A DNA stretch of 64,000 bases from Haladaptatus sp. DJG-WS-42 (lineage in GTDB: Archaea; Halobacteriota; Halobacteria; Halobacteriales; Halococcaceae), in NCBI RefSeq assembly GCF_037198285.1, contig NZ_CP147243.1:2596422-2660421 (forward strand). Reading direction: 5' to 3'. Every line of letters starts with the position of its first letter. Positions within the stretch are counted from its first letter, which is position 1. Of this stretch, positions 1 to 64,000 are shown piece by piece. The notes below the pieces were generated by a model. It did not search any database, was not told the DNA's origin, and saw only the letters and a list, made by a program, of their open reading frames with translations. The translations under genes and the position numbers were made by a program.

Positions 1-421
1 CGCCGGGGTCGAGATTTCGAATCTGTTTGCGCCCGTCCCACTCAACGAACAACGCGGCGTTCGCATCCGCAAGCACGAGGTTGAACCCATCGTACTCTTG
101 CGCATCTAACTCACGTTCGACGTATCGCGTCGCCGCTTCTGCCGTTTCGTAGGAAAGTGCGTCTCTGACGAGCAGGCCGCGCGAGCGCGGGGCGTTGAGT
201 TCTGTCTCAATCCAGCGGTTGGTGATGGCGACGAACACGCCGTGTTCGTTGTAGCCAATCCACGTTCCACCGGCTTCGCTGTCGCCCGGCGCGACGATTT
301 TTGGGTCGCCGTCGCTGACCTGCGGCGGCGTCGAGGGTCGGTCTACACGTTCGTCACGGTTGGCAGCGACGACGAGCGGCGTGTCGTCGAACACCTGCCA
401 CGCGAAAGTGAGCGTACACAC
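1..421 (-). CDS. NRDE/TANGO2 family protein, 3' end cut by window edge
   Basis: About 140 N-terminal residues are present and the frame is still open at the window edge. The protein starts at a GTG giving MCTLTFAW, with Cys2 as the second residue and the family signature NRDE at residues 21-24. A GAGGGG Shine-Dalgarno-like stretch lies just upstream, and the next upstream ATG is out of frame, so GTG is the likely start. Members of this family (TANGO2, Ntn-hydrolase-like N-terminus) are widespread but their reaction is not settled; heme handling has been proposed for eukaryotic homologues. It lies 45 nt downstream of menE on the same strand and could be the last gene of the men transcript; that link is inference. 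Confidence 0.85.
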   Translation of the reverse strand, partial: MCTLTFAWQVFDDTPLVVAANRDERVDRPSTPPQVSDGDPKIVAPGDSEAGGTWIGYNEHGVFVAITNRWIETELNAPRSRGLLVRDALSYETAEAATRYVERELDAQEYDGFNLVLADANAALFVEWDGRKQIRNLDPG

Positions 422-466
422 AGCCCCTCATAGGTCGCGTGCGCTTCTAAACCCTTGGCGTGGACG

Positions 467-1951
467 TTATCGGCGAAGCGCCTCGCGCACTTTCTCGCGC
501 TCGACTGTCCCCGACGCCGTTCGAGGCAACTCTGTGGCGAACCCAACCACGCGCGGGCACTTGTAGCCCGCAAGCGTGGCTTTGCAGTGGGCTTTCAGTT
601 CGTCGCTGGTGACGTCTTCGTCACCCTCTGTGATGACGAGCGCACAGACGCGCTCGCCCCATTCAGCATCGTCGATGCCAACCACGGCCGCGTCGGCCAC
701 AGCCGGATGCGTGCACAACACAGCCATGACCTCTGCCGGGTCGACGTTCTCACCGCCCGTGATGATGCGGTCTGCACGCCGGTTCGCCACCCAGAGTCGT
801 CCGCCCTCGTCTTGATATCCCATATCGCCCGTGTGCAAGCCGTACGCTGAAAAGGCGTCGACGGTCGTCTCGTAGTCGTCGTAATACTCCTTCATGACTG
901 TCGGTCCGGAGACGACGAGCTCGCCCGGCTCGCCCGGCTCGACGGGGTCGCCGTCGTCACCGACCACGGTCACGTCTGAGCCAAAGAGCGGTCTGCCGAC
1001 CGTTCCGGGATACGTAAACGCCTCGCTTGGCGTCGCGGTGGCAATCTGCGAGGCGGCTTCGGTCATGCCGTAGGTTGGGTAGACGGGGACGCTCTCGCGT
1101 TCGCATCGCTTGATGAGGTCGTCGGGTGCTGGCGCACCGCCGAGCAACACGAATCGGAATGAGCCAAAGGAGACGCCAGCATCGAGCAGGCGCGAGAGCA
1201 TCACAGGCACGAGCGAGATACCCGTCGGCTGGTAGGTAGCGATGGCGTCGCCCACCGCCTGTTCGTCGAAGTCTTCGACTAACACAACAGTCGAACCGTA
1301 GCGCGCCGCGCGCAGAATCGGGGACAGCCCGCCCATGTGATAGAGCGAGAGGCAGACGAGCCACCGGTCGTCGGGGAGCGTGCCGAGGCGGTAGGCCGAG
1401 GCTTCGGCGCTCGCCGCAAAGTTGCCGTGGGTGAGGACGACGGCCTTCGGCTGGCCGGTCGTCCCGGAGGTGAACATGATGAGTTGCGGGTCGTCTGCGT
1501 CCCACGTCGCCGGCTGAACCTCTGCTGTCGGCTGAGAATCGAGTTTCGTGACGTGGTTTCTGCGACTTGCATCGAGCGACACCACCGAGACGCCCGTCCC
1601 CTCAGTTGCGGCGGCGGTCGCTTCTGTGTCGTCGCTACAGACGAGCACCGACACGCCCGCTCGCTCAATTTGCGGGGCGAGTTCAGCCTCGGTCAGGCGC
1701 GTGTTCAGCGGGACGAGCACCGCGCCCAGCCGCGCGACAGCGTGGATGAGCCGGACGTAGGCGACGCTCGTTTCGAGCAGGACGCCAACGTGGTCGCCAG
1801 GAAGCACACCCACACCGGCGAGGTGTCCGGCGGTTTCATTCACCGCTCTGGTCAACTCGTGGTACGTCCAGTGTGTGTTATCGCTGGCGTCGATAAGCGC
1901 AGTCGCGTCGGGCGAGGCACGCGCTCGCTGGGCAACCCAGTCTCGCATCAT
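467..1951 (-). CDS. menE: o-succinylbenzoate--CoA ligase (MenE)
   Basis: A 494-residue ANL-superfamily adenylating enzyme expected to convert o-succinylbenzoate to its CoA thioester in menaquinone synthesis. The AMP-binding motif FTSGTTGQPK lies near residue 160, PTYGMTEA near 290 and HTGDMG near 370. The frame extends upstream, but the start is placed at the first Met of MMRDWVAQ because it overlaps the menC stop as ATGA, and the upstream stretch is menC coding sequence. Odd point: the C-terminal motif reads RTASGTVERE, with Thr482 where most ANL ligases carry the adenylation lysine (SGK). The men context makes MenE the best call over another acyl-CoA ligase. Confidence 0.9.
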   Translation of the reverse strand: MMRDWVAQRARASPDATALIDASDNTHWTYHELTRAVNETAGHLAGVGVLPGDHVGVLLETSVAYVRLIHAVARLGAVLVPLNTRLTEAELAPQIERAGVSVLVCSDDTEATAAATEGTGVSVVSLDASRRNHVTKLDSQPTAEVQPATWDADDPQLIMFTSGTTGQPKAVVLTHGNFAASAEASAYRLGTLPDDRWLVCLSLYHMGGLSPILRAARYGSTVVLVEDFDEQAVGDAIATYQPTGISLVPVMLSRLLDAGVSFGSFRFVLLGGAPAPDDLIKRCERESVPVYPTYGMTEAASQIATATPSEAFTYPGTVGRPLFGSDVTVVGDDGDPVEPGEPGELVVSGPTVMKEYYDDYETTVDAFSAYGLHTGDMGYQDEGGRLWVANRRADRIITGGENVDPAEVMAVLCTHPAVADAAVVGIDDAEWGERVCALVITEGDEDVTSDELKAHCKATLAGYKCPRVVGFATELPRTASGTVEREKVREALRR

Positions 1952-2982
1952 AGTCCACTCAGGACTGGGTGAACATTGCCCTTTCCCTGTGGGACCGCGA
2001 TTGTGCCGTCTGTGACGGGCACGGGGTCTGACTCCGCCACATCCGCGGCAAGAAAACTTGCGGTGGCAAGCCCACATGCCGCCACGTCTTGCAGACTTGC
2101 GGCGAGATGCACTGCTGCCGCCCGCGCCACCGCGCCGTCAATCGTGGTCGTTACGATGCAATCGACACCGGCCTCGCGTGCGGCAACCGCCGCTTCACGC
2201 GCCACATCGACGCCGCCGAGGGCCATTGGTTTGAGCACGAGCACGTCGGCCGCCTCCGCGTCGAGAATTTCTGCGATAGTTCGCTCAGTGAGCGATTCAT
2301 CGAGGCCGATACGCACGTCACCGCCGCGAAACCGGGCATGCTCTTTGAGGTGCGTCGCAGGGAGGGGCTGTTCGAGCATCGAGAGAGTTGCCTTCTCGAA
2401 GCCGTCGATTGCGCGCTTCGCCGTGGGAACGTCCCACGCGCCGTTCGCGTCAGCTCTGAGTTCGATTTGCTCACCAACTGCAGCACGGACGGCAGCCACG
2501 CGCTCTACGTCGGCAGCGACCGTGTCTGCGCCGACCTTGAGCTTGAGCGTACGAAAGCCGTCTGCGACCGCCTGTTCTGCGGCTTCGACAGTCTCTCGAA
2601 CGGTTCCCGCGCCAATCGTCGCGTTCACGGGAATGGTTTCGACGCGCATTTCGCCGCCGAGAAATCGGTAGAGCGGTTGGTCTGTGGCCTGCGCACGGGC
2701 GTCTGCCACCGCGAGCGAGAGGCCGTGGCGGGCGGCCGGATTCTCTGAGAGGGCGGCTATCGCTTCGTCGACCTTCTCTGACTCAACCGCCGGGCGAACT
2801 GCGTTGAGCGCGATTTCACAGGCGTCGAGCGATTCAGTCCAGCCGGGGAGTGGTGTCGCCTCACCGAGGCCGGAGACGCCGTCTACGGTCACACGGACGA
2901 GAAACCCCTCGCGCGCTGCGATGCCGCCTGCGGCTGTGTTCAGGGGTGTCTTGAGCGGCAACGAGAATCGGGTGCGTTCCAT
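1948..2982 (-). CDS. menC: o-succinylbenzoate synthase (MenC), enolase superfamily
   Basis: A 344-residue enolase-superfamily protein that dehydrates SHCHC to o-succinylbenzoate in the cytoplasmic menaquinone pathway. It has an N-terminal capping domain and a barrel with the KxK motif (TLKLKVG, around 145-150). Candidate Mg ligands are the Asp of RADANGAW, the Glu of LEQPL and the Asp of GLDES, followed by a KPM lysine near 250. It is coupled at both ends by ATGA overlaps, with menA upstream and menE downstream, so the three are almost surely translated from one message. Muconate-cycloisomerase and dipeptide-epimerase relatives look similar; position between menA and menE decides the call. 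Confidence 0.92.
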   Translation of the reverse strand: MERTRFSLPLKTPLNTAAGGIAAREGFLVRVTVDGVSGLGEATPLPGWTESLDACEIALNAVRPAVESEKVDEAIAALSENPAARHGLSLAVADARAQATDQPLYRFLGGEMRVETIPVNATIGAGTVRETVEAAEQAVADGFRTLKLKVGADTVAADVERVAAVRAAVGEQIELRADANGAWDVPTAKRAIDGFEKATLSMLEQPLPATHLKEHARFRGGDVRIGLDESLTERTIAEILDAEAADVLVLKPMALGGVDVAREAAVAAREAGVDCIVTTTIDGAVARAAAVHLAASLQDVAACGLATASFLAADVAESDPVPVTDGTIAVPQGKGNVHPVLSGL

Positions 2983-3929
2983 CAGAGTACCGCCGGTGCG
3001 GCGAACCCGAGGGCGAACAGAATCGAGTGAATCGCAAGCAGTTGGCCGGTCTGTTCGAGCGCGGGATTGAGCGCCGCGCCGTCAGTTCGGGTCAGTACGG
3101 TCCGCGCGACGCGCACCGCAATCGGCAGCGAGAGGAGTGGCAGAAGCGCGAACTGCGAGTACGCCGGGTCGAGGGCGAACATTGCGGGCACGGCGTAGGC
3201 AATGGCGAGCATGAGCAGGTATTCGACGCGACTCCACCGGTAGCCGAGTCGCACCGCGAGGGTTCGCTTTCCGGTTTTCGTGTCGGTTTCTTTGTCCCGA
3301 ATGTTGTTCACGACGAGAATCGCCGTTGAGAGCGCGGCGGGCGCGAGACTCGCCACCAATGCGGAGAGTGGGAGCGTTCCCGGTGGGACGGTCATTGGAA
3401 TGCCCGCCACGGCATCGACGGCTTGCACGTAGTACGTCCCGGTTACGGCGACGATGCCGAAAAAGACAAACACGAACACGTCACCGAGGCCGTGGTAGCC
3501 AAGGGGATACGGGCCACCGGTGTAGGCGATGCCGCTCGCCACACTTGCGAGGCCGATGACAACGATGGGAAGCCCACCGACGGAGACGAGGTACGTCCCC
3601 GAGACGATGGCGATGGCGAAAGTGAGGTACATCGCGCGTTTGACTTCCTCTGGGGCGATGATACCGGCCTGTGTCACCCGGGTGAAGCCCTGTCGCTCGT
3701 CGGTGTCTGCGCCCTTTACGGCGTCGTAGTAGTCGTTTGCGAAGTTCGTCCCAATCTGGATGAGCAGCGCGCCAACGAGCGCGGCGAGCGCCGGCAGCGC
3801 AGCGAAGACACCGTTGTGGACGGCAAGTCCGGTGCCGACGATGACGGGGGCGGCCGCGGCGGGAAGTGTCTGCGGGCGGGCGGCCATCACCCACGCCTTC
3901 GTCGGCGAGATGGTCGCGGTGTCAGTCAT
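2982..3929 (-). CDS. menA: 1,4-dihydroxy-2-naphthoate polyprenyltransferase (MenA)
   Basis: A 315-residue integral membrane UbiA-family prenyltransferase that attaches the isoprenoid tail to DHNA, giving demethylmenaquinone. The first Asp-rich motif is NFANDYYDAVKGAD (about 62-75) and the second NNIRDKETDTKTGKRTLAVRLG-like stretch begins near 205. Roughly eight hydrophobic segments separate and follow them. It opens the menA-menC-menE block, overlapping menC by an ATGA. The next gene upstream (an FAD monooxygenase) ends 79 nt away, so menA may also have its own promoter; I do not see a convincing TATA box in that gap. Confidence 0.93.
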   Translation of the reverse strand: MTDTATISPTKAWVMAARPQTLPAAAAPVIVGTGLAVHNGVFAALPALAALVGALLIQIGTNFANDYYDAVKGADTDERQGFTRVTQAGIIAPEEVKRAMYLTFAIAIVSGTYLVSVGGLPIVVIGLASVASGIAYTGGPYPLGYHGLGDVFVFVFFGIVAVTGTYYVQAVDAVAGIPMTVPPGTLPLSALVASLAPAALSTAILVVNNIRDKETDTKTGKRTLAVRLGYRWSRVEYLLMLAIAYAVPAMFALDPAYSQFALLPLLSLPIAVRVARTVLTRTDGAALNPALEQTGQLLAIHSILFALGFAAPAVL

Positions 3930-4008
3930 TCTGTTGGCAGTTAGGAAGGCAGCGACATAGCGACTGTGGTTCTGTGGAACGCAGAAAGCAGTAAATTCGT
4001 CGTCTTGC

Positions 4009-5214
4009 CTACTCGACGACGCTCTCGGTTCCGGCGAGTGCGGGCGCTAACACGCGGTACATCCCCGGCAACGTCGAGAATCTGAGTGCAAGGTCGCGGG
4101 CGGTGATGTGCCACTTCGTCGGCGGGATGAGATAATTCGCCGTCTGACGGCCAGACGCCTGCTTTTCGCGCGTTTTCGGCTTCAGGTACGCTTCGTACGC
4201 TGCCAATCCGGCTTCGAGAGAGTCGGCCGCTTTGAGTTTCTTTGCCAGCACGTACGCCCCACCCATCGCCATCGACGCGCCCTGTCCGGCGAGCAACGAG
4301 ACGGCGTAGGCAGCGTCACCGACGAGCGTGACGCGTCCTTTCGACCACTCATCGAGCTCGATTTGGGCGACTTGGTCGTAATAGACCGAACCGTTTTCGG
4401 GGCAGTGGTCGAGCGCGTCGGGGACGAGCCAGCCGAGGTCACCGAACCGGCGGCCGAGTTCGGCACACGGGTTCTCCGGCAAGTCGCTCTCAGGCTCGCG
4501 GTGGGCGAACCACGTCGCAACTTTGTCCCCACGAATCGGGTAGAAGCCAGTTATCTTGTTCGGGACGGTGAGATTCCTGAACTCGCCGTCGAGGGCGGCG
4601 CGAAACGACGCATCCTCGAAGATGTACGCCGCGGTGTGATAGCCGAGATACCGCAGATAGTGCGTCTCCGGGCCGAACACGAGTTCTCTGACCCGCGAGT
4701 GGATGCCGTCTGCGCCGACGAGTAAGTCTGCTTCTTCCTCTGTGCCGTCGCTCAGTGTCATCGAGACTGTGTCGCCGTCCTGCGCCACGGCGTCGATGGT
4801 GGTGCTGTAGCGCAGCTCCACGGAGTCGGGGAGTGCTTCGTACAATACGCGCTCTAAATCCCCGCGCATGAGCGAGAGGAGCCGCCCGTCTTGGAGGCGT
4901 CTGAACAGGTTGTAATCGGGCGCGGAGACTGGCTTTCCCGCCTGATTCACGTTTGAAATCGTGTCGATGGTGTACTGGGCGGCATCCAACTCGAAGAGAA
5001 TCCCCATCCGCTCTGCGACGTCGTAGCCGGAGCTGAAGAAGTCTATCATGTACCCCTCGTCTCGCAGACCGGGTGCGAGTTCGAGGACGACCACGTCCCA
5101 GCCGGTCTTGTCTAACCACCACGCGAGGGTGAGGCCCGCGATTCCCGCCCCACAGATGAAAACTCCCCCAGCGTCTCGGGCGTCGTGACCGTCGTTCGCC
5201 GCAGAATCCACCAT
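4009..5214 (-). CDS. FAD-dependent monooxygenase (UbiH/TetX-like)
   Basis: A 401-residue group A flavoprotein monooxygenase. The N-terminal Rossmann motif GAGIAGLTLAWWL begins near residue 23. A DG motif appears in LLVGADGIHSRVR near 165, and the FAD-ribityl motif GDAAYAVSLLAGQGASMAMGG near 300. No membrane anchor is seen. Such enzymes hydroxylate aromatic or isoprenoid substrates using NAD(P)H. It sits on the men strand between menB and menA, an unusual place. A role in quinone modification is possible from context but nothing in the sequence proves it; a geranylgeranyl reductase-type or antibiotic-modifying role is equally open. Confidence 0.8.
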   Translation of the reverse strand: MVDSAANDGHDARDAGGVFICGAGIAGLTLAWWLDKTGWDVVVLELAPGLRDEGYMIDFFSSGYDVAERMGILFELDAAQYTIDTISNVNQAGKPVSAPDYNLFRRLQDGRLLSLMRGDLERVLYEALPDSVELRYSTTIDAVAQDGDTVSMTLSDGTEEEADLLVGADGIHSRVRELVFGPETHYLRYLGYHTAAYIFEDASFRAALDGEFRNLTVPNKITGFYPIRGDKVATWFAHREPESDLPENPCAELGRRFGDLGWLVPDALDHCPENGSVYYDQVAQIELDEWSKGRVTLVGDAAYAVSLLAGQGASMAMGGAYVLAKKLKAADSLEAGLAAYEAYLKPKTREKQASGRQTANYLIPPTKWHITARDLALRFSTLPGMYRVLAPALAGTESVVE

Positions 5215-5417
5215 ATATCAAAACAAACGAACGAGGTGCGTTTAGCTGTTACTTGGCTCTCGCACTCAGTAGTGCCACGGGAACACTTTTCTTGGGTGCA
5301 TACAACGCAAACAAGAATTCTACCAACCGTACTCAAAGACTTAGACTCATAGGTAATTCAGAACGGCAGAATCATCAGTACGTCTTCAAAGACTCGAACT
5401 GCCAAGCGACGGATAGT

Positions 5418-5426
5418 AAAATAAAA
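5418..5426 (+). promoter_or_regulatory. TATA-like box before the orphan gene at 5456
   Basis: AAAATAAAA is centred 34 nt before the GTG start at 5456, giving a predicted leader of about 7 nt. It supports expression of the downstream AT-rich gene as an independent unit against the men strand. Confidence 0.45.
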
Positions 5427-5455
5427 GCAAGTGCGGTGACACCTATGCGCTAGTT

Positions 5456-5917
5456 GTGTCTGGTTTTGATTTTCAACAGGCTTCCTTCATCCTACTTATA
5501 TTCACCTCGTACTTGGGCATCCAAACACACACTTTCCAGGTAAGAACCAGCATCAGAGAATCAATCGAACAACTGGATGATTACGAATTTCGTAGGGGAA
5601 GCGTGAAGCTAAAACCGATACTACACCGGTTCAAGTATCGAAGTCGATGGAGTACGTCAGAGGTGCAACTCCAATGGCGTACTCCTGGTAACCATGCAAC
5701 AACCAGCAGTGTTCACGGGAGTCCTTTCTGGTGGCTAAAGCCAAAGGGTAGGGACGATTTTTGTAGAGCAGTCGAAAATCTAGAAAAAGTTGTGGATTGT
5801 GAACGAGACAGCAGAGGTATTCAGTTCACGATTAAGTCGAAGGATCCAGTTGAGGTTCGTCGCATTGTCCAAGCAGTGTGTGATATTACCGAAAAATCAT
5901 ACGACAACCAGCCGTGA
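5456..5917 (+). CDS. hypothetical protein, AT-rich orphan gene
   Basis: A 153-residue protein read opposite to the surrounding men genes, starting at GTG 34 nt after an AAAATAAAA box. The N-terminus has a short hydrophobic run (about residues 11-22). The rest is basic and polar (RFKYRSRW, WWLKPKGRDD) and ends in a region with KSKDPVEVRRIV and an amphipathic helix. I recognise no family. Base composition is clearly lower in GC than the flanks, and the protein is not acidic like its neighbours, so recent acquisition is likely. It could also be a decayed remnant, though the frame is intact. Confidence 0.5.
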   Translation: MSGFDFQQASFILLIFTSYLGIQTHTFQVRTSIRESIEQLDDYEFRRGSVKLKPILHRFKYRSRWSTSEVQLQWRTPGNHATTSSVHGSPFWWLKPKGRDDFCRAVENLEKVVDCERDSRGIQFTIKSKDPVEVRRIVQAVCDITEKSYDNQP

Positions 5918-6028
5918 GCAGGCTGTAAATTCATTCCGGTTAGGACATCAGACGTGTTTGAACACCATATTGGGCGTATGGAGATCTACCACTAGCACAT
6001 CCAAGTTTGACAGTGTATATAGTGCTGG

Positions 6029-6063
6029 CATTGAGTGTGAATCAACTGACTCAATGCATTGAG
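6029..6063. repeat. inverted repeats at the menB-side edge of the AT-rich segment
   Basis: CATTGAGT (6029-6036) pairs with ACTCAATG (6049-6056) across 12 nt, and an overlapping perfect 14-bp palindrome CTCAATGCATTGAG occupies 6050-6063. The two structures share an arm and are mutually exclusive. They lie 47 nt beyond the menB stop, on the edge of the low-GC segment. They could be a bidirectional terminator or a trace of an insertion boundary. Confidence 0.5.
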
Positions 6064-6109
6064 GCCCGTAGGGTTACAACTGGTATTGACTGTGCTGTAT
6101 GTACACCGT

Positions 6110-6994
6110 TCAATAGTGCCACGGGTACTTCGAGAAGTCGGGATCGCGCTTCTCGACGAAGGCCTCGCGGCCCTCTTTTGCCTCGTCGGTCATGTAGCCA
6201 AGCCGGGTCGCTTCACCGGCGAACACCTGCTGGCCGACCATCCCATCAGTATCCATGTTGAAGGCGAATTTGAGCATCCGCATGGCGGTTGGCGATTTTG
6301 CGTTGATTTCTGCGGCCCAGTCGAGCGCCACGTCTTCGAGGTCTTCGTGGGCGACAACCTCGTTGACCATGCCCATCTCGGCGGCTTCGTCGGCCGAATA
6401 ATCCTTCCCGAGGAAGAAGATTTCGCGGGCTTTCTTCTGGCCGACTTGGTGGGCGAGATACGCGGAGCCGAAGCCGGCGTCGAAGCTTGCCACGTCCGGG
6501 TCGGTTTGCTTGAAGATGGCCTTCTCGGAGGCGAGGGTCATGTCGCAGACGACGTGGAGGCTGTGGCCGCCGCCGACCGCCCAGCCCGGCGTGACGGCGA
6601 TGACGGGCTTTGGCATGAAGCGGATGAGTCGCTGGACTTCGAGGATGTGCAGGCGGCCCGTGTCAGAGGCTCCGGCCTCGTCGCCCTCGTACTGGTAGCC
6701 GTCGTCGCCGCGGATGGTCTGGTCGCCGCCCGAACAGAACGCCCAGCCGCCGTCTTTCGGCGAGGGGCCGTTGCCGGTGAGGAGCACGCAGCCAACATCC
6801 GTCTGGCGACGCGCGTGGTCGAGCGCGGTGTAGAGTTCGTCAACCGTCCCGGGGCGGAAGGCGTTTCTGACCTCGGGGCGGTCGAAGGCGATTCTGACGG
6901 TGCCCTGGTCGGTCGCGCGGTGGTAGGTGATGTCCTGAAAATCGAATTCTGCAATCGCGTCCCAGCGGTCGGGGTCGAAAATATCTGAAACCAT
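6110..6994 (-). CDS. menB: 1,4-dihydroxy-2-naphthoyl-CoA synthase (MenB)
   Basis: A 294-residue crotonase-fold enzyme that cyclises o-succinylbenzoyl-CoA to DHNA-CoA. The oxyanion-hole regions are visible as WAFCSGGDQ (about 84-92) and GWAVGGGHSLHVV (about 139-151). The signature TDPDVASFDAGFGSAYLA follows near 165, and the protein ends in the family-typical KYPWHY. Length and these motifs separate MenB from general enoyl-CoA hydratases. It follows menD with a 49-nt gap holding a strong hairpin (7012-7036), so it may be transcribed with menF-menD. It is cut off from menA by the inserted segment downstream. Confidence 0.95.
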   Translation of the reverse strand: MVSDIFDPDRWDAIAEFDFQDITYHRATDQGTVRIAFDRPEVRNAFRPGTVDELYTALDHARRQTDVGCVLLTGNGPSPKDGGWAFCSGGDQTIRGDDGYQYEGDEAGASDTGRLHILEVQRLIRFMPKPVIAVTPGWAVGGGHSLHVVCDMTLASEKAIFKQTDPDVASFDAGFGSAYLAHQVGQKKAREIFFLGKDYSADEAAEMGMVNEVVAHEDLEDVALDWAAEINAKSPTAMRMLKFAFNMDTDGMVGQQVFAGEATRLGYMTDEAKEGREAFVEKRDPDFSKYPWHY

Positions 6995-7011
6995 ACGACC
7001 ACTCGGGTCGG

Positions 7012-7036
7012 GCGGCGCAAAAAGATTCTGCGCCGC
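7012..7036 (-). other. intercistronic hairpin between menD and menB
   Basis: In the 49-nt gap, GCGGCGCA and TGCGCCGC form a perfect 8-bp stem around a 9-nt loop. Read on the men strand, the loop is GAATCTTTT. It starts 7 nt after the menD stop. It could partly terminate transcription, mark a processing site, or set the menD:menB ratio. There is no T-run after the stem on this strand, so a classical terminator is less likely. Confidence 0.6.
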
Positions 7037-7043
7037 GGCTCGC

Positions 7044-8780
7044 TTACAGCGTCTCGGTTACGCGTGCTGTGAGTTGCTCGCGGAATCGATGGCTTGCCTC
7101 TGCGTCCGTCTGCACTTCGATGACGCGAGTTCCGGCCTTGCCAACAGACTCCTCGAACGCCTCGCGGAACTCGGCTCGACCTTCTGCGCGCACAAAGTCG
7201 AGGTCGTAAAGGTCGCCAGTCGGCTCGAAATCCAGCCCGTGTGGTGTCTTGAACTGGCTCGTAAACGGTGGGTCGAACGCCTCGATGGGGAGCATGTGGA
7301 AGATGCCGCCGCCGTCGTTGTTGATGAGGACGATGGTCGCATCCACGCCACACCGGGCGAGCGCGAGCAGGCCGTTCATGTCGTGGTAGTAGGCTAAGTC
7401 GCCGGTCACGAGCACCAGCGGGTCGTCTGTCGCACTGGCCGCGCCGAGCGCCGAACTCGTGATGCCGTCGATGCCGCTCGCGCCACGATTTGCGAGCGCC
7501 GTAATCGTCGCTTCGTGGGGTTTTCCGAAGCGATCTGCGTCGCGCACGGGCATGGAGTTTGAGACGAACAGCGTCGTCGGGTCGGGCGCGAGTTCGACCA
7601 CATCAGAGAGCACCGTCCCTTCGAAAAACGCCTCCTCGTGAGCGGCTGCGACGAGTTCCCAGTAGCGGGTTTCCGCTTCCTCGAACGTCTGTGTCCACTC
7701 GCCCGCGTCCATTGTGAGCGCCTCTGAGAGCGCCTCAGCCACCTGTGTTGGGTCTGCGACGACGAGGTCACTCGCGGTGAACGTCGCCTCTCGCCACTCA
7801 CCAACGGGGTCTACCACGAACTGGCGCGCACCCGAGTCACGGAGATAGTGTTGGAGCGTCTTTGAGGTCGGTGCGGCTCCAAAGCGGAGGACGACAGCCG
7901 GTTCGGGGAGGGTGGTTATGTAGGAATCGTAGCCGCCGAGAATTGGGCGGTCGGCGATGTGTGGCCCCCACCGAACCCGCGAGAGCGGGTCAGCGAGCAC
8001 TGGGAAGCCAGTCGCGTCCGCAAGTGCGCCAATCGCCGTTGGGGCCGGGCCGTGGTCGTCTGGGCCGATGACGATGAGGCCGCGCTCTGCCTGCTCGAAG
8101 GTTTCTACCAGTTCATCGCGCGTCGTTGCATCGAGCGTCGGGCGTCCCTCTGCGACTTCGACAAACGGCCCGTCTCGGCCGGCCGTGGCGAGTGGGTACT
8201 CCTCTTCGAACCCATCGGGAACGTCGCCCGGAACCTCAATGGGGTCGAGCGGTTTCCGGAAGGGAACGTTCAGATGCACGGGGCCGGGATGGGTGCCTTC
8301 AGCCTCCGCGACCGCTCGCGCACAATCAGTCCGAAGCGAGCGCAGTTTGCGGTCTTCGACCGCTGGCTCAGGAAGGTCACGATACCACCGGACGGCGCTC
8401 CCGTAGAGTTTCTCTTGGTCGATGGTCTGGTTCGCGCCGCTGTCTCTGAGTTCGGGTGGGCGGTCTGCGGTGAGCACGAGCATCGGAACGCGCGCCTGCG
8501 ACGCTTCGATGATCGCCGGGTGGAAGTTCGCGGCCGCGGTTCCCGACGTGCAGACAAGCGGCGTTGGTCGCCCGGTTCGTTTCGCCCGGCCAAGCGCGAA
8601 GTATGCGGCAGACCGCTCATCGAGGTGGGAGAACACACGGATGTCGGGATGGCGCGAAAAGGCGACGGTGAGCGGCGTCGAGCGACTGCCGGGGGCGATG
8701 CAGACGGCGTCGAGGCCAGCCTTTGCAAACTCGTCTACCAGCACGCGCGCCCAGAGGGTGTTTTTGTTGGGTGCGCTCAT
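7044..8780 (-). CDS. menD: SEPHCHC synthase (MenD), ThDP-dependent
   Basis: A 578-residue thiamine-diphosphate enzyme that joins isochorismate with 2-oxoglutarate to give SEPHCHC, the first committed menaquinone step. The N-terminal Pyr domain carries APGSRSTPLTVAF, where ligand residues sit in this family. The C-terminal PP domain has GASGIDGITSSALGAA and the Mg-binding GD-to-NN stretch (TGDLAYYHDMNGLL then INNDGGGIFHMLP). The start MSAPNKNTLW is chosen because its ATG overlaps the menF stop as ATGA, while the upstream in-frame Met lies inside menF. It is translationally coupled to menF. Confidence 0.95.
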   Translation of the reverse strand: MSAPNKNTLWARVLVDEFAKAGLDAVCIAPGSRSTPLTVAFSRHPDIRVFSHLDERSAAYFALGRAKRTGRPTPLVCTSGTAAANFHPAIIEASQARVPMLVLTADRPPELRDSGANQTIDQEKLYGSAVRWYRDLPEPAVEDRKLRSLRTDCARAVAEAEGTHPGPVHLNVPFRKPLDPIEVPGDVPDGFEEEYPLATAGRDGPFVEVAEGRPTLDATTRDELVETFEQAERGLIVIGPDDHGPAPTAIGALADATGFPVLADPLSRVRWGPHIADRPILGGYDSYITTLPEPAVVLRFGAAPTSKTLQHYLRDSGARQFVVDPVGEWREATFTASDLVVADPTQVAEALSEALTMDAGEWTQTFEEAETRYWELVAAAHEEAFFEGTVLSDVVELAPDPTTLFVSNSMPVRDADRFGKPHEATITALANRGASGIDGITSSALGAASATDDPLVLVTGDLAYYHDMNGLLALARCGVDATIVLINNDGGGIFHMLPIEAFDPPFTSQFKTPHGLDFEPTGDLYDLDFVRAEGRAEFREAFEESVGKAGTRVIEVQTDAEASHRFREQLTARVTETL

Positions 8781-10132
8781 TCGAGTTCGTCCAACATCGG
8801 GCGGTATTTGAGCTGTACTTCGTCCCACTCGGCGTCGGGGTCTGAGTCAGCGACGATACCGGCTCCGGCGAACAGCGTCGCCTCCGTGCCGCGAGCCACC
8901 GCAGAGCGCAACGCGACGGCGAACGACCCATTCCCGGCGGCGTCGAACCAACCAACAGGCGCGGCGTACCACCCACGGTCGAACGTTTCGGTGTCGCGGA
9001 TGGTCTGTTTCGCGCGCTCGGGTGGCAGGCCGCCGACGGCGGGCGTCGGGTGGAGCGCCTCAACCAGTGAGAGCACGTGTTCATCGTGGCTGAGTTCGGC
9101 GCTGATGGGCGTCTGGAGGTGCTGGACGGTTGCGAGCCGACGCAGGCCGAGTGGCCCGAGCGTCACGCTCGACGCGAACGGTTCGAGTTGCTCGCGGATG
9201 GTTTCAGCCACGACGTTGTGCTCGTGGCGGTCTTTCTCGCTCGTAAGCAGTTCCTCGCCGAGCCACTCGTCTTCTTCCGGTGTGTCGCCGCGGCCCGTCG
9301 AACCGGCGAGCGCGACCGTCGAGACCGTACGCCCGCGCAGCGAGACGAGTCCTTCAGGAGTTGCGCCGAAAAACGCTCCCTCCTCGTCAGGCGAGACGAG
9401 AAAACGGTGACAATCGGGATACGTGGTGGCGAGTCGGGCAAGTGCACCAGGCACGGAGAGTTCAGTGTCGAGGGTTGCGGTGAGCGCCTGTGCGAGGACA
9501 ACTTTCGTGAGTTCGCCGCTGTGAATGCGCGAGAGTGCCGCTTCGACCTGTGCGTTCCACGTTTCGCGCGGCGTGGTGAGTTGCACGGAGGAGACGCCGG
9601 GTGGTTGGGTTTCGGGTTCGGCTGTCGGCAGCGCAGCGAGTGTTTCGCGTTCGCGTTTGAGCAGATTCGCCGCTGTCGCAGGGGTCGCGTTTGGCCCCGA
9701 GAGCGTGACCGTCAGATACGTTTTCGCGTCGGTCTGGGCGAGTTGCACTCGCGGGAGGACGAACTGGGCGTCGGGAAACCCAGCCCACGCAGAGTTGTCG
9801 TCTTCAGTTGGCCCTTCGTTGAACGAAAACCCCCCGAACAACCGCGGGCGGGCAGCTTCGGGGAGGCGCTCTGGGGTGATACTCTGTGAAAACAGTGTCT
9901 CTGCCTGCGTGCGAATCGCGTCGAAGCGAGTGGCGCCCGACGCGGTGAGGGTTTCTGTCGAACCGAAGGCGACGATAGACGGGGCGTTCGGCGCGCTCCA
10001 CGTGAATCGTGGCGCGTCTGCGGTGTCGAGAAGGCGATGGAGAGAAACGGGCGCGACCTCGCAGGCCCGACTGACGAAGGTGGCGTCGTCCGCCGCGTGC
10101 GCCACCGTCTCGTCGCTGCGCAGGGGTTCCAT
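8777..10132 (-). CDS. menF: isochorismate synthase (MenF)
   Basis: A 451-residue chorismate-binding enzyme that converts chorismate to isochorismate. The C-terminal catalytic half shows the family blocks FFGATPEGLVSL, VALAGSTGRG, LHPTPAVGGLPPE and DRGWYAAPVGW. The variable N-terminal half is acidic as usual for halophiles. It is the first gene of the men block: a TATA-like box lies 26 nt before the ATG, inside the tail of the sulfite-oxidase-like gene, indicating a leaderless men promoter. Entry into a salicylate-type siderophore is an alternative, but coupling to menD makes MenF the call. Confidence 0.94.
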   Translation of the reverse strand: MEPLRSDETVAHAADDATFVSRACEVAPVSLHRLLDTADAPRFTWSAPNAPSIVAFGSTETLTASGATRFDAIRTQAETLFSQSITPERLPEAARPRLFGGFSFNEGPTEDDNSAWAGFPDAQFVLPRVQLAQTDAKTYLTVTLSGPNATPATAANLLKRERETLAALPTAEPETQPPGVSSVQLTTPRETWNAQVEAALSRIHSGELTKVVLAQALTATLDTELSVPGALARLATTYPDCHRFLVSPDEEGAFFGATPEGLVSLRGRTVSTVALAGSTGRGDTPEEDEWLGEELLTSEKDRHEHNVVAETIREQLEPFASSVTLGPLGLRRLATVQHLQTPISAELSHDEHVLSLVEALHPTPAVGGLPPERAKQTIRDTETFDRGWYAAPVGWFDAAGNGSFAVALRSAVARGTEATLFAGAGIVADSDPDAEWDEVQLKYRPMLDELE

Positions 10133-10154
10133 TACCGGTATTCAGTGCTGGCGA

Positions 10155-10162
10155 CTATTTAG
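10155..10162 (-). promoter_or_regulatory. TATA-like box of the men operon
   Basis: On the minus strand CTAAATAG is centred 26 nt upstream of the menF ATG, the spacing expected for a leaderless haloarchaeal transcript. It falls in the 31-nt gap before menF, so men transcription need not depend on the upstream gene. Confidence 0.6.
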
Positions 10163-10163
10163 C

Positions 10164-10766
10164 CTAACTATAGCGTTCCTCGTTCCACGGATTTGCCGTC
10201 TGGGAGTAGCCGCGCTTCTCCCAGTAGCCGCGCTCTGGTTCGGTGAGGAACTCGACGCCCTTCACCCACTTCGAGCCCTTGTAGGCATAGCGGTGGGGCA
10301 TCACGACCCGAAGCGGGCCGCCGTGGTCGGGTTCGAGCGGCTCGCCCTCGTACGCCCACGTGAACAGCATTTCGTCGCGCATGCACTCTGCGAGCGGGAG
10401 GTCAGTCGAATAGTCGTCCATCCCGTAGAACATGACGTGGGTGGCGTCGTCGCGCACCTGTGCCAACTCTGCGAGCGTCGGGAACGTCACGCCCGTCCAC
10501 GAACAGTCGAGTTTGCTCCACCCGGTGACGCAGTGAAAGTCCTGTAATTGGGTCTCGCTCGGTAGGTCGGTGAACTCCTCCCACGAGAGCGTGAGCGGGT
10601 TATCGACGGCTCCCCACACCTCGAACTTCCACGTCTCTTTGTTCCATTTTGGCGTCCCGCCCTTCGAGAGGACGGGGAACCGAGACGTCTCTCGCTGTCC
10701 CGGCGGCAGGCGTTTTTCACCGAACTCTTTGTAGACATTCGTCACGTCTCGCTCGCTCATACCCAT
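10164..10766 (-). CDS. sulfite-oxidase-like molybdopterin oxidoreductase
   Basis: A protein of about 200 residues with the oxidoreductase molybdopterin-binding fold shared by sulfite oxidase and MsrP/YedY. The Mo-ligating cysteine lies in the signature LQDFHCVTGWSKLDCSW (near residue 80), and the substrate-side block HGGPLRVVMPHRYAYKGSKWVKG is near 160. No Tat signal or membrane segment is visible, so it is probably cytoplasmic, unlike bacterial MsrP. The start MGMSERD (10766, or 10760 two codons later) is preceded at 22-27 nt by a TTACGA box, whereas the longer frame reaches beyond that promoter. The substrate is not known. Confidence 0.85.
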   Translation of the reverse strand: MGMSERDVTNVYKEFGEKRLPPGQRETSRFPVLSKGGTPKWNKETWKFEVWGAVDNPLTLSWEEFTDLPSETQLQDFHCVTGWSKLDCSWTGVTFPTLAELAQVRDDATHVMFYGMDDYSTDLPLAECMRDEMLFTWAYEGEPLEPDHGGPLRVVMPHRYAYKGSKWVKGVEFLTEPERGYWEKRGYSQTANPWNEERYS

Positions 10767-10936
10767 TCTACGTGTCGGAAAGTCGTAAGAGTTGTCGAAC
10801 CGTCGCGCACTGGGCGAGTTCTCATTGGCACCCGCGGACGCACCTCTCACGCTGTGCACGCGTCTTTTCTGGGCCACTGGCACGAACGAACATCGTCACA
10901 TGTCTTCACGTAGCGCGAATCTCGTTCCCCGTCAGA

Positions 10937-10945
10937 GTTAAATAC
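10937..10945 (+). promoter_or_regulatory. TATA-like box of the ribbon-helix-helix gene
   Basis: GTTAAATAC lies about 32 nt before the ATG at 10973, in the divergent region between this gene and the sulfite-oxidase-like gene. Confidence 0.5.
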
Positions 10946-10972
10946 GGCTCCCACGAAGCGGCGACTATTCCG

Positions 10973-11188
10973 ATGCCCAAAGTTGAGCTAACAATCCCGG
11001 AGCACCTCGAGATGCAGATTACGCAGATGGTAGAGAGCGGCGAATTCATGAACCGCGAAGAGGCCGTCCAGCAACTCATCTCAGCCGGGCTCAAAGCGTA
11101 CAAGACGAGCGGGCCGATGGACGACGAACCGATGGGTGGGTTCGAAGACGACGGGATGATGGGTCACGAAGACGAATACGTCTTCTAA
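10973..11188 (+). CDS. CopG/ribbon-helix-helix small regulator (DUF7120-like)
   Basis: A 71-residue protein starting MPKVELTIPEHLEMQI, the beta strand plus helices of a ribbon-helix-helix DNA-binding domain. The second helix contains NREEAVQQLISAGLKAY. The tail is acidic and rich in Met, Asp and Gly (DDEPMGGFEDDGMMGHEDEY), a pattern I associate with a conserved haloarchaeal family (DUF7120). The start is chosen 32 nt after a TATA-like box; the longer open frame upstream is not coding-like. It probably binds DNA as a dimer; targets are unknown. It is followed 64 nt later by a UPF0058 gene with its own promoter. Confidence 0.85.
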   Translation: MPKVELTIPEHLEMQITQMVESGEFMNREEAVQQLISAGLKAYKTSGPMDDEPMGGFEDDGMMGHEDEYVF

Positions 11189-11218
11189 CCCGGCCAATTG
11201 TGGTACCAGTTGTCAGAA

Positions 11219-11226
11219 ATTCTTAA
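11219..11226 (+). promoter_or_regulatory. TATA-like box of the UPF0058 gene
   Basis: TTCTTAAG lies about 30 nt upstream of the ATG at 11253. Confidence 0.45.
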
Positions 11227-11252
11227 GCGGCGTTCTCGCTAAACACCCGCTA

Positions 11253-11531
11253 ATGCACAAAGATGAACTTCTTCAGCTGCACGAGCAGATGGTGACTATC
11301 ATGGAGAACTACTCGGAGATTTCGGGTGTAGACGCGACCCTCTTTGACCCGTACTACCAACTCGACGTCACGCCAGCCGATGTTCACAAGTCAAAAAGCG
11401 AGCACAAACACGCCGTCTTCGTCCTCGGTAACGCACTCGCGAACGCGATGAGCGAAGACGAGTTCTCGAACGCAGGCCGTATCGGCAAGCGTATGCAGGA
11501 ACTTGCAGAAGACGCAGAGTCCAAACTCTGA
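11253..11531 (+). CDS. UPF0058 family protein
   Basis: A 92-residue, largely helical acidic protein beginning MHKDELLQLHEQMV and containing the family block YQLDVTPADVHKSKSEHKHAVF. This matches the UPF0058 family found across haloarchaea and methanogens; no function has been assigned to it that I know of. The length is complete. It has its own TATA-like box and is followed by a pyrimidine-rich TCTCTCTCTC...CTTTCTTTCC stretch just after the stop that may end transcription. Confidence 0.88.
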   Translation: MHKDELLQLHEQMVTIMENYSEISGVDATLFDPYYQLDVTPADVHKSKSEHKHAVFVLGNALANAMSEDEFSNAGRIGKRMQELAEDAESKL

Positions 11532-11616
11532 CCGGTCATCTCTCTCTCTCACCTTTCTTTCCAGAATATGATGAGTCGTGCGGAAACTATTTGCCGTTAT
11601 TCTTGCTTTTGTGACT

Positions 11617-13686
11617 ATGGACCAAACTACGGTCGAGCGAATCCAGGCGTGGGACGCTCGGTCGTTCGCACAAGGCTACCGAGGCCTGCATACGCTCGCC
11701 GACGAGGCGTTCTCCGGCGCGGTATCTGCAGGCGGCGCGTGGCTCTTCATGCTGAACGGCCGCGTCGTCGGCATCGCAGACGGTGATATTGCGGCGTTCG
11801 AGGACGCCTCCGGCACGGCGTACGCCGCGCCCCACTCGTCGCTCCCCCTGCTCTTGTTCATGCAACAAGCAGACGGCGAGACGCGCGCGAAGTACTATAC
11901 CAACGACACACCGCTTCGTGAGGTGAACGACCAACTCACGAGCGGCAACTTCAGCGGCTACATCGAGCTGTCTGAAAACGTGCTGTCTGGCGACTACTAC
12001 GTTGTCTACTACGCCGGGCGCGCAAAGAGCATCGCCTTTGTCGGCACCAGCGGTCGGATGCTCACCGACGACGAAGCCTTCGACCGCGCGGCCGACGAAG
12101 TCGGGATTTACTCGGTCAACGCGGTCGATATCGACATCATTGACCTGCCAGAACCAGAGCCAGAGCCGGAGCCGGAACCCGAACCAACGCCCGTCGCTGA
12201 GCCAGACGTTGTGGACGACCCTGAGCCAGAACCGGAGCCGGCGCCGACAGATGAAGCGGAACCCGACGCTGACGATACCGCTGAAGAGTCCTCCGTTGCT
12301 GCTGACGATGCACCTGCGGAGCCAACCATGGCTAACAGCGAGGCAGCGTCAGTGGAGGCCACCACGGACGTCGAACCGGAACCAGCGTCGGACTCTGAGC
12401 CGGAGCCAGCACCCGAACCCGACGCCGAGTCCGCTCCAGACCCGCTCGCAGAGCCAGAGTCACCGCCTGCGTCGCGCCTGCCCCGGTCTGAAGAGCGCGA
12501 ACCCGCGGAGGTCAGCCGCGCACCCAGTGCGTCGAGCCTGAGCGCGAAGGCACTCGAAACGCGGACGATTCCGTCGCTCGACCCGGCGAAGACAGAAGAC
12601 TCCGGTGCGCGCATCGACACCTCGAAGCGAGTGAATGAGGCGAGCAAGCCAGACCGCTCGCGCGTCCGCGAATCGGTGTCAGAGCGGGCGACGGGCACGC
12701 CAACCGCGCCGCCAAAGCAGCCAACAGCGTCACAGCCAGCTCCCGAACTCGAAGACCTCAAAGCCGAGTTGCAAAACCAGAAAAACGAGGTGACACGCCT
12801 CGAAGCACAACTCGAACAGGCCAGCACGGAACGCGATGACCTGCGCGCAGAGCGTGACGACCTCGCGGCAGACGTCGAGCGGCTTGAAGCCGAGGTGACG
12901 CGACTCGAAGACCTGCTCTCACAGGCAGAAGCGAGTGGCGCGGCCGTTGGCCGCGAACAGACCCTCTCGCCCACGGACGCCTTAGACGGCACGAACCTCT
13001 TCATCCGCTACCACACGAAGGGGAAGGCAACGCTCGAAAAGGCCTTCCACGGCGAAGCGAAGCCAGACGGGGTCATCGAGAACCTCCGTATCGAACACCA
13101 CACGCAGTTCGACGCGTCGTCGGTTGCCGTAAACGGCGCGCAGTTCGAGACGTTCCTCACGAACACCGTCGAATACCGGTTCGTCGCGTGGACGATTCAG
13201 ACGCTCATATTCGAGATTGCGGACACGCGAAACACGAACGCGCTTGGCGACCTCTACGAGGCGATTCCGAAAATCGACCGCGCAGAGCTGAACGCGAACG
13301 TCGGCGTGAAATACATAGAAAACGGCGAAGAACACCGCGAGCAGTTGAAATTCGACGTGGTGTTGCGCGACCGGATGGGCAACCCCCTCGTGGTCGCAAA
13401 CTTCAACGATTCGCGCGACCCGGCCACCGAAGCAATGCTCGCGTCGCTCGTCAAACAGGGGACGCGCGTCGCAGAAACCTCGGACAGCCTGAGTGCTGCG
13501 TTCTTCGTCACGACGAGCTTTTACGAGCCAGAAGCGCTCGAAACGGCCGTCGATGCTGCAGGTGGCGGCCTGCTCAGTCGGGATAAGCGAAAGAGCTTCG
13601 TGAAACTCTCGCGCAAGCAGGGCTATCACCTGTGTCTCATTGAAGCACGCGGCGGCGAGTTCTATATGAACGTCCCAGAACTGTAG
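11617..13686 (+). CDS. large DUF7527-type protein with EP repeats and coiled coil
   Basis: A 689-residue three-part protein. Residues 1-175 form a globular domain (MDQTTVERIQAWDARSFA at the start). Residues about 178-375 are low-complexity: an EP-repeat run (PEPEPEPEPEP) followed by acidic and Pro/Ser/Ala-rich sequence. Residues 378-448 are a strong coiled coil (LEDLKAELQNQ, ERDDLRAERDDL, VERLEAEV). The C-terminal 240 residues are a second globular domain. No membrane segment or signal is seen. I recognise it as a haloarchaeal family annotated DUF7527, without known function. The ATG start is preferred over a GTG 13 codons earlier because the upstream residues are not acidic and the family begins at MDQ. 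Confidence 0.8.
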   Translation: MDQTTVERIQAWDARSFAQGYRGLHTLADEAFSGAVSAGGAWLFMLNGRVVGIADGDIAAFEDASGTAYAAPHSSLPLLLFMQQADGETRAKYYTNDTPLREVNDQLTSGNFSGYIELSENVLSGDYYVVYYAGRAKSIAFVGTSGRMLTDDEAFDRAADEVGIYSVNAVDIDIIDLPEPEPEPEPEPEPTPVAEPDVVDDPEPEPEPAPTDEAEPDADDTAEESSVAADDAPAEPTMANSEAASVEATTDVEPEPASDSEPEPAPEPDAESAPDPLAEPESPPASRLPRSEEREPAEVSRAPSASSLSAKALETRTIPSLDPAKTEDSGARIDTSKRVNEASKPDRSRVRESVSERATGTPTAPPKQPTASQPAPELEDLKAELQNQKNEVTRLEAQLEQASTERDDLRAERDDLAADVERLEAEVTRLEDLLSQAEASGAAVGREQTLSPTDALDGTNLFIRYHTKGKATLEKAFHGEAKPDGVIENLRIEHHTQFDASSVAVNGAQFETFLTNTVEYRFVAWTIQTLIFEIADTRNTNALGDLYEAIPKIDRAELNANVGVKYIENGEEHREQLKFDVVLRDRMGNPLVVANFNDSRDPATEAMLASLVKQGTRVAETSDSLSAAFFVTTSFYEPEALETAVDAAGGGLLSRDKRKSFVKLSRKQGYHLCLIEARGGEFYMNVPEL

Positions 13687-13720
13687 GGACGTTCAACGAC
13701 ATAGCTAAACGAAAGAGAGG

Positions 13721-13739
13721 CGTCTGCGCGTTGCAGACG
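13721..13739. terminator. hairpin between convergent genes
   Basis: CGTCTGC-GCGTT-GCAGACG is a perfect 7-bp stem with a 5-nt loop. It sits between the stops of the DUF7527-type gene (13686) and the convergent winged-helix gene (13767), where a bidirectional terminator is expected. T-runs are weak on both sides. Confidence 0.5.
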
Positions 13740-13766
13740 GTAGTTGGGGTAGCTAGCGAAGAACGA

Positions 13767-14069
13767 TTATGCGAGTTCGGTCGCGCCTTCGATTTTCATT
13801 CCTTCGAGCTTTTCGATGATCTGGTCGACCTTGCCGTCGAGTTCGGCGACGAACTCTTTGGTTCGGTCGGTTGTGATTGCACCTTGACTCGATGGCTCGA
13901 TGAGGTTCTCCTCTTCGAGCACGCGGAGGGAGTAGCGTACTTTGTGGTGCGGGTAGCCGGTTTCGTTGGACATCTTCACGATCCCGATGGGTTCGTTTTC
14001 GATGACCATCTTCAGGACTTGAAGGTGACGTTCCAGCATATCGACTTCCTTCTCAAGTCGGTCTATCAT
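13767..14069 (-). CDS. winged-helix transcriptional regulator
   Basis: A 100-residue protein with an N-terminal helix rich in charged heptads (MIDRLEKEVDMLERHL) and a winged-helix DNA-binding domain. The latter shows KMSNETGYPHHKVRYSLRVLEEENL, with recognition helix around PHHKVRYSL and wing around IEPSSQGAITT. The C-terminus is an acidic helix. The start at 14069 is chosen because a TTTAAAAG box lies 30 nt upstream; a longer frame would begin above that box. It is a conserved haloarchaeal regulator with no assigned target. Its promoter region is shared divergently with purA. Confidence 0.85.
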   Translation of the reverse strand: MIDRLEKEVDMLERHLQVLKMVIENEPIGIVKMSNETGYPHHKVRYSLRVLEEENLIEPSSQGAITTDRTKEFVAELDGKVDQIIEKLEGMKIEGATELA

Positions 14070-14094
14070 GGCATTTGTTAACTTGTGTTTGAAG

Positions 14095-14103
14095 CTTTTA
14101 AAG
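14095..14103 (-). promoter_or_regulatory. TATA box of the winged-helix gene
   Basis: CTTTAAAAG on the minus strand is centred 30 nt upstream of the ATG at 14069, predicting a leaderless or nearly leaderless transcript. This box decides the start codon. Confidence 0.65.
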
Positions 14104-14258
14104 GTTGCTGTCGCCACACCCGAATAGAATGGTAGATTCGGTCTTTGCGTGTGGCATTAATTAACGCTTCGGCTTGCGACACAACATGACACGTATTGTG
14201 AGTTTATCGCGTCGGCAATTCCGTAATCTGTTTACCCCGGTAACAGGAACTGCCGCGT

Positions 14259-15581
14259 ATGACCGTAACCATCGTCGGTTCGCAGCTCGGCGACGAGGGC
14301 AAAGGCGGCGTCGTTGACCTCTGGGGCGACAATGCCGACATCGTTGCCCGCTACCAGGGCGGCGACAACGCAGGCCACACCGTCGTCCACGGCGGCGAAA
14401 AATACAAACTCTCGCTCGTTCCGAGCGGGGCCGTCCGGGGCAAAATCGGCGTCCTCGGCAACGGCTGTGTCGTGAATCCAGAAACGCTCTTTTCAGAGAT
14501 TGACGCGCTCGCAGAGCGCGGCCTCTCACCGGACGTCCGCGTCGCAGAGCGCGCCCACGTCATCCTCCCGTACCACAAAGTGCTGGACGGCATCGAGGAG
14601 ACAGCCAAGTCCGACTCCGACTTAGACGCCGGCACCACGGGCCGCGGCATCGGTCCGACCTACGAGGACAAAGCCGGTCGCCGCGGCATCCGCATCGGCG
14701 ACCTCTTAGACCCCGACGTGCTCCGCGAGCGCCTCGAATACGTCGTCCCACAGAAACGCGCCCTCGCAGAGGACGTCTTTGGCGTCGAAACCGGCGCAGA
14801 GTTCGACGTGGACGCACTGTTTGATCAGTACAAACGCTTCGGCGAGCGCCTCGCTGAGGGCGACATGACCGTGAACGCGGGCGAGTTCCTCACGAACGCC
14901 ATCGAAGACGGGAAGAACGTGATGTTCGAGGGTGCACAGGGCACGTCCATCGACATCGACCACGGCATCTACCCGTACGTCACCTCCTCGAACCCGACCT
15001 CCGGCGGCGCGTCCGTCGGCACGGGCGTTGCACCCACCATTGTCGGCAAAGGCGACGTCGTCGGCATCGTGAAATCCTACCTCTCCCGGGTCGGCACGGG
15101 GCCGCTCCCGACCGAACTCGACGGCGACATGAAAGCCCTCGCAGACCAGATTCGCGAGAAAGGCGGCGAGTTTGGAACCGTCACCGGTCGCCCACGCCGC
15201 ATCGGCTGGCTCGACATGCCGATGCTCCGCCACGCAGAGCGCGCGAGCGGTTTCACTGGCCTTGCAATCAACCACATCGACGTACTCGCCGGGCTTGGCG
15301 ACCTCAAAGTCGGCCACTCCTACACCCTCGACGGAGAGGAAATCTTCACGGTCCCACCGACCACCGAACAGTGGGCGCGCTGTGAGCCGACCTACAAGGA
15401 GTTCGCAGGCTGGGACGACGTTGACTGGAGCGCCGTCGCAGAAGACGGCTGGGACGCGATTCCGGACAACGCACAGACGTACTTAGAATACATCAGCGAC
15501 GAACTCGACACCGACATCTTCGCCGTCGGCATGGGTCCAGACCGCGAGCAGACGGTCATCTTGGAGAACCCGCTCGAATAA
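14259..15581 (+). CDS. purA: adenylosuccinate synthetase (PurA)
   Basis: A 440-residue enzyme that joins IMP and aspartate with GTP to make adenylosuccinate, the first step from IMP to AMP. The GTP-binding motif GDEGKGGVVDLWG lies at residues 9-21, and ARYQGGDNAGHTV follows with the catalytic His. The IMP-binding QGTSIDIDHGIYPYVTSSNPTSGG block is near 225. The C-terminal block GRPRRIGWLDMPML is near 310. Length is normal for the family. It is not beside other purine genes. The short Trm112-like gene follows on the same strand after 72 nt. Confidence 0.97.
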   Translation: MTVTIVGSQLGDEGKGGVVDLWGDNADIVARYQGGDNAGHTVVHGGEKYKLSLVPSGAVRGKIGVLGNGCVVNPETLFSEIDALAERGLSPDVRVAERAHVILPYHKVLDGIEETAKSDSDLDAGTTGRGIGPTYEDKAGRRGIRIGDLLDPDVLRERLEYVVPQKRALAEDVFGVETGAEFDVDALFDQYKRFGERLAEGDMTVNAGEFLTNAIEDGKNVMFEGAQGTSIDIDHGIYPYVTSSNPTSGGASVGTGVAPTIVGKGDVVGIVKSYLSRVGTGPLPTELDGDMKALADQIREKGGEFGTVTGRPRRIGWLDMPMLRHAERASGFTGLAINHIDVLAGLGDLKVGHSYTLDGEEIFTVPPTTEQWARCEPTYKEFAGWDDVDWSAVAEDGWDAIPDNAQTYLEYISDELDTDIFAVGMGPDREQTVILENPLE

Positions 15582-15653
15582 AACGGAGCGGAGACCCGTC
15601 ACGCTTTTAGCGATACCTTCCCACACGTTCAGTATGACCACGGGTGAGCTTCG

Positions 15654-15848
15654 ATGAAGGAATCGCTGATGGACATTCTTTGCTGTCCGATGGACAAGAG
15701 CGACCTCGAACTGGAGGTCGACGAGCGCGACGACGAAGAAATCCTCTCTGGAACCCTTGTCTGCACCGAGTGTGGCGAGACGTTCCCAATCGAGGACGGC
15801 ATCCCGAACCTCCTCCCGCCGGACATGCGGGAGGACATTGCGGCCTGA
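15654..15848 (+). CDS. Trm112-like zinc-binding protein
   Basis: A 64-residue protein of the Trm112/DUF343 type. It has a zinc-ribbon-like arrangement with CCPMDKSDLEL near residues 10-20 and CTECGETFPIEDGIPNLLPPDM near 37-58. In archaea and eukaryotes Trm112 activates several class I methyltransferases of rRNA, tRNA and release factor by forming heterodimers, so this is likely a methyltransferase partner subunit. The start MKES is the first Met giving a normal family length. A CTTTTTC run right after the stop (15850-15857) may terminate transcription. Confidence 0.85.
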   Translation: MKESLMDILCCPMDKSDLELEVDERDDEEILSGTLVCTECGETFPIEDGIPNLLPPDMREDIAA

Positions 15849-15849
15849 A

Positions 15850-15857
15850 CCTTTTTC
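15850..15857 (+). terminator. T-rich terminator candidate after the Trm112-like gene
   Basis: A short T-run (CTTTTTC) follows the stop codon by a few nt, resembling archaeal oligo-T termination signals that need no hairpin. Confidence 0.3.
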
Positions 15858-15881
15858 TACTGTCCCGTTGACTTCAGTGAC

Positions 15882-16448
15882 GTGTCCGATACGCTTCCCG
15901 TGCACGTCAACCGCGGCCGACTCCACGCACTTGAGACACCGGACTCTTTTGAGACGGGCGGGACGTTCACCGTCAATCTCGTCAATCACGGCGAGCCGGT
16001 GCACGTCCACCTGCACTTAGACGACGCGCTCTCGGAAGTCGCCACCCTCGAAGCGGGGAACCACCACGTCAAATCCGAATCCACCCGGCCGGTTCGTATC
16101 TCCGTTTTCGACGGCAAGCGCCCCGTTCGCGGGAAACTCAAAGTCGTCTCCGCCTACGGTGCAGAGACGAAGTTCATCGACGTGAAAATCGCTGAGCCGA
16201 CGGTCGAAAAACAACCGGTCGAGGTCGATGAATCGCTCGGGAAACCGGTTCCGAACCCGGAGTCATCCGGCGGGCTGTTCGAGGGCTCCACGTTTGAGTC
16301 GAAAGACCTGCCCGTGTTGATACTCGGGGTCGCCGCGCTCGTCCTCGCGCTCGTCGCGCTGCTCACCGCAAACAGCACGGTCTTCTTGTTTGGCGTGCTC
16401 GCGGTGCTCGCGGGCGTCCTCGTCGCGGTTTATTTCATTCTCTCGTGA
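15882..16448 (+). CDS. DUF7524-like protein with C-terminal membrane hairpin
   Basis: A 188-residue protein starting at GTG (MSDTLPVHVNRG). The first 120 residues look like a beta-sandwich (FTVNLVNHGEPVHVHLHL, LEAGNHHVKSE, VRGKLKVVSAYG). A polar linker and two hydrophobic helices follow (about 140-160 and 166-187), ending at the membrane. It resembles the conserved haloarchaeal DUF7524 family; function unknown. Topology suggests the sandwich domain faces one side of the membrane, anchored by a C-terminal hairpin. It begins 33 nt after the Trm112-like gene, possibly on the same message. Confidence 0.75.
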   Translation: MSDTLPVHVNRGRLHALETPDSFETGGTFTVNLVNHGEPVHVHLHLDDALSEVATLEAGNHHVKSESTRPVRISVFDGKRPVRGKLKVVSAYGAETKFIDVKIAEPTVEKQPVEVDESLGKPVPNPESSGGLFEGSTFESKDLPVLILGVAALVLALVALLTANSTVFLFGVLAVLAGVLVAVYFILS

Positions 16449-16500
16449 CGCTCACGATATTTGAAGTATATAAACCGTCCTACACCCGTCTGACTGAAAT

Positions 16501-16508
16501 TTATAATC
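16501..16508 (+). promoter_or_regulatory. TATA box of the small membrane protein gene
   Basis: TTATAATC is centred 27 nt upstream of the ATG at 16531. A second, stronger-looking TATATAAA lies at 16467-16474 and could drive a longer transcript. Confidence 0.6.
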
Positions 16509-16530
16509 TCTGCTGAATTAGAAGGTCGTC

Positions 16531-16737
16531 ATGTTTGGTGCGTGGCGCATTCCGCTCGGAGACCGAGTGAAGTCGAAAGCGGTGTTAGCGTGGCTGTACC
16601 TGTTTGCCTGCCTCGTTGGCCTGCTCATCGTCGATAGCCGAACAACTGTTACCGGAGTTACGTTCATGCCACTCATTCTGGCGGTCGCCGTGACGCTTGC
16701 GTTGCCGTTCTGGCCGCTGTTCCGGAAACTTCGCTAG
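16531..16737 (+). CDS. small two-helix membrane protein
   Basis: A 68-residue protein with two hydrophobic helices, about residues 18-36 (VLAWLYLFACLVGLLIV) and 44-60 (FMPLILAVAVTLALPFW), and a short basic tail. The start is 27 nt after a TTATAATC box. I do not recognise the family. It converges on the DR2241-type gene, the two stop codons overlapping by a few bases around CTAG. Confidence 0.6.
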   Translation: MFGAWRIPLGDRVKSKAVLAWLYLFACLVGLLIVDSRTTVTGVTFMPLILAVAVTLALPFWPLFRKLR

Positions 16738-17780
16738 CGCTCGAATCGCCCGTCGGTCAGTCGCTTTGCCCGCAGGTAGCGCGCCCGATACCGGTTTGCA
16801 CCATCGTACACGTCGGCTTCTCGAATCTCAGCTACGCGCCCCTCCGAAACCGCCTCCACCAGTTCTCCTAACTGCTCGAACTCGCTCTCGGTCAGCGTCA
16901 ACTCGTAGGTTTGCTCCGATTCCTGTTCGAGTTTCGTCCACTTTCGCGCCGCGGCGACGACGAGCGAACACGGTTCTCGACACGGGAACTCACCCTCACC
17001 ACGCGGTACCGAGAGGGGCGTCTCTGCATCTTCGTCCCACTCGCGGCGTTTCAGGCACTGGGAATCGACACAGCACGCTTCGGCCACCCACTCGACCGCC
17101 TCCACCGGAAGCTCGTCGATGATGTCGTAGATTCCGGTCTGGCGTTCTGCGGTCTCGCGGAAGTGCGTCACATCAAGTTCGCTTTCCCGCTCTCGATACC
17201 AGTTTGCGACCGTCGCTGGGTAGAAAAAGTCCACCGTCCGCAGCAGGTCGCGCCCAGAGAGCGAGACGAACTCCCACCCACCGGCGAGCGTCGGCGCGGT
17301 CTTGAGCGGTCGATACCGACCATCCGCGTCGCGTTTCGCGATATCGCGGGCGTCGAGTGGGTCGGTGTAGCTGGCTAACGTTTCAGCATTCACGCCTGCA
17401 TCTGTGACGTGGCACACGCGATACGTCCGCTCGCCCGTCTCAGTAATTGCCGCGGTGATGTGAAGTTCGCCCCACTCCGTAGAGAGACCGTCGCTGAGCG
17501 TTTCATAGCGGGTCGCCACGCTCGTCCCGTCTGCACCTTCCAGATCGCGCAAAAACGCGCGGCGTGCCGGGTCGTCGAGGCTTTGCCAGTAGTCCCAGTT
17601 CGACACGAGCCACGGGTGGTCTGCAGCGACGGCGTCGAACGCTTCCTTGCTCAGGCCCTCGTGGCGCGTCGCGGGCGTTTCGAACGTGTAGCCGTTCTCG
17701 TTCTGTGAGACAACGAGACCGTCACACGAGACGCCGTCTGCGGCGGCTTCTCTGAGCGCGGCGCGGTGGGGTTCCGTCAT
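16734..17780 (-). CDS. DR2241 family iron-sulfur protein
   Basis: A 348-residue protein matching the DR2241 family, often found beside CbiX-type chelatases. The N-terminal part is a stabilising domain (residues 1-60, ending WLVSNWDYWQSL). A middle domain follows, and then a cysteine cluster, EACCVDSQCLKRREW (near 240) and FPCREPCSLVVAAARKW (near 270), that fits a [4Fe-4S] site. It overlaps the upstream cbiX gene as ATGA, so the two are co-translated. The likely role is assistance in metal chelation or sirohydrochlorin handling; this rests on gene context and has not been shown to my knowledge. Confidence 0.82.
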   Translation of the reverse strand: MTEPHRAALREAAADGVSCDGLVVSQNENGYTFETPATRHEGLSKEAFDAVAADHPWLVSNWDYWQSLDDPARRAFLRDLEGADGTSVATRYETLSDGLSTEWGELHITAAITETGERTYRVCHVTDAGVNAETLASYTDPLDARDIAKRDADGRYRPLKTAPTLAGGWEFVSLSGRDLLRTVDFFYPATVANWYRERESELDVTHFRETAERQTGIYDIIDELPVEAVEWVAEACCVDSQCLKRREWDEDAETPLSVPRGEGEFPCREPCSLVVAAARKWTKLEQESEQTYELTLTESEFEQLGELVEAVSEGRVAEIREADVYDGANRYRARYLRAKRLTDGRFER

Positions 17781-18649
17781 TGCCCACCTCCCACGGCGCG
17801 GGTTGCTTCACGCACTGTTTCAACGGCGTCGCCAACGGGCGCGCCCGCATCAGCGGCGCGTTCGAGAATCACGTCTGCCATCAGGCGCTCGGTACCGACC
17901 GCCCCCGAGTACCAGATGCGGTGGCCATCGACCGTTGCGGGAACGTCGTATCCCGTGCGGTAGTCGTCGGTGAGGCCCATGTCCTCGGGGATGTCCTCTT
18001 GGGTGTGGAAGCCATCCGCGATGAACAGCGGGACGACGACGATATCCTCCGACTCGAAGAAGTCGGTCACGTCGTCAACCTCTGGTTCCTCATCCATGAA
18101 CAGCGCCTCGACCTCCGTGAATCGCCCGGAGTCGCGGATGCGGTCTGCGTGGTAGTGAATCGCCTTCGCGGAGTTCGCGTTGCGTTCGGTGCCGTGGCCG
18201 ACGACGGCGAGACCGAAGTCCGGCCCGACCTCGGGGTCGCCCGTCACCGACTCTGCTCGACGAATTATCACGTCGGTCATCGACTCGTGGGTACCAACCG
18301 GTCCGCAGTAGTGCACTGTCTTTCCGGTGTCTTCACTCGTGAGCGTGACGTGGGTCGCGCTCAACCCGTCAGAGTCCCAGTCGGCCACGTCCCAGCCAGC
18401 AAGGCGCAGTTCCCGGGGAATCACCTGTTCGGTGAAGTAGCCCTCGCTGATGAACAGTGGAACGACGTACACCTCGTCACTTTCGAGCGTGCGAATGACC
18501 TCTCTGAACGACGGCTCTTCTTTCCAGAACGCCTCGCGCACCTCGTCGAACACGCCCGCGGCTCGAATCGTGTCCGCGTGGGCGAACGTCGGGGTGCTCG
18601 ACTCCGCGTTCAGATGCGAACCGTGGGCGGCAATCACGAGCGCCTTCAT
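17777..18649 (-). CDS. cbiX: CbiX/SirB-type sirohydrochlorin chelatase, tandem domains
   Basis: A 290-residue protein made of two CbiX/SirB repeats. Each has a His-containing motif at its start (VIAAHGSHLNAES at residue 4, VVGHGTERNANS near 153) and a matching VVPLFISEGYFTEQ or VVPLFIADGFHTQED block. Class II chelatases insert Co2+ or Fe2+ into sirohydrochlorin for cobalamin, siroheme or related tetrapyrroles. Fused two-repeat forms function as a pseudo-dimer. The ATG at MKALVIAAHG is chosen because the frame upstream is not protein-like. It is coupled to the DR2241 gene; no other tetrapyrrole gene is in the window. Confidence 0.88.
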   Translation of the reverse strand: MKALVIAAHGSHLNAESSTPTFAHADTIRAAGVFDEVREAFWKEEPSFREVIRTLESDEVYVVPLFISEGYFTEQVIPRELRLAGWDVADWDSDGLSATHVTLTSEDTGKTVHYCGPVGTHESMTDVIIRRAESVTGDPEVGPDFGLAVVGHGTERNANSAKAIHYHADRIRDSGRFTEVEALFMDEEPEVDDVTDFFESEDIVVVPLFIADGFHTQEDIPEDMGLTDDYRTGYDVPATVDGHRIWYSGAVGTERLMADVILERAADAGAPVGDAVETVREATRAVGGGQ

Positions 18650-18749
18650 TAATAACATCTCTTGGGAGAGGTCGGCCTTAGCGGCTTCGCCCGCGGAAAC
18701 CCACACATGCAGGGGGAAATCGTTTGGTCGTTGCTTTCCTCTTTTCACC

Positions 18750-19823
18750 ATGAAACTGCTTGACGTCACCCTCCGAGAGGGAGAGCAACGACCGGGGCGG
18801 CGTTTTTCGGTCGATGAAAAGGTCGCCGCCGCCCGCCACCTTGACGCGCTCGGCGTGGACTACATCCAACTCGGGTTTCCCGTCGCAGACGACCGCACGA
18901 AGCGCGTCGCAGCCAGGTACGACGGCACCGCCAAAACAACGGGTATCGCCCGCGCCATCGAAGGCGACATCGAAGCCACCGTCGACGCGGGCGTGGACGT
19001 TATCGACCTCTTCGCGCCGACGAGCGACGCCCAGCGCGAGTTTATGCTCGGTGACTCCCGCGACGACCTGCTTACGTCCATTCAGAAGGCGCTCGACGTT
19101 GCCCACGACACCGGCCTCGAAGTCCACTTCACCGCGATGGACGGGTTTCGCACGGACCTCGACTTTCTCACAGAAGTCGTCGAAGCCGTCGATGCGGAGT
19201 ACGTCACCATCGCAGACACCGTCGGCAGTCGGACACCGAGAGGCGTCGAAGAAACGCTCACCGCCCTCGATACCGACCTCACGCGCGTCGGCGTCCACTT
19301 CCACGACGACATCGGCGTCGCCACCGCAAACGCGCTCGCTGCTGCTGACATGGGCGTTGGCCGCGTAGACGTGTCGGTCGCAGGCATCGGCGAGCGTGCC
19401 GGAAACGTCCCGACAGAGGAGTTCGTCGTCGCCGGATTGCTCGGCGAAGAGGCCGTCGAGTCGAACATCGACACCACGAATCTGCTCACCCACGCTCACG
19501 CCGTTCTCGACGCGCTTGGCGAGGACGTGGCCGACTGGAAACCCCTCCTAGGCGACCAAGTGTTCTCCCACGAATCGGGATTACATACCGCCGCGATGTT
19601 GGACGACCCGGCGCTGTTCGAGCCGTTCGACCCCGCAGCGTTTGGCGGGACCCGTCGCCTGCTGTTCGGCCCTGATACGGGACGCGGCGCAGCGCGACGA
19701 CTCCTCACTCGTGCGGACGTCGAACCGACCGACAAGCGGGTGGCCGCGCTGCTTTCTGCACTTGGTGAAAGAGAAGAAGTGGAACTGGACGACGCGCTCT
19801 CGCTCGCCCGCGCGGTCAGATAG
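18750..19823 (+). CDS. LeuA-family acyltransferase (isopropylmalate/citramalate synthase-like)
   Basis: A 357-residue DRE-TIM metallolyase, starting MKLLDVTLREGEQRPGRRF, which carries the RxxxQ catalytic pattern. The metal-binding HFHDDIGVATANALAA is near 190 and the GIGERAGNVPTEE block near 212. The downstream HESGLHTAAM block is near 275. The C-terminal regulatory (LeuA dimer) domain of full isopropylmalate synthases (about 500 residues) is missing, so feedback control by leucine is not expected here. Acceptor could be 2-oxoisovalerate, pyruvate or 2-oxoglutarate; the sequence alone does not tell. It overlaps the convergent CoA-transferase gene by 8 bp. Confidence 0.82.
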   Translation: MKLLDVTLREGEQRPGRRFSVDEKVAAARHLDALGVDYIQLGFPVADDRTKRVAARYDGTAKTTGIARAIEGDIEATVDAGVDVIDLFAPTSDAQREFMLGDSRDDLLTSIQKALDVAHDTGLEVHFTAMDGFRTDLDFLTEVVEAVDAEYVTIADTVGSRTPRGVEETLTALDTDLTRVGVHFHDDIGVATANALAAADMGVGRVDVSVAGIGERAGNVPTEEFVVAGLLGEEAVESNIDTTNLLTHAHAVLDALGEDVADWKPLLGDQVFSHESGLHTAAMLDDPALFEPFDPAAFGGTRRLLFGPDTGRGAARRLLTRADVEPTDKRVAALLSALGEREEVELDDALSLARAVR

Positions 19824-20997
19824 CGCCCTGTTCTCTGAGCGCTTCGATTTCTGTACTCGAATAGCCGAGGCTGGCGAGAATCGAGCCGGTGTCCTCGCCG
19901 AGCGTCGGCGGATCGTCCGAGTCAATCGGCGAGAACGCAGACGAGCGGATGGGAGAGCGCGGCACGTTCACGCTGTCGCCGTCGCCCTCCGCGACGTGAA
20001 TCGACGTGAGCGCGTCCGTGGCCGCGAGGTGTGGGTCGTTACAGACCTCACGGATGTTGTTCACGGGCGCGACGGGGACGCCCGCCTCGTGGAGTTTGTC
20101 CACAATCGCTGCCCGGTCGAACTGTCGAAGTTCGACGGCGAGCAAGTCGGTGAGCACCTCGACGTTCTCGCGGCGGTCTGCGAGCGTCTCGAAGCGGCTG
20201 TCTTCGTGGAGCGAGAGGTCGAGCGCGCTGCAAAATGCACGCCACTGGTGTTCGCCAGATGGCCCGACAAACACCCACTTCTCGTCTGCGGTCTGGAACA
20301 CGTCGTAGGGTGCCCAGTTCGGATGGCCCGCGCCGAGGGGTTCCGGCACGTCGTCGTAGGCTTGGGTGAACGAGAGCCAGTAGCCCATGAGCGCGACGGT
20401 GCTCTCGAACAGCGGCGCGGACACCTTCTGTCCCTCGCCGGTCTCTTCGCGTTGGCGGAGCGCAGCGAGGATGCCAATTGCGCCGTAAAGCGAGGCGGCC
20501 ATGTCCGCGACGCTCGTCCCCGACCGGACGGGTGGTTCGCCGGGATGGCCGGTCACGCTCATCAGCCCCGAGAGTGCCTCTGCGACCGGGTCGAGGGCGG
20601 GATGTTCCTCATAGGGGCCTTCGTTGAACCCCTTTATCGAACAGTAGACGAGTTTTGGGTATTGTTCTCTCAGCGAGTCGTAGCCGACGCCGAGGCGTTC
20701 TGCTGTGCCCGGCTTGAAGTTCTCGACGACCACGTCCGCATCCGCGAGCAGTTGGTGGAAGATGTCGAGCCCGTCGTCGGTTTTCAAGTCGAGCGTGATG
20801 CTCTCTTTGTCCCGATTGACGTAGTTGAACGAGCTGTTGCCAAGCGGCGACGAATCGCGCACGAGGTCGCCGCCCTTTGGGTGTTCGACCTTGATGACGC
20901 GCGCGCCCATGTCTGCGAGCAACAGCGAACAGAACGGCCCGGCGATGATGTGCCCGAGTTCGAGCACGGTCACGTCTGAGAGAGGTCTGTCACTCAT
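19816..20997 (-). CDS. class III CoA-transferase (CaiB/BaiF family)
   Basis: A 393-residue family III CoA-transferase, which moves CoA between carboxylic acids through an aspartyl-CoA intermediate. Seen motifs: LELGHIIAGPFCSLLLADMGARVIKVE type start (residues 11-37), LKPGTAERLG near 98, YCSIKGFNEGPYEEHPALDPVAEA (near 122-144), and the Asp-bearing GTSVADMAASLYGAIGILAAL near 165. The start overlaps the stop of the ABC ATPase gene as ATGA, making it the last gene of the transporter operon. The substrate is unknown; the coupling suggests it activates the imported compound as a CoA ester. Confidence 0.9.
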   Translation of the reverse strand: MSDRPLSDVTVLELGHIIAGPFCSLLLADMGARVIKVEHPKGGDLVRDSSPLGNSSFNYVNRDKESITLDLKTDDGLDIFHQLLADADVVVENFKPGTAERLGVGYDSLREQYPKLVYCSIKGFNEGPYEEHPALDPVAEALSGLMSVTGHPGEPPVRSGTSVADMAASLYGAIGILAALRQREETGEGQKVSAPLFESTVALMGYWLSFTQAYDDVPEPLGAGHPNWAPYDVFQTADEKWVFVGPSGEHQWRAFCSALDLSLHEDSRFETLADRRENVEVLTDLLAVELRQFDRAAIVDKLHEAGVPVAPVNNIREVCNDPHLAATDALTSIHVAEGDGDSVNVPRSPIRSSAFSPIDSDDPPTLGEDTGSILASLGYSSTEIEALREQGAI

Positions 20998-22118
20998 GGA
21001 AGCTGGGTTTGGTTCGCCGCGAGGTCGTCACCGAAGCAAATCGTCTCGCCGTTCTCCCCGAAGATGTAGCAGTCCTCGCGGTCGAACCCGACGGTGAGTT
21101 CGTCACCCGGTTGTGCGTCATCGACTTCGGCAGAGACCACGTCTACGCGAGTGCCGTCTGCGGTTTTGCCGTGTACCACCGATTCCGTACCGAGCGGTTC
21201 GACGACCTCTGCGGTCACCGTGAATCGAATGTCGCCGCCGGACGGTCGGAGATATTGTGGCCGGACGCCGAGCGTCACCGTCTCGCCGACGTGTCCATCG
21301 AGGTGGGAGCCAACGGGCAACCGAATGCCGTGGCCTTCGATGGTTGGGGTGCCGTCTGCGTCCGTGACCGAACACCGGAGCAGGTTGGTCGAGGGCGTGC
21401 CGATGAAGCCCGCCACGTACTCTGACTGTGGCCGGTGGAACAGCGTCCGTGGCGGGTCGAACTGCGCGACGTGGCCCTCACGCAAGAGCACCACGCGGTC
21501 TGACATGGTCATCGCCTCCGTCTGGTCGTGGGTGACGTAGACGATGGTGGTGTCCAACTCCTGGTGGAGGCGCTGAATTTCGACGCGCAACTCGGATTTG
21601 AGCTTCGCGTCTAAGTCGCTCATCGGCTCGTCGAGCAGGAGCACCTCCGGGTCTTGGACGAACGCGCCGCCGAGGGCGACGCGCTGTTGTTGTCCGCCCG
21701 AGAGTTCCGCGGGCATCTTTTCGAGTTGCTCTTCGATTTGGAGCACGCGGGCGGCCTCCTCGATTTTCTCGTCTCGTTCGGCTTTCGGGACGCCGTGAAT
21801 CTTGAGGCCGTACCCGATGTTCTCGCGGACGCTCATGTGGGGGTAGAGCGCGATGGATTGGAACACCATCGAGACGTTCCGCTTCTGGGGCGGGAGGTCG
21901 GTCACGTCGTCGTCACCGAAGTGAATCCGCCCTGAGGTGGGCGTCTCGAGCCCGGCGAGCATTCGCAGCGTGGTGGTTTTCCCACACCCAGAGGGGCCAA
22001 CGAGTGTCGTGAAGGAACCGGCGGGAATCTCCAGTGAAACGTCGTCTACTGCGACGTGCGTCTGGCCGAGTGTTGTGAACTCTTTGCGAACCGTGTCGAG
22101 TCGAATGGATTGTGCCAT
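20994..22118 (-). CDS. ABC transporter ATPase, MalK/UgpC type
   Basis: A 374-residue ATP-binding subunit with Walker A GPSGCGKTT (about residues 38-46), the signature LSGGQQQRVALGGA (about 137) and Walker B VLLLDEPMSDLDAKL (about 158-172). The switch His lies in YVTHDQTEAM. A C-terminal OB-type regulatory domain (residues 240-374) is typical of the CUT1 carbohydrate importers MalK and UgpC. The start MAQSIRLD is chosen because it lies 2 nt after the upstream permease stop; the longer frame is permease coding sequence. The CoA-transferase gene overlaps its stop. Confidence 0.93.
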   Translation of the reverse strand: MAQSIRLDTVRKEFTTLGQTHVAVDDVSLEIPAGSFTTLVGPSGCGKTTTLRMLAGLETPTSGRIHFGDDDVTDLPPQKRNVSMVFQSIALYPHMSVRENIGYGLKIHGVPKAERDEKIEEAARVLQIEEQLEKMPAELSGGQQQRVALGGAFVQDPEVLLLDEPMSDLDAKLKSELRVEIQRLHQELDTTIVYVTHDQTEAMTMSDRVVLLREGHVAQFDPPRTLFHRPQSEYVAGFIGTPSTNLLRCSVTDADGTPTIEGHGIRLPVGSHLDGHVGETVTLGVRPQYLRPSGGDIRFTVTAEVVEPLGTESVVHGKTADGTRVDVVSAEVDDAQPGDELTVGFDREDCYIFGENGETICFGDDLAANQTQLP

Positions 22119-22120
22119 AG

Positions 22121-22984
22121 TTATTCGAGCCCTCCGACGCTGAACCCCTGCAGCAGGTATCGCTGGAGGAACAGCGCGATGAGGAATGGGGGGATGGAGA
22201 TGAGCAGCGAGACGGCCATCGTCTCGCCCCATCCGATGGTGACGCGGTCTAAGAACAGACTCGCGCCGACGTTGATGGTGTACATGTCGTCGTTGCTCAT
22301 GACGATACGCGCCATGGTGAAATCGTTCCACGCGACGGCGAAGGCGAAGATCGCCGCCGAGATGTAGCCCGGCCGGGCGACGGGCAGGACAACGTCCCAG
22401 ACCGTCCGGAAGCGACTCGCGCCGCGCACCCACGCCGCCTCCTCAAGCGAGAGGGGCACCGTCTGGAAGTACTGCCACATGAGCCAGATGGTGAACGGCG
22501 CGGAAATCGCGGTGAGCGCCAGCGTGAGCGCGAAGTAACTGTTCAACAGCCCGAGGCTGTAGAAAATCACGTACAGCGGGATGGCGAGCACGATGGGGCT
22601 GAACATGTAACTGAACAGCACCGCGCGTGCTGCGATGGACTTCCCGCGGAACTCGAAGCGGGTGAGGCCGTAGCCTGCGGCAATCGCGATTGCCGTCGAG
22701 AGAATCGTCGAACTCGCCGTGACGATGAGGCTGTTCGTGAAGTAGCGAACCGTCTCGGTGGTGTTCAAGAGAACGAGGAAGTTTCGCGCCGTGAAACCCT
22801 TCGGAATCAAGTTCACCTGTCCGCCCGCGAAGGTGGCCGCCGGAGACTGCAGGGCGATGACCACCATCAGGTAGACGGGCACCACGACGAACGTCGTGAT
22901 GAGCAAGGCGGTGACGTACAAGGCGATGCGCTGAAGGCGCTGTTGGGTTCGGTGGCCGAACCAACTGGAATCAGCGGTCGCCAT
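22121..22984 (-). CDS. ABC transporter permease, MalG/UgpE type
   Basis: A 287-residue inner-membrane permease with six predicted helices. The EAA loop contacting the ATPase reads EEAAWVRGASRFRTVWDVVLPVARPGY (near 195-221). Gene order and size match the second permease of CUT1 importers. It overlaps the preceding permease gene by 1 nt (TGATG) and is followed after 2 nt by the ATPase gene. Confidence 0.92.
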   Translation of the reverse strand: MATADSSWFGHRTQQRLQRIALYVTALLITTFVVVPVYLMVVIALQSPAATFAGGQVNLIPKGFTARNFLVLLNTTETVRYFTNSLIVTASSTILSTAIAIAAGYGLTRFEFRGKSIAARAVLFSYMFSPIVLAIPLYVIFYSLGLLNSYFALTLALTAISAPFTIWLMWQYFQTVPLSLEEAAWVRGASRFRTVWDVVLPVARPGYISAAIFAFAVAWNDFTMARIVMSNDDMYTINVGASLFLDRVTIGWGETMAVSLLISIPPFLIALFLQRYLLQGFSVGGLE

Positions 22985-23895
22985 CAGTGGGCCACCTCCG
23001 TTTCCGGCGCAAACGTACGGAAGTAGACCACAGCGGCCGCCGCGAGCAGGAAGAACATGATGCCTGCGAGCGCGGTCGCCTCACCGAAGTTCACCTCGTT
23101 GAACGCGATTTGGAACACGCGAATCGGGAGGGTGGTCGTCTCCTGCAGTGGCCCGCCGCGCGTGGTCAGATAGATGATGTCGAATTTATTGAACATCCAG
23201 ATGCCCCGGACGAGGAGGATGATGAGGATGGCTCCTCGGAGGTGGGGCATGGTGATGTCGCGGAACGCCTGCCACGTCGTCGCGCCCTCGACGCGCGCCC
23301 GTTCGTACAGGTCGGGGTCGATGGCCTGCAAGCGGGCGAGCAGGATGAAAAACGCGAACGACGCGAACTTCCAGACGCTCGTGATGACGACGGCGGGCAT
23401 CGCCCACGTCAGCGTCGAGAAGAAGGCGATTGGCTCTGCGATGAGACCGGCGTTTTCGAGCACCTGATTGAGGACGCCGATGTTCGGGTCTAAGATGAAT
23501 TTCCACATGAAGATGACCACGAGCGTCGGCAACAGATACGGGAAAATCATCAGCGTCCGTAGGGCCGCCCCACCGCGAATCTTCTGGTTCACGACGAGTG
23601 CAAGCCCAAGGCCGAGCACGAGGCTGAGCCCTGTCGTCGCAATGGCGTAGACGACGCTGTTCCAGAGAAAGCCCCAGAACGTTGGCTCTGTGAGGAGTGA
23701 GACGTAGTTGCCGAGCCCGACGAACACCGGATTTCGCACCGGCTCTTGAAACAGACTCATTCCGAGGGCGTACGCTATCGGGACGACCCAGACGACGATG
23801 AAAAACGCCACCAACGGGACGAACGACACGAGCAAGAGCCACGTGCTCCCGTCTAAGTCGGGGGTTCGAAGGCGGTTTTTCAGGCTGACGCTCAT
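22984..23895 (-). CDS. ABC transporter permease, MalF/UgpA type
   Basis: A 303-residue permease with six predicted helices, the first at about 19-39. The EAA loop reads YERARVEGATTWQAFRDITMPHLRG (near 197-221). It pairs with the MalG/UgpE-type permease to form the membrane channel of a CUT1-type importer. The gene starts in an ATGA overlap with the end of the binding-protein gene and ends in a 1-nt overlap with the next permease gene. Confidence 0.92.
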   Translation of the reverse strand: MSVSLKNRLRTPDLDGSTWLLLVSFVPLVAFFIVVWVVPIAYALGMSLFQEPVRNPVFVGLGNYVSLLTEPTFWGFLWNSVVYAIATTGLSLVLGLGLALVVNQKIRGGAALRTLMIFPYLLPTLVVIFMWKFILDPNIGVLNQVLENAGLIAEPIAFFSTLTWAMPAVVITSVWKFASFAFFILLARLQAIDPDLYERARVEGATTWQAFRDITMPHLRGAILIILLVRGIWMFNKFDIIYLTTRGGPLQETTTLPIRVFQIAFNEVNFGEATALAGIMFFLLAAAAVVYFRTFAPETEVAH

Positions 23896-25220
23896 CGCTT
23901 GAGACTACGGAGCTTTTCAGCGAGCCAATCGACGGTCTCCTCCGGAGATTTCCCGCCGACGAGCAGTTGGTCTGCGGCCTGTCCGAACACCTGGTTGCCG
24001 TAGCCGTCTGCGGCGAGCAGGTTCGGCGCGCCGCCGTCGCCCGTGGCGAGGACGGAGGTGAACACGTCCCAGTTGTCCTTGACGAGTTGGAGGACTTCTG
24101 GGTACTCGTTCAGCGTCTCGTTGTTTTTGACCGCGTCGCTGTCGAGCTGTTCGCGGCTTGGTGGGAACTGGAACAGCGGCGCAGAGAGCACGAAGTCGAA
24201 GAACTTCTCAGACTGGTTGAAGAACTTCACGAACTCCTGTGCGCCCGTCGTCGCTTGGCCGTCGTTTCGCACGAGGTGGCCCTCCATGTACGCCCACCAC
24301 TTGTCCTGGGCCTTCCCCTGTGGAACGGGGAACGGCATCGGGCTGAACTGCTTCACTAAATCTGGGCGGTTACTGGACATGATGAGGATGGGCAGTCCAC
24401 CTACGGAGACGCCCGCGGCGGCGTTTTCCTGTTGGAGCGCACCAATCGCGTCGCCCCACTCCCACCCGCTGCCGTTGGGCGAGTACTCGGCCATCTGCTG
24501 GACCCACTCGAACGTCTCGATGGCGGCGGCGCGGTTGTCGCCTTTGTCCACCGTGACCTCGATGTTGTCAGACGGCCCGGAGTAGATTTGGACGTCATTT
24601 TGCCAGAGGTACTGGGTCATCTGTGTGTCGGCGTTGTTCGTCTGCCCGGACTGGACGATGTACCCCTGCATGTCCTCTTCTTCGGAGACGCGCTGTGCCT
24701 CTGCCTGCCAGTTCTCCCACGTCTCTGGATTCTCGTCGTAGATGTCGCTTCGATACCACCCCATCAGCGGTTCGACCATCGCCGCCGCGAAGTAGGACTC
24801 GCCGTCTACGTTCACGGGGTCAGGGAGGTCGTTGTTCGCCACTGCGTCGGTGAGCGGCGCGAGGACGCCGTCTCGCTGGAGGCGGTAGGCGTCGGTCGAG
24901 GTGTCAAAGAGGATGTCCGGTGGGTTGCCCGCCGCCACCATCTTCTGCATCTCTTGGTCGGTCGAAGTCCCCTTCGAGGTGTACGTCACTTCGACAGTGT
25001 ACTCTGATTGCTCTTCGAACTCGGCGATAATCGCGTCCATCACTTCCTTCGAATCGCCGCGGTCTGAGAGGTAGCGGACGGTGGTGCTCTCGCCGTCGCC
25101 TCCGCCGCCACCGCCGCCAAGACAGCCGGCGAGTGCGAGTGCGGATGCGGTCGCGCCCGTGCCCTGTAAGAATCGTCGTCTGGTGTGCTTCGCTGGTCGG
25201 TTGCCTGCCTCGTTAGCCAT
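23892..25220 (-). CDS. Tat-exported lipoprotein, ABC substrate-binding protein
   Basis: A 442-residue extracellular solute-binding protein of the family 1 (UgpB/MalE-like) type. The N-terminus has a twin-arginine motif (TRRRFLQG, residues 13-20), a hydrophobic stretch and a lipobox LAGC with Cys33, then a Gly run as a flexible linker. The mature protein is acidic. It captures the substrate outside the cell for the two permeases encoded next. The start at 25220 is preferred over 25235 because a GGATAAAG box predicts transcription beginning near 25229. The substrate is not identifiable from sequence; a sugar is the default for this family. Confidence 0.92.
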   Translation of the reverse strand: MANEAGNRPAKHTRRRFLQGTGATASALALAGCLGGGGGGGDGESTTVRYLSDRGDSKEVMDAIIAEFEEQSEYTVEVTYTSKGTSTDQEMQKMVAAGNPPDILFDTSTDAYRLQRDGVLAPLTDAVANNDLPDPVNVDGESYFAAAMVEPLMGWYRSDIYDENPETWENWQAEAQRVSEEEDMQGYIVQSGQTNNADTQMTQYLWQNDVQIYSGPSDNIEVTVDKGDNRAAAIETFEWVQQMAEYSPNGSGWEWGDAIGALQQENAAAGVSVGGLPILIMSSNRPDLVKQFSPMPFPVPQGKAQDKWWAYMEGHLVRNDGQATTGAQEFVKFFNQSEKFFDFVLSAPLFQFPPSREQLDSDAVKNNETLNEYPEVLQLVKDNWDVFTSVLATGDGGAPNLLAADGYGNQVFGQAADQLLVGGKSPEETVDWLAEKLRSLKR

Positions 25221-25224
25221 GGTT

Positions 25225-25271
25225 TGGTATACCATGGTCTACCATGAACGACTTTATCCTACAGATGTAGG
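25225..25271 (-). promoter_or_regulatory. promoter and operator-like repeats of the ABC/CoA-transferase operon
   Basis: On the minus strand a TATA-like GGATAAAG (25252-25259) is preceded by the inverted repeat CCTACA-TC-TGTAGG (25258-25271). It is followed, around the predicted start of transcription, by two CATGGTA repeats exactly 10 bp apart (25240-25246 and 25230-25236), plus the palindrome TGGTATACCA (25225-25234). Repeats one helical turn apart over a start site are typical operators. The regulator may be the HTH-10 protein encoded just upstream. Confidence 0.55.
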
Positions 25272-25313
25272 TTCTTTAAGTACACTTCCGGAAACACGCG
25301 GGGGTTATCTCCC

Positions 25314-25991
25314 TCACGTAGACGGGCCGGGAGCAACGGGTGGGTTGCCAACGGCCACCTGCGTCGACGACTGGTGGAGCGCCTCGGTGAGGAGCTTTTT
25401 CTCGGCTTTCCGCAGGTGTTCTAAGAGCGTCGTGTGCGTGATGTCGAGTTGGGCGGCGAGCGTCTTCGCGTCGATGCGTCGAGGCCAGTCGAAGTAGCCC
25501 TGTTCTATGGCGGCTCTGATGACCTCCTCTTGTCGCGTCGAGAGCGAACTCGTCGTGTCGTCTACTGGCGTCAGGCGGCCGAGTCTGACACTCCCGATTT
25601 TCCGAAGGTCTGTAACGATGGCTTTCAGGTCTTCGCGTCTGAACACGATGACGTCGAACACGCGCTCGTTGCCGTTGACGCGGTCTAATCCGTGGAGCAT
25701 GCCGTGATTTTCACGGATGATGGGCAACGCACCACATGAGCGTTTGGTGACGAGCAGCCCGGAGGTTCCGATACGCTCGACCTCGGTCACCATCTCGTCC
25801 TCGCGCAGGCGCGCCTCGAAGCGGTCGCTTCGTTCACCGGCTTCGATGAGGAACGTGATGTACTCGTCGTCCAGCACTTCTTCTTGCGTGACGGTGAACG
25901 ATTCGTCTCCCTCGCTTGTGATTTTGCTCAGGACACAGTCACACTGCAAGTCGAGATAGAGGGTCGCGCGAAGCATGTGGTGTGTTCTCAT
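25314..25991 (-). CDS. bacterio-opsin-activator type (HTH-10) regulator
   Basis: A 225-residue regulator with an N-terminal sensor-like region and a C-terminal HTH-10 domain. The latter shows LSTRQEEVIRAAIEQGYFDWPRRIDAKTLAAQLDI then THTTLLEHLRKAEKKLL, the haloarchaeal Bat signature. The start MRTHHML has a GAGAG stretch just upstream and lies after a possible TATA (GATTTAG, near 26033); a Met 5 codons later is an alternative. The gene lies directly upstream of the ABC operon on the same strand, so it is the obvious candidate regulator for it; that is inference. Confidence 0.85.
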   Translation of the reverse strand: MRTHHMLRATLYLDLQCDCVLSKITSEGDESFTVTQEEVLDDEYITFLIEAGERSDRFEARLREDEMVTEVERIGTSGLLVTKRSCGALPIIRENHGMLHGLDRVNGNERVFDVIVFRREDLKAIVTDLRKIGSVRLGRLTPVDDTTSSLSTRQEEVIRAAIEQGYFDWPRRIDAKTLAAQLDITHTTLLEHLRKAEKKLLTEALHQSSTQVAVGNPPVAPGPST

Positions 25992-26029
25992 CTCTCGACT
26001 AATGAGTATTTGCATCGATTCCACCGAAC

Positions 26030-26038
26030 GACTAAATC
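26030..26038. promoter_or_regulatory. TATA-like box shared by divergent genes
   Basis: CTAAATCAT on the plus strand lies 27 nt before the ATG at 26061 (leaderless DUF7523-like gene). Read on the minus strand the same bases give ATGATTTAG, which could serve the HTH-10 gene starting at 25991. One site may thus face both ways. Confidence 0.4.
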
Positions 26039-26060
26039 ATCGTGACCGAAATGAGACAGT

Positions 26061-26546
26061 ATGTCTTCACTCGCCTCGGAGACGCGGGCCGCGGTTCGCG
26101 GGCATCCCTTTCTCCACTTCGCACTCAGAGCAGACGTTGTCAACTACACCGCCGCCGCTCGCTTTCTCGACATCGGTGACACGGAAGCCGTCACGGCCGC
26201 ACTCCGTCGCTTCGCGGACGACTTGCCAGCGTTCGAACAGACGGACTGCGCCCCGCGCGTCTCGATGCAAAGCGGGCTTGGTGAGGGCGACTCAGAGGAC
26301 GCACTGGTCACCGTTGGCGACACCCACCTTGTCGCTGGCGCGGGTTCGCTGACAGGCATCGTCGTTGCGGGCGACGTGTCAGTGACCGCACTGGGGCACG
26401 TGCTTTCCTGTCTCGCGCTCGCTGACATCGAACCGTTCGCTGCCGCAGGCACAGAAGGGACGCTCATCGTCGTCGTCGCTCGACGGGACGGCCCGACGGC
26501 GTTGCGAACGGTCGAACGGGAGTTGGAAGCAGTACCAGCGTATTGA
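26061..26546 (+). CDS. DUF7523-like haloarchaeal protein
   Basis: A 161-residue protein with an N-terminal helical segment resembling a small HTH (HFALRADVVNYTAAARFLDI, then TEAVTAALRRFADDL). A beta-rich remainder follows (ALVTVGDTHLVAGAGSLTGIVVAGDVSV). I recognise it as a conserved haloarchaeal family annotated DUF7523; no function is assigned. It starts 27 nt after a TATA-like box. The next gene, a sensor kinase, begins 50 nt later in the same direction with its own AT-rich promoter. Confidence 0.8.
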   Translation: MSSLASETRAAVRGHPFLHFALRADVVNYTAAARFLDIGDTEAVTAALRRFADDLPAFEQTDCAPRVSMQSGLGEGDSEDALVTVGDTHLVAGAGSLTGIVVAGDVSVTALGHVLSCLALADIEPFAAAGTEGTLIVVVARRDGPTALRTVERELEAVPAY

Positions 26547-26567
26547 GATACGAGAGAGTAATATTCA

Positions 26568-26576
26568 TTTATGATA
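26568..26576 (+). promoter_or_regulatory. TATA-like region of the sensor kinase gene
   Basis: TTTATGATA lies about 25 nt before the ATG at 26597 within an AT-rich stretch, consistent with a leaderless transcript and with the shorter start. Confidence 0.5.
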
Positions 26577-26596
26577 CATATAGAATAGATATACTA

Positions 26597-28114
26597 ATGG
26601 GTGATTCCATCCACACCGAGGAGCAGTTTCAGGCACTGATTGAGGGCTCCTCTGATATCATCGCAATTCTCGATAAATCGGGGGCAATTGTGTATCAAAG
26701 TCCCTCTACTTCACGGGTACTCGGCTACGGGCCGGGCGACCTTCTCGGCGATAACGCCTTTGACTATGTCCATCCCGACGACCAAGAGCACACCATCGCA
26801 GAGTTCTTTCGCGCGCTCGAGGACCCAAACTACATCCCGACTATCGAATACCGGTTTCGACACGCAGACGGCTCGTATCTGACGCTCGAATCTCGTGGCC
26901 AGAACCGCTTTGACGACCCGAACGTCGAGGGGTTCGTCGTGAACACCCGCGACGTGACCGAGCGGGTCCAACGCGAACAGACGCTCACCGCGCTCAGAGA
27001 GGCAACCAACCGCCTCATCACAACCGGGTCACAGCAAGCGGTCGCAAAGGCGGTCGTCACGGTCGCAGAGGACGTCCTCGGCGAATCGCTCACCGCGGTG
27101 TGGCTCAAAGAGTCAGACCCAGACCGCTTGACGCTCACCGCCCAGACGGAGTCGCTAGCCGATTTCGACCTCTATGAGAGCGTCCGTCCGAGCAACGGAC
27201 TCATCTGGCCGGTGTTCCGCGCGGGACGGACCTACGTGTTCGACGATATCCAAACCCAAGATCTCGCCATCCCGGAAACGCCGATTCACAGCGCCATCAT
27301 GGTTCCACTCGGCCACCACGGCGTGCTCGGTATCGGCGCACGGGAACTCGAGAAGTTCACCGACAACGACGTCGACTTCGCAGAGATTCTTGCGAGTAGC
27401 GCCACGGCCGCCTTAGACCGGCTCGAACAGGAACGCGAACTCGAATTTCAGAACCGTCGCCTCGACTTTCTGAACCACATCCTCCGCCATGACGTGTTGA
27501 ACAGCATGTTCGTCATCCAATCGCGTGCAGAGTTGCTCCAATCCCACACCGACGAGGAGGGCGCACGTCACCTTGCGACGATTCTCACCTGGTGTGACGA
27601 CATCGTTTCGATGACAAAGGAGATGCGCCTCATCGTCGATACCATGAGCGGCGGTGAGGGGAAACCCGTTGGCCCAACCAACCTCTCTGCGTCGCTGCGC
27701 GCGGCGACCGACAAGATTGAAAACACCCACGACGAGGTCACCATCACGACGCAGATTCCCGATGGCATCACCGTCTCCGCGAACGACACCCTCTCGCAGG
27801 TGTTCGACAACCTACTCGGCAACGCGGTGACGCACAACACAACCGGGACGCTCTCACTCGACGTGTGGTGTGAGGTGTACGCAGACGAGGTCATCGTCGC
27901 CATCGCCGACAGCGGTGGCGGCATCGCCGATGACCGGAAAACCGAAATCTTCAGACGCGACGTGAAAGGCTTAGAAAGCGGTGGCTCCGGACTCGGTCTC
28001 TACTTCGTTGATACGCTCGTTCGAAGCTACGGCGGAACAGTCTGGGTCGAAGACAACGACATGGGCGGTGCAACGTTTTTCGTCTCGCTTTCTCCCGCAG
28101 ATGCGAGTGCGTGA
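26597..28114 (+). CDS. PAS-GAF sensor histidine kinase
   Basis: A 505-residue soluble sensor kinase. A PAS domain (residues about 9-125) starts EEQFQALIEGSSDIIAILD and ends before the VNTRDVTERVQREQTL linker. A GAF-like domain (about 135-280) follows. The H-box is FLNHILRHDVLNSMFVIQSR, with the phospho-accepting His near 302. The ATP-binding end has a DNLLGNAVTHN N-box and GGGIADDR and GGSGLGLYFVDTLV G-boxes. No membrane helices are seen, so the signal is likely cytoplasmic. Haloarchaeal kinases of this build often act with orphan response regulators; none is next to it here. Confidence 0.9.
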   Translation: MGDSIHTEEQFQALIEGSSDIIAILDKSGAIVYQSPSTSRVLGYGPGDLLGDNAFDYVHPDDQEHTIAEFFRALEDPNYIPTIEYRFRHADGSYLTLESRGQNRFDDPNVEGFVVNTRDVTERVQREQTLTALREATNRLITTGSQQAVAKAVVTVAEDVLGESLTAVWLKESDPDRLTLTAQTESLADFDLYESVRPSNGLIWPVFRAGRTYVFDDIQTQDLAIPETPIHSAIMVPLGHHGVLGIGARELEKFTDNDVDFAEILASSATAALDRLEQERELEFQNRRLDFLNHILRHDVLNSMFVIQSRAELLQSHTDEEGARHLATILTWCDDIVSMTKEMRLIVDTMSGGEGKPVGPTNLSASLRAATDKIENTHDEVTITTQIPDGITVSANDTLSQVFDNLLGNAVTHNTTGTLSLDVWCEVYADEVIVAIADSGGGIADDRKTEIFRRDVKGLESGGSGLGLYFVDTLVRSYGGTVWVEDNDMGGATFFVSLSPADASA

Positions 28115-28161
28115 ACCCGCCACCGACGGATTCAAACACCTTTGCTCAGTATCCTTTGATA

Positions 28162-29604
28162 ATGACGCTACACGTGACGAATACGCTCACAGGTGAGCGC
28201 GAGGTGTTCACGCCACAGAACCCGGACTCCGTTCTTCTTTATTACTGTGGCCTCACCGTCTCTGATTTCGCGCACCTCGGCCACGCCCGCTCGTGGGTGC
28301 ACGTTGACGTGATGCACCGGTGGCTCGAATTTCTTGGCTACGACGTTCACCACGTCGAGAACTTCACCGACGTAAACGAGAAAATCGTCGCGCGAATCGG
28401 TGCCGACGTAGGCGACGACGAGGCGTCGGTGGCGCGCCACTTCATCGAGCAGACACTCGCCGACATGCGCTCGCTGAACCTGAAGCGCGCAGAGATTTAT
28501 CCCCGCGTCTCAGAGCACATCCCCGAAATCGAGTCGCTCATCGAGACGCTCATGGAGAAGGGCTACGCCTACGAATCGAACGGGTCGGTCTACTTCGACG
28601 TGACCACGTTCCCCGACTACGGCAAACTCTCGAATCAGTCGGTCGAGGATTTGGAGTCACAGGGCGACCCGACCGAACGCTCTGAAAAGCGCAACCCGGC
28701 AGACTTCGCGCTCTGGAAAGCCGGAGAAGCCCACCCCGACGACGCTCCGCCGGGCGGCGACGTGTGGGACGCACCGTGGGGCGAAGGCAGACCGGGCTGG
28801 CACATCGAGTGCTCTGCGATGTCGATGACGCACCTCGACGAAACCATCGACATCCACGTCGGCGGCCAAGACCTCGTCTTCCCGCACCACGAAAACGAAG
28901 TTGCCCAGAGCGAGGCGGCCACTGGCAAGCAGTTCGCGCGCTACTGGCTTCACGTCCGCCTGCTCGAAACCGAGGGCGAGAAGATGTCCACGAGTCTTGG
29001 CAACTTCTCGACGGCCAAAGACATCGTTGCAGAGTATGGAACAGACGTGGTGCGAATGTTCCTCATGTCCGCCGCGTACAACCGCACACAACTGTTCAAC
29101 GAGGCGACGTTCAGCGAGGCCGAAAAGCGCTGGGAGACGCTTTCACGGGGCTACGAACGCGCGGTCGAAGCCTGCGACAGCGTGGACGCCTCCGGCAAGG
29201 TCGTAGACGAGGCACTCAGAGCTGCTCTCGACGCAACCCGCGACTCGTTCACCGACGCGATGAACGACGACTTCAACACCCGCGAGGCGCTCGCGGCACT
29301 GCTCGAACTCGTCTCTGCGGTCAACCGCCACGCGGACGACACAGCCCAGTTCGACTACAAAGGCCTCCACGAGGCGGTCACGCTGTTCGAGGAACTCGGT
29401 GGCGGCGTCCTCGGCTTCACCTTCGGCGGCGAGCCAGAAAGCGACGTTTCGCTCGCGGGTGAGGTCGTTGACCTCGTGCTCCGGGTGCGTGAACAGGAGC
29501 GCGAGGCAGGGAATTACGAACGCGCAGACGAACTGCGCGACGAACTCGACGCGCTCGGCGTCACCATCGAAGATTCGGACAACGGCCCGACCTATCGCCT
29601 CTAA
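28162..29604 (+). CDS. cysS: cysteinyl-tRNA synthetase
   Basis: A 480-residue class I synthetase that charges tRNA-Cys. Visible signatures are YYCGLTVSDFAHLGHARSW (zinc ligand Cys and HIGH-type HLGH, about residues 25-43), the GWHIECSAMSM block with further zinc ligands, and KMSTSLGNFSTAKD (about 275). The ATG giving MTLHVTNTL is chosen; a frame extends 17 codons upstream, but that sequence lies in the gap after the kinase and is not protein-like. It is monocistronic or read with the kinase, whose stop is 47 nt upstream. Confidence 0.95.
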   Translation: MTLHVTNTLTGEREVFTPQNPDSVLLYYCGLTVSDFAHLGHARSWVHVDVMHRWLEFLGYDVHHVENFTDVNEKIVARIGADVGDDEASVARHFIEQTLADMRSLNLKRAEIYPRVSEHIPEIESLIETLMEKGYAYESNGSVYFDVTTFPDYGKLSNQSVEDLESQGDPTERSEKRNPADFALWKAGEAHPDDAPPGGDVWDAPWGEGRPGWHIECSAMSMTHLDETIDIHVGGQDLVFPHHENEVAQSEAATGKQFARYWLHVRLLETEGEKMSTSLGNFSTAKDIVAEYGTDVVRMFLMSAAYNRTQLFNEATFSEAEKRWETLSRGYERAVEACDSVDASGKVVDEALRAALDATRDSFTDAMNDDFNTREALAALLELVSAVNRHADDTAQFDYKGLHEAVTLFEELGGGVLGFTFGGEPESDVSLAGEVVDLVLRVREQEREAGNYERADELRDELDALGVTIEDSDNGPTYRL

Positions 29605-29675
29605 CGTCGGTTGCGTCGACTTCCGTTTGTGGAGGGGTGGTACGTGCACCCATACTGATTGGTAGGCCAAGAGAC

Positions 29676-29683
29676 TTATATGG
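29676..29683 (+). promoter_or_regulatory. TATA box that fixes the start of the DUF6517-like gene
   Basis: TTATATGG predicts transcription from about 29706, just before the ATG at 29710. An earlier in-frame ATG (29680) lies inside this box and so cannot be the start on this transcript. Confidence 0.6.
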
Positions 29684-29709
29684 AACAAAGAGTAAGACGC
29701 GCACAACAG

Positions 29710-30363
29710 ATGATATCACGGCGTAGAGCACTTGCCCTGTTTTCGATGGGGGCAGTTGGTTCACTGAGCGGATGTATTGGCTTCTTGACAGGGTCGGAGG
29801 CGCTCAAATTCTCGGCTGAAACTGCGACAGTCGCCTCGGCGTCCCTCGACGAGACCGGCTACGAGAAAGCGCCGGATTCCTCCGGTGAGCAGACGGTCGA
29901 ACGGTCGTTCTCGGTTGCAGACCAAGAACGGCAGGTCGAGGTCACGAACCACATCCAGGAGTACAAACGCAAGGTCGACCTCGGCCTCCTCGGTGAGCAG
30001 GAACTCGCCCGTTTCATCGTCCTCTCGACGCCGAAAGTTGACATCGCGGGCAAGACGTTCAACCCCGTTGGCGAGTGGTCTGCAAAGGAGTTCGTCATGC
30101 AGATTCAGTCGGCCTACAAGGGGCTGAGCGACATCCAACAGGAAGGCGAGCGCTCGGTTTCGATGCTCGGAGAGAGCCGAACGGTGACCAAATTCAGCGC
30201 CCGTGCAGAGGTCGCAAACGGCGAGAAGGTTGACGTGTACATTCACGTCACCGAAGCTGTGGGCGACGGCGACGACTACGTCGTCGGCATCGGCGTCTAC
30301 CCACAGCAGATCGACGGCGAGCAGGCACGCGTAGACGAACTCATCGCGGGCATCGAGCACTAA
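29710..30363 (+). CDS. DUF6517-like lipoprotein
   Basis: A 217-residue secreted lipoprotein with an N-terminal SRRRALALF Tat-like motif and lipobox LSGC (Cys22). The mature part (SFSVADQERQVEVTNHIQEYKR, LSTPKVDIAGKTFNPVGEW, and ARAEVANGEKVDVYIHVTEAVGDGDDYVV) matches the haloarchaeal DUF6517 family as I recall it. It is probably anchored outside the cytoplasmic membrane; function unknown. The start is set by the TATA box 27 nt upstream. Confidence 0.8.
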   Translation: MISRRRALALFSMGAVGSLSGCIGFLTGSEALKFSAETATVASASLDETGYEKAPDSSGEQTVERSFSVADQERQVEVTNHIQEYKRKVDLGLLGEQELARFIVLSTPKVDIAGKTFNPVGEWSAKEFVMQIQSAYKGLSDIQQEGERSVSMLGESRTVTKFSARAEVANGEKVDVYIHVTEAVGDGDDYVVGIGVYPQQIDGEQARVDELIAGIEH

Positions 30364-30405
30364 TTCGCGGCAATCCTTTTTGCGTGGGCCCGTGTCACGG
30401 TGCGT

Positions 30406-30570
30406 ATGAACACCGTACTGGGTGCGGGGATTGCGATTACGGCTCTCAGCCTGTTCGGCTACGCCCTCGGCATCGTTGCACCCTACCCGGGACGCGAGCT
30501 GTCACTGACCGGTGCGATGGTCGGCGTTACCTTACTCTCTATTAGTTGGATTACCGGGGCGGACGCATGA
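30406..30570 (+). CDS. 54-residue membrane protein coupled to corA
   Basis: A short gene: ATG AAC ACC at 30406 through TGA at 30568-30570, 54 codons. Two hydrophobic segments are predicted, residues 5-25 (LGAGIAITALSLFGYALGI) and 36-50 (GAMVGVTLLSISWIT), joined by a short polar loop with PYPGREL. Its stop overlaps the corA ATG as ATGA, so the two are co-translated. Clean codon use, hydrophobic pattern and coupling argue it is real. A role as a small CorA partner is suggested only by position; I do not recognise a named family. Confidence 0.7.
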   Translation: MNTVLGAGIAITALSLFGYALGIVAPYPGRELSLTGAMVGVTLLSISWITGADA

Positions 30571-31547
30571 CCACCGAAGCGGTCGTTTTCGTTGACGGCG
30601 AAATCACACAATACGACGACCTTGACGCTGCGAAAGCCGCACAGGGAACGACATGGGTGAGGGCAACCGAAGCGAGCGAAGGGGAGCTGCTCGATGTGGC
30701 GGCCGTGTTCGACATCCACCCGCTCACGGTCGAAGACCTCGTAAACGACGTCCGCCCGAAAACCGAAGAGTTTCGCAACTACACGTTCGTCCTCATGAAA
30801 ACCGCGCGGCTCCGGAAAGGTGATACGACGTTCAACGAGGAAATTCGCGACATTCCCGTTGGCGTCTACATCGGCGACGACTGGGTCGTCACGCTCTCGG
30901 CGGCCAGAATCAAAGCCATCGACACCACGTGGGAGGCAGTGTTACGCGAAGACGAGCGGTTGCTCGAACGGGGGCCTGACTTCACTGCCTACCGCGTCAT
31001 CGACGGCATCGTAGACGGCTACTTCGACGTGTTAGACCAGCTCGAAGACCAAATCGAAGCCATCGAAGACGAGGTGACGACCTCGACGGACATCGAGACA
31101 CTTGAAGCCATCAACGCGGTTCGCCGCGACCTGCTCTCGTTTCGGAAAGTTTCGTGGCCCTCGCGCGAAGCGGTGGGCATCCTCGCCCGCGGGGACCCGA
31201 AGCAAATCCAACAGCCCACAGAAAAGTACTACCGCGACGTGTACGACCACATCGTGCAGGTAGTGGACCTCATCGAAACCTACCGTGACCTCGTAAGCGG
31301 CGCGCGAGACATCTACCTCAACGTGCTCTCACAGTCGACAAATGACGTGATGAAAACGCTCACCGTCGTCGCAACCATTGTCTTGCCGCTCACGCTCGTC
31401 ACGGGATTGTTCGGCATGAATTTCGCTGGCAGCGCCTACAACATGCCCGAGTTGCAGTGGCCCTACGCCTATCCCACCGTCCTCCTCGGGATGTTTCTCA
31501 TCACGATTATCCTCGTCGTGTACTTTCGCGAACGGTCGTTTCTTTAG
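30567..31547 (+). CDS. corA: CorA-type magnesium/cobalt transporter
   Basis: A 326-residue CorA-family channel. The long cytoplasmic N-terminal domain (1-260) ends in two membrane helices (about 264-286 and 302-321). The selectivity motif GMN occurs in LFGMNFAG at the end of the first helix. Function in the family is Mg2+ (or Co2+, Ni2+) uptake as a pentamer. The start is the ATG that overlaps the stop of the 54-residue membrane protein; a slightly longer frame upstream is that gene read in another phase. Overlapping hairpins follow the stop. Confidence 0.93.
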   Translation: MTTEAVVFVDGEITQYDDLDAAKAAQGTTWVRATEASEGELLDVAAVFDIHPLTVEDLVNDVRPKTEEFRNYTFVLMKTARLRKGDTTFNEEIRDIPVGVYIGDDWVVTLSAARIKAIDTTWEAVLREDERLLERGPDFTAYRVIDGIVDGYFDVLDQLEDQIEAIEDEVTTSTDIETLEAINAVRRDLLSFRKVSWPSREAVGILARGDPKQIQQPTEKYYRDVYDHIVQVVDLIETYRDLVSGARDIYLNVLSQSTNDVMKTLTVVATIVLPLTLVTGLFGMNFAGSAYNMPELQWPYAYPTVLLGMFLITIILVVYFRERSFL

Positions 31548-31550
31548 TTC

Positions 31551-31578
31551 GGTGTCGTTCGACACCCCCGATTGGGGG
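31551..31578 (+). terminator. overlapping hairpins after corA
   Basis: GGTGTC-GTTC-GACACC (31551-31566) and CCCCC-GATT-GGGGG (31565-31578) begin 4 nt after the corA stop and share two bases, so they cannot both form fully. This looks like a terminator, though no T-run follows closely. Confidence 0.45.
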
Positions 31579-31624
31579 CGCTGTCGCTCACGACGAGTGA
31601 ATAATTATCAAGAATCGATACTAC

Positions 31625-31843
31625 TTACTTCAGGAAGGGGTCTGCCATGTGGTCAGTCGTGCGAGTCCACACCGCCGTCGCGCGAGCGAGGCGGAACGTC
31701 ATGACACTGAAGGCAACCACGAGAGCGAGAACGAACGTTGCAAGCCCCGTTGTGGTTGTGAGCAGACTTCCTGAGAACTCTCCGATGACCGCGAGTGCGA
31801 CACCGAGAAGCGAGATTGCTGAAAGCGTTTCGAGTGGTTCCAT
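31625..31843 (-). CDS. small two-helix membrane protein
   Basis: A 72-residue protein with two hydrophobic helices (about residues 8-26 and 33-50) and a basic/polar tail (RLARATAVWTRTTDHMADPFLK). I do not recognise the family. A GGTTTATGAACC box on its strand (31871-31882) lies about 33 nt upstream. It is read against corA and diverges from the MscS gene; its expression level cannot be judged here. Confidence 0.55.
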   Translation of the reverse strand: MEPLETLSAISLLGVALAVIGEFSGSLLTTTTGLATFVLALVVAFSVMTFRLARATAVWTRTTDHMADPFLK

Positions 31844-31870
31844 CGTGTGTGGTGAAGGGAACCTCCCCGG

Positions 31871-31882
31871 GGTTCATAAACC
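31871..31882 (-). promoter_or_regulatory. TATA-like box of the gene ending at 31625
   Basis: GGTTTATGAACC on the minus strand, with GGTT and AACC ends forming a small inverted repeat around the TATA core, lies about 33 nt before the ATG at 31843. Confidence 0.4.
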
Positions 31883-31931
31883 TGTCGCAGAATTGATAAT
31901 TATGATACTGGTTGTCTAGGGTCTCCGTGTC

Positions 31932-32948
31932 ATGGAAATCCGTGAGAGATGTGTTGGACAACGGTTTTGGTTCGGGGGTGTGATTGCACGAACAGTGAAA
32001 CGTCCACTTGGTGTCATCTCGTTTTTGCTCGCTGCGGCGTTCTCTGTGGTCGCCGTCTTTGTAAATAGCCTCCCACCAGATGAGTTCATCATCAACGGGT
32101 TTCAGGCAACCGTCGTCATCGCAAAACTCCTCTCAACGTTGGCGATTGCGTTTCTCGCCTACGGGCTCTATCTGTTTACGACCCGGCTCATCAACACGCA
32201 GTTCGCAGACCGCAGGCGCCAACACGACATCAAAAATATCGTCCAGTTAGTGTTCATCGTCTTCGCGCTCGTGAGCGCCTTCGCCATCATCACCGAGCAG
32301 TGGGTTGGCCTGCTCGTCTCGCTCGGCGTCGTTGGCTTTGCCATCACCTTTGCGCTCCAACAGCCACTCTTCTCGTTCATCGGCTGGTTCTACATCATGG
32401 TCAAACGACCGTACCAAGTCGGCGACCGAGTGGCCATCGAAGGGTCGAAAGGTGACGTGGTCGCGGTTGACTTCTTCGTCACCACGCTCTGGGAGATAAA
32501 CGGGGAACTCGTCTCCTCGAATCAACCCTCCGGGCGCATCATCACGCTCCCAAACAGCGTGGTGCTCTCCTCGCACGTCTACAACTACTCGTGGGAGGAG
32601 TTTCCCCACGTTTGGAACGAACTGTCTATCCAAGTGGCGTTCGAGACCGACCTCGATTTCGCCGAATCGTTGCTCGTCGACGTGGCCGACGACTACCTCG
32701 GTGACGAGATGGCGAACAGCATCGCAAACTACCGCGAAAAACTCGCAGAGACCCCCGTCGAATTAGAGGTGCGCGACCGCCCAACGGTGAACATCAAACA
32801 AGAAGAGTCCTGGGTTGACCTCCGACTCAGGTATCTCACGCAGCCACGGCAGGGCCAGCGCGTGAAAAACGACCTTTACAAACGGATTTTGACCGCGTTC
32901 AACGAGCATCCAGACCGCATCATGTTCCCGCTCGGGCGCAACCGCTAG
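31932..32948 (+). CDS. small-conductance mechanosensitive channel (MscS family)
   Basis: A 338-residue membrane protein with four predicted helices: about 28-45, 61-80, 98-115 and the pore-lining one near 122-145 (VSLGVVGFAITFALQQPLFSFIGW). The MscS beta domain follows with VGDRVAIEGSKGDVVAVDFFVTTL. The C-terminal half forms the cytoplasmic cage. Such channels open under membrane tension and release solutes on osmotic down-shock, important for a halophile. A TATA-like ATTATGATA lies about 30 nt upstream of the ATG. Confidence 0.9.
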   Translation: MEIRERCVGQRFWFGGVIARTVKRPLGVISFLLAAAFSVVAVFVNSLPPDEFIINGFQATVVIAKLLSTLAIAFLAYGLYLFTTRLINTQFADRRRQHDIKNIVQLVFIVFALVSAFAIITEQWVGLLVSLGVVGFAITFALQQPLFSFIGWFYIMVKRPYQVGDRVAIEGSKGDVVAVDFFVTTLWEINGELVSSNQPSGRIITLPNSVVLSSHVYNYSWEEFPHVWNELSIQVAFETDLDFAESLLVDVADDYLGDEMANSIANYREKLAETPVELEVRDRPTVNIKQEESWVDLRLRYLTQPRQGQRVKNDLYKRILTAFNEHPDRIMFPLGRNR

Positions 32949-32982
32949 AAGCGTTTTGCCGGTGGGGTGAGAATCCCAACGT

Positions 32983-33648
32983 ATGACGGAGATTGTCCCC
33001 GAAGAGACCGCTCGCTTCGTTCGCGCACTCGGCCCGGACCCAGACGAGATTCTCGAAGAGATGGACGCCTACGGCGAGGAGATCGGGTTCCCGACGGTCG
33101 GCCCCGAAGTCGGCGGCTGGCTCCAACTGCTCGCCACGATGGTCGATGCGAGACGCATTTTCGAGTTTGGCTCCGGCTTTGGCTACTCCGCCTACTGGTT
33201 CGCCCGCGCATTGCCCGCAGACGGTGAACTCGTGCTCACGGAAATCGACGCCGATGAATTAGACCGCGCCCGTGAGTATCTTGAACGCGGCGGCTTCGCA
33301 AATTGCGCCCAGTTCGAACACGGCGACGCCATCGACATCGTAGACGCGTACGACGGCCCGTTCGACGTGGTGCTCATCGACAACGAAAAAGAGCGCTACA
33401 AAGACGCATTCGACGCGGTGCGAGACAAAGTCGCGCCGGGGGGCGTCGTCATCGCGGACAATGCAATGACGTCGGGGGTACAAGACTTCGAAACACTCCT
33501 CGCGTGGGCCGAGGGCGACGACCCGGCGATGGACGCGGGAACGCAGGGCATTGCGGACTATCTTGGGATGGTTCGGACAGACCCGGCGTTCGAGACGGCG
33601 GTGATGCCCGTCGGCGAAGGAATTGCGGTCAGCTACCGGGTTACCTGA
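32983..33648 (+). CDS. class I SAM-dependent O-methyltransferase
   Basis: A 221-residue methyltransferase of the catechol-O-methyltransferase-like (Methyltransf_3) type. The SAM-binding motif I reads RIFEFGSGFGYSAYWFARAL (about 52-71), and the acidic motif II ELVLTEID ends near 86. FDVVLIDNEKERYKDAFDAV (about 126) and GGVVIADNAMTSG (about 151-163) supply the metal-binding acidic residues. The acceptor is unknown. It starts 35 nt after the MscS stop and overlaps the convergent lipoprotein gene by 8 bp at its 3' end. Confidence 0.9.
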   Translation: MTEIVPEETARFVRALGPDPDEILEEMDAYGEEIGFPTVGPEVGGWLQLLATMVDARRIFEFGSGFGYSAYWFARALPADGELVLTEIDADELDRAREYLERGGFANCAQFEHGDAIDIVDAYDGPFDVVLIDNEKERYKDAFDAVRDKVAPGGVVIADNAMTSGVQDFETLLAWAEGDDPAMDAGTQGIADYLGMVRTDPAFETAVMPVGEGIAVSYRVT

Positions 33649-34411
33649 CGGTGCGCATGAGCGAGAAAATCTCGTCGCGGTAGGCAGTTGGTTGCAAGCC
33701 GAGGTCGATGTCGACGGTGACGCTCACGCCAGCAGAAAGCTCTTTTTTGATTGTCTCTGCGTAGTTTGTCGCCGGAGCCGCCCCGCCTGAAATGAGAATC
33801 GAATCGTCGTGATGCCAGATGGCGAGCCAGCCGTTGATGACGATGTCCTCGCCTTCGACGGTGACGGATTTCTCGTCGGTCACGTCGAAGCTGAACCCCT
33901 CGAAGGGGTAGGCGGCGGTGTATTTGATGAGGTCGCCCTCCTCGCCAGTTTCGGGCGTGAACGAGGTCGTCTCTCCTTCTTCTATCTCGACTAAGCCGCC
34001 GTCTTTGAGGCGTTGCTCGAAGTTGTCTTTCGCCGTCTGTTTGGTCTCCTCCATGACCTCCTTTCGCCCGGCTCCGGCGGGCATGTTGTCTAAGTTCGGG
34101 GAAAAATCCACCCGGCTGGCGAAGAAGACGGCCATTTGGGCGTCAATGGTGTCGAGGGTGCGCTCTGTTATCTGCGCGGTGAGGTCGCTGTCCTCGTAGG
34201 TGAGGGTGTGGGCGGCCGCAGAGACTGTCGCCCCGCTGTACGACTCGGTGAACATATTCTTGTCTTGTTCGTCGATGAGCGTCCAGCCACCGGATTCGAG
34301 TTTATCTTGTGACAGTTCAGGTGCCGGGACAGATGCGAGGACAGAACCGCATCCAGCAAGCCCGGTCAGCCCGACGCCAGCCGTCATGCCCAAGAACATT
34401 CTTCTGTTCAT
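33641..34411 (-). CDS. Tat-like lipoprotein, unknown family
   Basis: A 256-residue protein starting MNRRMFLGM with a hydrophobic segment and lipobox LAGC (Cys21), so it is exported and lipid-anchored. The mature domain is beta-rich (GWTLIDEQDKNMFTESYSG, HTLTYEDSDLTAQITER, YPFEGFSFDVTDEKSVTVEG). The build (stress-like signal, then one beta-rich domain) is like other haloarchaeal surface lipoproteins, but I do not recognise the domain. A Met two codons upstream (MCMNRR) is an alternative start. It diverges from the acyl-CoA synthetase gene. Confidence 0.75.
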   Translation of the reverse strand: MNRRMFLGMTAGVGLTGLAGCGSVLASVPAPELSQDKLESGGWTLIDEQDKNMFTESYSGATVSAAAHTLTYEDSDLTAQITERTLDTIDAQMAVFFASRVDFSPNLDNMPAGAGRKEVMEETKQTAKDNFEQRLKDGGLVEIEEGETTSFTPETGEEGDLIKYTAAYPFEGFSFDVTDEKSVTVEGEDIVINGWLAIWHHDDSILISGGAAPATNYAETIKKELSAGVSVTVDIDLGLQPTAYRDEIFSLMRTVR

Positions 34412-34514
34412 GCACATGTCGTTTGGAGTAATTCCTGATAGGTTTGCCGGTGGGAAAAATTGGTGCCACATGCTGTGACTGTTTGCAGGTCCCGCGGGCG
34501 TTGTGGTAACAAGA

Positions 34515-34522
34515 ATCATAAG
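34515..34522 (+). promoter_or_regulatory. TATA-like box of the acyl-CoA synthetase gene
   Basis: ATCATAAG is centred 27 nt before the ATG at 34545, giving a leaderless transcript and supporting that start over an upstream in-frame Met. Confidence 0.55.
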
Positions 34523-34544
34523 TCGGCGGCACTGTCTACTGAGT

Positions 34545-36197
34545 ATGCCAGGTGGTACTGACCAGACCCTTCGACCATTCTTGTGGCGCGCAGAAAAGAT
34601 GTATCCCGACCGCGAGATCGTCTCGCGGACAAATCGGGGTGTAGAACGCTACACGTACACCGAGTTTGCAGACCGCACGGCCCAACTCGCAAACGCGATG
34701 ACCGCGGCGGGCATTGAGGAGGGCGACCGCGTCGCCACCTTCTGCTGGAATCACCACCGACACTTCGAGACGTACTTCGGGATTCCGACGATTGGCGCGC
34801 AGTTGCACACCATCAACCCACTGCTCCCGGACGAACACGTCCAGTACATCGTCGAGAACGCAGACGACCAGATTATCTTTGTTGACCCGTCGCTTCTGCC
34901 AAAACTCGAAGGTGCCGCAACGGACGCACCCGAGTTCGGCGGCGTCTCACAGTACGTTGTGATGGATTCTGAAGTTCCGGACACGGGCCTCGACAACGTC
35001 ACGGACTACGAGTCGTTCATCGACGGCCACGACGCCGAATTCGACTGGCCGGTGCTCTCAGAAGACCAGCCAGCAGGTATGTGTTACACCTCGGGCACCA
35101 CCGGCAAGCCAAAGGGTGTCGAGTACACCCAGAAGATGCTCTGGGCGCACACGATGATGACGCTCACGCCACAGGGCCTCGGCATCCACGACACCGACGT
35201 GGTGATGCCCGTCGTGCCGATGTTCCACGTCAACGCGTGGGGGCTTCCCTTCTCGACCACCGCTGCGGGCGCGAAACACGTCTATCCCGGCCCGTCGCCA
35301 AGCCCCGAAGACCTCGCGAGTCTCATCGAAGAAGAGGGCGTCACCATCACCGCCGGGGTGCCAACTGTCTGGCTCGGCTTGATGGACTATCTCAAAAACA
35401 ATGACGTGGATATTTCCTCGCTCGAACAGGTCATTATCGGCGGCTCTGCGGCCCCTGAAGCCATGATTCGCTACTTCGAAGACCAAGGCATCGAAGTGCT
35501 CCACGCGTGGGGCATGACCGAGATGTCGCCAATCGGCTCCGTCGCGCACATGAAAGCCGGCCTTGAGGATGCGGACGACGAGACCTACATGGAAAAGCGC
35601 AAGACGCAGGGCCTGATGGTTCCCGGCCTCGAATTCAAAGTCGTCGGCGACGATGGCGATGAGGTGCCGTGGAACGGCGAAGACTTCGGCGAACTCTGGA
35701 TTCGCGGCCCGACCGTGACCCAAGAGTACTACAAACGCCCCGACGCGAACGAAGAGGACTTCGAGGACGGCTACCTCAAAACCGGCGACGTGGTGAGCAT
35801 TGACGAAGACGGCTACATGCAAATCGTCGACCGCGCCAAAGACGTCATCAAATCCGGCGGCGAGTGGATCTCCTCGGTCGAACTCGAAAATACGCTCATG
35901 GCCCACGACGACGTCGCAGAAGCCACCGTCATTGGCGTGCCTCACGAGCGCTGGCAGGAACGCCCGATTGCGTTCGTCGTCCCGGTCGAAGGGGCCGACG
36001 AAGCGGCGCTGAAAGACGAACTGCTCGCACTCGTCAAAGACGAGTATCCGAAGTGGTGGGTGCCAGACGACGTGGTGACCATCAAGGAAGTGCCGAAGAC
36101 GGCGACGGGCAAGTTCGACAAGAAGGTACTGCGCGACCAGTATGCTGACGCCTCGATGTTCGAAGGGTCGGTTCCGGAGGACGCCGCACCGGAATAG
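34545..36197 (+). CDS. acyl-CoA synthetase (medium/long-chain fatty acid--CoA ligase)
   Basis: A 550-residue ANL ligase forming acyl-CoA from a carboxylic acid, ATP and CoA. Motifs: [15 protein letters not shown] (near 180), the [12 protein letters not shown] block (near 320), [34 protein letters not shown] (near 410-443), and the catalytic lysine in [10 protein letters not shown] (near 523). These fit medium- or long-chain fatty acyl or aryl acid ligases; chain length cannot be read from sequence. No neighbouring beta-oxidation gene is adjacent, but an acyl-CoA dehydrogenase is encoded 5 kb downstream. Confidence 0.92.
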
Positions 36198-36265
36198 CCA
36201 GTCTTTCGTTCAGCCACAATCATTATATATTTCCATGTAGTTTGTTAGCGAGTAGCACACAAACT

Positions 36266-36535
36266 ATGTCGTTGAAAATCGTCATCGAACGTCGGGAACG
36301 CCTCCCCGTCGACGCATCCGTCTGCGATTTCGACCAACTCACCGAGGCGGAACAGCACGCCTTACCGCGGCTGTTGGACGGAGACGCACAGGGCAGAGAC
36401 CTTTCGCCATCGCTCATCGGCGAGTTAGAACAGCGAGAATTCGTGAAGTTTACCGGCTTCTATCGGATTCGCGTCGTGAAACCGTCGGTTATGGCCACAC
36501 GCCCCGTGCCTGATGTGCCTCGGCAATCCGCCTGA
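36266..36535 (+). CDS. small haloarchaeal protein of unknown function
   Basis: An 89-residue protein starting [18 protein letters not shown], with a central [17 protein letters not shown] and a closing [15 protein letters not shown]. The last 16 residues overlap the convergent glutamate dehydrogenase gene by 47 nt. A TTATATAT stretch at 36222-36229 lies about 40 nt upstream. The composition is protein-like and it resembles conserved short haloarchaeal proteins, but I cannot name a domain with certainty. Confidence 0.6.
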
Positions 36536-37787
36536 GGCCAACGATATAGGCCGCATCGCGCCACGACACGTCGCGCGTGTCGAACTCTTCTTTGACGCTT
36601 TCCCACGCCGTGTTCATCTCCGTCTCTAGCTCTTCGTTCACGCGGTCTAACGACCAGCGACGGCGGTTGATGTCCTGGAGCCACTCGAAGTAGGAGACGG
36701 TGACGCCGCCCGCATTCGCGAGGATGTCGGGGATGACGTGGATGTCGTTTGCTTCGAAGATTTTGTCCGCGCCGGTCGTGGTCGGACCGTTCGCGCCTTC
36801 GATGATGAGGTCTGCTTTCACGTTGTCGGCGTTGTCCTCGGTGAGCACGTTCCCGATGGCCGCCGGGATGAGCACGTCCACGTCAAGTTCGAGGAGTTCG
36901 TGGTTTTCGAGTTTCTGTGGCGCGTCGTACTTCATGACGGCTTCCGGTTCCTCTTCGTGCGTTGGCACGTCATGGGTGTCGAGGCCGTCTGGGTCGTAGA
37001 TTGCGCCGTTCACGTCGCTCACGGCGACCACGTTCGCGCCCCACGAGTCGAGCAGGCGGGCGGCGTTCGCGCCGACCGACCCGAACCCTTGGACGGCAAC
37101 CGACGTATCAGAAAGTGGCATGTCGTAGTAGTCACACGCGAGACGGGTGATGATGGCCACCGACCGACCAGGGGCTTCTTCGCGGCCGTACGAACCACCG
37201 ATGACCGGTGGCTTGCCGGTGACGACGCCGGGCGTGGTCTCGCCTTCTTGCATCGAGTAGGCGTCCATAATCCACGCCATCGTCTGGGCGTCGGTGCCCA
37301 TGTCCGGCGCAGGAATGTCCTGCATCGGGCCAATGGCGTCGCGCAGTTCCTGGGTGAACCGGCGGGTCAGGCGCTCTTTTTCTGCCTCAGAGAGCTTTTT
37401 CGGGTTGACGACGACACCGCCTTTGGCACCGCCGAAGGGGAGGTCCATCACGGCGCACTTCCACGTCATCCACATCGACAGGCCAATACACTCGTCCTCT
37501 GAGACGTGTGGGTGGAAGCGAAGGCCACCTTTGTACGGGCCGCGGACGGCGTCGTGCTGGGAGCGGTAGCCCGTGAACACGTCGAGGCTGCCGTCGTCGC
37601 GTTCTAAGGGAACGGCGACGCGGTGGACGCGGGCAGGGTGGTTCAGACGTTCGACGATGTTTTCGTCGATGTCGAGGTGAGCGGCGGCCTGTTTGAGTTG
37701 ACGTCGGGCCGTGGCGAGCGCCGACTCGGAATCTTGTTCTGTCACTTCGTCAGTCTCCTCTCGATTGGGGGGTAGTGTTGTGGACAT
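36489..37787 (-). CDS. gdhB: Glu/Leu/Phe/Val dehydrogenase (glutamate dehydrogenase)
   Basis: A 432-residue dehydrogenase interconverting glutamate with 2-oxoglutarate and ammonia. The substrate domain shows [15 protein letters not shown] and the catalytic lysine motif [18 protein letters not shown] (near residues 109-126). The Rossmann motif [25 protein letters not shown] is near 225. N-terminal 25 residues are acidic and variable. The 3' end overlaps a small convergent gene. Upstream lies a long, GC-rich leader with a hairpin and an AT-rich promoter, unlike the leaderless genes around it. Cofactor (NAD or NADP) is not resolved. Confidence 0.93.
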
Positions 37788-37949
37788 GACTTAGGTGAGC
37801 GCGCAGGGAAGCCCGCGTGCGTCTTGCCCGGCGTGGAGTCCCACGAACCGCCCTGCCGAAAACGGCGGGCGCTCCGCAGAACTCACACCATTGAATACCC
37901 CCTATCCACCGCCACCTAATAATATTAATGACCTTATGTTATATTAACA
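37788..37949 (-). promoter_or_regulatory. gdhB promoter and long leader with hairpin
   Basis: The only AT-rich patch upstream of gdhB is 37918-37949, with an AATATTAT box on its strand that predicts transcription about 110 nt before the ATG. The leader is GC-rich and contains a 6-bp stem with an AAAA/TTTT tetraloop at 37853-37868. Most genes here are leaderless, so a structured leader of this length may carry control elements. Confidence 0.45.
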
Positions 37950-38055
37950 CGCGCTAGGTGCATAGGTTCACACACTATCGTGCGACCCAATCATCCAATG
38001 AGAGCGCGAGTCACGAAAACTGACGGATTCGGCGCGGCCGCTCTGGCCCACCTGC

Positions 38056-38355
38056 TCAGTCGAGGACGGTGAAGCCTTCTGCGGCCAACAGCGCGGGCAG
38101 CCGGTCGCGGTGGTTGCCCTGCAGTTCGATGGTGCCGTCCTCAACCGTCCCGCCCGTTCCGAGTTTCTTCTTGAGCGTCGACGCAAGCTCTTTCAAATTA
38201 ATCGCAGCGTCGAAGCCTTCGATGATGGTTACTGGCTTGCCATAGCGTCGGCTCTCCGTGCGAATTCGGAGTTTCTGTTCACTTCGAGCGAGGTCTTCAC
38301 CGAGCCCAAAGTCGTCTGGCAGGTTGAGTATCGAGCTGAAATCGTCCTTTGCCAC
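38056..38355 (-). CDS. SUI1/aIF1-type translation initiation factor
   Basis: A 99-residue SUI1-domain protein (eIF1/YciH family) that monitors start-codon choice on the small ribosomal subunit. Family blocks are SILNLPDDFGLGEDLAR, RRYGKPVTIIEGFDA and LKKKLGTGGTVEDGTIELQGNHRDRLP. The start is taken as GTG (VAKDDFSS) because the family begins MAKxDFSSI; a frame extends 14 codons further to a TTG, with a palindrome in between. It is 90 nt downstream of the EF-1alpha gene on the same strand, a T-rich stretch lying between them. Confidence 0.9.
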   Translation of the reverse strand: MAKDDFSSILNLPDDFGLGEDLARSEQKLRIRTESRRYGKPVTIIEGFDAAINLKELASTLKKKLGTGGTVEDGTIELQGNHRDRLPALLAAEGFTVLD

Positions 38356-38386
38356 GGGGGAGGTATGGTGCCCGAGTACGATACGT

Positions 38387-38398
38387 GTTGCTAGCAAC
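38387..38398. repeat. 12-bp palindrome upstream of the aIF1 gene
   Basis: GTTGCTAGCAAC is perfectly palindromic and lies 32 nt upstream of the aIF1 GTG start, at about the position of a promoter. It may be an operator or a small RNA hairpin. Confidence 0.4.
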
Positions 38399-38411
38399 TA
38401 GCGTACCGTCT

Positions 38412-38446
38412 CACTCCCCATCAGTTTCGCCAAAAAACGGAGAACT
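38412..38446 (-). terminator. T-rich terminator candidate after EF-1alpha
   Basis: On the minus strand, a run of six T (CCGTTTTTTGGC) begins 8 nt after the EF-1alpha stop. It fits archaeal oligo-T termination and would separate EF-1alpha from aIF1 transcription. Confidence 0.4.
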
Positions 38447-39711
38447 CAGCGCTCGTTGACTTTGAGCACTTTGCCGGCCGCGATGGTCTGGCCCATGTCG
38501 CGCAGCGCGAACGAGCCGAGTTCGGGAATCTCAGAGGACGGCTCGACTACGAGCGGTTTCTGCGGGCGCATCGTCACGACGGCGGCGTCACCGGCCTTGA
38601 TGAAGTCCGGGTTCTCCTCTGCGACCTCGCCGCTTGCCGGGTCGATTTTCTGGTCGATGGATTCGACCGTGCAGGCGACCTGTGCGGTGTGGGCGTGGAG
38701 CACCGGCGTGTAACCCGCCGTAATCACGGACGGGTGTTGCATCACGACGATTTGGGCTTGGAAGGTCTCTGCGACCTTTGGCGGATCATCCGAGGGCCCG
38801 GCCACGTCACCGCGGCGGATGTCGTCTTTGCCAATGCCACGGACGTTGAACCCGACGTTGTCACCGGGGCGCGCCTCCGAGACCTCTTCGTGGTGCATCT
38901 CGATGGACTTCACCTCACCCGTCGCATCCGAGGGCATGAACGTCACGCTCTTGCCGACTTCTAAGATGCCGGTCTCGACGCGTCCGACTGGGACGGTCCC
39001 GATACCGGAGATGGTGTACACGTCCTGAATCGGGACGCGAAGTGGCGCGTCGGTTGGCGGCTGTGGTTCTGGGAGGTCGTTCAGCGCCTCTAAGATGGTC
39101 TGCCCATCGTACCACGGCGTGTTGTCGCTGTGCTCAGAGACGTTGTCGCCCTCGAACGCCGAGGTCGGGATGAACGTCGCATCCTCAGAGCGGAAGCGCA
39201 CCTGTTTGAGGAGAGTTTTCACTTCGTCTACGACGGTGCGGTAGTCGTCTTCAGAATAATCGACGACGTCCATCTTGTTGACGGCGACGATGAGTTCTTC
39301 AATCCCGAGGGTGCGCGCGAGGAACACGTGTTCGCGGGTCTGTGGCGCAACACCGTCGTCTGCGGCGACGACGAGAATCGCGTTATCCGCTTGGGACGCG
39401 CCCGTAATCATGTTCTTCACGAAGTCGCGGTGACCCGGCGTGTCCACGATGGTGAAATAATACTTGTCCGTGTCGAATCGCTGATGGGCGATGTCGATGG
39501 TGACACCGCGTTCGCGTTCTTCTGCGAGGTTGTCCATGACGTAGGCGAACTCGAAGCCGGACTTCCCCTTCTCTGCGGCCTCCTCACGGTACTGTTCGAT
39601 GACGTGGTCTGGTACGCTTCCCGTCTCGTAGAGGAGGCGTCCAACCAGTGTGCTTTTCCCGTGGTCAACGTGGCCAATGACGGCCAGGTTCATATGCGGT
39701 TTATCTGCCAT
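38446..39711 (-). CDS. translation elongation factor EF-1alpha
   Basis: A 421-residue GTPase that delivers aminoacyl-tRNA to the ribosome (archaeal EF-Tu). G motifs: GHVDHGKST (G1, residues 13-21), DTPGHRDF (G3, near 88), NKMD (G4, near 145). Domains II and III follow with normal length. The start MADKPHMNL is chosen because the gene normally begins so; a Met 4 codons earlier is possible. Notably there is no rpsJ (S10) downstream nor rpsL-rpsG-fusA upstream, the common archaeal str arrangement. Its promoter has a TATA-like box and an inverted repeat. Confidence 0.96.
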
Positions 39712-39726
39712 GGTAATCACCAACGA

Positions 39727-39757
39727 CGTGGGTACCCCACGCGTGTCAATGTATATT
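39727..39757 (-). promoter_or_regulatory. EF-1alpha promoter with inverted repeat
   Basis: AATATACA (39750-39757, minus strand) predicts transcription from about 39727. The inverted repeat CGTGGG-TAC-CCCACG (39727-39741) sits between this box and the start of transcription, where a repressor could act. Confidence 0.45.
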
Positions 39758-39834
39758 CACCACGATTAACGAAAAACGTATCGTGCATTGACCCGAGAAC
39801 GACCGTTATTGCCGCAGATGCCCTCTCTTACGTG

Positions 39835-40284
39835 ATGGAACCAACCCTCCCACACCTCGACGGACCGCTCGCCTCCGTCATCGAGACCGTCTCCGCGTGG
39901 CCCGGAGTCAGCGCTCACGCCCACCGGTTTGGCGGTGTCGAGTTCAGGCTCGCGGGCCGCGAAATCGGCCACCTCCACCGCAACGGCATGACCGACATCC
40001 CGTATCCCAAACGCCTCCGTGACGCGTTGGTTGAAGCCGACCACACCGGCCCACACCATCTGTTTCCCGACTCGGGGTGGACGACCTACTCCGCCACCGA
40101 CGACGAGGGAGCAGCCCGAGCCGTCTGGTTGCTCCGCGCGAACTACCTCTATTACGCGCTCATCTTCCGCAAAAAGCCAGACCACGAGGCCCTCGCAACA
40201 CTCGATATCGATGCGGCACTCGACGACCTCGACCCGCCTGCTGGTGCGCGGGCGGTGTACGAGCCGCTCTTAGCTCGGACCTGA
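39835..40284 (+). CDS. luciferase-domain (DUF5519) family protein
   Basis: A 149-residue acidic protein. It contains GVSAHAHRFGGVEFRLAGREIGHLHRNG (about 24-51), YPKRLRDALVEADHTGPHHLFPDSGWTTY (about 56-84) and AVWLLRANYLYYALIF (about 94-109). These are the blocks of the small luciferase-domain/DUF5519 family, whose function is not known; it is not a light-producing enzyme. The ATG at 39835 is chosen because the longer open frame runs through the EF-1alpha gene on the other strand. Confidence 0.8.
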   Translation: MEPTLPHLDGPLASVIETVSAWPGVSAHAHRFGGVEFRLAGREIGHLHRNGMTDIPYPKRLRDALVEADHTGPHHLFPDSGWTTYSATDDEGAARAVWLLRANYLYYALIFRKKPDHEALATLDIDAALDDLDPPAGARAVYEPLLART

Positions 40285-40298
40285 GCCCATGCCTCGAC

Positions 40299-41243
40299 TC
40301 ACGGCAACGGCACGCCGAAGTCGTACCGGATCCCGGTGAGTGCCTCCGACGCCGCCCAGAGTCTCGTCGCTACAGCTGAGTCCGCAATCGCGGGAAGCGA
40401 GAGTTCGGTTGGCGGCCCGCGCATCTCGAACAACCGACTCGGTCCGTAAAAGCGCCCGCCGACCACGTCGGGAGCCGTCGCCGCGTACAGCACGTAGCTG
40501 GCCCCTTGTGCTGGAGACACCCCAACGAGATGGTTCAAGAATCGATAGACGAGTGGCCGGACGCGCCCACCGTCCATCGAAACGCCGTGTGATTGCAGGT
40601 TAGTCGCCGCCCAGCCCGGGTGCGCGGCGACGCTCAGCACGTCGAGTCCGGCCTCGTCAATTCGTCGGTGTAACTCGACGGCAAACAGCAGATTCGCCAG
40701 TTTGCTCTGTGCGTACGCACCGTAGCGGTCGTAGGCGTCTTCGCTCTGTAAATCCTCGAAGTTGAGGTGACCCTGTCGCTGGAAAAAACTGCTTAACGTG
40801 ACCACGCGAGCCGCCGTTGTCCGGGTGAGCAACGGCAATACCAGCCCAGTGAGTGCAAAGTGGCCGAGGTGGTTCACCCCGAACTGGAGTTCGAAGCCGT
40901 TTTGGGTCGTACGGTAGGGTGCGTGCATCACGCCTGCGTTGTTTACGAGCACGTCGAGCCGGTCGTGGCGCGCGGTGAGCGCGTCCGCAAACCAGTGAAT
41001 CGCAGACAGATCGGCCAAGTCGAGTTCGAGCACTTCGAGCGAGGCGTCCGGGTGCGCGGCTGTTATCTCGTCGCTCGCCGTCTGCCCGCGCTCGACACTT
41101 CGACAGGCGAGGACGACGTGCGCACCCTTCTGCGCGAACGCACGGGCGGTCTCGAAGCCGATTCCGCTGTTCGCCCCGGTCACGACGACCGTCTTGCCAG
41201 TCTGGTCGGGCATTCTCGCGACCTCCCACCCCGAGTCAGTCAT
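40299..41243 (-). CDS. short-chain dehydrogenase/reductase, retinol-dehydrogenase-like
   Basis: A 314-residue SDR enzyme. The NAD(P) motif TGANSGIGFETARAFAQKGAHVVLACRS begins near residue 18, and the cofactor-binding NNAGVMHAPY is near 95. The catalytic pair YGAYAQSKLANLLFAVEL (Tyr and Lys of YxxxK, near 170) and a serine in VTLSSFF (near 145) are present. Length and the C-terminal extension fit the extended retinol dehydrogenase-like group. Substrate unknown. The start MTDSGWEV is preferred since family members begin about 15 residues before the glycine motif. It converges with the DUF5519 gene. Confidence 0.9.
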   Translation of the reverse strand: MTDSGWEVARMPDQTGKTVVVTGANSGIGFETARAFAQKGAHVVLACRSVERGQTASDEITAAHPDASLEVLELDLADLSAIHWFADALTARHDRLDVLVNNAGVMHAPYRTTQNGFELQFGVNHLGHFALTGLVLPLLTRTTAARVVTLSSFFQRQGHLNFEDLQSEDAYDRYGAYAQSKLANLLFAVELHRRIDEAGLDVLSVAAHPGWAATNLQSHGVSMDGGRVRPLVYRFLNHLVGVSPAQGASYVLYAATAPDVVGGRFYGPSRLFEMRGPPTELSLPAIADSAVATRLWAASEALTGIRYDFGVPLP

Positions 41244-41393
41244 CGCGGGGGCAGGTGGTGGGATGTGTGCCACGAACGACGCATGGTACTCTCTGTGAGG
41301 CGGAGTCGAATGAAGCTATCTTCAGACTGTGTGAATCTCGTGTCTGTGGACTTCTCTGCCTCTCCGCTCCGCATTTTGCGCGCCTGCGCCGAG

Positions 41394-41401
41394 CTATAAT
41401 A
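41394..41401 (+). promoter_or_regulatory. TATA box of the acyl-CoA dehydrogenase gene
   Basis: CTATAATA is centred 27 nt before the ATG at 41424, the spacing of a leaderless transcript. Confidence 0.65.
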
Positions 41402-41423
41402 GGCTGGCCTCCCAACGAAACGC

Positions 41424-42569
41424 ATGGACTTACTCGACGCCCGAATTGTCCCCGAGTACGCCCGTGACGTGAAAGAAGAGGCTCGCGCTTTCGCAGCAGA
41501 GTACATCGCGCCAAACGCAGCAGAGGCCTTCGAACGCGGTGAATATCCGTGGGAGATATTGGAGGCCGGCCAAGAAGCCAACTTGATTGCTCAGGATATC
41601 CCCGAAAAGTACGGTGGTCGCGGGCTCTCGTTGCACGAGACGCTCGCGATTGCAGAGGAGTTTTTCAAAGCCGATGCTGGCATCGCCCTCACCCTCCAAC
41701 TCGCCAGTTTCGGCTGCGAACTCGTCTACGAGTACGGCAGCGAAGAACAGAAAGAAACCTTCCTCCGGCCGGTCGCAGAGAACGAACAAATCTCCGGCCT
41801 CGCCGTCTCAGAACCCCAGACTGGAAGTGACCTCGCCGGGATGACCACCACCGCCGAAAAACGCGACGGAGAGTGGGTCTTGAACGGGGAGAAGTACTGG
41901 GTTGGCAACGCTGTCGAAGCCGATTGGCTCACCATCTACGCGAAGACCGGTGACGGCGACGACCGCTACGGGAACTACTCGTTGTTCATCCTCCCAACCG
42001 ATGCGCCCGGCTACGAGGCAGAACACATCCCCGAGAAGATGGGGATGCGCGCCTCCAAGCAAGGCCACATCGTCTTAGACGACTGTCGCATCCCGGAGGC
42101 GAATCTGGTCGGCGTCGAGGGAGCCGGGTTCTACATGCTCGCCGAGTTCTTCAACCACGGCCGCATCGTCGTCAGCGGCCACGGCCTTGGCCTCGCAGCT
42201 GCCGCCATCGAAGAGGCGTGGGAGTTCACCCACGACCGACAGGCGTTCGGCCGCGACGTGAGCGAGTTCCAAGCCGTCCAACACGACCTCGCCGATATGC
42301 GCCTCGAGTTCGAAGCCGCGCGGTCGCTCACGTGGCGCGCAGCAGATATGGTCGCCGAACAGGAGAACTCCGGCTTCTGGGCAGCCATGGCGAAGACGAA
42401 AGCCACAGAGACGGCGGTTTCGGTGGCAGAACGCGCCATGAACCTCCACGGCGGGCGTTCTGTCCTCTCAGAGCGCCGCATTGCCCGTGTCTACCGCGAC
42501 GTGCGCATCCCCGTCATCTACGAGGGAGCGAACGCCATCCAGCGCAACCTCATCTACCGGCAGGGCTGA
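41424..42569 (+). CDS. acyl-CoA dehydrogenase
   Basis: A 381-residue flavoenzyme oxidising acyl-CoA to enoyl-CoA in beta-oxidation or branched-chain acid degradation. FAD/substrate blocks are GLAVSEPQTGSDLAGMTTTA (near 128-147), the WVGNAVEADW stretch and RQAFGRDVSEFQAVQHDLADM (near 272-292). The C-terminal IYEGANAIQRNLIYRQ (near 363-379) contains the Glu that serves as catalytic base in most members. Electrons would pass to ETF. A strong TATA box lies 27 nt upstream. Substrate chain length is unknown. Confidence 0.93.
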   Translation: MDLLDARIVPEYARDVKEEARAFAAEYIAPNAAEAFERGEYPWEILEAGQEANLIAQDIPEKYGGRGLSLHETLAIAEEFFKADAGIALTLQLASFGCELVYEYGSEEQKETFLRPVAENEQISGLAVSEPQTGSDLAGMTTTAEKRDGEWVLNGEKYWVGNAVEADWLTIYAKTGDGDDRYGNYSLFILPTDAPGYEAEHIPEKMGMRASKQGHIVLDDCRIPEANLVGVEGAGFYMLAEFFNHGRIVVSGHGLGLAAAAIEEAWEFTHDRQAFGRDVSEFQAVQHDLADMRLEFEAARSLTWRAADMVAEQENSGFWAAMAKTKATETAVSVAERAMNLHGGRSVLSERRIARVYRDVRIPVIYEGANAIQRNLIYRQG

Positions 42570-42599
42570 GCTTTTACTGACAGCGGTTCAAGGGGTTTC

Positions 42600-43400
42600 A
42601 TGGGAGCTACGTCCCTTACCCTTGTCGACCGGGGAACCATCAGCGCAGACCTGAACTTCGTCTTAGACGGCTACGTCATGGGAACCGCAGCCGAGCCGAC
42701 TCCGGAGCAGGCCTACGAAGACTTCGCCGTCTGGAACCTCGTTATCGACCACCCCGACGCGACGATTCTCTGGGACACAGGGCCACACCATGACGCCGCC
42801 GCTGGCTACTGGCCAGCCCCGCTCTATCAGGCGTTCACGCCGAACAACCCCGCAGGTCACCGCCTCGACGACGACTTAGACGCCGCTGGCTACGACCTCG
42901 CGGACATCGACGCCGTCGTGATGAGCCATCTCCACTTAGACCACGCGGGCGGTCTCCACCACTTCGCCGGGACGGACGTCCCCATCTACGTCCACCGTGC
43001 GGAGATTCCGTTCGCCTACTTCAGCGCCAAAACGCCGGAAGGCTCTGTGGCCTATCTCGCGAGCGACTTCGACCACGAGTTGAACTGGCAGCTCATCCAC
43101 GGCCACCGACACACCTTGTTCGAGGGAATCGAACTCCACCACCTCCCCGGACACACGCCCGGCTTGCTCGGGGCACTTCTCCACCTCGAAGACGAGTCAG
43201 TCATCGTCGCCGGTGACGAGGTGTATCTGCGCTCGAATTACGAAGAAGCGTGGCCCATGGCGACCAGCCTACTCTGGGACAACCGGGCGTGGGAAGACAG
43301 CCTCCATCGCGTGCGCGAACTCCAACGCCAACACGACGCAACCGTCCTCTTTGGCCACGATTTGTCGCAGTTCCACGACCTCCAAGAACGCTGGGGGTAG
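42600..43400 (+). CDS. metallo-beta-lactamase fold hydrolase (N-acyl-homoserine-lactonase-like)
   Basis: A 266-residue MBL-fold hydrolase. The metal-binding motif VVMSHLHLDHAGG (HxHxDH, about residues 101-113) is followed by a His in HLPGHTPG (near 184), an Asp in VIVAGDEVYL (near 205) and a His in VLFGHDLSQF (near 253). This set and the N-terminal strand VDRGTISADLNFVL resemble AiiA-type lactonases, but MBL subfamilies are hard to separate and no signalling gene is nearby. It begins 30 nt after the acyl-CoA dehydrogenase stop, possibly on the same message. Confidence 0.88.
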   Translation: MGATSLTLVDRGTISADLNFVLDGYVMGTAAEPTPEQAYEDFAVWNLVIDHPDATILWDTGPHHDAAAGYWPAPLYQAFTPNNPAGHRLDDDLDAAGYDLADIDAVVMSHLHLDHAGGLHHFAGTDVPIYVHRAEIPFAYFSAKTPEGSVAYLASDFDHELNWQLIHGHRHTLFEGIELHHLPGHTPGLLGALLHLEDESVIVAGDEVYLRSNYEEAWPMATSLLWDNRAWEDSLHRVRELQRQHDATVLFGHDLSQFHDLQERWG

Positions 43401-43480
43401 TCACAGAAACAGTCATGCTGTCTGGACACATCATATAGTATGACTGTCAGTAGTTCTGTGGAACCGGCAGGGGGGTAAAC

Positions 43481-43678
43481 ATGAAAAAACAGGGGATACG
43501 CTTGGTGGTTGGGTCGGTCGCATTCGGGATTGCGTTGTACGTGTTTTGGCTCTTGTTACGCGGGCCGTTTTTCACGGATCAATTTCTCGCGCCGCTCGAG
43601 ATGACAACGGCGCTCATCGCATTTATTCCATCGACGTTCACCGCGGTGTGGGGGCTTTCGCCCCTCCTCAACGATTAG
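43481..43678 (+). CDS. small two-helix membrane protein
   Basis: A 65-residue protein with two hydrophobic segments: residues 7-26 (RLVVGSVAFGIALYVFWLLL) and 40-61. The basic start (MKKQGIR) suggests the N-terminus stays inside. An AGGGGGG Shine-Dalgarno-like run precedes the ATG. The 3' end overlaps the convergent RND exporter gene by 4 nt. I do not recognise the family. Confidence 0.6.
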   Translation: MKKQGIRLVVGSVAFGIALYVFWLLLRGPFFTDQFLAPLEMTTALIAFIPSTFTAVWGLSPLLND

Positions 43679-46167
43679 TCGTCCGCTGGAACGCCGCTTC
43701 GAGCTGACGCGTAGGTTGGCATACCGCGGTTGAAATAGCGGTCCCACACGACGAGCGTCGACGGGAGAATGACCATCGAGGCAATAAACGAGTACACGAC
43801 GCTGAGCGCTGTGAGCGTCCCGAACTGGCCAATCGCGGGGAATACAGAGAGGAACAACACTCCAATCCCGAAGACGGTGGTGAGCATGCTTCCGGTGAGT
43901 GCGCCACCCGTGCCAAGCACCGTCCGTTCGAGCGCGGGCATCGTCGCTCCCTGCTCGTCGAGTTCGTCCACAAACCGGTGGACAACGTGAACGGAGTAGT
44001 CGATGCCAAGCCCAATGGTGATGGCGAGAATCGTCGCCGTGAAGGCGTTAAACGAGATGCCAAGATAGCGCATCGTCCCCGCCAACAACGCGACGGTAAT
44101 CACGATTGGCACGACGTTCGCGAGGCCGAGCGACGGCCGCCCTTCGAGCACCCAGAAGATGAACATGAGGAAGACAATGGTGCCGCCAAGCGCCACCGCG
44201 AGACTCACCAGCGCCGAGTTGAGGATGAGGTCGGAGATGGCTTGGAAGACGATGGTGCCCCCCGTCGCGGTTGCTGTGTAGCGGAACTGGGACGCAAGCG
44301 CATCGCCGTCTGTGGCGATCTCTTTCTGTGAGGCACTCGACTTCACCGAGTAGACGGCGCGGGTGCTCCGGCGGTCTTCACTCAGGTAGCGAAGCGTCTC
44401 CTCACGTGAGGTGGAACTGAGCAGGTAGTCGTACACCTCGCCTAAGTTATTGTCTGGAATCCCGTTTCCGTCCATGTCGTTTCGGGCGACGAGTGCAGCA
44501 AACTCAGGGTCGCTCGCCGTGCGGCTCTGGATGACGGTGATGAGGCTTTGGCCCTCTGCGTGTCTGCCGTCGCGGATGAACGACGACGGCGGGTCAACGC
44601 TCCCGCGGTGGAGCGCTTCCAACGCGAGGTCCTTCTCCATTGGCCCCTGTATGTATATGGTGACAGAACTGTCCTGACTCGCCTCGAAGTTGTCTTCTAA
44701 GAAGTTGAGCGTCCCGACGATGGTGTACTCGCTTGGCTTGAACGGCTCTGGAAGCTCTGAGAGATATACCGGCGTCTCTTCTGGTGGCAAGAACTCCTCT
44801 TGGGTGAACGAGGTGTCGATGCCGGTCGCGTAGTACGCAGAGCCGAAGCTCAGCAACACCATGACGACGAGGAAGGCCCGTGGCGCACGCTTTGCGATGA
44901 ACACCCCACCGGTCAGCGCGCGGCCAAGGCGCGACCCTTCGCTGCCGAGTGGCGTCTGGCTGAAGGTTGGAATCGGATACTTCGTGCGCGCTCTGTCGAG
45001 CGAAACTTTCGCAGACGGGAGGAAAATCCCGAACACGAGGAAGGTGAAGATGATACCGACACTCGCAACGATACCGAAGTCACGAATCGGGAGCAGTTGG
45101 CTCGTCAGGTTCGACATGAAGCCGATGACCGTCGTCGTCGTGACGATGAAGAAGGCAACGAGGAGCTGTTTTCCCGTCACCGTCATCGACTCGTCGATGC
45201 CCTTGCCCGTGACGCGCTCTTCGCGGTAGCGATTGACCGCGTGAATCCCGAAGTCGATACCCACCGCCAACATCAGCGGTGGGACTGCAATCAAAATCTG
45301 GTTGAACGCAATCCCTGCAAGTCCCATAAACCCGAACGTCCAGATAATCGCCATCGCAAGCGAGATGACACCGAGCAGCAGGTCCATCAGGTCGCGGTAG
45401 GCGAACACGAGGAAGAAGATGATGAAGATGACCGCCGCGGGCACCACGATAATCATGGTATCGACGATGACCGAGGAGAACTCATCGGAGATGATACCGC
45501 TCCCGAACACGCGGATGTCGCCGCCTTGCTGGGTGGCAATGCGGTCCATCTCGACTTGGATGCTCGTGAGCGGTGAGGCACCACCGGTCCCGGCCCCTTG
45601 ACTCAACTCAAGTGGCAGGTCGTGTTGGACGACGGCGATGGTCGAGGAGGCGTACGCCTCGTTTGGGTTGAAGTCGTTGCTGAGCAAGCCCTCGAAGCCG
45701 GGACGAGACGCTGCGGTCCGAACGGCCGTCCGAAGCTGGATTGGCGTGGCGCGTTCGAGCGTCATAATCTGGGTTTCGAGCGTCGTCGCGTTCGGATTTA
45801 TCGTCTGAGCGACGATAGCCGCAGCACTCGACGCACTCGAAATTCGCAGGTGTTCGCGGTCGCGCATCTGTTCTTGGGCGCGCAACATCCGCAACATCCC
45901 TTGTTTCGAGAGGACGTTTTCGTTCGTTTGGATGAGTTGTGTGCTGCCGCCGCCTGTCGAGAACGCGGGTGAGAACTCGGTGTTGATGGCTTGGAGCGCC
46001 TCTTCTGCCGGAACTTCCTCTGCGAACTGTTCTGTTCCAGCTTCCGTTTCGACGCTGCTGAGGCCGACAGCAAACAGCGCGCTCACGACGAGGAACGCGA
46101 ACACGACTTGCAGCGACCGCTCAACGATGAGGTGGTCAGCCCAATCGAGGAGGCGGCTCGTGTCCAT
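43675..46167 (-). CDS. RND/MMPL family exporter
   Basis: An 830-residue membrane protein with the two-fold RND layout: one helix at about 20-42, a large extracytoplasmic loop, then a bundle of helices, repeated in the second half. The helix-ending signatures are GIDFGIHAVNRYREE (near 318) and GIDYSVHVVHRFVDE (near 742), the acidic residue being the likely proton relay. The two large loops bind substrate. It resembles MMPL/HpnN-type exporters of lipids or hydrophobic compounds; the cargo is unknown. It is encoded 1 nt from the CARDB-type protein upstream, overlapping its stop, so the two are coupled. Confidence 0.9.
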   Translation of the reverse strand: MDTSRLLDWADHLIVERSLQVVFAFLVVSALFAVGLSSVETEAGTEQFAEEVPAEEALQAINTEFSPAFSTGGGSTQLIQTNENVLSKQGMLRMLRAQEQMRDREHLRISSASSAAAIVAQTINPNATTLETQIMTLERATPIQLRTAVRTAASRPGFEGLLSNDFNPNEAYASSTIAVVQHDLPLELSQGAGTGGASPLTSIQVEMDRIATQQGGDIRVFGSGIISDEFSSVIVDTMIIVVPAAVIFIIFFLVFAYRDLMDLLLGVISLAMAIIWTFGFMGLAGIAFNQILIAVPPLMLAVGIDFGIHAVNRYREERVTGKGIDESMTVTGKQLLVAFFIVTTTTVIGFMSNLTSQLLPIRDFGIVASVGIIFTFLVFGIFLPSAKVSLDRARTKYPIPTFSQTPLGSEGSRLGRALTGGVFIAKRAPRAFLVVMVLLSFGSAYYATGIDTSFTQEEFLPPEETPVYLSELPEPFKPSEYTIVGTLNFLEDNFEASQDSSVTIYIQGPMEKDLALEALHRGSVDPPSSFIRDGRHAEGQSLITVIQSRTASDPEFAALVARNDMDGNGIPDNNLGEVYDYLLSSTSREETLRYLSEDRRSTRAVYSVKSSASQKEIATDGDALASQFRYTATATGGTIVFQAISDLILNSALVSLAVALGGTIVFLMFIFWVLEGRPSLGLANVVPIVITVALLAGTMRYLGISFNAFTATILAITIGLGIDYSVHVVHRFVDELDEQGATMPALERTVLGTGGALTGSMLTTVFGIGVLFLSVFPAIGQFGTLTALSVVYSFIASMVILPSTLVVWDRYFNRGMPTYASARSGVPADD

Positions 46168-47753
46168 TATTGCCGCCGGTAGAGGACGTAGAGACCAATC
46201 AATGCAATTGCGAGTGCCCCTGCCGCGATGGGGATGACCGGGAGGCCACCGTCCTCTGGTTCAGTAACCTGCACCGGCAGTTGGTAGGTGTCAGAGAGTT
46301 TCGTATCGCCCTGCTGGTTGTCGTACTGGAAGTCCATTGAGATGGGGTAGTTCTTCTCTAAGGCTGCCGCGTCAGCGCTCACAGCGAACTCGATGGTCGC
46401 CGTCTCGCCGGGTTCGAGCGACTGGATGAACGCCTCATCGTCGCTCGTCGAGAGTGGGCTGTCTGCGAACAGTTTTGCCGAGATGTCGGTGAGCGTCTCG
46501 TCGCCGTTGTTGGTCACGGCGACTTCGAGGATCGTACTCTGTCCGCCGGTGACTGTGGCGTTCACTGCAGCAACGCTGAACTCCTTTTTCTTCTCGCCAA
46601 CGGCGACCTGCGTGTCGAGCGGGTCGCTCTGGCGTTTTTCGCCCTCGTTGTTGCGGTACTCTAAGTGGAACGTGAACTGGCGTGGACCAGCACTCGCTTC
46701 TTCACCCACTTCGATGTCGAAGGCGAACTCGCTTGCTTGGCCAGGTTCGAGCGTTCCAAGCGCGACTTCCGTCTCAACTGGATTCAGATTCTGCGTCTGG
46801 GTATCGATGACGAGCACGGCGTTCCTTGCGACGATGTCGCCGGTGTTCGCAATCTGGCCGCGAATCGTCCCCTCAGCATCGACGCGCAGGTTGCTCTCTA
46901 CGTTGCCAATGTCGAACTCCTGTGCGCCGCTCGGAACGAAGCCAGTGGCGAGTGGGCTCGTTTGGACCTGCTCGCCCTCTTCGTTCTCGTAGGACACCGT
47001 TGTCTGGAGCGAGTACGACCGGCGCTCTGCGTCGTCTGCGACGTTCACGCGGTAGGTAACGGATTTTGTCTCACCCGCGGCCCACGAGCCGACGAACGAC
47101 TCTGCGGTCTGTGCGCCCGCACCGAGCGTCACGTCCGAGTTCGGTGACTGGACGGAGATGGTTGCGTCTTCTGCCGGGGCACTCCCGACGTTTTGGACTT
47201 CGACCGTGACTGTGCCGGAGTCTCCGACCGAGGCGTCACTCGACGTGCCAACGACTTCGAAGCGCGACTCCTCTTCGACCACGATGGTCACGTCGTGGGT
47301 TTCGCTCACGCTGCGCTGTTGTTGGGCGAACGGACTGCGGTCTGAAATCTGGTTGGTGTACGTGTAGGACACCCGAATCGGGATGGTGTAGGTGCCGGGT
47401 TCTGCGTCTTCATCGACGACGACGGAGAACGGAATTGGCGGACTCGTCCCTTCGGGGACGGAGCCAGCAGCAACTTTGCCGGATTTAATCGTAATCGGCG
47501 CGTTGCTTTCACGCATTTCGAGCGTCGTTCCGCGTGCGGTGGTGACCCGCGCTTCGTTTGCAGGACTGCCGCCGCTGTCGATGTCTCCAGTGTTCTGAAT
47601 CGTGACCGATAGCTGGGTTTCCTCACCTGGAGTCACGCGATTATCTGCGAGATACAAGTCGAGGTCTGGTGACCCACGAACCGACGCCGCAACGACGCCA
47701 GGGGCGACTGCCGCGACGAGTAGCATGCATGTAATGACAAGAACCCGCTTCAT
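46167..47753 (-). CDS. surface CARDB/COG1361-type protein with C-terminal membrane anchor
   Basis: A 528-residue exported protein with a signal peptide (residues 1-22, LVITCMLLVAAVAPGVVAA). It carries four or five immunoglobulin-like repeats of the CARDB/COG1361 kind, each with NTGD- or NVGS-type turns (for example VTIQNTGDIDSGG, VEVQNVGSAPAED, VAVTNNGDETLTDI). The last 25 residues form a membrane helix ending in RRQ. It would stand on the outer face of the membrane. Translational coupling to the RND exporter suggests an accessory subunit of that exporter; this is inference. Confidence 0.85.
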   Translation of the reverse strand: MKRVLVITCMLLVAAVAPGVVAASVRGSPDLDLYLADNRVTPGEETQLSVTIQNTGDIDSGGSPANEARVTTARGTTLEMRESNAPITIKSGKVAAGSVPEGTSPPIPFSVVVDEDAEPGTYTIPIRVSYTYTNQISDRSPFAQQQRSVSETHDVTIVVEEESRFEVVGTSSDASVGDSGTVTVEVQNVGSAPAEDATISVQSPNSDVTLGAGAQTAESFVGSWAAGETKSVTYRVNVADDAERRSYSLQTTVSYENEEGEQVQTSPLATGFVPSGAQEFDIGNVESNLRVDAEGTIRGQIANTGDIVARNAVLVIDTQTQNLNPVETEVALGTLEPGQASEFAFDIEVGEEASAGPRQFTFHLEYRNNEGEKRQSDPLDTQVAVGEKKKEFSVAAVNATVTGGQSTILEVAVTNNGDETLTDISAKLFADSPLSTSDDEAFIQSLEPGETATIEFAVSADAAALEKNYPISMDFQYDNQQGDTKLSDTYQLPVQVTEPEDGGLPVIPIAAGALAIALIGLYVLYRRQ

Positions 47754-48140
47754 CTGTTCCTCCAGAATTCACTGTGTATACCCAGCGATTGCATGCGGAG
47801 AATGTCGTACCCTGTACGTATAAGGTGGTGTGAACGATTACAAACTTGAAAATCGTTTGTTTGCGTATGAGCCGCTCAAACGCCGGATTTCGTAGTCATT
47901 CGGTTCAATCACACTGGCTGTCAAATCAGCGGATTCACACGACCTGAAACCGGCGTCGAGAATGCAGAATACATAGATAGATGGCGTTATACAGGTCTAT
48001 TCACGGCGTGTGTTCCTGGGTTATCTTTCGTGTTAATATATACCAATACCTCATAATTAATCTGTGCCAATGGATGGCAAATTCTTTAATCACAAGGCTT
48101 CAATCTTCGCTATGGCCCACACAGGCGCCGTGATTTCTCA
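47754..48140. other. 387-bp intergenic region with divergent promoters
   Basis: This AT-rich region separates the CARDB-RND operon (leftward) from korAB (rightward). On the right it holds the TTTAATCA box of korA and a predicted 10-codon uORF. Several AT-rich blocks (near 48032-48055) lie further up. I see no other coding-like frame longer than 30 codons, no RNA gene and no repeat of note. Confidence 0.6.
48085..48092 (+). promoter_or_regulatory. TATA box of the korAB operon
   Basis: TTTAATCA predicts transcription from about 48114. That leaves a leader of about 27 nt before the korA ATG and places the ATG of the uORF (48112) at the very 5' end of the message. Confidence 0.5.
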
Positions 48141-48144
48141 ATGA
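48112..48144 (+). CDS. predicted leaderless 10-codon uORF coupled to korA
   Basis: ATG at 48112 opens MAHTGAVISQ and ends in TGA at 48142-48144, overlapping the korA ATG (48141) as ATGA. The korA start has no Shine-Dalgarno sequence and no earlier in-frame start codon before an in-frame stop at 48087. The TATA box places the uORF start at the 5' end of the transcript, so ribosomes may load there and reinitiate at korA. Evidence is positional only; the peptide itself is not expected to act. Confidence 0.35.
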   Translation: MAHTGAVISQ

Positions 48145-50039
48145 CTGAGGACCTTGTATGGCGAATCGCTGGTGGTTCGGGGGACGGGATTGACTCGACC
48201 AGCCAGAACTTCGCAAAGGCCCTGATGCGTGCAGGTCTGCACGTATTCACGCACCGTCACTACCCATCGCGGATTCGCGGTGGTCACACCTACGTCGAAG
48301 TCCGCGCAAGCGAAGACCCCGTCAATTCGCGCGGCAACGGCTACAACTGCCTTCTTGCCCTTGGTGACTCCTTCGCGCGCAATCCAAAGGAGAACGCCAT
48401 CTACGGCAACGAGGAGATCAAGCCACTCGCAGAGAACTTAGACGAACTGAACGAAGGCGGCATCATCATTTACGACGAAGGCCTCGTTGACGTCTCCGAA
48501 GTGCCGAACTTCGAAGCGCGCGCAGAAGAGAACAACTGGCACGTCTACCCGATGGACCTCCGGTCACTCGCCCGCGAGCACGGCCGTGAGGTCATGCGCA
48601 ACACCGCCGGGGTTGGGGTAACTGCAGCACTCCTCGACATCGACCTCACATACATTGAGGAACTCATGCGCAGCGCCATGGGCGGCGACGTGCTCGAAGC
48701 CAACCTCGACATCCTGCAGGAGGCCTACGACATCATCTCCGAAGAGGAGTTCACCCACGACCTTCGCGTCCCGACGGGTGACCACGACGAAGACCAGCTC
48801 CTCATCTCGGCGAGCGCGTGTATCGCCTACGGCGCGCTCGACGAGGGCTGCCGGTTCATCTCGGGCTACCCGATGACGCCGTGGACCGAAGTGTTCACCA
48901 TCATGTCGCAGAACCTCTCGCAGTTCGGCGGCATCTCTGAGCAGGTCGAAGACGAAATCGCCGCCGCGGCCCTCGCCATCGGTGCCAGCCACGCTGGCGT
49001 CAAGGCAATGAGCGGGTCGTCCGGTGGCGGCTTCGCCCTGATGGGTGAGCCACTCGGCCTCGCAGAGATGACCGAAACGCCGGTCGTCCTCATCGAAGCA
49101 ATGCGCGCAGGCCCATCCACGGGGATGCCAACGAAGCCGGAGCAATCTGACTTAGAGTCCATCCTGTACTCCAGTCAGGGTGACTCGAACCGCATCGTCT
49201 TCGCGCCCGGCAACGCCGCAGAGGCCTACGACCAGACGCGCGAGGCGTTCCGCATCGCCTACGAGTACCAGATTCCGTCCATCATCGTCATCGACCAGAA
49301 GGTTTCCGGCGAGATGGTGAACGTAGACGAGTCCTTCTTCGACCGCGAGCCGAACCCAGACCTCGGCTCCGTGCTCACGGAAGACGAAATCGCCGAGGCT
49401 GCCCACCACGAGTCGGGCAAGTTCAAGCGCTTCCTTCACGACACCGAAAACGGTGTCAGCCCGCGCACGATTCCGGGCCAGAAGGGTGGTCGTTTCCTCG
49501 CAGCTGGGAACGAGCACTCAGAGGAGGGGCACATCAGCGAAGACCCAGTCAACCGCATCAACCAGATGGCTCGTCGCGCCCAGAAGCTCGACTCCATCCG
49601 TGAGGACTTAGACTCCCAAGAGTCGAGCAACCAGACCACGTTCGGTCCGGAGGACGCAGAGTACGGCATCATCACGTGGGGCTCCCAACAGGGTGCCGTC
49701 ATCGACGCCGTTTCCACGCTCAACGACGCGGGCCACTCGGTCAAAGGCCTCGGCGTGAGCGACCTGATGCCGTTCCCGAAGAACGACCTCGCTGCGTTCT
49801 TAGAGAGCGTCGACAAGGCTATCGTCGTCGAAATGAACGCAACCGGTCAGTTCCGCGGCCTCGCCCGCAAGGAACTCGGGCTGTACGGCGAGAAGATGTC
49901 GAGCCTTCTGAAGTTCGACGGCAACCCGTTCATCCCGCGTGACATCGTCACGGCGTTCGAAGAGACAATCGTCGAAGGCAAGGACGACGTTTCGAACGAG
50001 CGGACGAAGTACCTTCCAGAAGCAGGTGTTACCCAATGA
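48141..50039 (+). CDS. korA: 2-oxoacid:ferredoxin oxidoreductase, alpha subunit
   Basis: A 632-residue subunit with the gamma domain (residues 1-190, LVWRIAGGSGDGIDSTSQNFAKAL start) fused to the alpha (pyrimidine-binding) domain. SGYPMTPWTEVF is near 245 and ASHAGVKAMSGSSGGGF near 290. The enzyme oxidises 2-oxoglutarate or pyruvate to acyl-CoA, passing electrons to ferredoxin; haloarchaea use such enzymes in place of dehydrogenase complexes. Substrate choice between pyruvate and 2-oxoglutarate is not certain from sequence. Its stop overlaps korB as ATGA. Confidence 0.94.
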   Translation: MTEDLVWRIAGGSGDGIDSTSQNFAKALMRAGLHVFTHRHYPSRIRGGHTYVEVRASEDPVNSRGNGYNCLLALGDSFARNPKENAIYGNEEIKPLAENLDELNEGGIIIYDEGLVDVSEVPNFEARAEENNWHVYPMDLRSLAREHGREVMRNTAGVGVTAALLDIDLTYIEELMRSAMGGDVLEANLDILQEAYDIISEEEFTHDLRVPTGDHDEDQLLISASACIAYGALDEGCRFISGYPMTPWTEVFTIMSQNLSQFGGISEQVEDEIAAAALAIGASHAGVKAMSGSSGGGFALMGEPLGLAEMTETPVVLIEAMRAGPSTGMPTKPEQSDLESILYSSQGDSNRIVFAPGNAAEAYDQTREAFRIAYEYQIPSIIVIDQKVSGEMVNVDESFFDREPNPDLGSVLTEDEIAEAAHHESGKFKRFLHDTENGVSPRTIPGQKGGRFLAAGNEHSEEGHISEDPVNRINQMARRAQKLDSIREDLDSQESSNQTTFGPEDAEYGIITWGSQQGAVIDAVSTLNDAGHSVKGLGVSDLMPFPKNDLAAFLESVDKAIVVEMNATGQFRGLARKELGLYGEKMSSLLKFDGNPFIPRDIVTAFEETIVEGKDDVSNERTKYLPEAGVTQ

Positions 50040-50974
50040 GTGTATTCAGCGCAATCGGTGAAGAGCGCGAGATTGACAGCAACGAGTTCACGCCCGGCAT
50101 CGAACCGCAGGCGACGTGGTGTCCAGGCTGTGGTGATTTCGGTGTCCTGAAGTCACTGAAACAGGCCATGCCCGAAGTCGGGCGCAGTCCCGACGAGGTG
50201 CTCATGGTCACCGGTATCGGCTGTTCGGGCAAGCTTTCGTCGTACTTCGAGAGCTACGGATTCCACACCTTACACGGCCGCAGTCTGCCAATCGCCCGCG
50301 CGGCGAAGCTCGCAAACCCCGGCCTCGAAGTCATCGCCGCTGGCGGTGACGGTGACGGCTACGGGATTGGTGGCAACCACTTCATGCACACCGCCCGCGA
50401 GAACCACGACATGACCTACATCGTGTTCAACAACGAGATTTTCGGCCTCACGAAGGGCCAGACCTCGCCAACGAGCCCGAAAGGTCACAAGTCGAAGACC
50501 CAGCCCCACGGCAGCGCGAAGGACCCAGTCCGCCCACTGTCGCTGGCGCTCGCCTCCGGTGCGTCCTACATCGCCCGCACCGCCGCGGTCAACCCGAATC
50601 AGGCAAAGGAAATCATCAAAGAAGCCATCGAGCACGACGGCTTCGCCCACATCGACTTCCTCACCCAGTGTCCAACGTGGAACAAGGACGCCCGCCAGTA
50701 CGTCCCGTACGTGGACATCCAGCAGTCTGACGACTACGACTTCGACATCCACGACCGCCGCGAAGCCGCGGACATGATGTTCGAAGCCGAAAACGCCCTC
50801 CACGAAGGAGAGGTGCTCACCGGCCGCTTCTACGTCGATGACGACCGTCCATCCTACCAGCAGGAGAAGCAGGCAACCGGCGAAATGCCAGAAGAGCCGC
50901 TCGCAGAGCGCTACTTCGACGAAGACTACGAGTGGGAGCGCACCGCAGACTCCCTCCTAGCGCGCCACAAGTAA
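50036..50974 (+). CDS. korB: 2-oxoacid:ferredoxin oxidoreductase, beta subunit
   Basis: A 312-residue beta subunit binding thiamine diphosphate and, with its Cys residues, an iron-sulfur cluster. The start TWCPGCGDFGVLKSL (about residues 22-36) and GIGCSGKLSSYF (about 61-72) carry cluster-type cysteines. The ThDP/Mg motif AGGDGDGYGIGGNHFMHTARENHDM-like stretch (about 102-126) then NNEIFGLTKGQTSPTS (about 133-148) completes the site. It is translated right after korA and followed by a strong hairpin terminator. Confidence 0.95.
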   Translation: MSVFSAIGEEREIDSNEFTPGIEPQATWCPGCGDFGVLKSLKQAMPEVGRSPDEVLMVTGIGCSGKLSSYFESYGFHTLHGRSLPIARAAKLANPGLEVIAAGGDGDGYGIGGNHFMHTARENHDMTYIVFNNEIFGLTKGQTSPTSPKGHKSKTQPHGSAKDPVRPLSLALASGASYIARTAAVNPNQAKEIIKEAIEHDGFAHIDFLTQCPTWNKDARQYVPYVDIQQSDDYDFDIHDRREAADMMFEAENALHEGEVLTGRFYVDDDRPSYQQEKQATGEMPEEPLAERYFDEDYEWERTADSLLARHK

Positions 50975-50980
50975 CTTTCC

Positions 50981-51003
50981 AACTCCGATACGGAGTTTTC
51001 TTT
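50981..51003 (+). terminator. hairpin plus T-run terminator of korAB
   Basis: AACTCCG-ATA-CGGAGTT forms a perfect 7-bp stem with a 3-nt loop, followed directly by TTCTTT, starting 7 nt after the korB stop. It looks like a classical intrinsic terminator. Confidence 0.7.
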
Positions 51004-51042
51004 AACGGAAGATATTTTTTCGCGGACGGAAAAGTGCGTCTC

Positions 51043-51471
51043 ATGAGCGCGGAGTCTACGGAGAATCGCATTCTCGCCGTTCTTGAGAAAGACGCACAGG
51101 CGTCGTATGCTGAAATCGCTGAACTGGCGGGGGTCTCGAAGCCGACGGTTCGCAAGTACATCTCGAAGCTCGAATCTGAGGGCGTCATCGTGGGCTATTC
51201 TGCCGATGTCGACCCAAAGAAACTCACGAGCCAGACCATCGCGCTTGTGGGAATTGAGGTTGCCTCAGAGCGCTACGTTGAGGCAACGCGCGCACTCACC
51301 GACCTCGACTCAGTCGAATCCCTGTTCTCCTCGAGTGGCGACCATATGCTGATGGCAGAGGTGCGCGCGCCTGACGGCGCGTCGGTTGGCAAAGTCATCT
51401 CCGAAGACATCCTCTCTATCGACGGCGTGACCGCGGCACATCCTTCGTTCCTCCAAGAACGGCTGAAGTAA
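51043..51471 (+). CDS. Lrp/AsnC family regulator
   Basis: A 142-residue Lrp/AsnC protein. The N-terminal HTH reads DAQASYAEIAELAGVSKPTVRKYISKLESEGVI (about 17-49) and the C-terminal RAM-type alpha/beta ligand-binding domain follows (ALVGIEVASERYVEATRAL, SSSGDHMLMAEVRA). These proteins assemble as dimers or octamers and often respond to amino acids. It lies just behind korAB but after a terminator and with a TATA-like GATATTTT (near 51011), so it is probably a separate unit. Control of korAB is plausible, not shown. Confidence 0.92.
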   Translation: MSAESTENRILAVLEKDAQASYAEIAELAGVSKPTVRKYISKLESEGVIVGYSADVDPKKLTSQTIALVGIEVASERYVEATRALTDLDSVESLFSSSGDHMLMAEVRAPDGASVGKVISEDILSIDGVTAAHPSFLQERLK

Positions 51472-51531
51472 GCTGTCTCCGTGACTTCCGCCACCACGGA
51501 AGATTTACGTCTCACTTCCCTACTCTGAGCC

Positions 51532-52017
51532 ATGCCCGTATTCGAGCGCGAAACCCGTGTTCGTGCCCCGCTCAGCGAGGTGTGGGCCTTTCACTCTCGT
51601 ATCGAGGGACTGGAGGCGCTCACCCCCGACTGGCTGCACCTCACCATCGACGCGGTGATTGGGCCGGACGGCGAGCGCGACCCCGACACGCTCGTCCCCG
51701 GAACGCGCATTTCGATGTCGCTCAGGCCGTTCGGTGTCGGCCCGAAACAACGCTGGACGTCGGTCATCACGAAACGCACTGAAGGCGAGGAACGTGCGAT
51801 GTTCGAGGACTTCATGCAGGGCGGCCCGTTCTCACGGTGGAATCACACCCACTCGTTTCGCGCAGACGGTGAGGACACCATCGTCCACGACCGCGTGGAG
51901 TACGAACTGCCCGGTGGCAAACTGGGGAAGGCGGTCAGCCCGATTTCGAAATTCGGCTTCGAGGGGATGTTTCGCGGCCGCCATCGAGCGACCAAACGCG
52001 CACTCGAACAGGCCTAA
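51532..52017 (+). CDS. SRPBCC family protein
   Basis: A 161-residue START/Bet v1-like (SRPBCC) fold protein, starting MPVFERETRVRAPLSEVWAFHSRIEGLEALTPDW. The central PGTRISMSLRPFGVGPKQRW and end-helix MFRGRHRATKRAL complete the fold. It offers a hydrophobic ligand pocket; ligand and role unknown. A T-run (GCTTTTTCC) directly after the stop may end transcription before the flavoprotein gene 33 nt on. Confidence 0.85.
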   Translation: MPVFERETRVRAPLSEVWAFHSRIEGLEALTPDWLHLTIDAVIGPDGERDPDTLVPGTRISMSLRPFGVGPKQRWTSVITKRTEGEERAMFEDFMQGGPFSRWNHTHSFRADGEDTIVHDRVEYELPGGKLGKAVSPISKFGFEGMFRGRHRATKRALEQA

Positions 52018-52026
52018 CGCTTTTTC
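52018..52026 (+). terminator. T-rich terminator candidate
   Basis: GCTTTTTCC follows the SRPBCC gene stop directly, an oligo-T signal without hairpin. Confidence 0.3.
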
Positions 52027-52049
52027 CCGTAGTTGATGTATGTCAACAC

Positions 52050-52604
52050 ATGCCAGACGTAGCAATCATCGGCGGTGGCCCTGCGGGACTGAGCGCCGCG
52101 CTGTTCACGGCGAAAAACGGGCTTGAGACGGTGGTGTTCGATACAGACAAAACCGCCCTCCACTACGCCTATCTCTACAACTACCTCGGCATCGAGGAAA
52201 TCAACGGCGACGAGTTCCTGCGCATCGGCCGCGAGCAGGTTGACGCACAGGGCGCAGACCGCCGCGACGAGGAGGTGACTGGGGTGGAGCAAACCGACGA
52301 CGGCTTTCGCCTCACGACCGACGGCGGCGAGTACGACGCCACCTACGTCGTGTTCGCCACAGGGGAGTCCCGAGACGTAGCGGAGGAACTGGGGTGTGAC
52401 CTGAACGACGACGGAACCGTCGCCGTCAATTCGGATACTGAAACTTCAATCGAGAACGCCTACGCCGCAGGCTGGGCCGCGCGAAAGGACAAGATTCAGG
52501 CGGCCATCTCGGTCGGCGGCGGCGCGGCGGCCGCCCTCGACATTCTCTCGAAAGAGCAGGGCAAGCCCTTCCACGACTTCGACACGCCAGAAGACGACGA
52601 GTAG
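52050..52604 (+). CDS. short FAD-dependent pyridine-nucleotide oxidoreductase-like protein
   Basis: A 184-residue flavoprotein beginning with the FAD Rossmann motif IGGGPAGLSAALFTAKNGLETVVFD (residues 6-30). The second FAD block is YAAGWAARKDKIQAAISVGGGAAAALDIL (near 140-168). It resembles the FAD-binding part of thioredoxin reductase but lacks both the NAD(P)-binding insert and the CxxC redox motif, so it is not a thioredoxin reductase. It is a known short haloarchaeal type with no clear reaction. It stops next to the convergent DMT gene (0-nt gap). Confidence 0.82.
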   Translation: MPDVAIIGGGPAGLSAALFTAKNGLETVVFDTDKTALHYAYLYNYLGIEEINGDEFLRIGREQVDAQGADRRDEEVTGVEQTDDGFRLTTDGGEYDATYVVFATGESRDVAEELGCDLNDDGTVAVNSDTETSIENAYAAGWAARKDKIQAAISVGGGAAAALDILSKEQGKPFHDFDTPEDDE

Positions 52605-53465
52605 TCACCCACGTTGGATGAGGATAACCCCCGACAGGACGACGGCCCCGCCGACCATCGTCGAGAACGTGACCACTTCGTCGAGCACCAGCGCCCCGAG
52701 GACGACGGTGAAGACGGGTTCGACCGTGCTCACGATGCTCGCTCGACTGGCTTCGATTCGTGAGAGTCCGGCGAAGAACGTGAAGATAGGCATTGCCGTG
52801 GCGACCAGACCGAGGCCAACGATGAGGGCCCACTCGGTCGCACCGGCCGGGACTGAGAGCGTGCCCTGGAGCATGCCGAGCACGGCGAGGCTCGCCCCTG
52901 CCGCTGGCATGACATGGGCGGTCAGTATCGAGGAATCGACAGCGGTGAGTGTCGCTCTGCTTGCGGTGATGTACGTGGCGTAAACGAGCGCGGCGAATAG
53001 GAGAATACCAACCCCAACCGGGTCGGCGTTCGCGGGATTCGCACCCGTGATGAGGGCGACGCCGCCGAGGGCCACCCCGAGGGCGAGAACCGTTTTCCTA
53101 GTCACGCGCTCGCCGAGGAACGCCACCGAGAGCAACACGACGAATGCGGGGTAGGTGTAGAGGACGATGGCGACGAGGCCGGCGGACATGAACTCGAGGC
53201 CGAGGAAGTAGAGACCGCTCATGGTTGCGTACCCGAGTGCTCCGAGACCGAGGCCGGCCAGCAAGTTCCGTCCGCGAAGCAGGCGCAGTGACCCGGTGGC
53301 GAGGAGGTACGACCAGATGGCGACGGTGGCGACGATGAACCGAAACACGAGCATCGTCGTGGTAGAGAGGCCGGCGCTCGCCCCGAGTTTACCGAAGATG
53401 CCAAGCGTGCCGAATCCGACGGCTGAGAAGAAAATCAGCCCCGTCCCAAGTTGCTCGGATTTCAT
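52605..53465 (-). CDS. DMT (EamA) family transporter
   Basis: A 286-residue protein of ten predicted helices in two EamA repeats (starts near residues 8 and 145). It resembles drug/metabolite exporters of the 10-TMS group. Substrate unknown. It diverges from a second DMT gene starting 99 nt away; the two are not close copies. Confidence 0.88.
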   Translation of the reverse strand: MKSEQLGTGLIFFSAVGFGTLGIFGKLGASAGLSTTTMLVFRFIVATVAIWSYLLATGSLRLLRGRNLLAGLGLGALGYATMSGLYFLGLEFMSAGLVAIVLYTYPAFVVLLSVAFLGERVTRKTVLALGVALGGVALITGANPANADPVGVGILLFAALVYATYITASRATLTAVDSSILTAHVMPAAGASLAVLGMLQGTLSVPAGATEWALIVGLGLVATAMPIFTFFAGLSRIEASRASIVSTVEPVFTVVLGALVLDEVVTFSTMVGGAVVLSGVILIQRG

Positions 53466-53563
53466 ACGTTTGCTCCCACGTGGCAGCCACTAAGGTGGGC
53501 CGGTTCCGCCACAAGTCCGCCAGAATCCATACACGTAAGTCGAATCGGGAGCGAACGTCCGCT

Positions 53564-54469
53564 GTGACTGACCTGTCCGGAATCGAAACGCGCGTTCCGC
53601 CAATGGCTGCGCTCGCCGTCGCCATCGTGGCGGTGAGCACGAGCGCCATTCTCGTTCGCTGGAGCAGCGCGCCGAGCCTCGTCAAAGCGTTCTATCGGGT
53701 GGTGTTCACGCTCGCGTTGCTCGCTCCAATTGCGGCGACACGCTACCGCGATGACCTCCGCCGATTTTCCGTCCGCGACCTGTTCTTTGCCGCTCTCTCG
53801 GGCGTCGCCCTCGCCGTCCACTTCGCAACGTGGTTCGAGAGTCTGAACTGGACGAGCGTCGCCGCCTCTGTCACCCTCGTCCAATCTCAACCGCTGTTCG
53901 TCGCGCTCGGCGCGTTCTTCTTGCTCTCTGAACGTGTTACCCGACGCACCGTCGTCGGCATCGGAATTGCGCTTGTCGGAATGGTCGTCATGTCGCTCGG
54001 GGACGTGTTGACGGGTGCGACCGTGACGGGAGCCAATCCACTTCTCGGCAACGCACTCGCCGTGGCGGGTGCCCTTACGGCCGCCGCCTACGTCCTCGCC
54101 GGACGCTCGCTGCGCCAACGCATCGCGCTCGTCCCCTACGTCACCGTCGTCTACGGCGTCTGTGCGGTGGTCCTCCTCTTGCTCACGCTCGCGGAGGGTG
54201 AACCACTCACGGGCTATCCACAACACGAGTGGCTCCTCTTTTTCGCCATGGCGCTCGGGCCGGGCATCTTCGGACACACGGTCATCAACTGGGCGCTTGC
54301 CCACGTCGAATCGAGCGTCGTGAGTGTCTCGCTGCTCGGTGAACCCGTCGGGAGCACGCTCCTCGCGCTCGTCTTGCTCGCAGAGATGCCGACGCCGCTC
54401 ACGGTGGTCGGCGGTGCGGTCGTGCTCGCCGGAATCTACGTCACGACGACGGCGCGGAACACCGAATGA
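53564..54469 (+). CDS. DMT (EamA) family transporter
   Basis: A 301-residue, ten-helix EamA protein. The start is taken as GTG (VTDLSGIETRVPP) since upstream residues are basic and unlike a halophilic protein; a Met 13 codons later is an alternative. The second repeat contains LAVAGALTAAAYVLAGRSLRQR and GPGIFGHTVINWALAHVESSVVSVSLLGEPVGS, typical of this family. Substrate unknown. Its 3' end overlaps the convergent rtcA gene by 29 nt. Confidence 0.85.
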   Translation: MTDLSGIETRVPPMAALAVAIVAVSTSAILVRWSSAPSLVKAFYRVVFTLALLAPIAATRYRDDLRRFSVRDLFFAALSGVALAVHFATWFESLNWTSVAASVTLVQSQPLFVALGAFFLLSERVTRRTVVGIGIALVGMVVMSLGDVLTGATVTGANPLLGNALAVAGALTAAAYVLAGRSLRQRIALVPYVTVVYGVCAVVLLLLTLAEGEPLTGYPQHEWLLFFAMALGPGIFGHTVINWALAHVESSVVSVSLLGEPVGSTLLALVLLAEMPTPLTVVGGAVVLAGIYVTTTARNTE

Positions 54470-55460
54470 GGCCAGTTTCCTCCTCGCACACGTCGATATC
54501 GTAGCCGAACCGCGAAATGACCTCGCGGTTGGTTTCGACGTGTCCAGACAGTTTGGGGGCGACAAACTCGCCACCGCAGAGCGCGAGCCAGAGCAGCAAC
54601 TGGTCTGCGAGAAACGAGTCGACGGTTGCGCCGCTCGCGTGGAACTTTCTGAACGTATTGACGGCAGCGGCGGCGACGTTTTCTGCCGTTTTCCCTTTCT
54701 CTCCGAGTGCATCGAAGCCTACGACCGTCGAGTCGTAGGCGGCCCGCACGAGCAGCGACGACCCCGGTGAGGCGCTTTCGACGGTGGACACGGTTTGGGC
54801 GGCCACCTCGTGCCCGTCGGCTTCGAGCAGTCTGCGCGCTTCGATTGCTTGGCGTTCCGCGACGTTCGCCTTCCTGAGGTGTGTCGATGCTTTCGAGCTA
54901 ATCGTAACCGCATTGAGTGTGCCACGTATTGGAATCGTGATCGGAGCCAGCGTAGAGGGTGTGAGCGTCAGTGTGGCCTCACCGCCGCCCGACGGGTAGA
55001 AGCCGGTGTGGTCGAGTCTGAGCGCGGCATCGAGCCCAAAATGGGCGAGCAACGGGAGTTTGACCTGGTCGTACCACGCGACGGTCGGCGCCCACCGCAC
55101 GTCCGTCCCGCCTGTCGCCCGCACCGTGAGCGGTTCGTCGATGACGGTTGCGAGCGGGAGCAGCGCGTCGAACAGGAGCGTGAGACTGCCTGCGGTGCCA
55201 ATATCGACGGTGAACTCGCCGCCGGTTGGCACATCTGGTTCGAAGGTGAGCGTTTCCGTTCCGACCGACACGTCGCTTACGGTTGCCTCACAGATTTTGG
55301 CGAGCGTTTCGACCACTGCGCAGTGCTGGCGTTTGAGGCCGGGCGTCGGACGCGAGGAACGAATGTCCCGCACGGTGACGGGTCTCCCGTCGAGCGCGCT
55401 GAGGCTCAACGCAGTTCTGAGGATTTGCCCGCCACCGGTTTGTCCTGAAACGACTCGCAT
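54441..55460 (-). CDS. rtcA: RNA 3'-terminal phosphate cyclase
   Basis: A 339-residue RtcA-type enzyme converting a 3'-phosphate of RNA into a 2',3'-cyclic phosphate with ATP. It starts with the family signature SGQTGGGQILRTALSLSALDGRPV. The insert domain and the C-terminal GYDIDVCEEETGLIRC complete a full-length protein. Role in RNA repair or tRNA processing is family knowledge. There is no RtcB ligase gene beside it. The second Met is used because the upstream one would add one residue only. Confidence 0.92.
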   Translation of the reverse strand: MRVVSGQTGGGQILRTALSLSALDGRPVTVRDIRSSRPTPGLKRQHCAVVETLAKICEATVSDVSVGTETLTFEPDVPTGGEFTVDIGTAGSLTLLFDALLPLATVIDEPLTVRATGGTDVRWAPTVAWYDQVKLPLLAHFGLDAALRLDHTGFYPSGGGEATLTLTPSTLAPITIPIRGTLNAVTISSKASTHLRKANVAERQAIEARRLLEADGHEVAAQTVSTVESASPGSSLLVRAAYDSTVVGFDALGEKGKTAENVAAAAVNTFRKFHASGATVDSFLADQLLLWLALCGGEFVAPKLSGHVETNREVISRFGYDIDVCEEETGLIRCSAPSS

Positions 55461-55614
55461 CACGCTCTTTCGGTGGGCGACAGAGAAATGTCTGTTGTCA
55501 ACTTTCTGTGATGGGCCCTCGACGTTCTCCAGCCAAGTTTCATACGACTCACAGAGAAAATATGTCGGAACAGAAGATATTTACAATTGGTTGATGAGTC
55601 ATACGTGAACACAT

Positions 55615-56532
55615 ATGGAATTTGATGGAATTTCTCGACGGCGTATGCTACGGGGTACCGGTCTATTGGTCGGTGCTGGTGCGATGGGTGGACTCGCGGG
55701 GTGCAGTTCGATTCCGTTTGTCGGCGGTGACACGACGTGGACCAACTGGCTCCCGGAACCCGGCACGTTCCGTGACCAAGACCATTACCAGACCTACTAC
55801 ATGGAGCCACAGGCCATCGCAGAGTACGAAGACGAACTCGATGATGGGTACGACTCATTCGAGGATTTCTTCTCGCCACCGGGTGCGCTCGACGTGGACT
55901 TCGATGAAGTCGAGCGCATGGTGCTCAACCCAACGATGCGAGTGTTCATGGGTTCATTTACCGTCGAAGATGTGGTGGACGAACTCGAAGACGAGGATTT
56001 CGATGAGGAAGACGAGTACGAGGGCTACACCCTCTTTCTTGGGCCGGAAGCAAACTTCGGCAGTCGTGCAGCCGCAGGGGTGTCAGAAAACACGCTCCTC
56101 TACGGGACTGCGTCCGAAGACGGTCCGATAGACGGTCTCGAAGCACTCATCGACACCTCGAACGGGGAGGAAGACCGGTACACGGCCGAAAGCGAAGATT
56201 TCGACACGCTCGTGGACGAACTCGGCGGTGGCCATTTCCTGTACGCGACCACACACGAGGAAACCGAGATTGACGCCCCCGAGAACGGCCAATTCGAACA
56301 CGAGGTGGCGCGTGGGGCGCGAATCCAATTCGACGCTGAAACGTCTTCCCGAAAATGGGTTCACGTCTTCGAAGAAGCAGACGACGTAGACCTTGACGAC
56401 GTCGAAGATTGGGTTGACGAAAACGACGGGAGCAACGAGGCTTTCGACGACTACGACGATATTTCCGTCTCGCAAGCTGGACGTGCCGCCGTCGTTACCG
56501 GGACGATTGACACGGACGACCTGTTCAACTGA
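55615..56532 (+). CDS. Tat-like lipoprotein, very acidic, unknown family
   Basis: A 305-residue exported protein. SRRRMLRG (residues 7-14) is a twin-arginine motif, followed by a hydrophobic segment and lipobox LAGC (Cys30). The mature part is extremely acidic, with runs such as DELEDEDFDEEDEYEG and DDVDLDDVEDWVDEND. Some segments repeat a beta-rich pattern (TMRVFMGSFTVEDVV; GYTLFLGPEANFGS; GRAAVVTGTIDTDD). I do not recognise the domain. A GATATTTACAA box lies about 35 nt upstream. It precedes the cetZ gene by 78 nt in the same direction. Confidence 0.75.
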   Translation: MEFDGISRRRMLRGTGLLVGAGAMGGLAGCSSIPFVGGDTTWTNWLPEPGTFRDQDHYQTYYMEPQAIAEYEDELDDGYDSFEDFFSPPGALDVDFDEVERMVLNPTMRVFMGSFTVEDVVDELEDEDFDEEDEYEGYTLFLGPEANFGSRAAAGVSENTLLYGTASEDGPIDGLEALIDTSNGEEDRYTAESEDFDTLVDELGGGHFLYATTHEETEIDAPENGQFEHEVARGARIQFDAETSSRKWVHVFEEADDVDLDDVEDWVDENDGSNEAFDDYDDISVSQAGRAAVVTGTIDTDDLFN

Positions 56533-56610
56533 ATCTGGTCGCTGACTGTCCGCACAGTTGATTATTTCTCCTTTCCCAACGTCCTAGACTGCGTCTGTGG
56601 GGGGATACGA

Positions 56611-57765
56611 ATGAAAGTCGCATTAATCGGGGTCGGGCAAGCGGGGGGAAAAGTGGTCGAATCACTCATCGAATACGACCTGAAATCGCGTGGTGGTTTC
56701 GTCGCCGCGGCGATTGCCGTGAACACGGCGAAGGCGGATTTGCTGGGGCTCAAACGAATCAGCGAGCGCCATCGTGTCTTGATTGGCCAGTATCGCGTGA
56801 AGGGCCACGGCGTCGGTGCCGACAACGAACTCGGCTCGGTCGTCGCCACAGAAGATATGGGCGAGGTGCTCTCGGTCATCGACGACATCCCGCTACACAA
56901 CGTGGATGCGTTCCTCATCGTCGCCGGGCTCGGCGGCGGAACGGGCAGTGGCGGCGCACCGGTCATCGCCCGCGAGCTAAAACGCCTCTACACCGAACCC
57001 GTCTACGGCCTCGGACTCTTACCAAGCCCCGATGAAGGCGGCATCTACACGCTGAACGCCGCCCGCTCGTTCCAGACGTTCGTCCGTGAGGTGGACAACC
57101 TCCTGGTCTTCGACAACGACGCGTGGCGACAAGGCGGCGAGAGCGTCCAAGACAGTTACGCCGAGATGAACGAGGAGATTGCACGCCGCCTCGGCTTGCT
57201 GTTCAGTTCGGGCGAGGCGACGAACGGCCTCGTTCCCGAGAACGTCGTTGACGCGAGTGAACTCATCAACACGCTCGGGTCGGGCGGCGTCTCCACGATT
57301 GGCTACGCCGTCGCCGAAGCGAGTCGGCCACAGGGCTTGCTCGCACGATTCAAGACGGAAGAAAAACCGGACGACAACGCGACCAACCGCGTGCTGTCGG
57401 TTGTACGCCGAGCAACGCTTGGCCGACTCAGTCTCCCGTGTAACATCGAGAGCACAGAGCGCGCGCTTCTCATCGTCGCAGGCAGGCCAAAGCACTTAGA
57501 CCGAAAGGGTATCGAGCGCGGCCGCAAGTGGCTCGAAGCCGAAACCGGGAGCATGGAGGTGCGCGGTGGTGACTACCCAATCGCGGATACAGACCACCTC
57601 GGCGCGGTCGTCCTTCTGTCCGGGGTGTACGACGTCCCGCGCATCAAAGAACTCCAGCAGGTCGCCATCGAGGCGCAACAGAACATGGCAGACCGCGCGG
57701 AGTTCGCCCCCGATGCACTCGCGTCGCTCATGGATACGGACGAGACGATAGAACCGCTGTTCTAA
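56611..57765 (+). CDS. cetZ: CetZ-type tubulin/FtsZ superfamily protein
   Basis: A 384-residue tubulin-superfamily GTPase. The nucleotide site is visible as GVGQAGGKVVESL (near 7-19) and the G-box GLGGGTGSGGAP (near 107-118). The synergy loop region reads NDAWRQGGESVQDSYAEMNEEI (near 170-191). CetZ proteins of haloarchaea shape cells and affect rod formation and motility. Length and the loss of classical FtsZ C-terminal peptide favour CetZ over FtsZ1/FtsZ2. A GGGGGGAT run just upstream of the ATG may help ribosome binding. No cell-division partner gene is adjacent. Confidence 0.92.
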   Translation: MKVALIGVGQAGGKVVESLIEYDLKSRGGFVAAAIAVNTAKADLLGLKRISERHRVLIGQYRVKGHGVGADNELGSVVATEDMGEVLSVIDDIPLHNVDAFLIVAGLGGGTGSGGAPVIARELKRLYTEPVYGLGLLPSPDEGGIYTLNAARSFQTFVREVDNLLVFDNDAWRQGGESVQDSYAEMNEEIARRLGLLFSSGEATNGLVPENVVDASELINTLGSGGVSTIGYAVAEASRPQGLLARFKTEEKPDDNATNRVLSVVRRATLGRLSLPCNIESTERALLIVAGRPKHLDRKGIERGRKWLEAETGSMEVRGGDYPIADTDHLGAVVLLSGVYDVPRIKELQQVAIEAQQNMADRAEFAPDALASLMDTDETIEPLF

Positions 57766-57828
57766 GGTGGCGAGGTCGCAGAAAACTGGCTCATACGGAA
57801 TCGGTTTGCCGACTGGTCTGGTGAAGAA

Positions 57829-57981
57829 TCACGCGTCGTCCGCGCGGTGGCTCCACACCATCTCTTGGAGGTACTCTCGTGTCGTGTCTGTCCCGCCATC
57901 TGTTGTCAGCATTGTGTCTGTGACCAGCGGAACGAGTGGTGCGCCGGTGTTTTCGCCGTCGGTGTACGTTGCAGGTGTCAT
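57829..57981 (-). CDS. 50-residue acidic small protein
   Basis: A small gene of 50 codons: MTPATYTDGENTG...ending MVWSHRADDA. The residues are typical of a halophilic coding region (eight Asp and Glu, many Thr), and the frame has no rare start. A clear ACATTTATC promoter lies 34 nt upstream, with a perfect 15-bp inverted repeat just above that. I recognise no family. These features make it more likely real than random, but proof needs transcript data. Confidence 0.55.
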   Translation of the reverse strand: MTPATYTDGENTGAPLVPLVTDTMLTTDGGTDTTREYLQEMVWSHRADDA

Positions 57982-58010
57982 GTTGCGTCTGGGTCAATGA
58001 GGAAGACGCA

Positions 58011-58045
58011 GATAAATGTAATGGTCGTTCATGTAGAATCTACAT
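58011..58045 (-). promoter_or_regulatory. promoter with 7-bp inverted repeat (small acidic protein)
   Basis: The TATA-like ACATTTATC (58011-58019, minus strand) predicts transcription from about 57989, 8 nt before the ATG at 57981. Just upstream of it ATGTAGA-A-TCTACAT (58031-58045) is a perfect 15-bp inverted repeat, placed where an activator or repressor would bind. Confidence 0.5.
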
Positions 58046-58084
58046 ATCTGTATTAGGTGTTTAATCATTATAATTTAAAACACG

Positions 58085-58639
58085 CTACCACTCGTCGTCA
58101 ATTCGTTTTCGAGCGCGCTCGTATCCGGCCTCCGACTGCCAGGATTTTCCCGACGCAACGTGCGTGACCACCAATCTGCTCTGACACGCACCACATCGGT
58201 AGCGCCCCGGATTCGTCACGACTGTCGAGGCGCGGTGGCGCTCTGCGCGCCACTCACACCGCTCTTCTGTACACGAGAGGGTGAGTCGGCCATCGGTGAA
58301 CCGTTCGCAGGAACATGGTGCGTCTACCTCACGAGCCTTCTTCGTAAAGCGTCGTCCGTGGTTCGACTCTCCGAACTGCTGGAACTCCCACGCATGGACG
58401 AGTTCATGGCGGACGACGCCCGAAAACTGCTCCCAACCATACGCCTCGAAGGCGGCCCACGTCAGTCGGATCGTCACCGCTCCGGTTCGAGCGTTGTAGA
58501 GACACTGGCCCGCGCGACGGCGCGCCCGCTCTGAGACCTCCCACGACACCATCGAGTAGTCGATGGGCAACGCCACCGTTTTCGCGTGGCGTTTTGCCCG
58601 TTCTACAAGCTGAGTATGGGTCGTCGCGCCCGACTCCAT
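58085..58639 (-). CDS. SprT-like metalloprotease-fold protein
   Basis: A 184-residue SprT/SprT-like protein. The zinc motif HELVHAWEF (HExxH, near residue 79) sits after the VRHELVHAWEFQQFGESNHGRRF block, followed by a C-terminal zinc-ribbon-like part with CSCERF, CTEERCEW and YRCGACQSRL. SprT relatives cleave protein-DNA crosslinks in eukaryotes and bacteria, so a DNA-repair role is possible. The start MESGATTH is 3 nt from the HTH-10 gene stop upstream on the same strand, hinting at co-transcription with that regulator. Confidence 0.85.
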   Translation of the reverse strand: MESGATTHTQLVERAKRHAKTVALPIDYSMVSWEVSERARRRAGQCLYNARTGAVTIRLTWAAFEAYGWEQFSGVVRHELVHAWEFQQFGESNHGRRFTKKAREVDAPCSCERFTDGRLTLSCTEERCEWRAERHRASTVVTNPGRYRCGACQSRLVVTHVASGKSWQSEAGYERARKRIDDEW

Positions 58640-58641
58640 CC

Positions 58642-59298
58642 TTACTTGTTCGCCCGCTCTACGAGCGAGTGGCCAACCAGTCGTTCGGTTCCGCGTCGAA
58701 GCCGTTCTGAGGCGGCCTGACTCGACACGCCGAGTTGCGCTGCGAGGTCTGCAAGCGAGACCTTCCGCGGAATCTCGAAGTAGCCAGACTCGTGGGCAGC
58801 GAGGAGGGCGTCTTGCTGGCACTCCGTGAGGTTGTAAGCGGCATCTTCGGTCGAGGAGTCGGTCTGGTTGTAGATGGTGTACAGTTTCACGTCAACGCCG
58901 ACTTCCGCACACCGCGTTCTGAATTCCTTGAACGTCTCACGGTCTGGGAACTGCATCTGGAGGAACCACCCTTCGTTCGTGCCTCGTCCTTCGAGCATGA
59001 CGGCGTCGAGTTCGACGTACGCCTGATGGACGGTCGTTGCCTTTCCGGCTTCGGTCAACTCGACACGATAGAGTCGCTTGTCGTCGACTTCGTGTAACAC
59101 CGACGGCGCCGTGATGGTTGGGTCTGCGTTGAGTGCTTCCTCAAAGGTCTCGAACTCCTCGCCACACGCCCAGAACAGAAAGCGAACGACGCCGGAGGGA
59201 AGCGCTCGTTTCTCTTCGACGGTCACCACGACGTCCGCGTTGCTCGTCAACGCTTCTTGGAGCACCGGGGTATCGAGATGTACTTCAACGAAAATCAT
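58642..59298 (-). CDS. bacterio-opsin-activator type (HTH-10) regulator
   Basis: A 218-residue HTH-10 regulator. The N-terminal half (MIFVEVHLDTPVLQEALTS, GTNEGWFLQMQFPDRETFKEFRTRC) is a sensor-like domain. The C-terminal half contains LTECQQDALLAAHESGYFEIPRKVSLADLAAQLGVSSQAASERLRRGTERLVGHSL, the Bat-type HTH. It resembles a mid-size haloarchaeal regulator family and probably acts as a dimer. The SprT-like gene follows after 2 nt; they may be one operon. The promoter is weak (AATTTC near 59310). Confidence 0.87.
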   Translation of the reverse strand: MIFVEVHLDTPVLQEALTSNADVVVTVEEKRALPSGVVRFLFWACGEEFETFEEALNADPTITAPSVLHEVDDKRLYRVELTEAGKATTVHQAYVELDAVMLEGRGTNEGWFLQMQFPDRETFKEFRTRCAEVGVDVKLYTIYNQTDSSTEDAAYNLTECQQDALLAAHESGYFEIPRKVSLADLAAQLGVSSQAASERLRRGTERLVGHSLVERANK

Positions 59299-59640
59299 CG
59301 GTGGTCTCGAAATTCGGTCCGCTTCGCTCCGTCACCGGCAGGTTTGACAGCACCCGCTGGGTCATCGGTGAAAAGCCCGGAACACGCCCATGTCGTGTGA
59401 GCAGGTACGTGCCCACAAGTTCCCTCCACGCTCATTGATACTCTAAGGCTTTCGAGAGTCGGTAAATAATTGTTGTTCGTAAACTATCGTGTTTACAGAA
59501 CAGACAGTGTGGCTGTCAGTTGGAGTGGCTACGGTCCGTGCGTCGCTCGCGTGGGATGGGGAAGGCAGTAAACCGCAGTAGCGACCGTGTGCGAAAAACC
59601 GCACACAGTCACTCAGCTTTCACAGGACACAGACTAACAC
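59299..59640. other. 342-bp region without genes, with a hairpin
   Basis: No coding-like frame. An AT-rich block (59460-59490) lies far upstream of the HTH-10 gene. At 59583-59610 a 7-bp stem GTGTGCG/CGCACAC with AAAAAC loop, extended by GAC/GTC after one mismatch, lies 31 nt past the stop of the minus-strand gene at 59641; it could be that gene's terminator or part of a small RNA. Confidence 0.5.
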
Positions 59641-59808
59641 TCAGACGCTCGCCGTAATCGGGATCGCCTCGTCTGTTTGAATCCATGCCTCGGGGTTCGT
59701 TCGGTCATAAATCACGATTTCGCCCGTTGCGAGTTTGAGCTGTCCGTACTCAAGGTAATCGTCGGCTGGGGGTTCATCCTGGCGTTTCGGGTCAGTTGTG
59801 GAGGTCAT
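59641..59808 (-). CDS. DUF7331-like 55-residue protein
   Basis: A short gene of 55 codons: MTSTTDPKRQDEPPADDYLEYG...through IPITASV. The core YLEYGQLKLATGEIVIYDRTNPEAWIQTDEAI matches, as I recall, the haloarchaeal DUF7331 pattern (a strand, ATGEIVIYDR, then WIQTDEA). The acidic composition and this pattern show it is coding. Function unknown. Its promoter has a striking set of TGGTAGCA repeats. Confidence 0.75.
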   Translation of the reverse strand: MTSTTDPKRQDEPPADDYLEYGQLKLATGEIVIYDRTNPEAWIQTDEAIPITASV

Positions 59809-59814
59809 TTGGTG

Positions 59815-59882
59815 TGGTAGCAGTGGGGTGTCTCACGCTACGTCCACTGCTACCAACCCCTAGGCCATAACCCTTGCTACCA
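59815..59882 (-). promoter_or_regulatory. promoter with three TGGTAGCA repeats
   Basis: Three copies of TGGTAGCA occur at 59815-59822 (plus strand) and 59848-59855 and 59875-59882 (minus strand). The first two are part of a perfect 12-bp inverted repeat (TGGTAGCAGTGG ... CCACTGCTACCA, 17-nt gap). The second and third flank a TTATGG box (near 59864-59869) in direct orientation. Such an arrangement is a candidate operator for the gene starting at 59808. Confidence 0.5.
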
Positions 59883-59924
59883 TCTGTCATACCGTTGTCT
59901 GACCACTCGTGACCGAAGCGTCCC

Positions 59925-60029
59925 TCAATCTGTCAATCCAACCGCTCGAAGGTGCCTGTCGAGCGCCGCTTCGCTCTCAAACACCCTCCCACATGCTTGA
60001 CAGGTGTGTTCCCCTCTCCTCTCATTCAT
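59925..60029 (-). CDS. 34-residue C2H2-like zinc-finger peptide
   Basis: A very short gene: MNERRGEHTCQACGRVFESEAALDRHLRAVGLTD. It has CxxC and, 12 residues later, a His of a C2H2 finger (HTCQACGRVFESEAALDRH); the second His of the classical motif is missing. A CTTTACC box lies about 27 nt upstream. Haloarchaea encode many such one-finger proteins, so it is likely real. Nucleic-acid or protein binding is expected. Confidence 0.6.
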   Translation of the reverse strand: MNERRGEHTCQACGRVFESEAALDRHLRAVGLTD

Positions 60030-60094
60030 AGACTACGTACGTACAGAATCCGGTAAAGCGTGTCGTCAGGAGATCTGTCCAGTAGAGTTACAGG

Positions 60095-60129
60095 AGGTTA
60101 GTAGGTACCTTGAAGTAACCTTATGGTAC
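60095..60129 (+). promoter_or_regulatory. promoter of the HxlR gene with overlapping inverted repeats
   Basis: The box TTAT (60121-60124) is 27 nt before the ATG at 60149. It is embraced by AGGTTA (60095-60100) with TAACCT (60116-60121), and GTACC (60105-60109) with GGTAC (60125-60129). Such repeats over a TATA box suggest auto-repression by the HxlR protein. Confidence 0.5.
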
Positions 60130-60148
60130 TGCCTCGTGTATCAGCCTC

Positions 60149-60514
60149 ATGAACGATGAGACAGCCCCGCTCGCCGTCTGGTGTGCTGGCGAGGAATGGT
60201 GTCCGATTACCTCGACGGCGACGATTCTCGGCAAAAAGTGGCATCCAGTTATCATCCACCGATTGCTAAAATACGGCCCGTCGGGTTTTAACGCGCTCAA
60301 AGACGCTGTCGACGGCATCTCTGCAAAAGTGCTCTCTGACAGCCTCGAAAACTTAGAGGAGTACGGCCTGGTCAATCGTGCGGTCATCAGCGAAAAGCCG
60401 TTTCGCGTCGAATACTCACTCACCACCCGCGGCAAGTCGCTCGAACCCATCATCATCGCCATGCGCGACTGGGGAAAAGAACACCTCATGCCCGCGGACG
60501 AACCGGCTCCATAG
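60149..60514 (+). CDS. HxlR family regulator
   Basis: A 121-residue winged-helix regulator of the HxlR type. The start CAGEEWCPITSTATILGKKWHPVIIHRLL and FNALKDAVDGISAKVLSDSLENLEEYGLVNR, then RVEYSLTTRGKSLEPI, are the classical family blocks. Cysteines near residues 12 and 17 could sense thiol stress as in some HxlR proteins. It probably acts as a dimer. The start codon fits the TATA box 27 nt upstream. The queD gene starts 89 nt downstream; a regulatory link is not evident. Confidence 0.92.
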   Translation: MNDETAPLAVWCAGEEWCPITSTATILGKKWHPVIIHRLLKYGPSGFNALKDAVDGISAKVLSDSLENLEEYGLVNRAVISEKPFRVEYSLTTRGKSLEPIIIAMRDWGKEHLMPADEPAP

Positions 60515-60602
60515 CAGCGTTTGTCTCACACTTGTGTGCGATTTCTTTCCGGACAGTCCCAAAATGAGAAACGATTAATACGTTTGCCGATATTCTCCCA
60601 GT

Positions 60603-61058
60603 ATGCTCTCAAGAACCTCGGGGCGCGATGACCTGTCGCTTACCGAGCACGTCCACGAACTCAGAATCGGCCACGACAGCCCGATTCGTATCAGCAGTGG
60701 ACATCGCCTTCTGCACCACGACGGCAAGTGTAGCCGTCCGCACGGTCACAACTACGAAATTTCCGTCACCGTCCGTGGCAACCTGACCGAAGACGGTTGG
60801 GTGGTTGACAAGGGCAACGTCACCAGTGTCATCGACGACTGGGACCACCGCTTTCTCCTCCAAGACGGCGACCCGCTCATCGAGGCGTTCGAAGCCGCGG
60901 GCGACGGCGACGCACTCGTCGTGTTCGACCACCCGCCAACAGCAGAAGTGATGGGCATCATCTTAGAACAGCGCCTGCTCGCAGAACTGCCCGACAACGT
61001 CGCTGAAGTCTCCGTGCTGGTTCGTGAGACGAGCGAACTCTGTGGCGTGACCTGCTGA
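60603..61058 (+). CDS. queD: 6-carboxytetrahydropterin synthase (QueD)
   Basis: A 151-residue member of the PTPS/QueD family, second step of preQ0 synthesis (dihydroneopterin triphosphate to CPH4). Zinc-binding HRLLHHDGKCSRPHGHNY (residues 33-50) holds the catalytic Cys and three His. The C-terminal Glu appears in VSVLVRETSEL. Length is typical. It starts the que operon and overlaps queE by 1 nt. The encoded product supplies the deazapurine route to archaeosine in tRNA. Confidence 0.93.
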   Translation: MLSRTSGRDDLSLTEHVHELRIGHDSPIRISSGHRLLHHDGKCSRPHGHNYEISVTVRGNLTEDGWVVDKGNVTSVIDDWDHRFLLQDGDPLIEAFEAAGDGDALVVFDHPPTAEVMGIILEQRLLAELPDNVAEVSVLVRETSELCGVTC

Positions 61059-61825
61059 TGCCGGTCAACGCAGAACGACCACCCCAAGAAGGCCCCACAG
61101 ACGGCGACGGACTGCCAATCAACGAACTGTTCTACTCGCTCCAAGGTGAGGGGAAACTCGCCGGTGTCCCTTCGGTGTTCATCCGCACGAGCGGTTGTAA
61201 CCTCCGCTGTTGGTTCTGTGATTCGTATCACACCTCGTGGGAACCCACCCACGCGTGGATGTCTGTAGACGAGATTGTTGCGGCAGTCTCTGAGCACACG
61301 GAAGCAGACCACGTCGTTCTCACGGGTGGCGAGCCGCTCATCCACGACACGTCTGTGACACTGCTCGAACGCCTCTCTGCAGCGGGCTATCACACCACCG
61401 TCGAAACGAACGGGACGATTTTCCGCGACGCGCCAATCGACCTCGCGAGCGTGAGCCCGAAACTCGCCTCCAGTACGCCCACGCCCGAACGCGACCCGAA
61501 GGGCGACGGCGAGTGGGAAGTCCGCCACGACGACGCCCGCATCGACATTTCTGAACTGTCTCAGTTCGTCACCGCCTTCGACACGCAGTTCAAATTCGTC
61601 GTCACCGGTCCCGACGACATGGCTGAAATCACCGACATCGTCGCGGATGTTCGCGCGACTGGCGCGTCGCTCGCAGACGACGACGTGTTGTTGATGCCCG
61701 AAGGCCAAACCCGTGAGGCTTTAGACGAGACGCGCAAACGAACGGCTGACTTGGCGATGGAGTACGGTTTCCGCTACACGCCTCGCCTCCACGTTGACCT
61801 CTGGAACGACGCCCCTGGAACTTGA
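61058..61825 (+). CDS. queE: 7-carboxy-7-deazaguanine synthase (QueE)
   Basis: A 255-residue radical-SAM enzyme turning CPH4 into 7-carboxy-7-deazaguanine. The cluster motif CNLRCWFCDSYHTSW (CxxxCxxC, near residue 47) and the SAM-binding VVLTGGEPLIH (near 87) are visible. Substrate-binding ELFYSLQGEGKLAGVPSVFIRTSG precedes the cluster. It overlaps queD by 1 nt and is followed after 1 nt by folE. All four genes lie in one polycistron. Confidence 0.94.
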   Translation: MPVNAERPPQEGPTDGDGLPINELFYSLQGEGKLAGVPSVFIRTSGCNLRCWFCDSYHTSWEPTHAWMSVDEIVAAVSEHTEADHVVLTGGEPLIHDTSVTLLERLSAAGYHTTVETNGTIFRDAPIDLASVSPKLASSTPTPERDPKGDGEWEVRHDDARIDISELSQFVTAFDTQFKFVVTGPDDMAEITDIVADVRATGASLADDDVLLMPEGQTREALDETRKRTADLAMEYGFRYTPRLHVDLWNDAPGT

Positions 61826-61826
61826 G

Positions 61827-62426
61827 ATGACTGACGCTACGCTTATCCCCGACACGGAATCGACCTACGACCACGAGAAGGCGCGACGAGCCGTCCGGAT
61901 GCTGTTAGAAGCCGTCGGCGCAGACCCCGACCGCGACGGGCTGGTTGACACGTGGGAGCGCCGCGTTCCCGACGCCTTCGAGACACTCACCGAGGGCTTT
62001 CGCGAAGAAGAAAAGCCGACGATGCGCACCTTCCCCGCAGAGGGGTCAGGACTCGTCATCAAGACGGCAATTCCCGTCTACAGCCTCTGTGAGCACCATT
62101 TACTTCCGTTCTACGGGACGGCCCACGTCGCGTATCGTCCCGGCGACGAGGTGGTTGGCCTCTCGAAACTCACGCGCTACGTGCGCTGGCAGTCGCGCAA
62201 ACTCTCGATGCAAGAGCGTTTGACCCGCGAGATTGCAGACGGCCTCGCCGAGGAACTCGACGCCGAAGCAGTACTGGTCGAGATTTCAGCAAGCCACATG
62301 TGCGAGGCCATGCGCGGCGTCGAAACCGAAACCGAGACGCGCACGAACGTCGTCGTTGGCGAGCCAACCGACCAAGAGCGCACCCAGTTCCAGAACGCCA
62401 TCGACCGGGCAGAGGGCGGGCGATGA
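61827..62426 (+). CDS. folE: GTP cyclohydrolase I (FolE type)
   Basis: A 199-residue GTP cyclohydrolase of type IA, the step from GTP to dihydroneopterin triphosphate that feeds QueD. The zinc and catalytic motifs are classical: YSLCEHHLLPFYGTAH (near residues 86-101), SKLTRYVRWQSRKLSMQERL (near 115-134) and ISASHMCEAMRGVETET (near 153-169). Start MTDATLIP directly follows the queE stop. Many archaea use the unrelated MptA for this reaction, so a bacterial-type enzyme inside the que operon is of interest. Confidence 0.93.
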   Translation: MTDATLIPDTESTYDHEKARRAVRMLLEAVGADPDRDGLVDTWERRVPDAFETLTEGFREEEKPTMRTFPAEGSGLVIKTAIPVYSLCEHHLLPFYGTAHVAYRPGDEVVGLSKLTRYVRWQSRKLSMQERLTREIADGLAEELDAEAVLVEISASHMCEAMRGVETETETRTNVVVGEPTDQERTQFQNAIDRAEGGR

Positions 62427-63115
62427 GCCAGCCAAAAGCGGTCGTCCTCGTCTCCGGTGGGATGGACAGCGCCACCGCGGCCGCGGAAGCGAAGGCGCGG
62501 GGCTACGACCTCTACTTCCTGCACACCTCCTACGGCCAGCGTACCGAAGGAAAGGAGTACGAGTGCGCCCGCAAACTCGCTGCGGATTTCGACGCGGCCG
62601 ACTTCCTCCATATCGAGACGAGCCACCTCGCCCAGATTGGCGCGTCCGCGCTCACCGACGACGGTATCGACGTAGCCGACGCCGATTTAGACAGCGAAGA
62701 GATTCCAGACACGTACGTGCCGTTTCGGAACGCAAACCTGCTCTCGATGGCCGTCTCCTACGCCGAAGCGAATGAGTGTGACGCCGTGTTCATCGGCGCA
62801 CACAGCGAGGACTTCGCAGGGTATCCCGACTGTCGCCCCGAGTTCTTCGAGGCGTTTCAGACCGTCGCCGACGTGGGAACCAAACCGGATACCCAGATCT
62901 CGCTCGAAGCACCGTTCGTCGAGTGGACGAAAACGGAGATTGCCGCCCACGGCGTCTCCCTCGATGTGCCGTTCGAGCACACGTGGAGCTGTTATAAGGA
63001 GAGTGCACCCGCCTGCGGTGTCTGTGATTCCTGTGCCATTCGGCTCAGAGCGTTCGAGGACGTCTCTGTCCGCGACCCAATTGAGTACGCAAAACGGCCA
63101 TCGTATCGAACCTAA
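62423..63115 (+). CDS. queC: 7-cyano-7-deazaguanine synthase (QueC)
   Basis: A 230-residue PP-loop ATPase converting 7-carboxy-7-deazaguanine to preQ0. The PP-loop reads VLVSGGMDSATAAAEA (near residues 8-23) and the C-terminal zinc site reads CYKESAPACGVCDSCAIR (near 192-209). The start overlaps the folE stop as ATGA. preQ0 is then inserted in tRNA by a transglycosylase (not in this window) to make archaeosine. Confidence 0.94.
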   Translation: MSQPKAVVLVSGGMDSATAAAEAKARGYDLYFLHTSYGQRTEGKEYECARKLAADFDAADFLHIETSHLAQIGASALTDDGIDVADADLDSEEIPDTYVPFRNANLLSMAVSYAEANECDAVFIGAHSEDFAGYPDCRPEFFEAFQTVADVGTKPDTQISLEAPFVEWTKTEIAAHGVSLDVPFEHTWSCYKESAPACGVCDSCAIRLRAFEDVSVRDPIEYAKRPSYRT

Positions 63116-63242
63116 GGCACGAAATTGCGCGATGGAATGAGGTATTGAGGTGGAAAGAAGGGTCTAGAGGCACTGACGAGCGGTCTCTCCACGAGCGTTC
63201 GTCAACCCTGCGAATGGACAGCCATGTGGTCTATACGGGTAC

Positions 63243-63392
63243 TCAGGCCTGTTGACCACGGATTCGTGCAGCTTCTGCAATTCCAGCATTTGCTGAACAG
63301 TGTGGACATGCGAGTATCCGACCACGTGAGTCAGCGAATACCTGGGCGAATCGTTTCGAGACGTGTGCATCGCAGTTGGTACAGGTTGGCAT
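63243..63392 (-). CDS. 49-residue zinc-ribbon protein (DUF7563-like)
   Basis: A short gene of 49 codons starting MPTCTNCDAHVSKRFAQVF and ending AARIRGQQA. Four cysteines in two CxxC pairs (residues 4, 7, 29 and 32) make a zinc ribbon. The pattern FAQVFADSRGRILACPHCSANAGIAE fits, as I recall, the conserved haloarchaeal DUF7563 family. Likely binds zinc and possibly nucleic acid. Promoter not clear. Confidence 0.75.
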   Translation of the reverse strand: MPTCTNCDAHVSKRFAQVFADSRGRILACPHCSANAGIAEAARIRGQQA

Positions 63393-63461
63393 TGGTCTAC
63401 GTGGGGGATTGCAACGTGTGCCTCACCCACACCTAAACAAATGCCGGATGTGGACTAATTC

Positions 63462-64000
63462 TCACTCCCTTACTAGTGGGGGCTCTGTGGGTCGCTCGAA
63501 CAGCTCGGCGCACAGTTTTCGCTCTGCAGCGCGCAGGTGCTCGTGGAACGTCGAACGCGAAACGCCCATCGCCGTGGCGAGGTCGTCGCCGTTGACCGGC
63601 CGCGGCCAGTCGAAAAAGCCCGCGACGTACGCCCGCTGGAGCGTCGAAAGCTGGCGTTCGGTGAGCCGCTCTTTGAGCGACCCGACAAACTCCTGTTTCG
63701 TCGTCGGTCTGCGGTGGTGTTCGTGGTAGCTCACGAGTTCGGTGCCGGGATACTCCTGTTTCACCAACTCCACGAGTTGGCGGACGTTCGCCTCCTGTGG
63801 CAGCTCGATTTTCATTCGCCCACCCCCGTCGTAGGCGGTGATTTCCTGCGTTTTCGCCCCGTAGTTGGCGAGGTCAGTCACAATTGAATCGCCCGCGAGC
63901 GTGAGTTCGAACAGACTCTCGTCGTCCTCTGAGGCGACGAGTTGTACCGCCGCAATCTCTCGACACTCAGCGGCGGCCTCGGCGACCGCCTCCGGTTCTG
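63462..64000 (-). CDS. bacterio-opsin-activator type (HTH-10) regulator, 5' end cut by window edge
   Basis: The C-terminal 179 or so residues of an HTH-10 regulator, with the frame open at the window edge. The visible part holds a beta-rich sensor stretch (VASEDDESLFELTLAGDS, then EITAYDGGGRMKIELP) and the Bat HTH: LTERQLSTLQRAYVAGFFDWPRPVNGDDLATAMGVSRSTFHEHLRAAERKL. A GTG at 63881 could open a shorter form, but the coding character continues above it. The full protein probably has PAS or GAF domains, common in Bat proteins. Confidence 0.88.
   Translation of the reverse strand, partial: EPEAVAEAAAECREIAAVQLVASEDDESLFELTLAGDSIVTDLANYGAKTQEITAYDGGGRMKIELPQEANVRQLVELVKQEYPGTELVSYHEHHRRPTTKQEFVGSLKERLTERQLSTLQRAYVAGFFDWPRPVNGDDLATAMGVSRSTFHEHLRAAERKLCAELFERPTEPPLVRE

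Follow-up and report, generated by a model that had tools for sequence, protein, structure and literature searches.

A gene set in Haladaptatus sp. DJG-WS-42, within the 64,000-nt stretch of DNA analysed here (the window), is read here as a regulated module for the catabolism of a carboxylic acid from outside the cell, and would combine uptake, CoA activation, lyase cleavage and control by an HTH_10 regulator; we put the probability of this reading at roughly 55%. The basis for it is a distinctive gene content kept in a conserved order, a transporter that is exchanged in some relatives while the enzymes stay, and an operator-like footprint beside the regulator gene. If the reading is right, the module predicts a complete route for an organic acid in many haloarchaea, from uptake through CoA activation and cleavage to a regulator and its operator.

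Operon architecture

The six genes of the operon all lie on the minus strand, in the order HTH_10, binding protein, permease 1, permease 2, ATPase and CaiB, and a seventh gene is convergent with CaiB and overlaps its 3' end by 8 nt:

18750-19823, plus strand: LeuA/HMGL-like DRE-TIM enzyme, 357 aa (PF00682, 2e-62; PF22617)
19816-20997, minus strand: class III (CaiB/BaiF) CoA-transferase, 393 aa (PF02515, CoA_transf_3, 2.8e-116)
20994-22118, minus strand: MalK/UgpC-type ATPase with TOBE and OB domains (PF00005, ABC_tran; PF08402, TOBE_2; PF17912, OB_MalK)
22121-22984, minus strand: ABC permease 2 (PF00528, BPD_transp_1; GlcU/MalG-like by NCBIfam, under cut-off)
22984-23895, minus strand: ABC permease 1 (PF00528, BPD_transp_1; UgpA/MalF-like by NCBIfam, under cut-off)
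23892-25220, minus strand: CUT1-type solute-binding lipoprotein (PF01547, SBP_bac_1, 2.8e-17)
25314-25991, minus strand: HTH_10 (Bat-like) regulator, first gene of the cluster (PF04967, 4e-21)

The binding protein and permease 1 genes overlap by 4 nt (ATGA), the two permease genes overlap by 1 nt, permease 2 and the ATPase are separated by a 2-nt gap, and the ATPase and CaiB genes again share a 4-nt ATGA overlap. The transport genes have the make-up of a CUT1 importer, with an SBP_bac_1 protein, two BPD_transp_1 permeases and a MalK-type TOBE/OB ATPase in one operon. The N-terminus of the binding protein is of the twin-Arg/lipobox type, and its orthologs (n = 22) are 63-98% identical; its AlphaFold model (mean pLDDT 58.6) is too weak for use.

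These coordinates bear out the gene order and joints given in the first-pass annotation, which was also correct in placing an HTH-10 regulator directly upstream. The six-gene operon that it described is right as far as it goes, but it overlooked the equally conserved LeuA/HMGL-like gene, and its picture of an operon alone likewise missed the transporter exchange in relatives and the operator-like palindrome.

Conservation across Halobacteriales

Close orthologs of the CaiB protein (60-94% identity) are found in 35 of 392 Halobacteriales genomes and 14 of 95 genera. This count includes the window's own genome; the other 34 loci were read, and the window's genes were mapped on them. In a separate species-level collection, the next CaiB relatives fall to ~40% identity and are mostly bacterial. 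The order regulator-binding protein-permeases-ATPase-CaiB is whole in 28 of the 35 genomes, and in each of these 28 loci HTH_10 is directly upstream of the transport genes. The other seven genomes comprise five without the ABC genes, one degraded copy (G093, with a broken binding-protein gene and neither the regulator nor the HMGL-like gene) and one locus cut by a contig end (G164). The first-pass annotation had linked importer and CoA-transferase, a link that would be chance if the operon were broken in most genomes; with the order from binding protein to CaiB kept in this way, the link survives.

In each of the 28 ABC-type loci that are intact, CaiB has the HMGL-like gene as its neighbor, on the same strand in 20 and convergently in 8; this gene is thus a conserved seventh member of the module. 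That operon and neighbor are kept together in so many genomes supports the catabolic reading.

In the five loci without ABC genes (L138 and L142-L145), TctC, TctB and TctA of a tripartite tricarboxylate transporter (TTT) are present instead. CaiB and the HMGL-like gene are retained in all five, and in four the HTH_10 gene lies beside the HMGL-like and TctC genes. The transporter genes are assigned by Pfam in L143 (PF03401, TctC; PF07331, TctB; PF01970, TctA), while in L138, a plasmid locus, TctA and TctC are assigned by Pfam and TctB by RefSeq annotation. In the CaiB tree the TTT-type proteins form one clade (support 92) nested among the ABC-type orthologs, and therefore the transporter was exchanged and the enzymes were kept, which is a second argument for a catabolic module.

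The CoA-transferase

The CoA_transf_3 domain spans the full length of the CaiB protein (PF02515, residues 6-370), and the nucleophile Asp is present in all 150 aligned CaiB sequences, including that of the window. By domain and catalytic Asp, the predicted product of 19816-20997 is a class III CoA-transferase. Its nearest NCBIfam models are dicarboxylate CoA-transferases (mesaconate, glutarate, oxalate), each under cut-off, and this preference for dicarboxylates among the nearest curated models is in keeping with a module for carboxylic acid breakdown. The equivalog assignment fails for succinyl-CoA:mesaconate CoA-transferase (NF041294; 269.9 bits, cut-off 700), and one of the nearest solved structures is that of succinate-hydroxymethylglutarate CoA-transferase (SUGCT). 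Substrates vary within one subfamily of class III enzymes, and haloarchaeal Mct is inactive on citrate and citramalate (PMC5592240). Because Mct rejects these acids, the substrate of CaiB is not transferable from Mct, and both observations count against the catabolic reading.

The HMGL-like partner enzyme

Members of the HMGL-like family were found in 75 of 392 genomes in a wider search. By sequence the family is a distinct subfamily. When 295 genomes sampled from the phylum were searched with its profile, scores above 320 bits were confined to Halobacteriales members, and ordinary LeuA-type proteins reach at most ~303 bits. A threshold of 1e-75 was rejected for this profile over the phylum, since at that level ordinary LeuA-type genes bring in nearly all genomes.

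The pairing with a CoA-transferase extends beyond the close orthologs. Among 30 further loci read, which carry a distant HMGL-like branch, another CaiB lies directly upstream of the HMGL-like gene in 25; the paired CaiB mostly belongs to another subfamily (~30% identity), and it is thus these two genes together that form the stable core. In two loci (L181, L185) a CUT1 transporter occurs with the other CaiB type. Both patterns favor the catabolic reading; the three HMGL-like loci without an adjoining CaiB (L159, L174, L183) count against it. The pair in the further loci often stands behind HyuA and HyuB (hydantoinase A and B) and an isochorismatase-family hydrolase, enzymes that could hydrolyze cyclic or open amides and so free a carboxylic acid. 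In other relatives, an SSF symporter or a binding protein of the NitT/TauT type is encoded nearby.

The DRE-TIM metal ligands, the catalytic Arg and the catalytic His are intact in all 62 family members compared, and the equivalents of Arg89, Gln93 and His388 of MAM synthase are retained (comparison with PMC11532901). The intact metal ligands and His speak for the catabolic reading. The sequence is nearer to homocitrate and isopropylmalate synthases than to HMG-CoA lyase, with a post-HMGL domain and an HESGxH motif, and the enzyme could thus act as a synthase, which counts against the lyase reading; RefSeq, too, labels relatives "citramalate synthase" or "LeuA family protein". On this alternative, CaiB would make the acyl-CoA of the imported acid, and a 2-alkylmalate would form from it by condensation with a 2-oxo acid and feed a biosynthetic or detoxifying route. 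We regard this as unlikely, because every NCBIfam synthase cut-off is missed by a wide margin (best, the subfamily model NF002085, 284 bits against 517; NifV, 244 against 463; citramalate synthase TIGR00977, 115 against 450) and because two positions differ family-wide from the synthase comparators: position 40 is Gln in 59 of 62 members, where all six comparators have the conserved second-strand Glu, and position 211 (in VNGxGER) is Ala or Gly in place of Asn. In addition, uptake beside a CoA-transferase, or Hyu-type hydrolysis in relatives, looks catabolic, and the window's genome already holds the LeuA of an ilv-leu operon and another LeuA-family gene (both identified by search). The HMG-CoA lyase model also fails (NF004283; 57 bits, cut-off 246). 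It is suggested that, in the 75 genomes, genes carrying the label "citramalate synthase" or "LeuA family" do not encode synthases for leucine or isoleucine.

Three further indicators were set aside. The Glu227/Tyr399 pair of MAM synthase and IPMS is mostly lost in the family, but this is not diagnostic of lyase chemistry, because the genome's bona fide LeuA, encoded beside ilvB, ilvN, ilvC, leuC and leuD, shows the same change. The Arg that aligns with the keto-acid pocket of Schizosaccharomyces pombe homocitrate synthase was rejected as an indication that the keto acid is dicarboxylic, as it is not conserved in the family. The AlphaFold model of the enzyme (mean pLDDT 69.8, with the C-terminal active-site loops below 50) is too weak for use.

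The HTH_10 regulator and the operator-like palindrome

A palindrome with the consensus CCTACANNTGTAGG (variants include CCAACANNTGAAGG), common to the loci, is situated between the HTH_10 and binding-protein genes. Two sites are relevant in the window:

25258-25271: operator-like palindrome CCTACATCTGTAGG (minus-strand reading), its spacing to the TATA-like box conserved in relatives
18700-18713: weak operator-like copy CCCACACATGCAGG with 2 mismatches, upstream of the HMGL-like gene (score 10.8)

The first site lies by a TATA-like CTTAAA (25275-25280), and in most loci the palindrome begins 9 nt past the start of this box. It is the sole site with ≤1 mismatch in the 2.78-Mb genome, in which a reversed control pattern gives 8 sites per strand. 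When ten other genomes were scanned, every exact copy fell at the module (G034, G082, G359), and none was found in three genomes of the same family that have no CaiB ortholog. A weight matrix trained on the ABC-type sites (99th percentile of random stretches, 11.7) recovers the palindrome upstream of TctC in four of the five TTT-type loci, with scores of 12.4-19.9, and the presence of the same element in ABC and TTT versions is a further argument for one catabolic module.

Upstream of HMGL-like genes the picture is mixed. Where this gene has its own promoter, the palindrome is clear in L142 (17.4) and moderate in L143-L145 (11.9 in L145), and it is absent in L116, L124, L136, L138, L139 and L140. 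The weak copy at 18700-18713 is present in three members of the genus, although ~1% of random 200-nt stretches score equally high, and its target is ambiguous because it is shared with a divergent CbiX gene.

HTH_10 is the likely binder of the palindrome, and the position just downstream of the TATA-like box suggests repression. The first-pass proposal that the operon has its own regulator thus gains support from the conserved position of HTH_10 beside a conserved palindrome, as judged from sequence. That some other factor binds the palindrome and controls the operon seems improbable: in most ABC-type loci the palindrome is not found in front of the regulator gene itself, which would suit another factor, but in the genomes tested it is confined to the module, beside the HTH_10 gene in the ABC-type and four TTT-type loci.

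The substrate of the importer

Most CUT1 importers whose substrate is known carry sugars or glycerol-phosphate, and TTT systems transport carboxylic acids. Since a TTT replaces the ABC transporter with the enzymes kept, we infer that the CUT1 importer, too, takes a carboxylate. The first-pass annotation had offered two alternatives, uptake of a carboxylic acid or a transferase acting on a breakdown product; the exchange favors the former, and the latter is less favored. In its fuller form, the latter would have the importer take a sugar or sugar derivative whose breakdown acid is handled by CaiB and the HMGL-like enzyme. The solved structures nearest to the binding protein are indeed sugar-type, although the matches are weak, and NCBIfam places the ATPase near UgpC/MalK (UgpC, 393 bits, cut-off 432). 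Against this, no sugar-metabolizing gene is conserved in the module and a tricarboxylate-type transporter stands in for the ABC genes, so that we consider sugar import quite unlikely. It is suggested that annotation of CUT1 systems as sugar transporters can mislead.

That CaiB is in the operon by chance, for which only the decayed copies in G093 and G383 could speak, is contradicted by an order that 28 genomes from many genera share, with several copies on plasmids, among them one of Haloferax gibbonsii, and others on chromosomes, and by flanking genes that are common only to near relatives and a few others (no other widely conserved gene lies within ~10 kb of the module in the mapped loci), and we give it almost no credence.

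Proposed route

In the proposed catabolic route, the acid taken in by the CUT1-type transporter would have two or three carboxyl groups and probably a hydroxyl group as well. With succinyl-CoA or some other acyl-CoA as the donor, CaiB would convert this acid to its CoA ester. The HMGL-like metalloenzyme would then cleave the CoA ester, possibly of the 2-alkylmalyl-CoA type (for example, citramalyl-CoA), in the retro-Claisen direction to acetyl-CoA and a 2-oxo acid. The signal for HTH_10 is probably the acid or a product; the regulator would bind the palindrome and repress the operon until induced. A more specific version is held only tentatively, at appreciably less than even odds: that the enzyme descends from a leucine-pathway synthase and has turned CoA-ester lyase, acting with class III CoA-transferases and interchangeable transporters (CUT1 ABC, TTT, and possibly SSF or NitT/TauT-type ABC), and that the CUT1 importer is dedicated to a carboxylic acid.

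Comparison with known systems

The protein families are all known, and no description of the module was found in the literature searched, and the first-pass annotation likewise knew of none with such a make-up; the search result applies to the combination as well as to its HMGL-like partner, the exchange of transporters and the operator. The closest parallel in logic is the itaconate/methylsuccinate degradation cluster of Pseudomonas and Cupriavidus (Ict, Ich, Ccl; PMC12290011), in which a CoA-transferase activates an imported C5 dicarboxylate and a lyase yields acetyl-CoA and a 2-oxo acid, and a TTT binding protein is found near the Cupriavidus cluster. The haloarchaeal module differs in having neither itaconyl-CoA hydratase nor a CitE-type (S)-citramalyl-CoA lyase (judged from the Pfam hits of the module and from the lack of other widely conserved genes within ~10 kb of it); its lyase candidate is a LeuA-type DRE-TIM enzyme and its importer a CUT1 ABC system.

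Mct of the methylaspartate cycle (PMC5592240) is likewise a haloarchaeal class III CoA-transferase and provides the best NCBIfam model for CaiB, but the match is only 270 bits against a cut-off of 700, and the module is without mesaconyl-CoA hydratase and glutamate mutase genes. Isopropylmalate, citramalate and homocitrate synthases (mechanism, PMC11532901) share with the HMGL-like enzyme the domain layout, the metal ligands and the Arg89/Gln93/His388 equivalents, and differ in the second-strand Glu, the VNGxGER Asn and the family scores, which are far under cut-off. The pairing of HMG-CoA lyase and SUGCT, a CoA-transferase plus an HMGL-fold enzyme on a hydroxy dicarboxylate, would match the module in logic, although the HMGL-like enzyme falls far below the lyase cut-off. 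Finally, the importer resembles MalFGK and UgpABCE in its binding protein, two permeases and MalK-type ATPase, but, unlike these CUT1 systems, its operon ends in a CoA-transferase gene and relatives swap the importer for a TTT.

Possible old chromosomal site and incomplete copies of the module

In the window, the LeuA/HMGL-like gene of the module is flanked by a divergent pair of genes that overlap by 4 nt:

16734-18652: CbiX-type chelatase gene and DR2241/4Fe-4S protein gene, divergent from the HMGL-like gene

The same flank is present in genomes G148 and G383, which belong to other families, and because it is common to all three across family lines, it suggests an old chromosomal site of the module. 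At the G383 locus (L178), the flanks are those of the window (CbiX, DR2241 and a DUF7523-type gene), and the region around the HMGL-like gene is a module copy in decay. Here the HMGL-like gene is intact, the ABC genes are missing, and the CaiB gene is split by an insert of approximately 1.6 kb, within which we read by eye a TnpB-like ORF of 425 aa with CPxC zinc-finger motifs at its C-terminal end.

A second incomplete copy, L117 (G093), retains the ABC genes and CaiB, with the binding-protein gene split over two reading frames; no HMGL-like gene and no regulator were found at this locus. This copy is probably in decay, or else it reflects an assembly error.

Related enzymes in other gene contexts

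Relatives of the CaiB protein (46-47%) occur in large plasmid clusters of a type common to two haloarchaeal families, together with a TRAP transporter, a 3-keto-5-aminohexanoate cleavage protein, a CoA ester lyase and a second CoA-transferase:

L191: Haladaptatus halobius plasmid, CaiB relative
L192: Halorientalis litorea plasmid, CaiB relative

A second conserved haloarchaeal cluster, variable in composition, combines HyuA, HyuB, an isochorismatase-family hydrolase, CaiB, an HMGL-like protein and HTH_10 (L158, L161, L163, L164, L167, L172, L173, L177, L180 and others). It looks like a system in which an acid is freed from a cyclic or open amide and then enters CoA chemistry as in the module.

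The LeuA of the ilv-leu operon lies beside ilvB, ilvN, ilvC, leuC and leuD:

G000:C1:52601-53632: LeuA (loci L188 and L196)

In this protein, the Glu and Tyr (Glu227/Tyr399) with an important role in the plant MAM synthase are replaced by Met and Phe.
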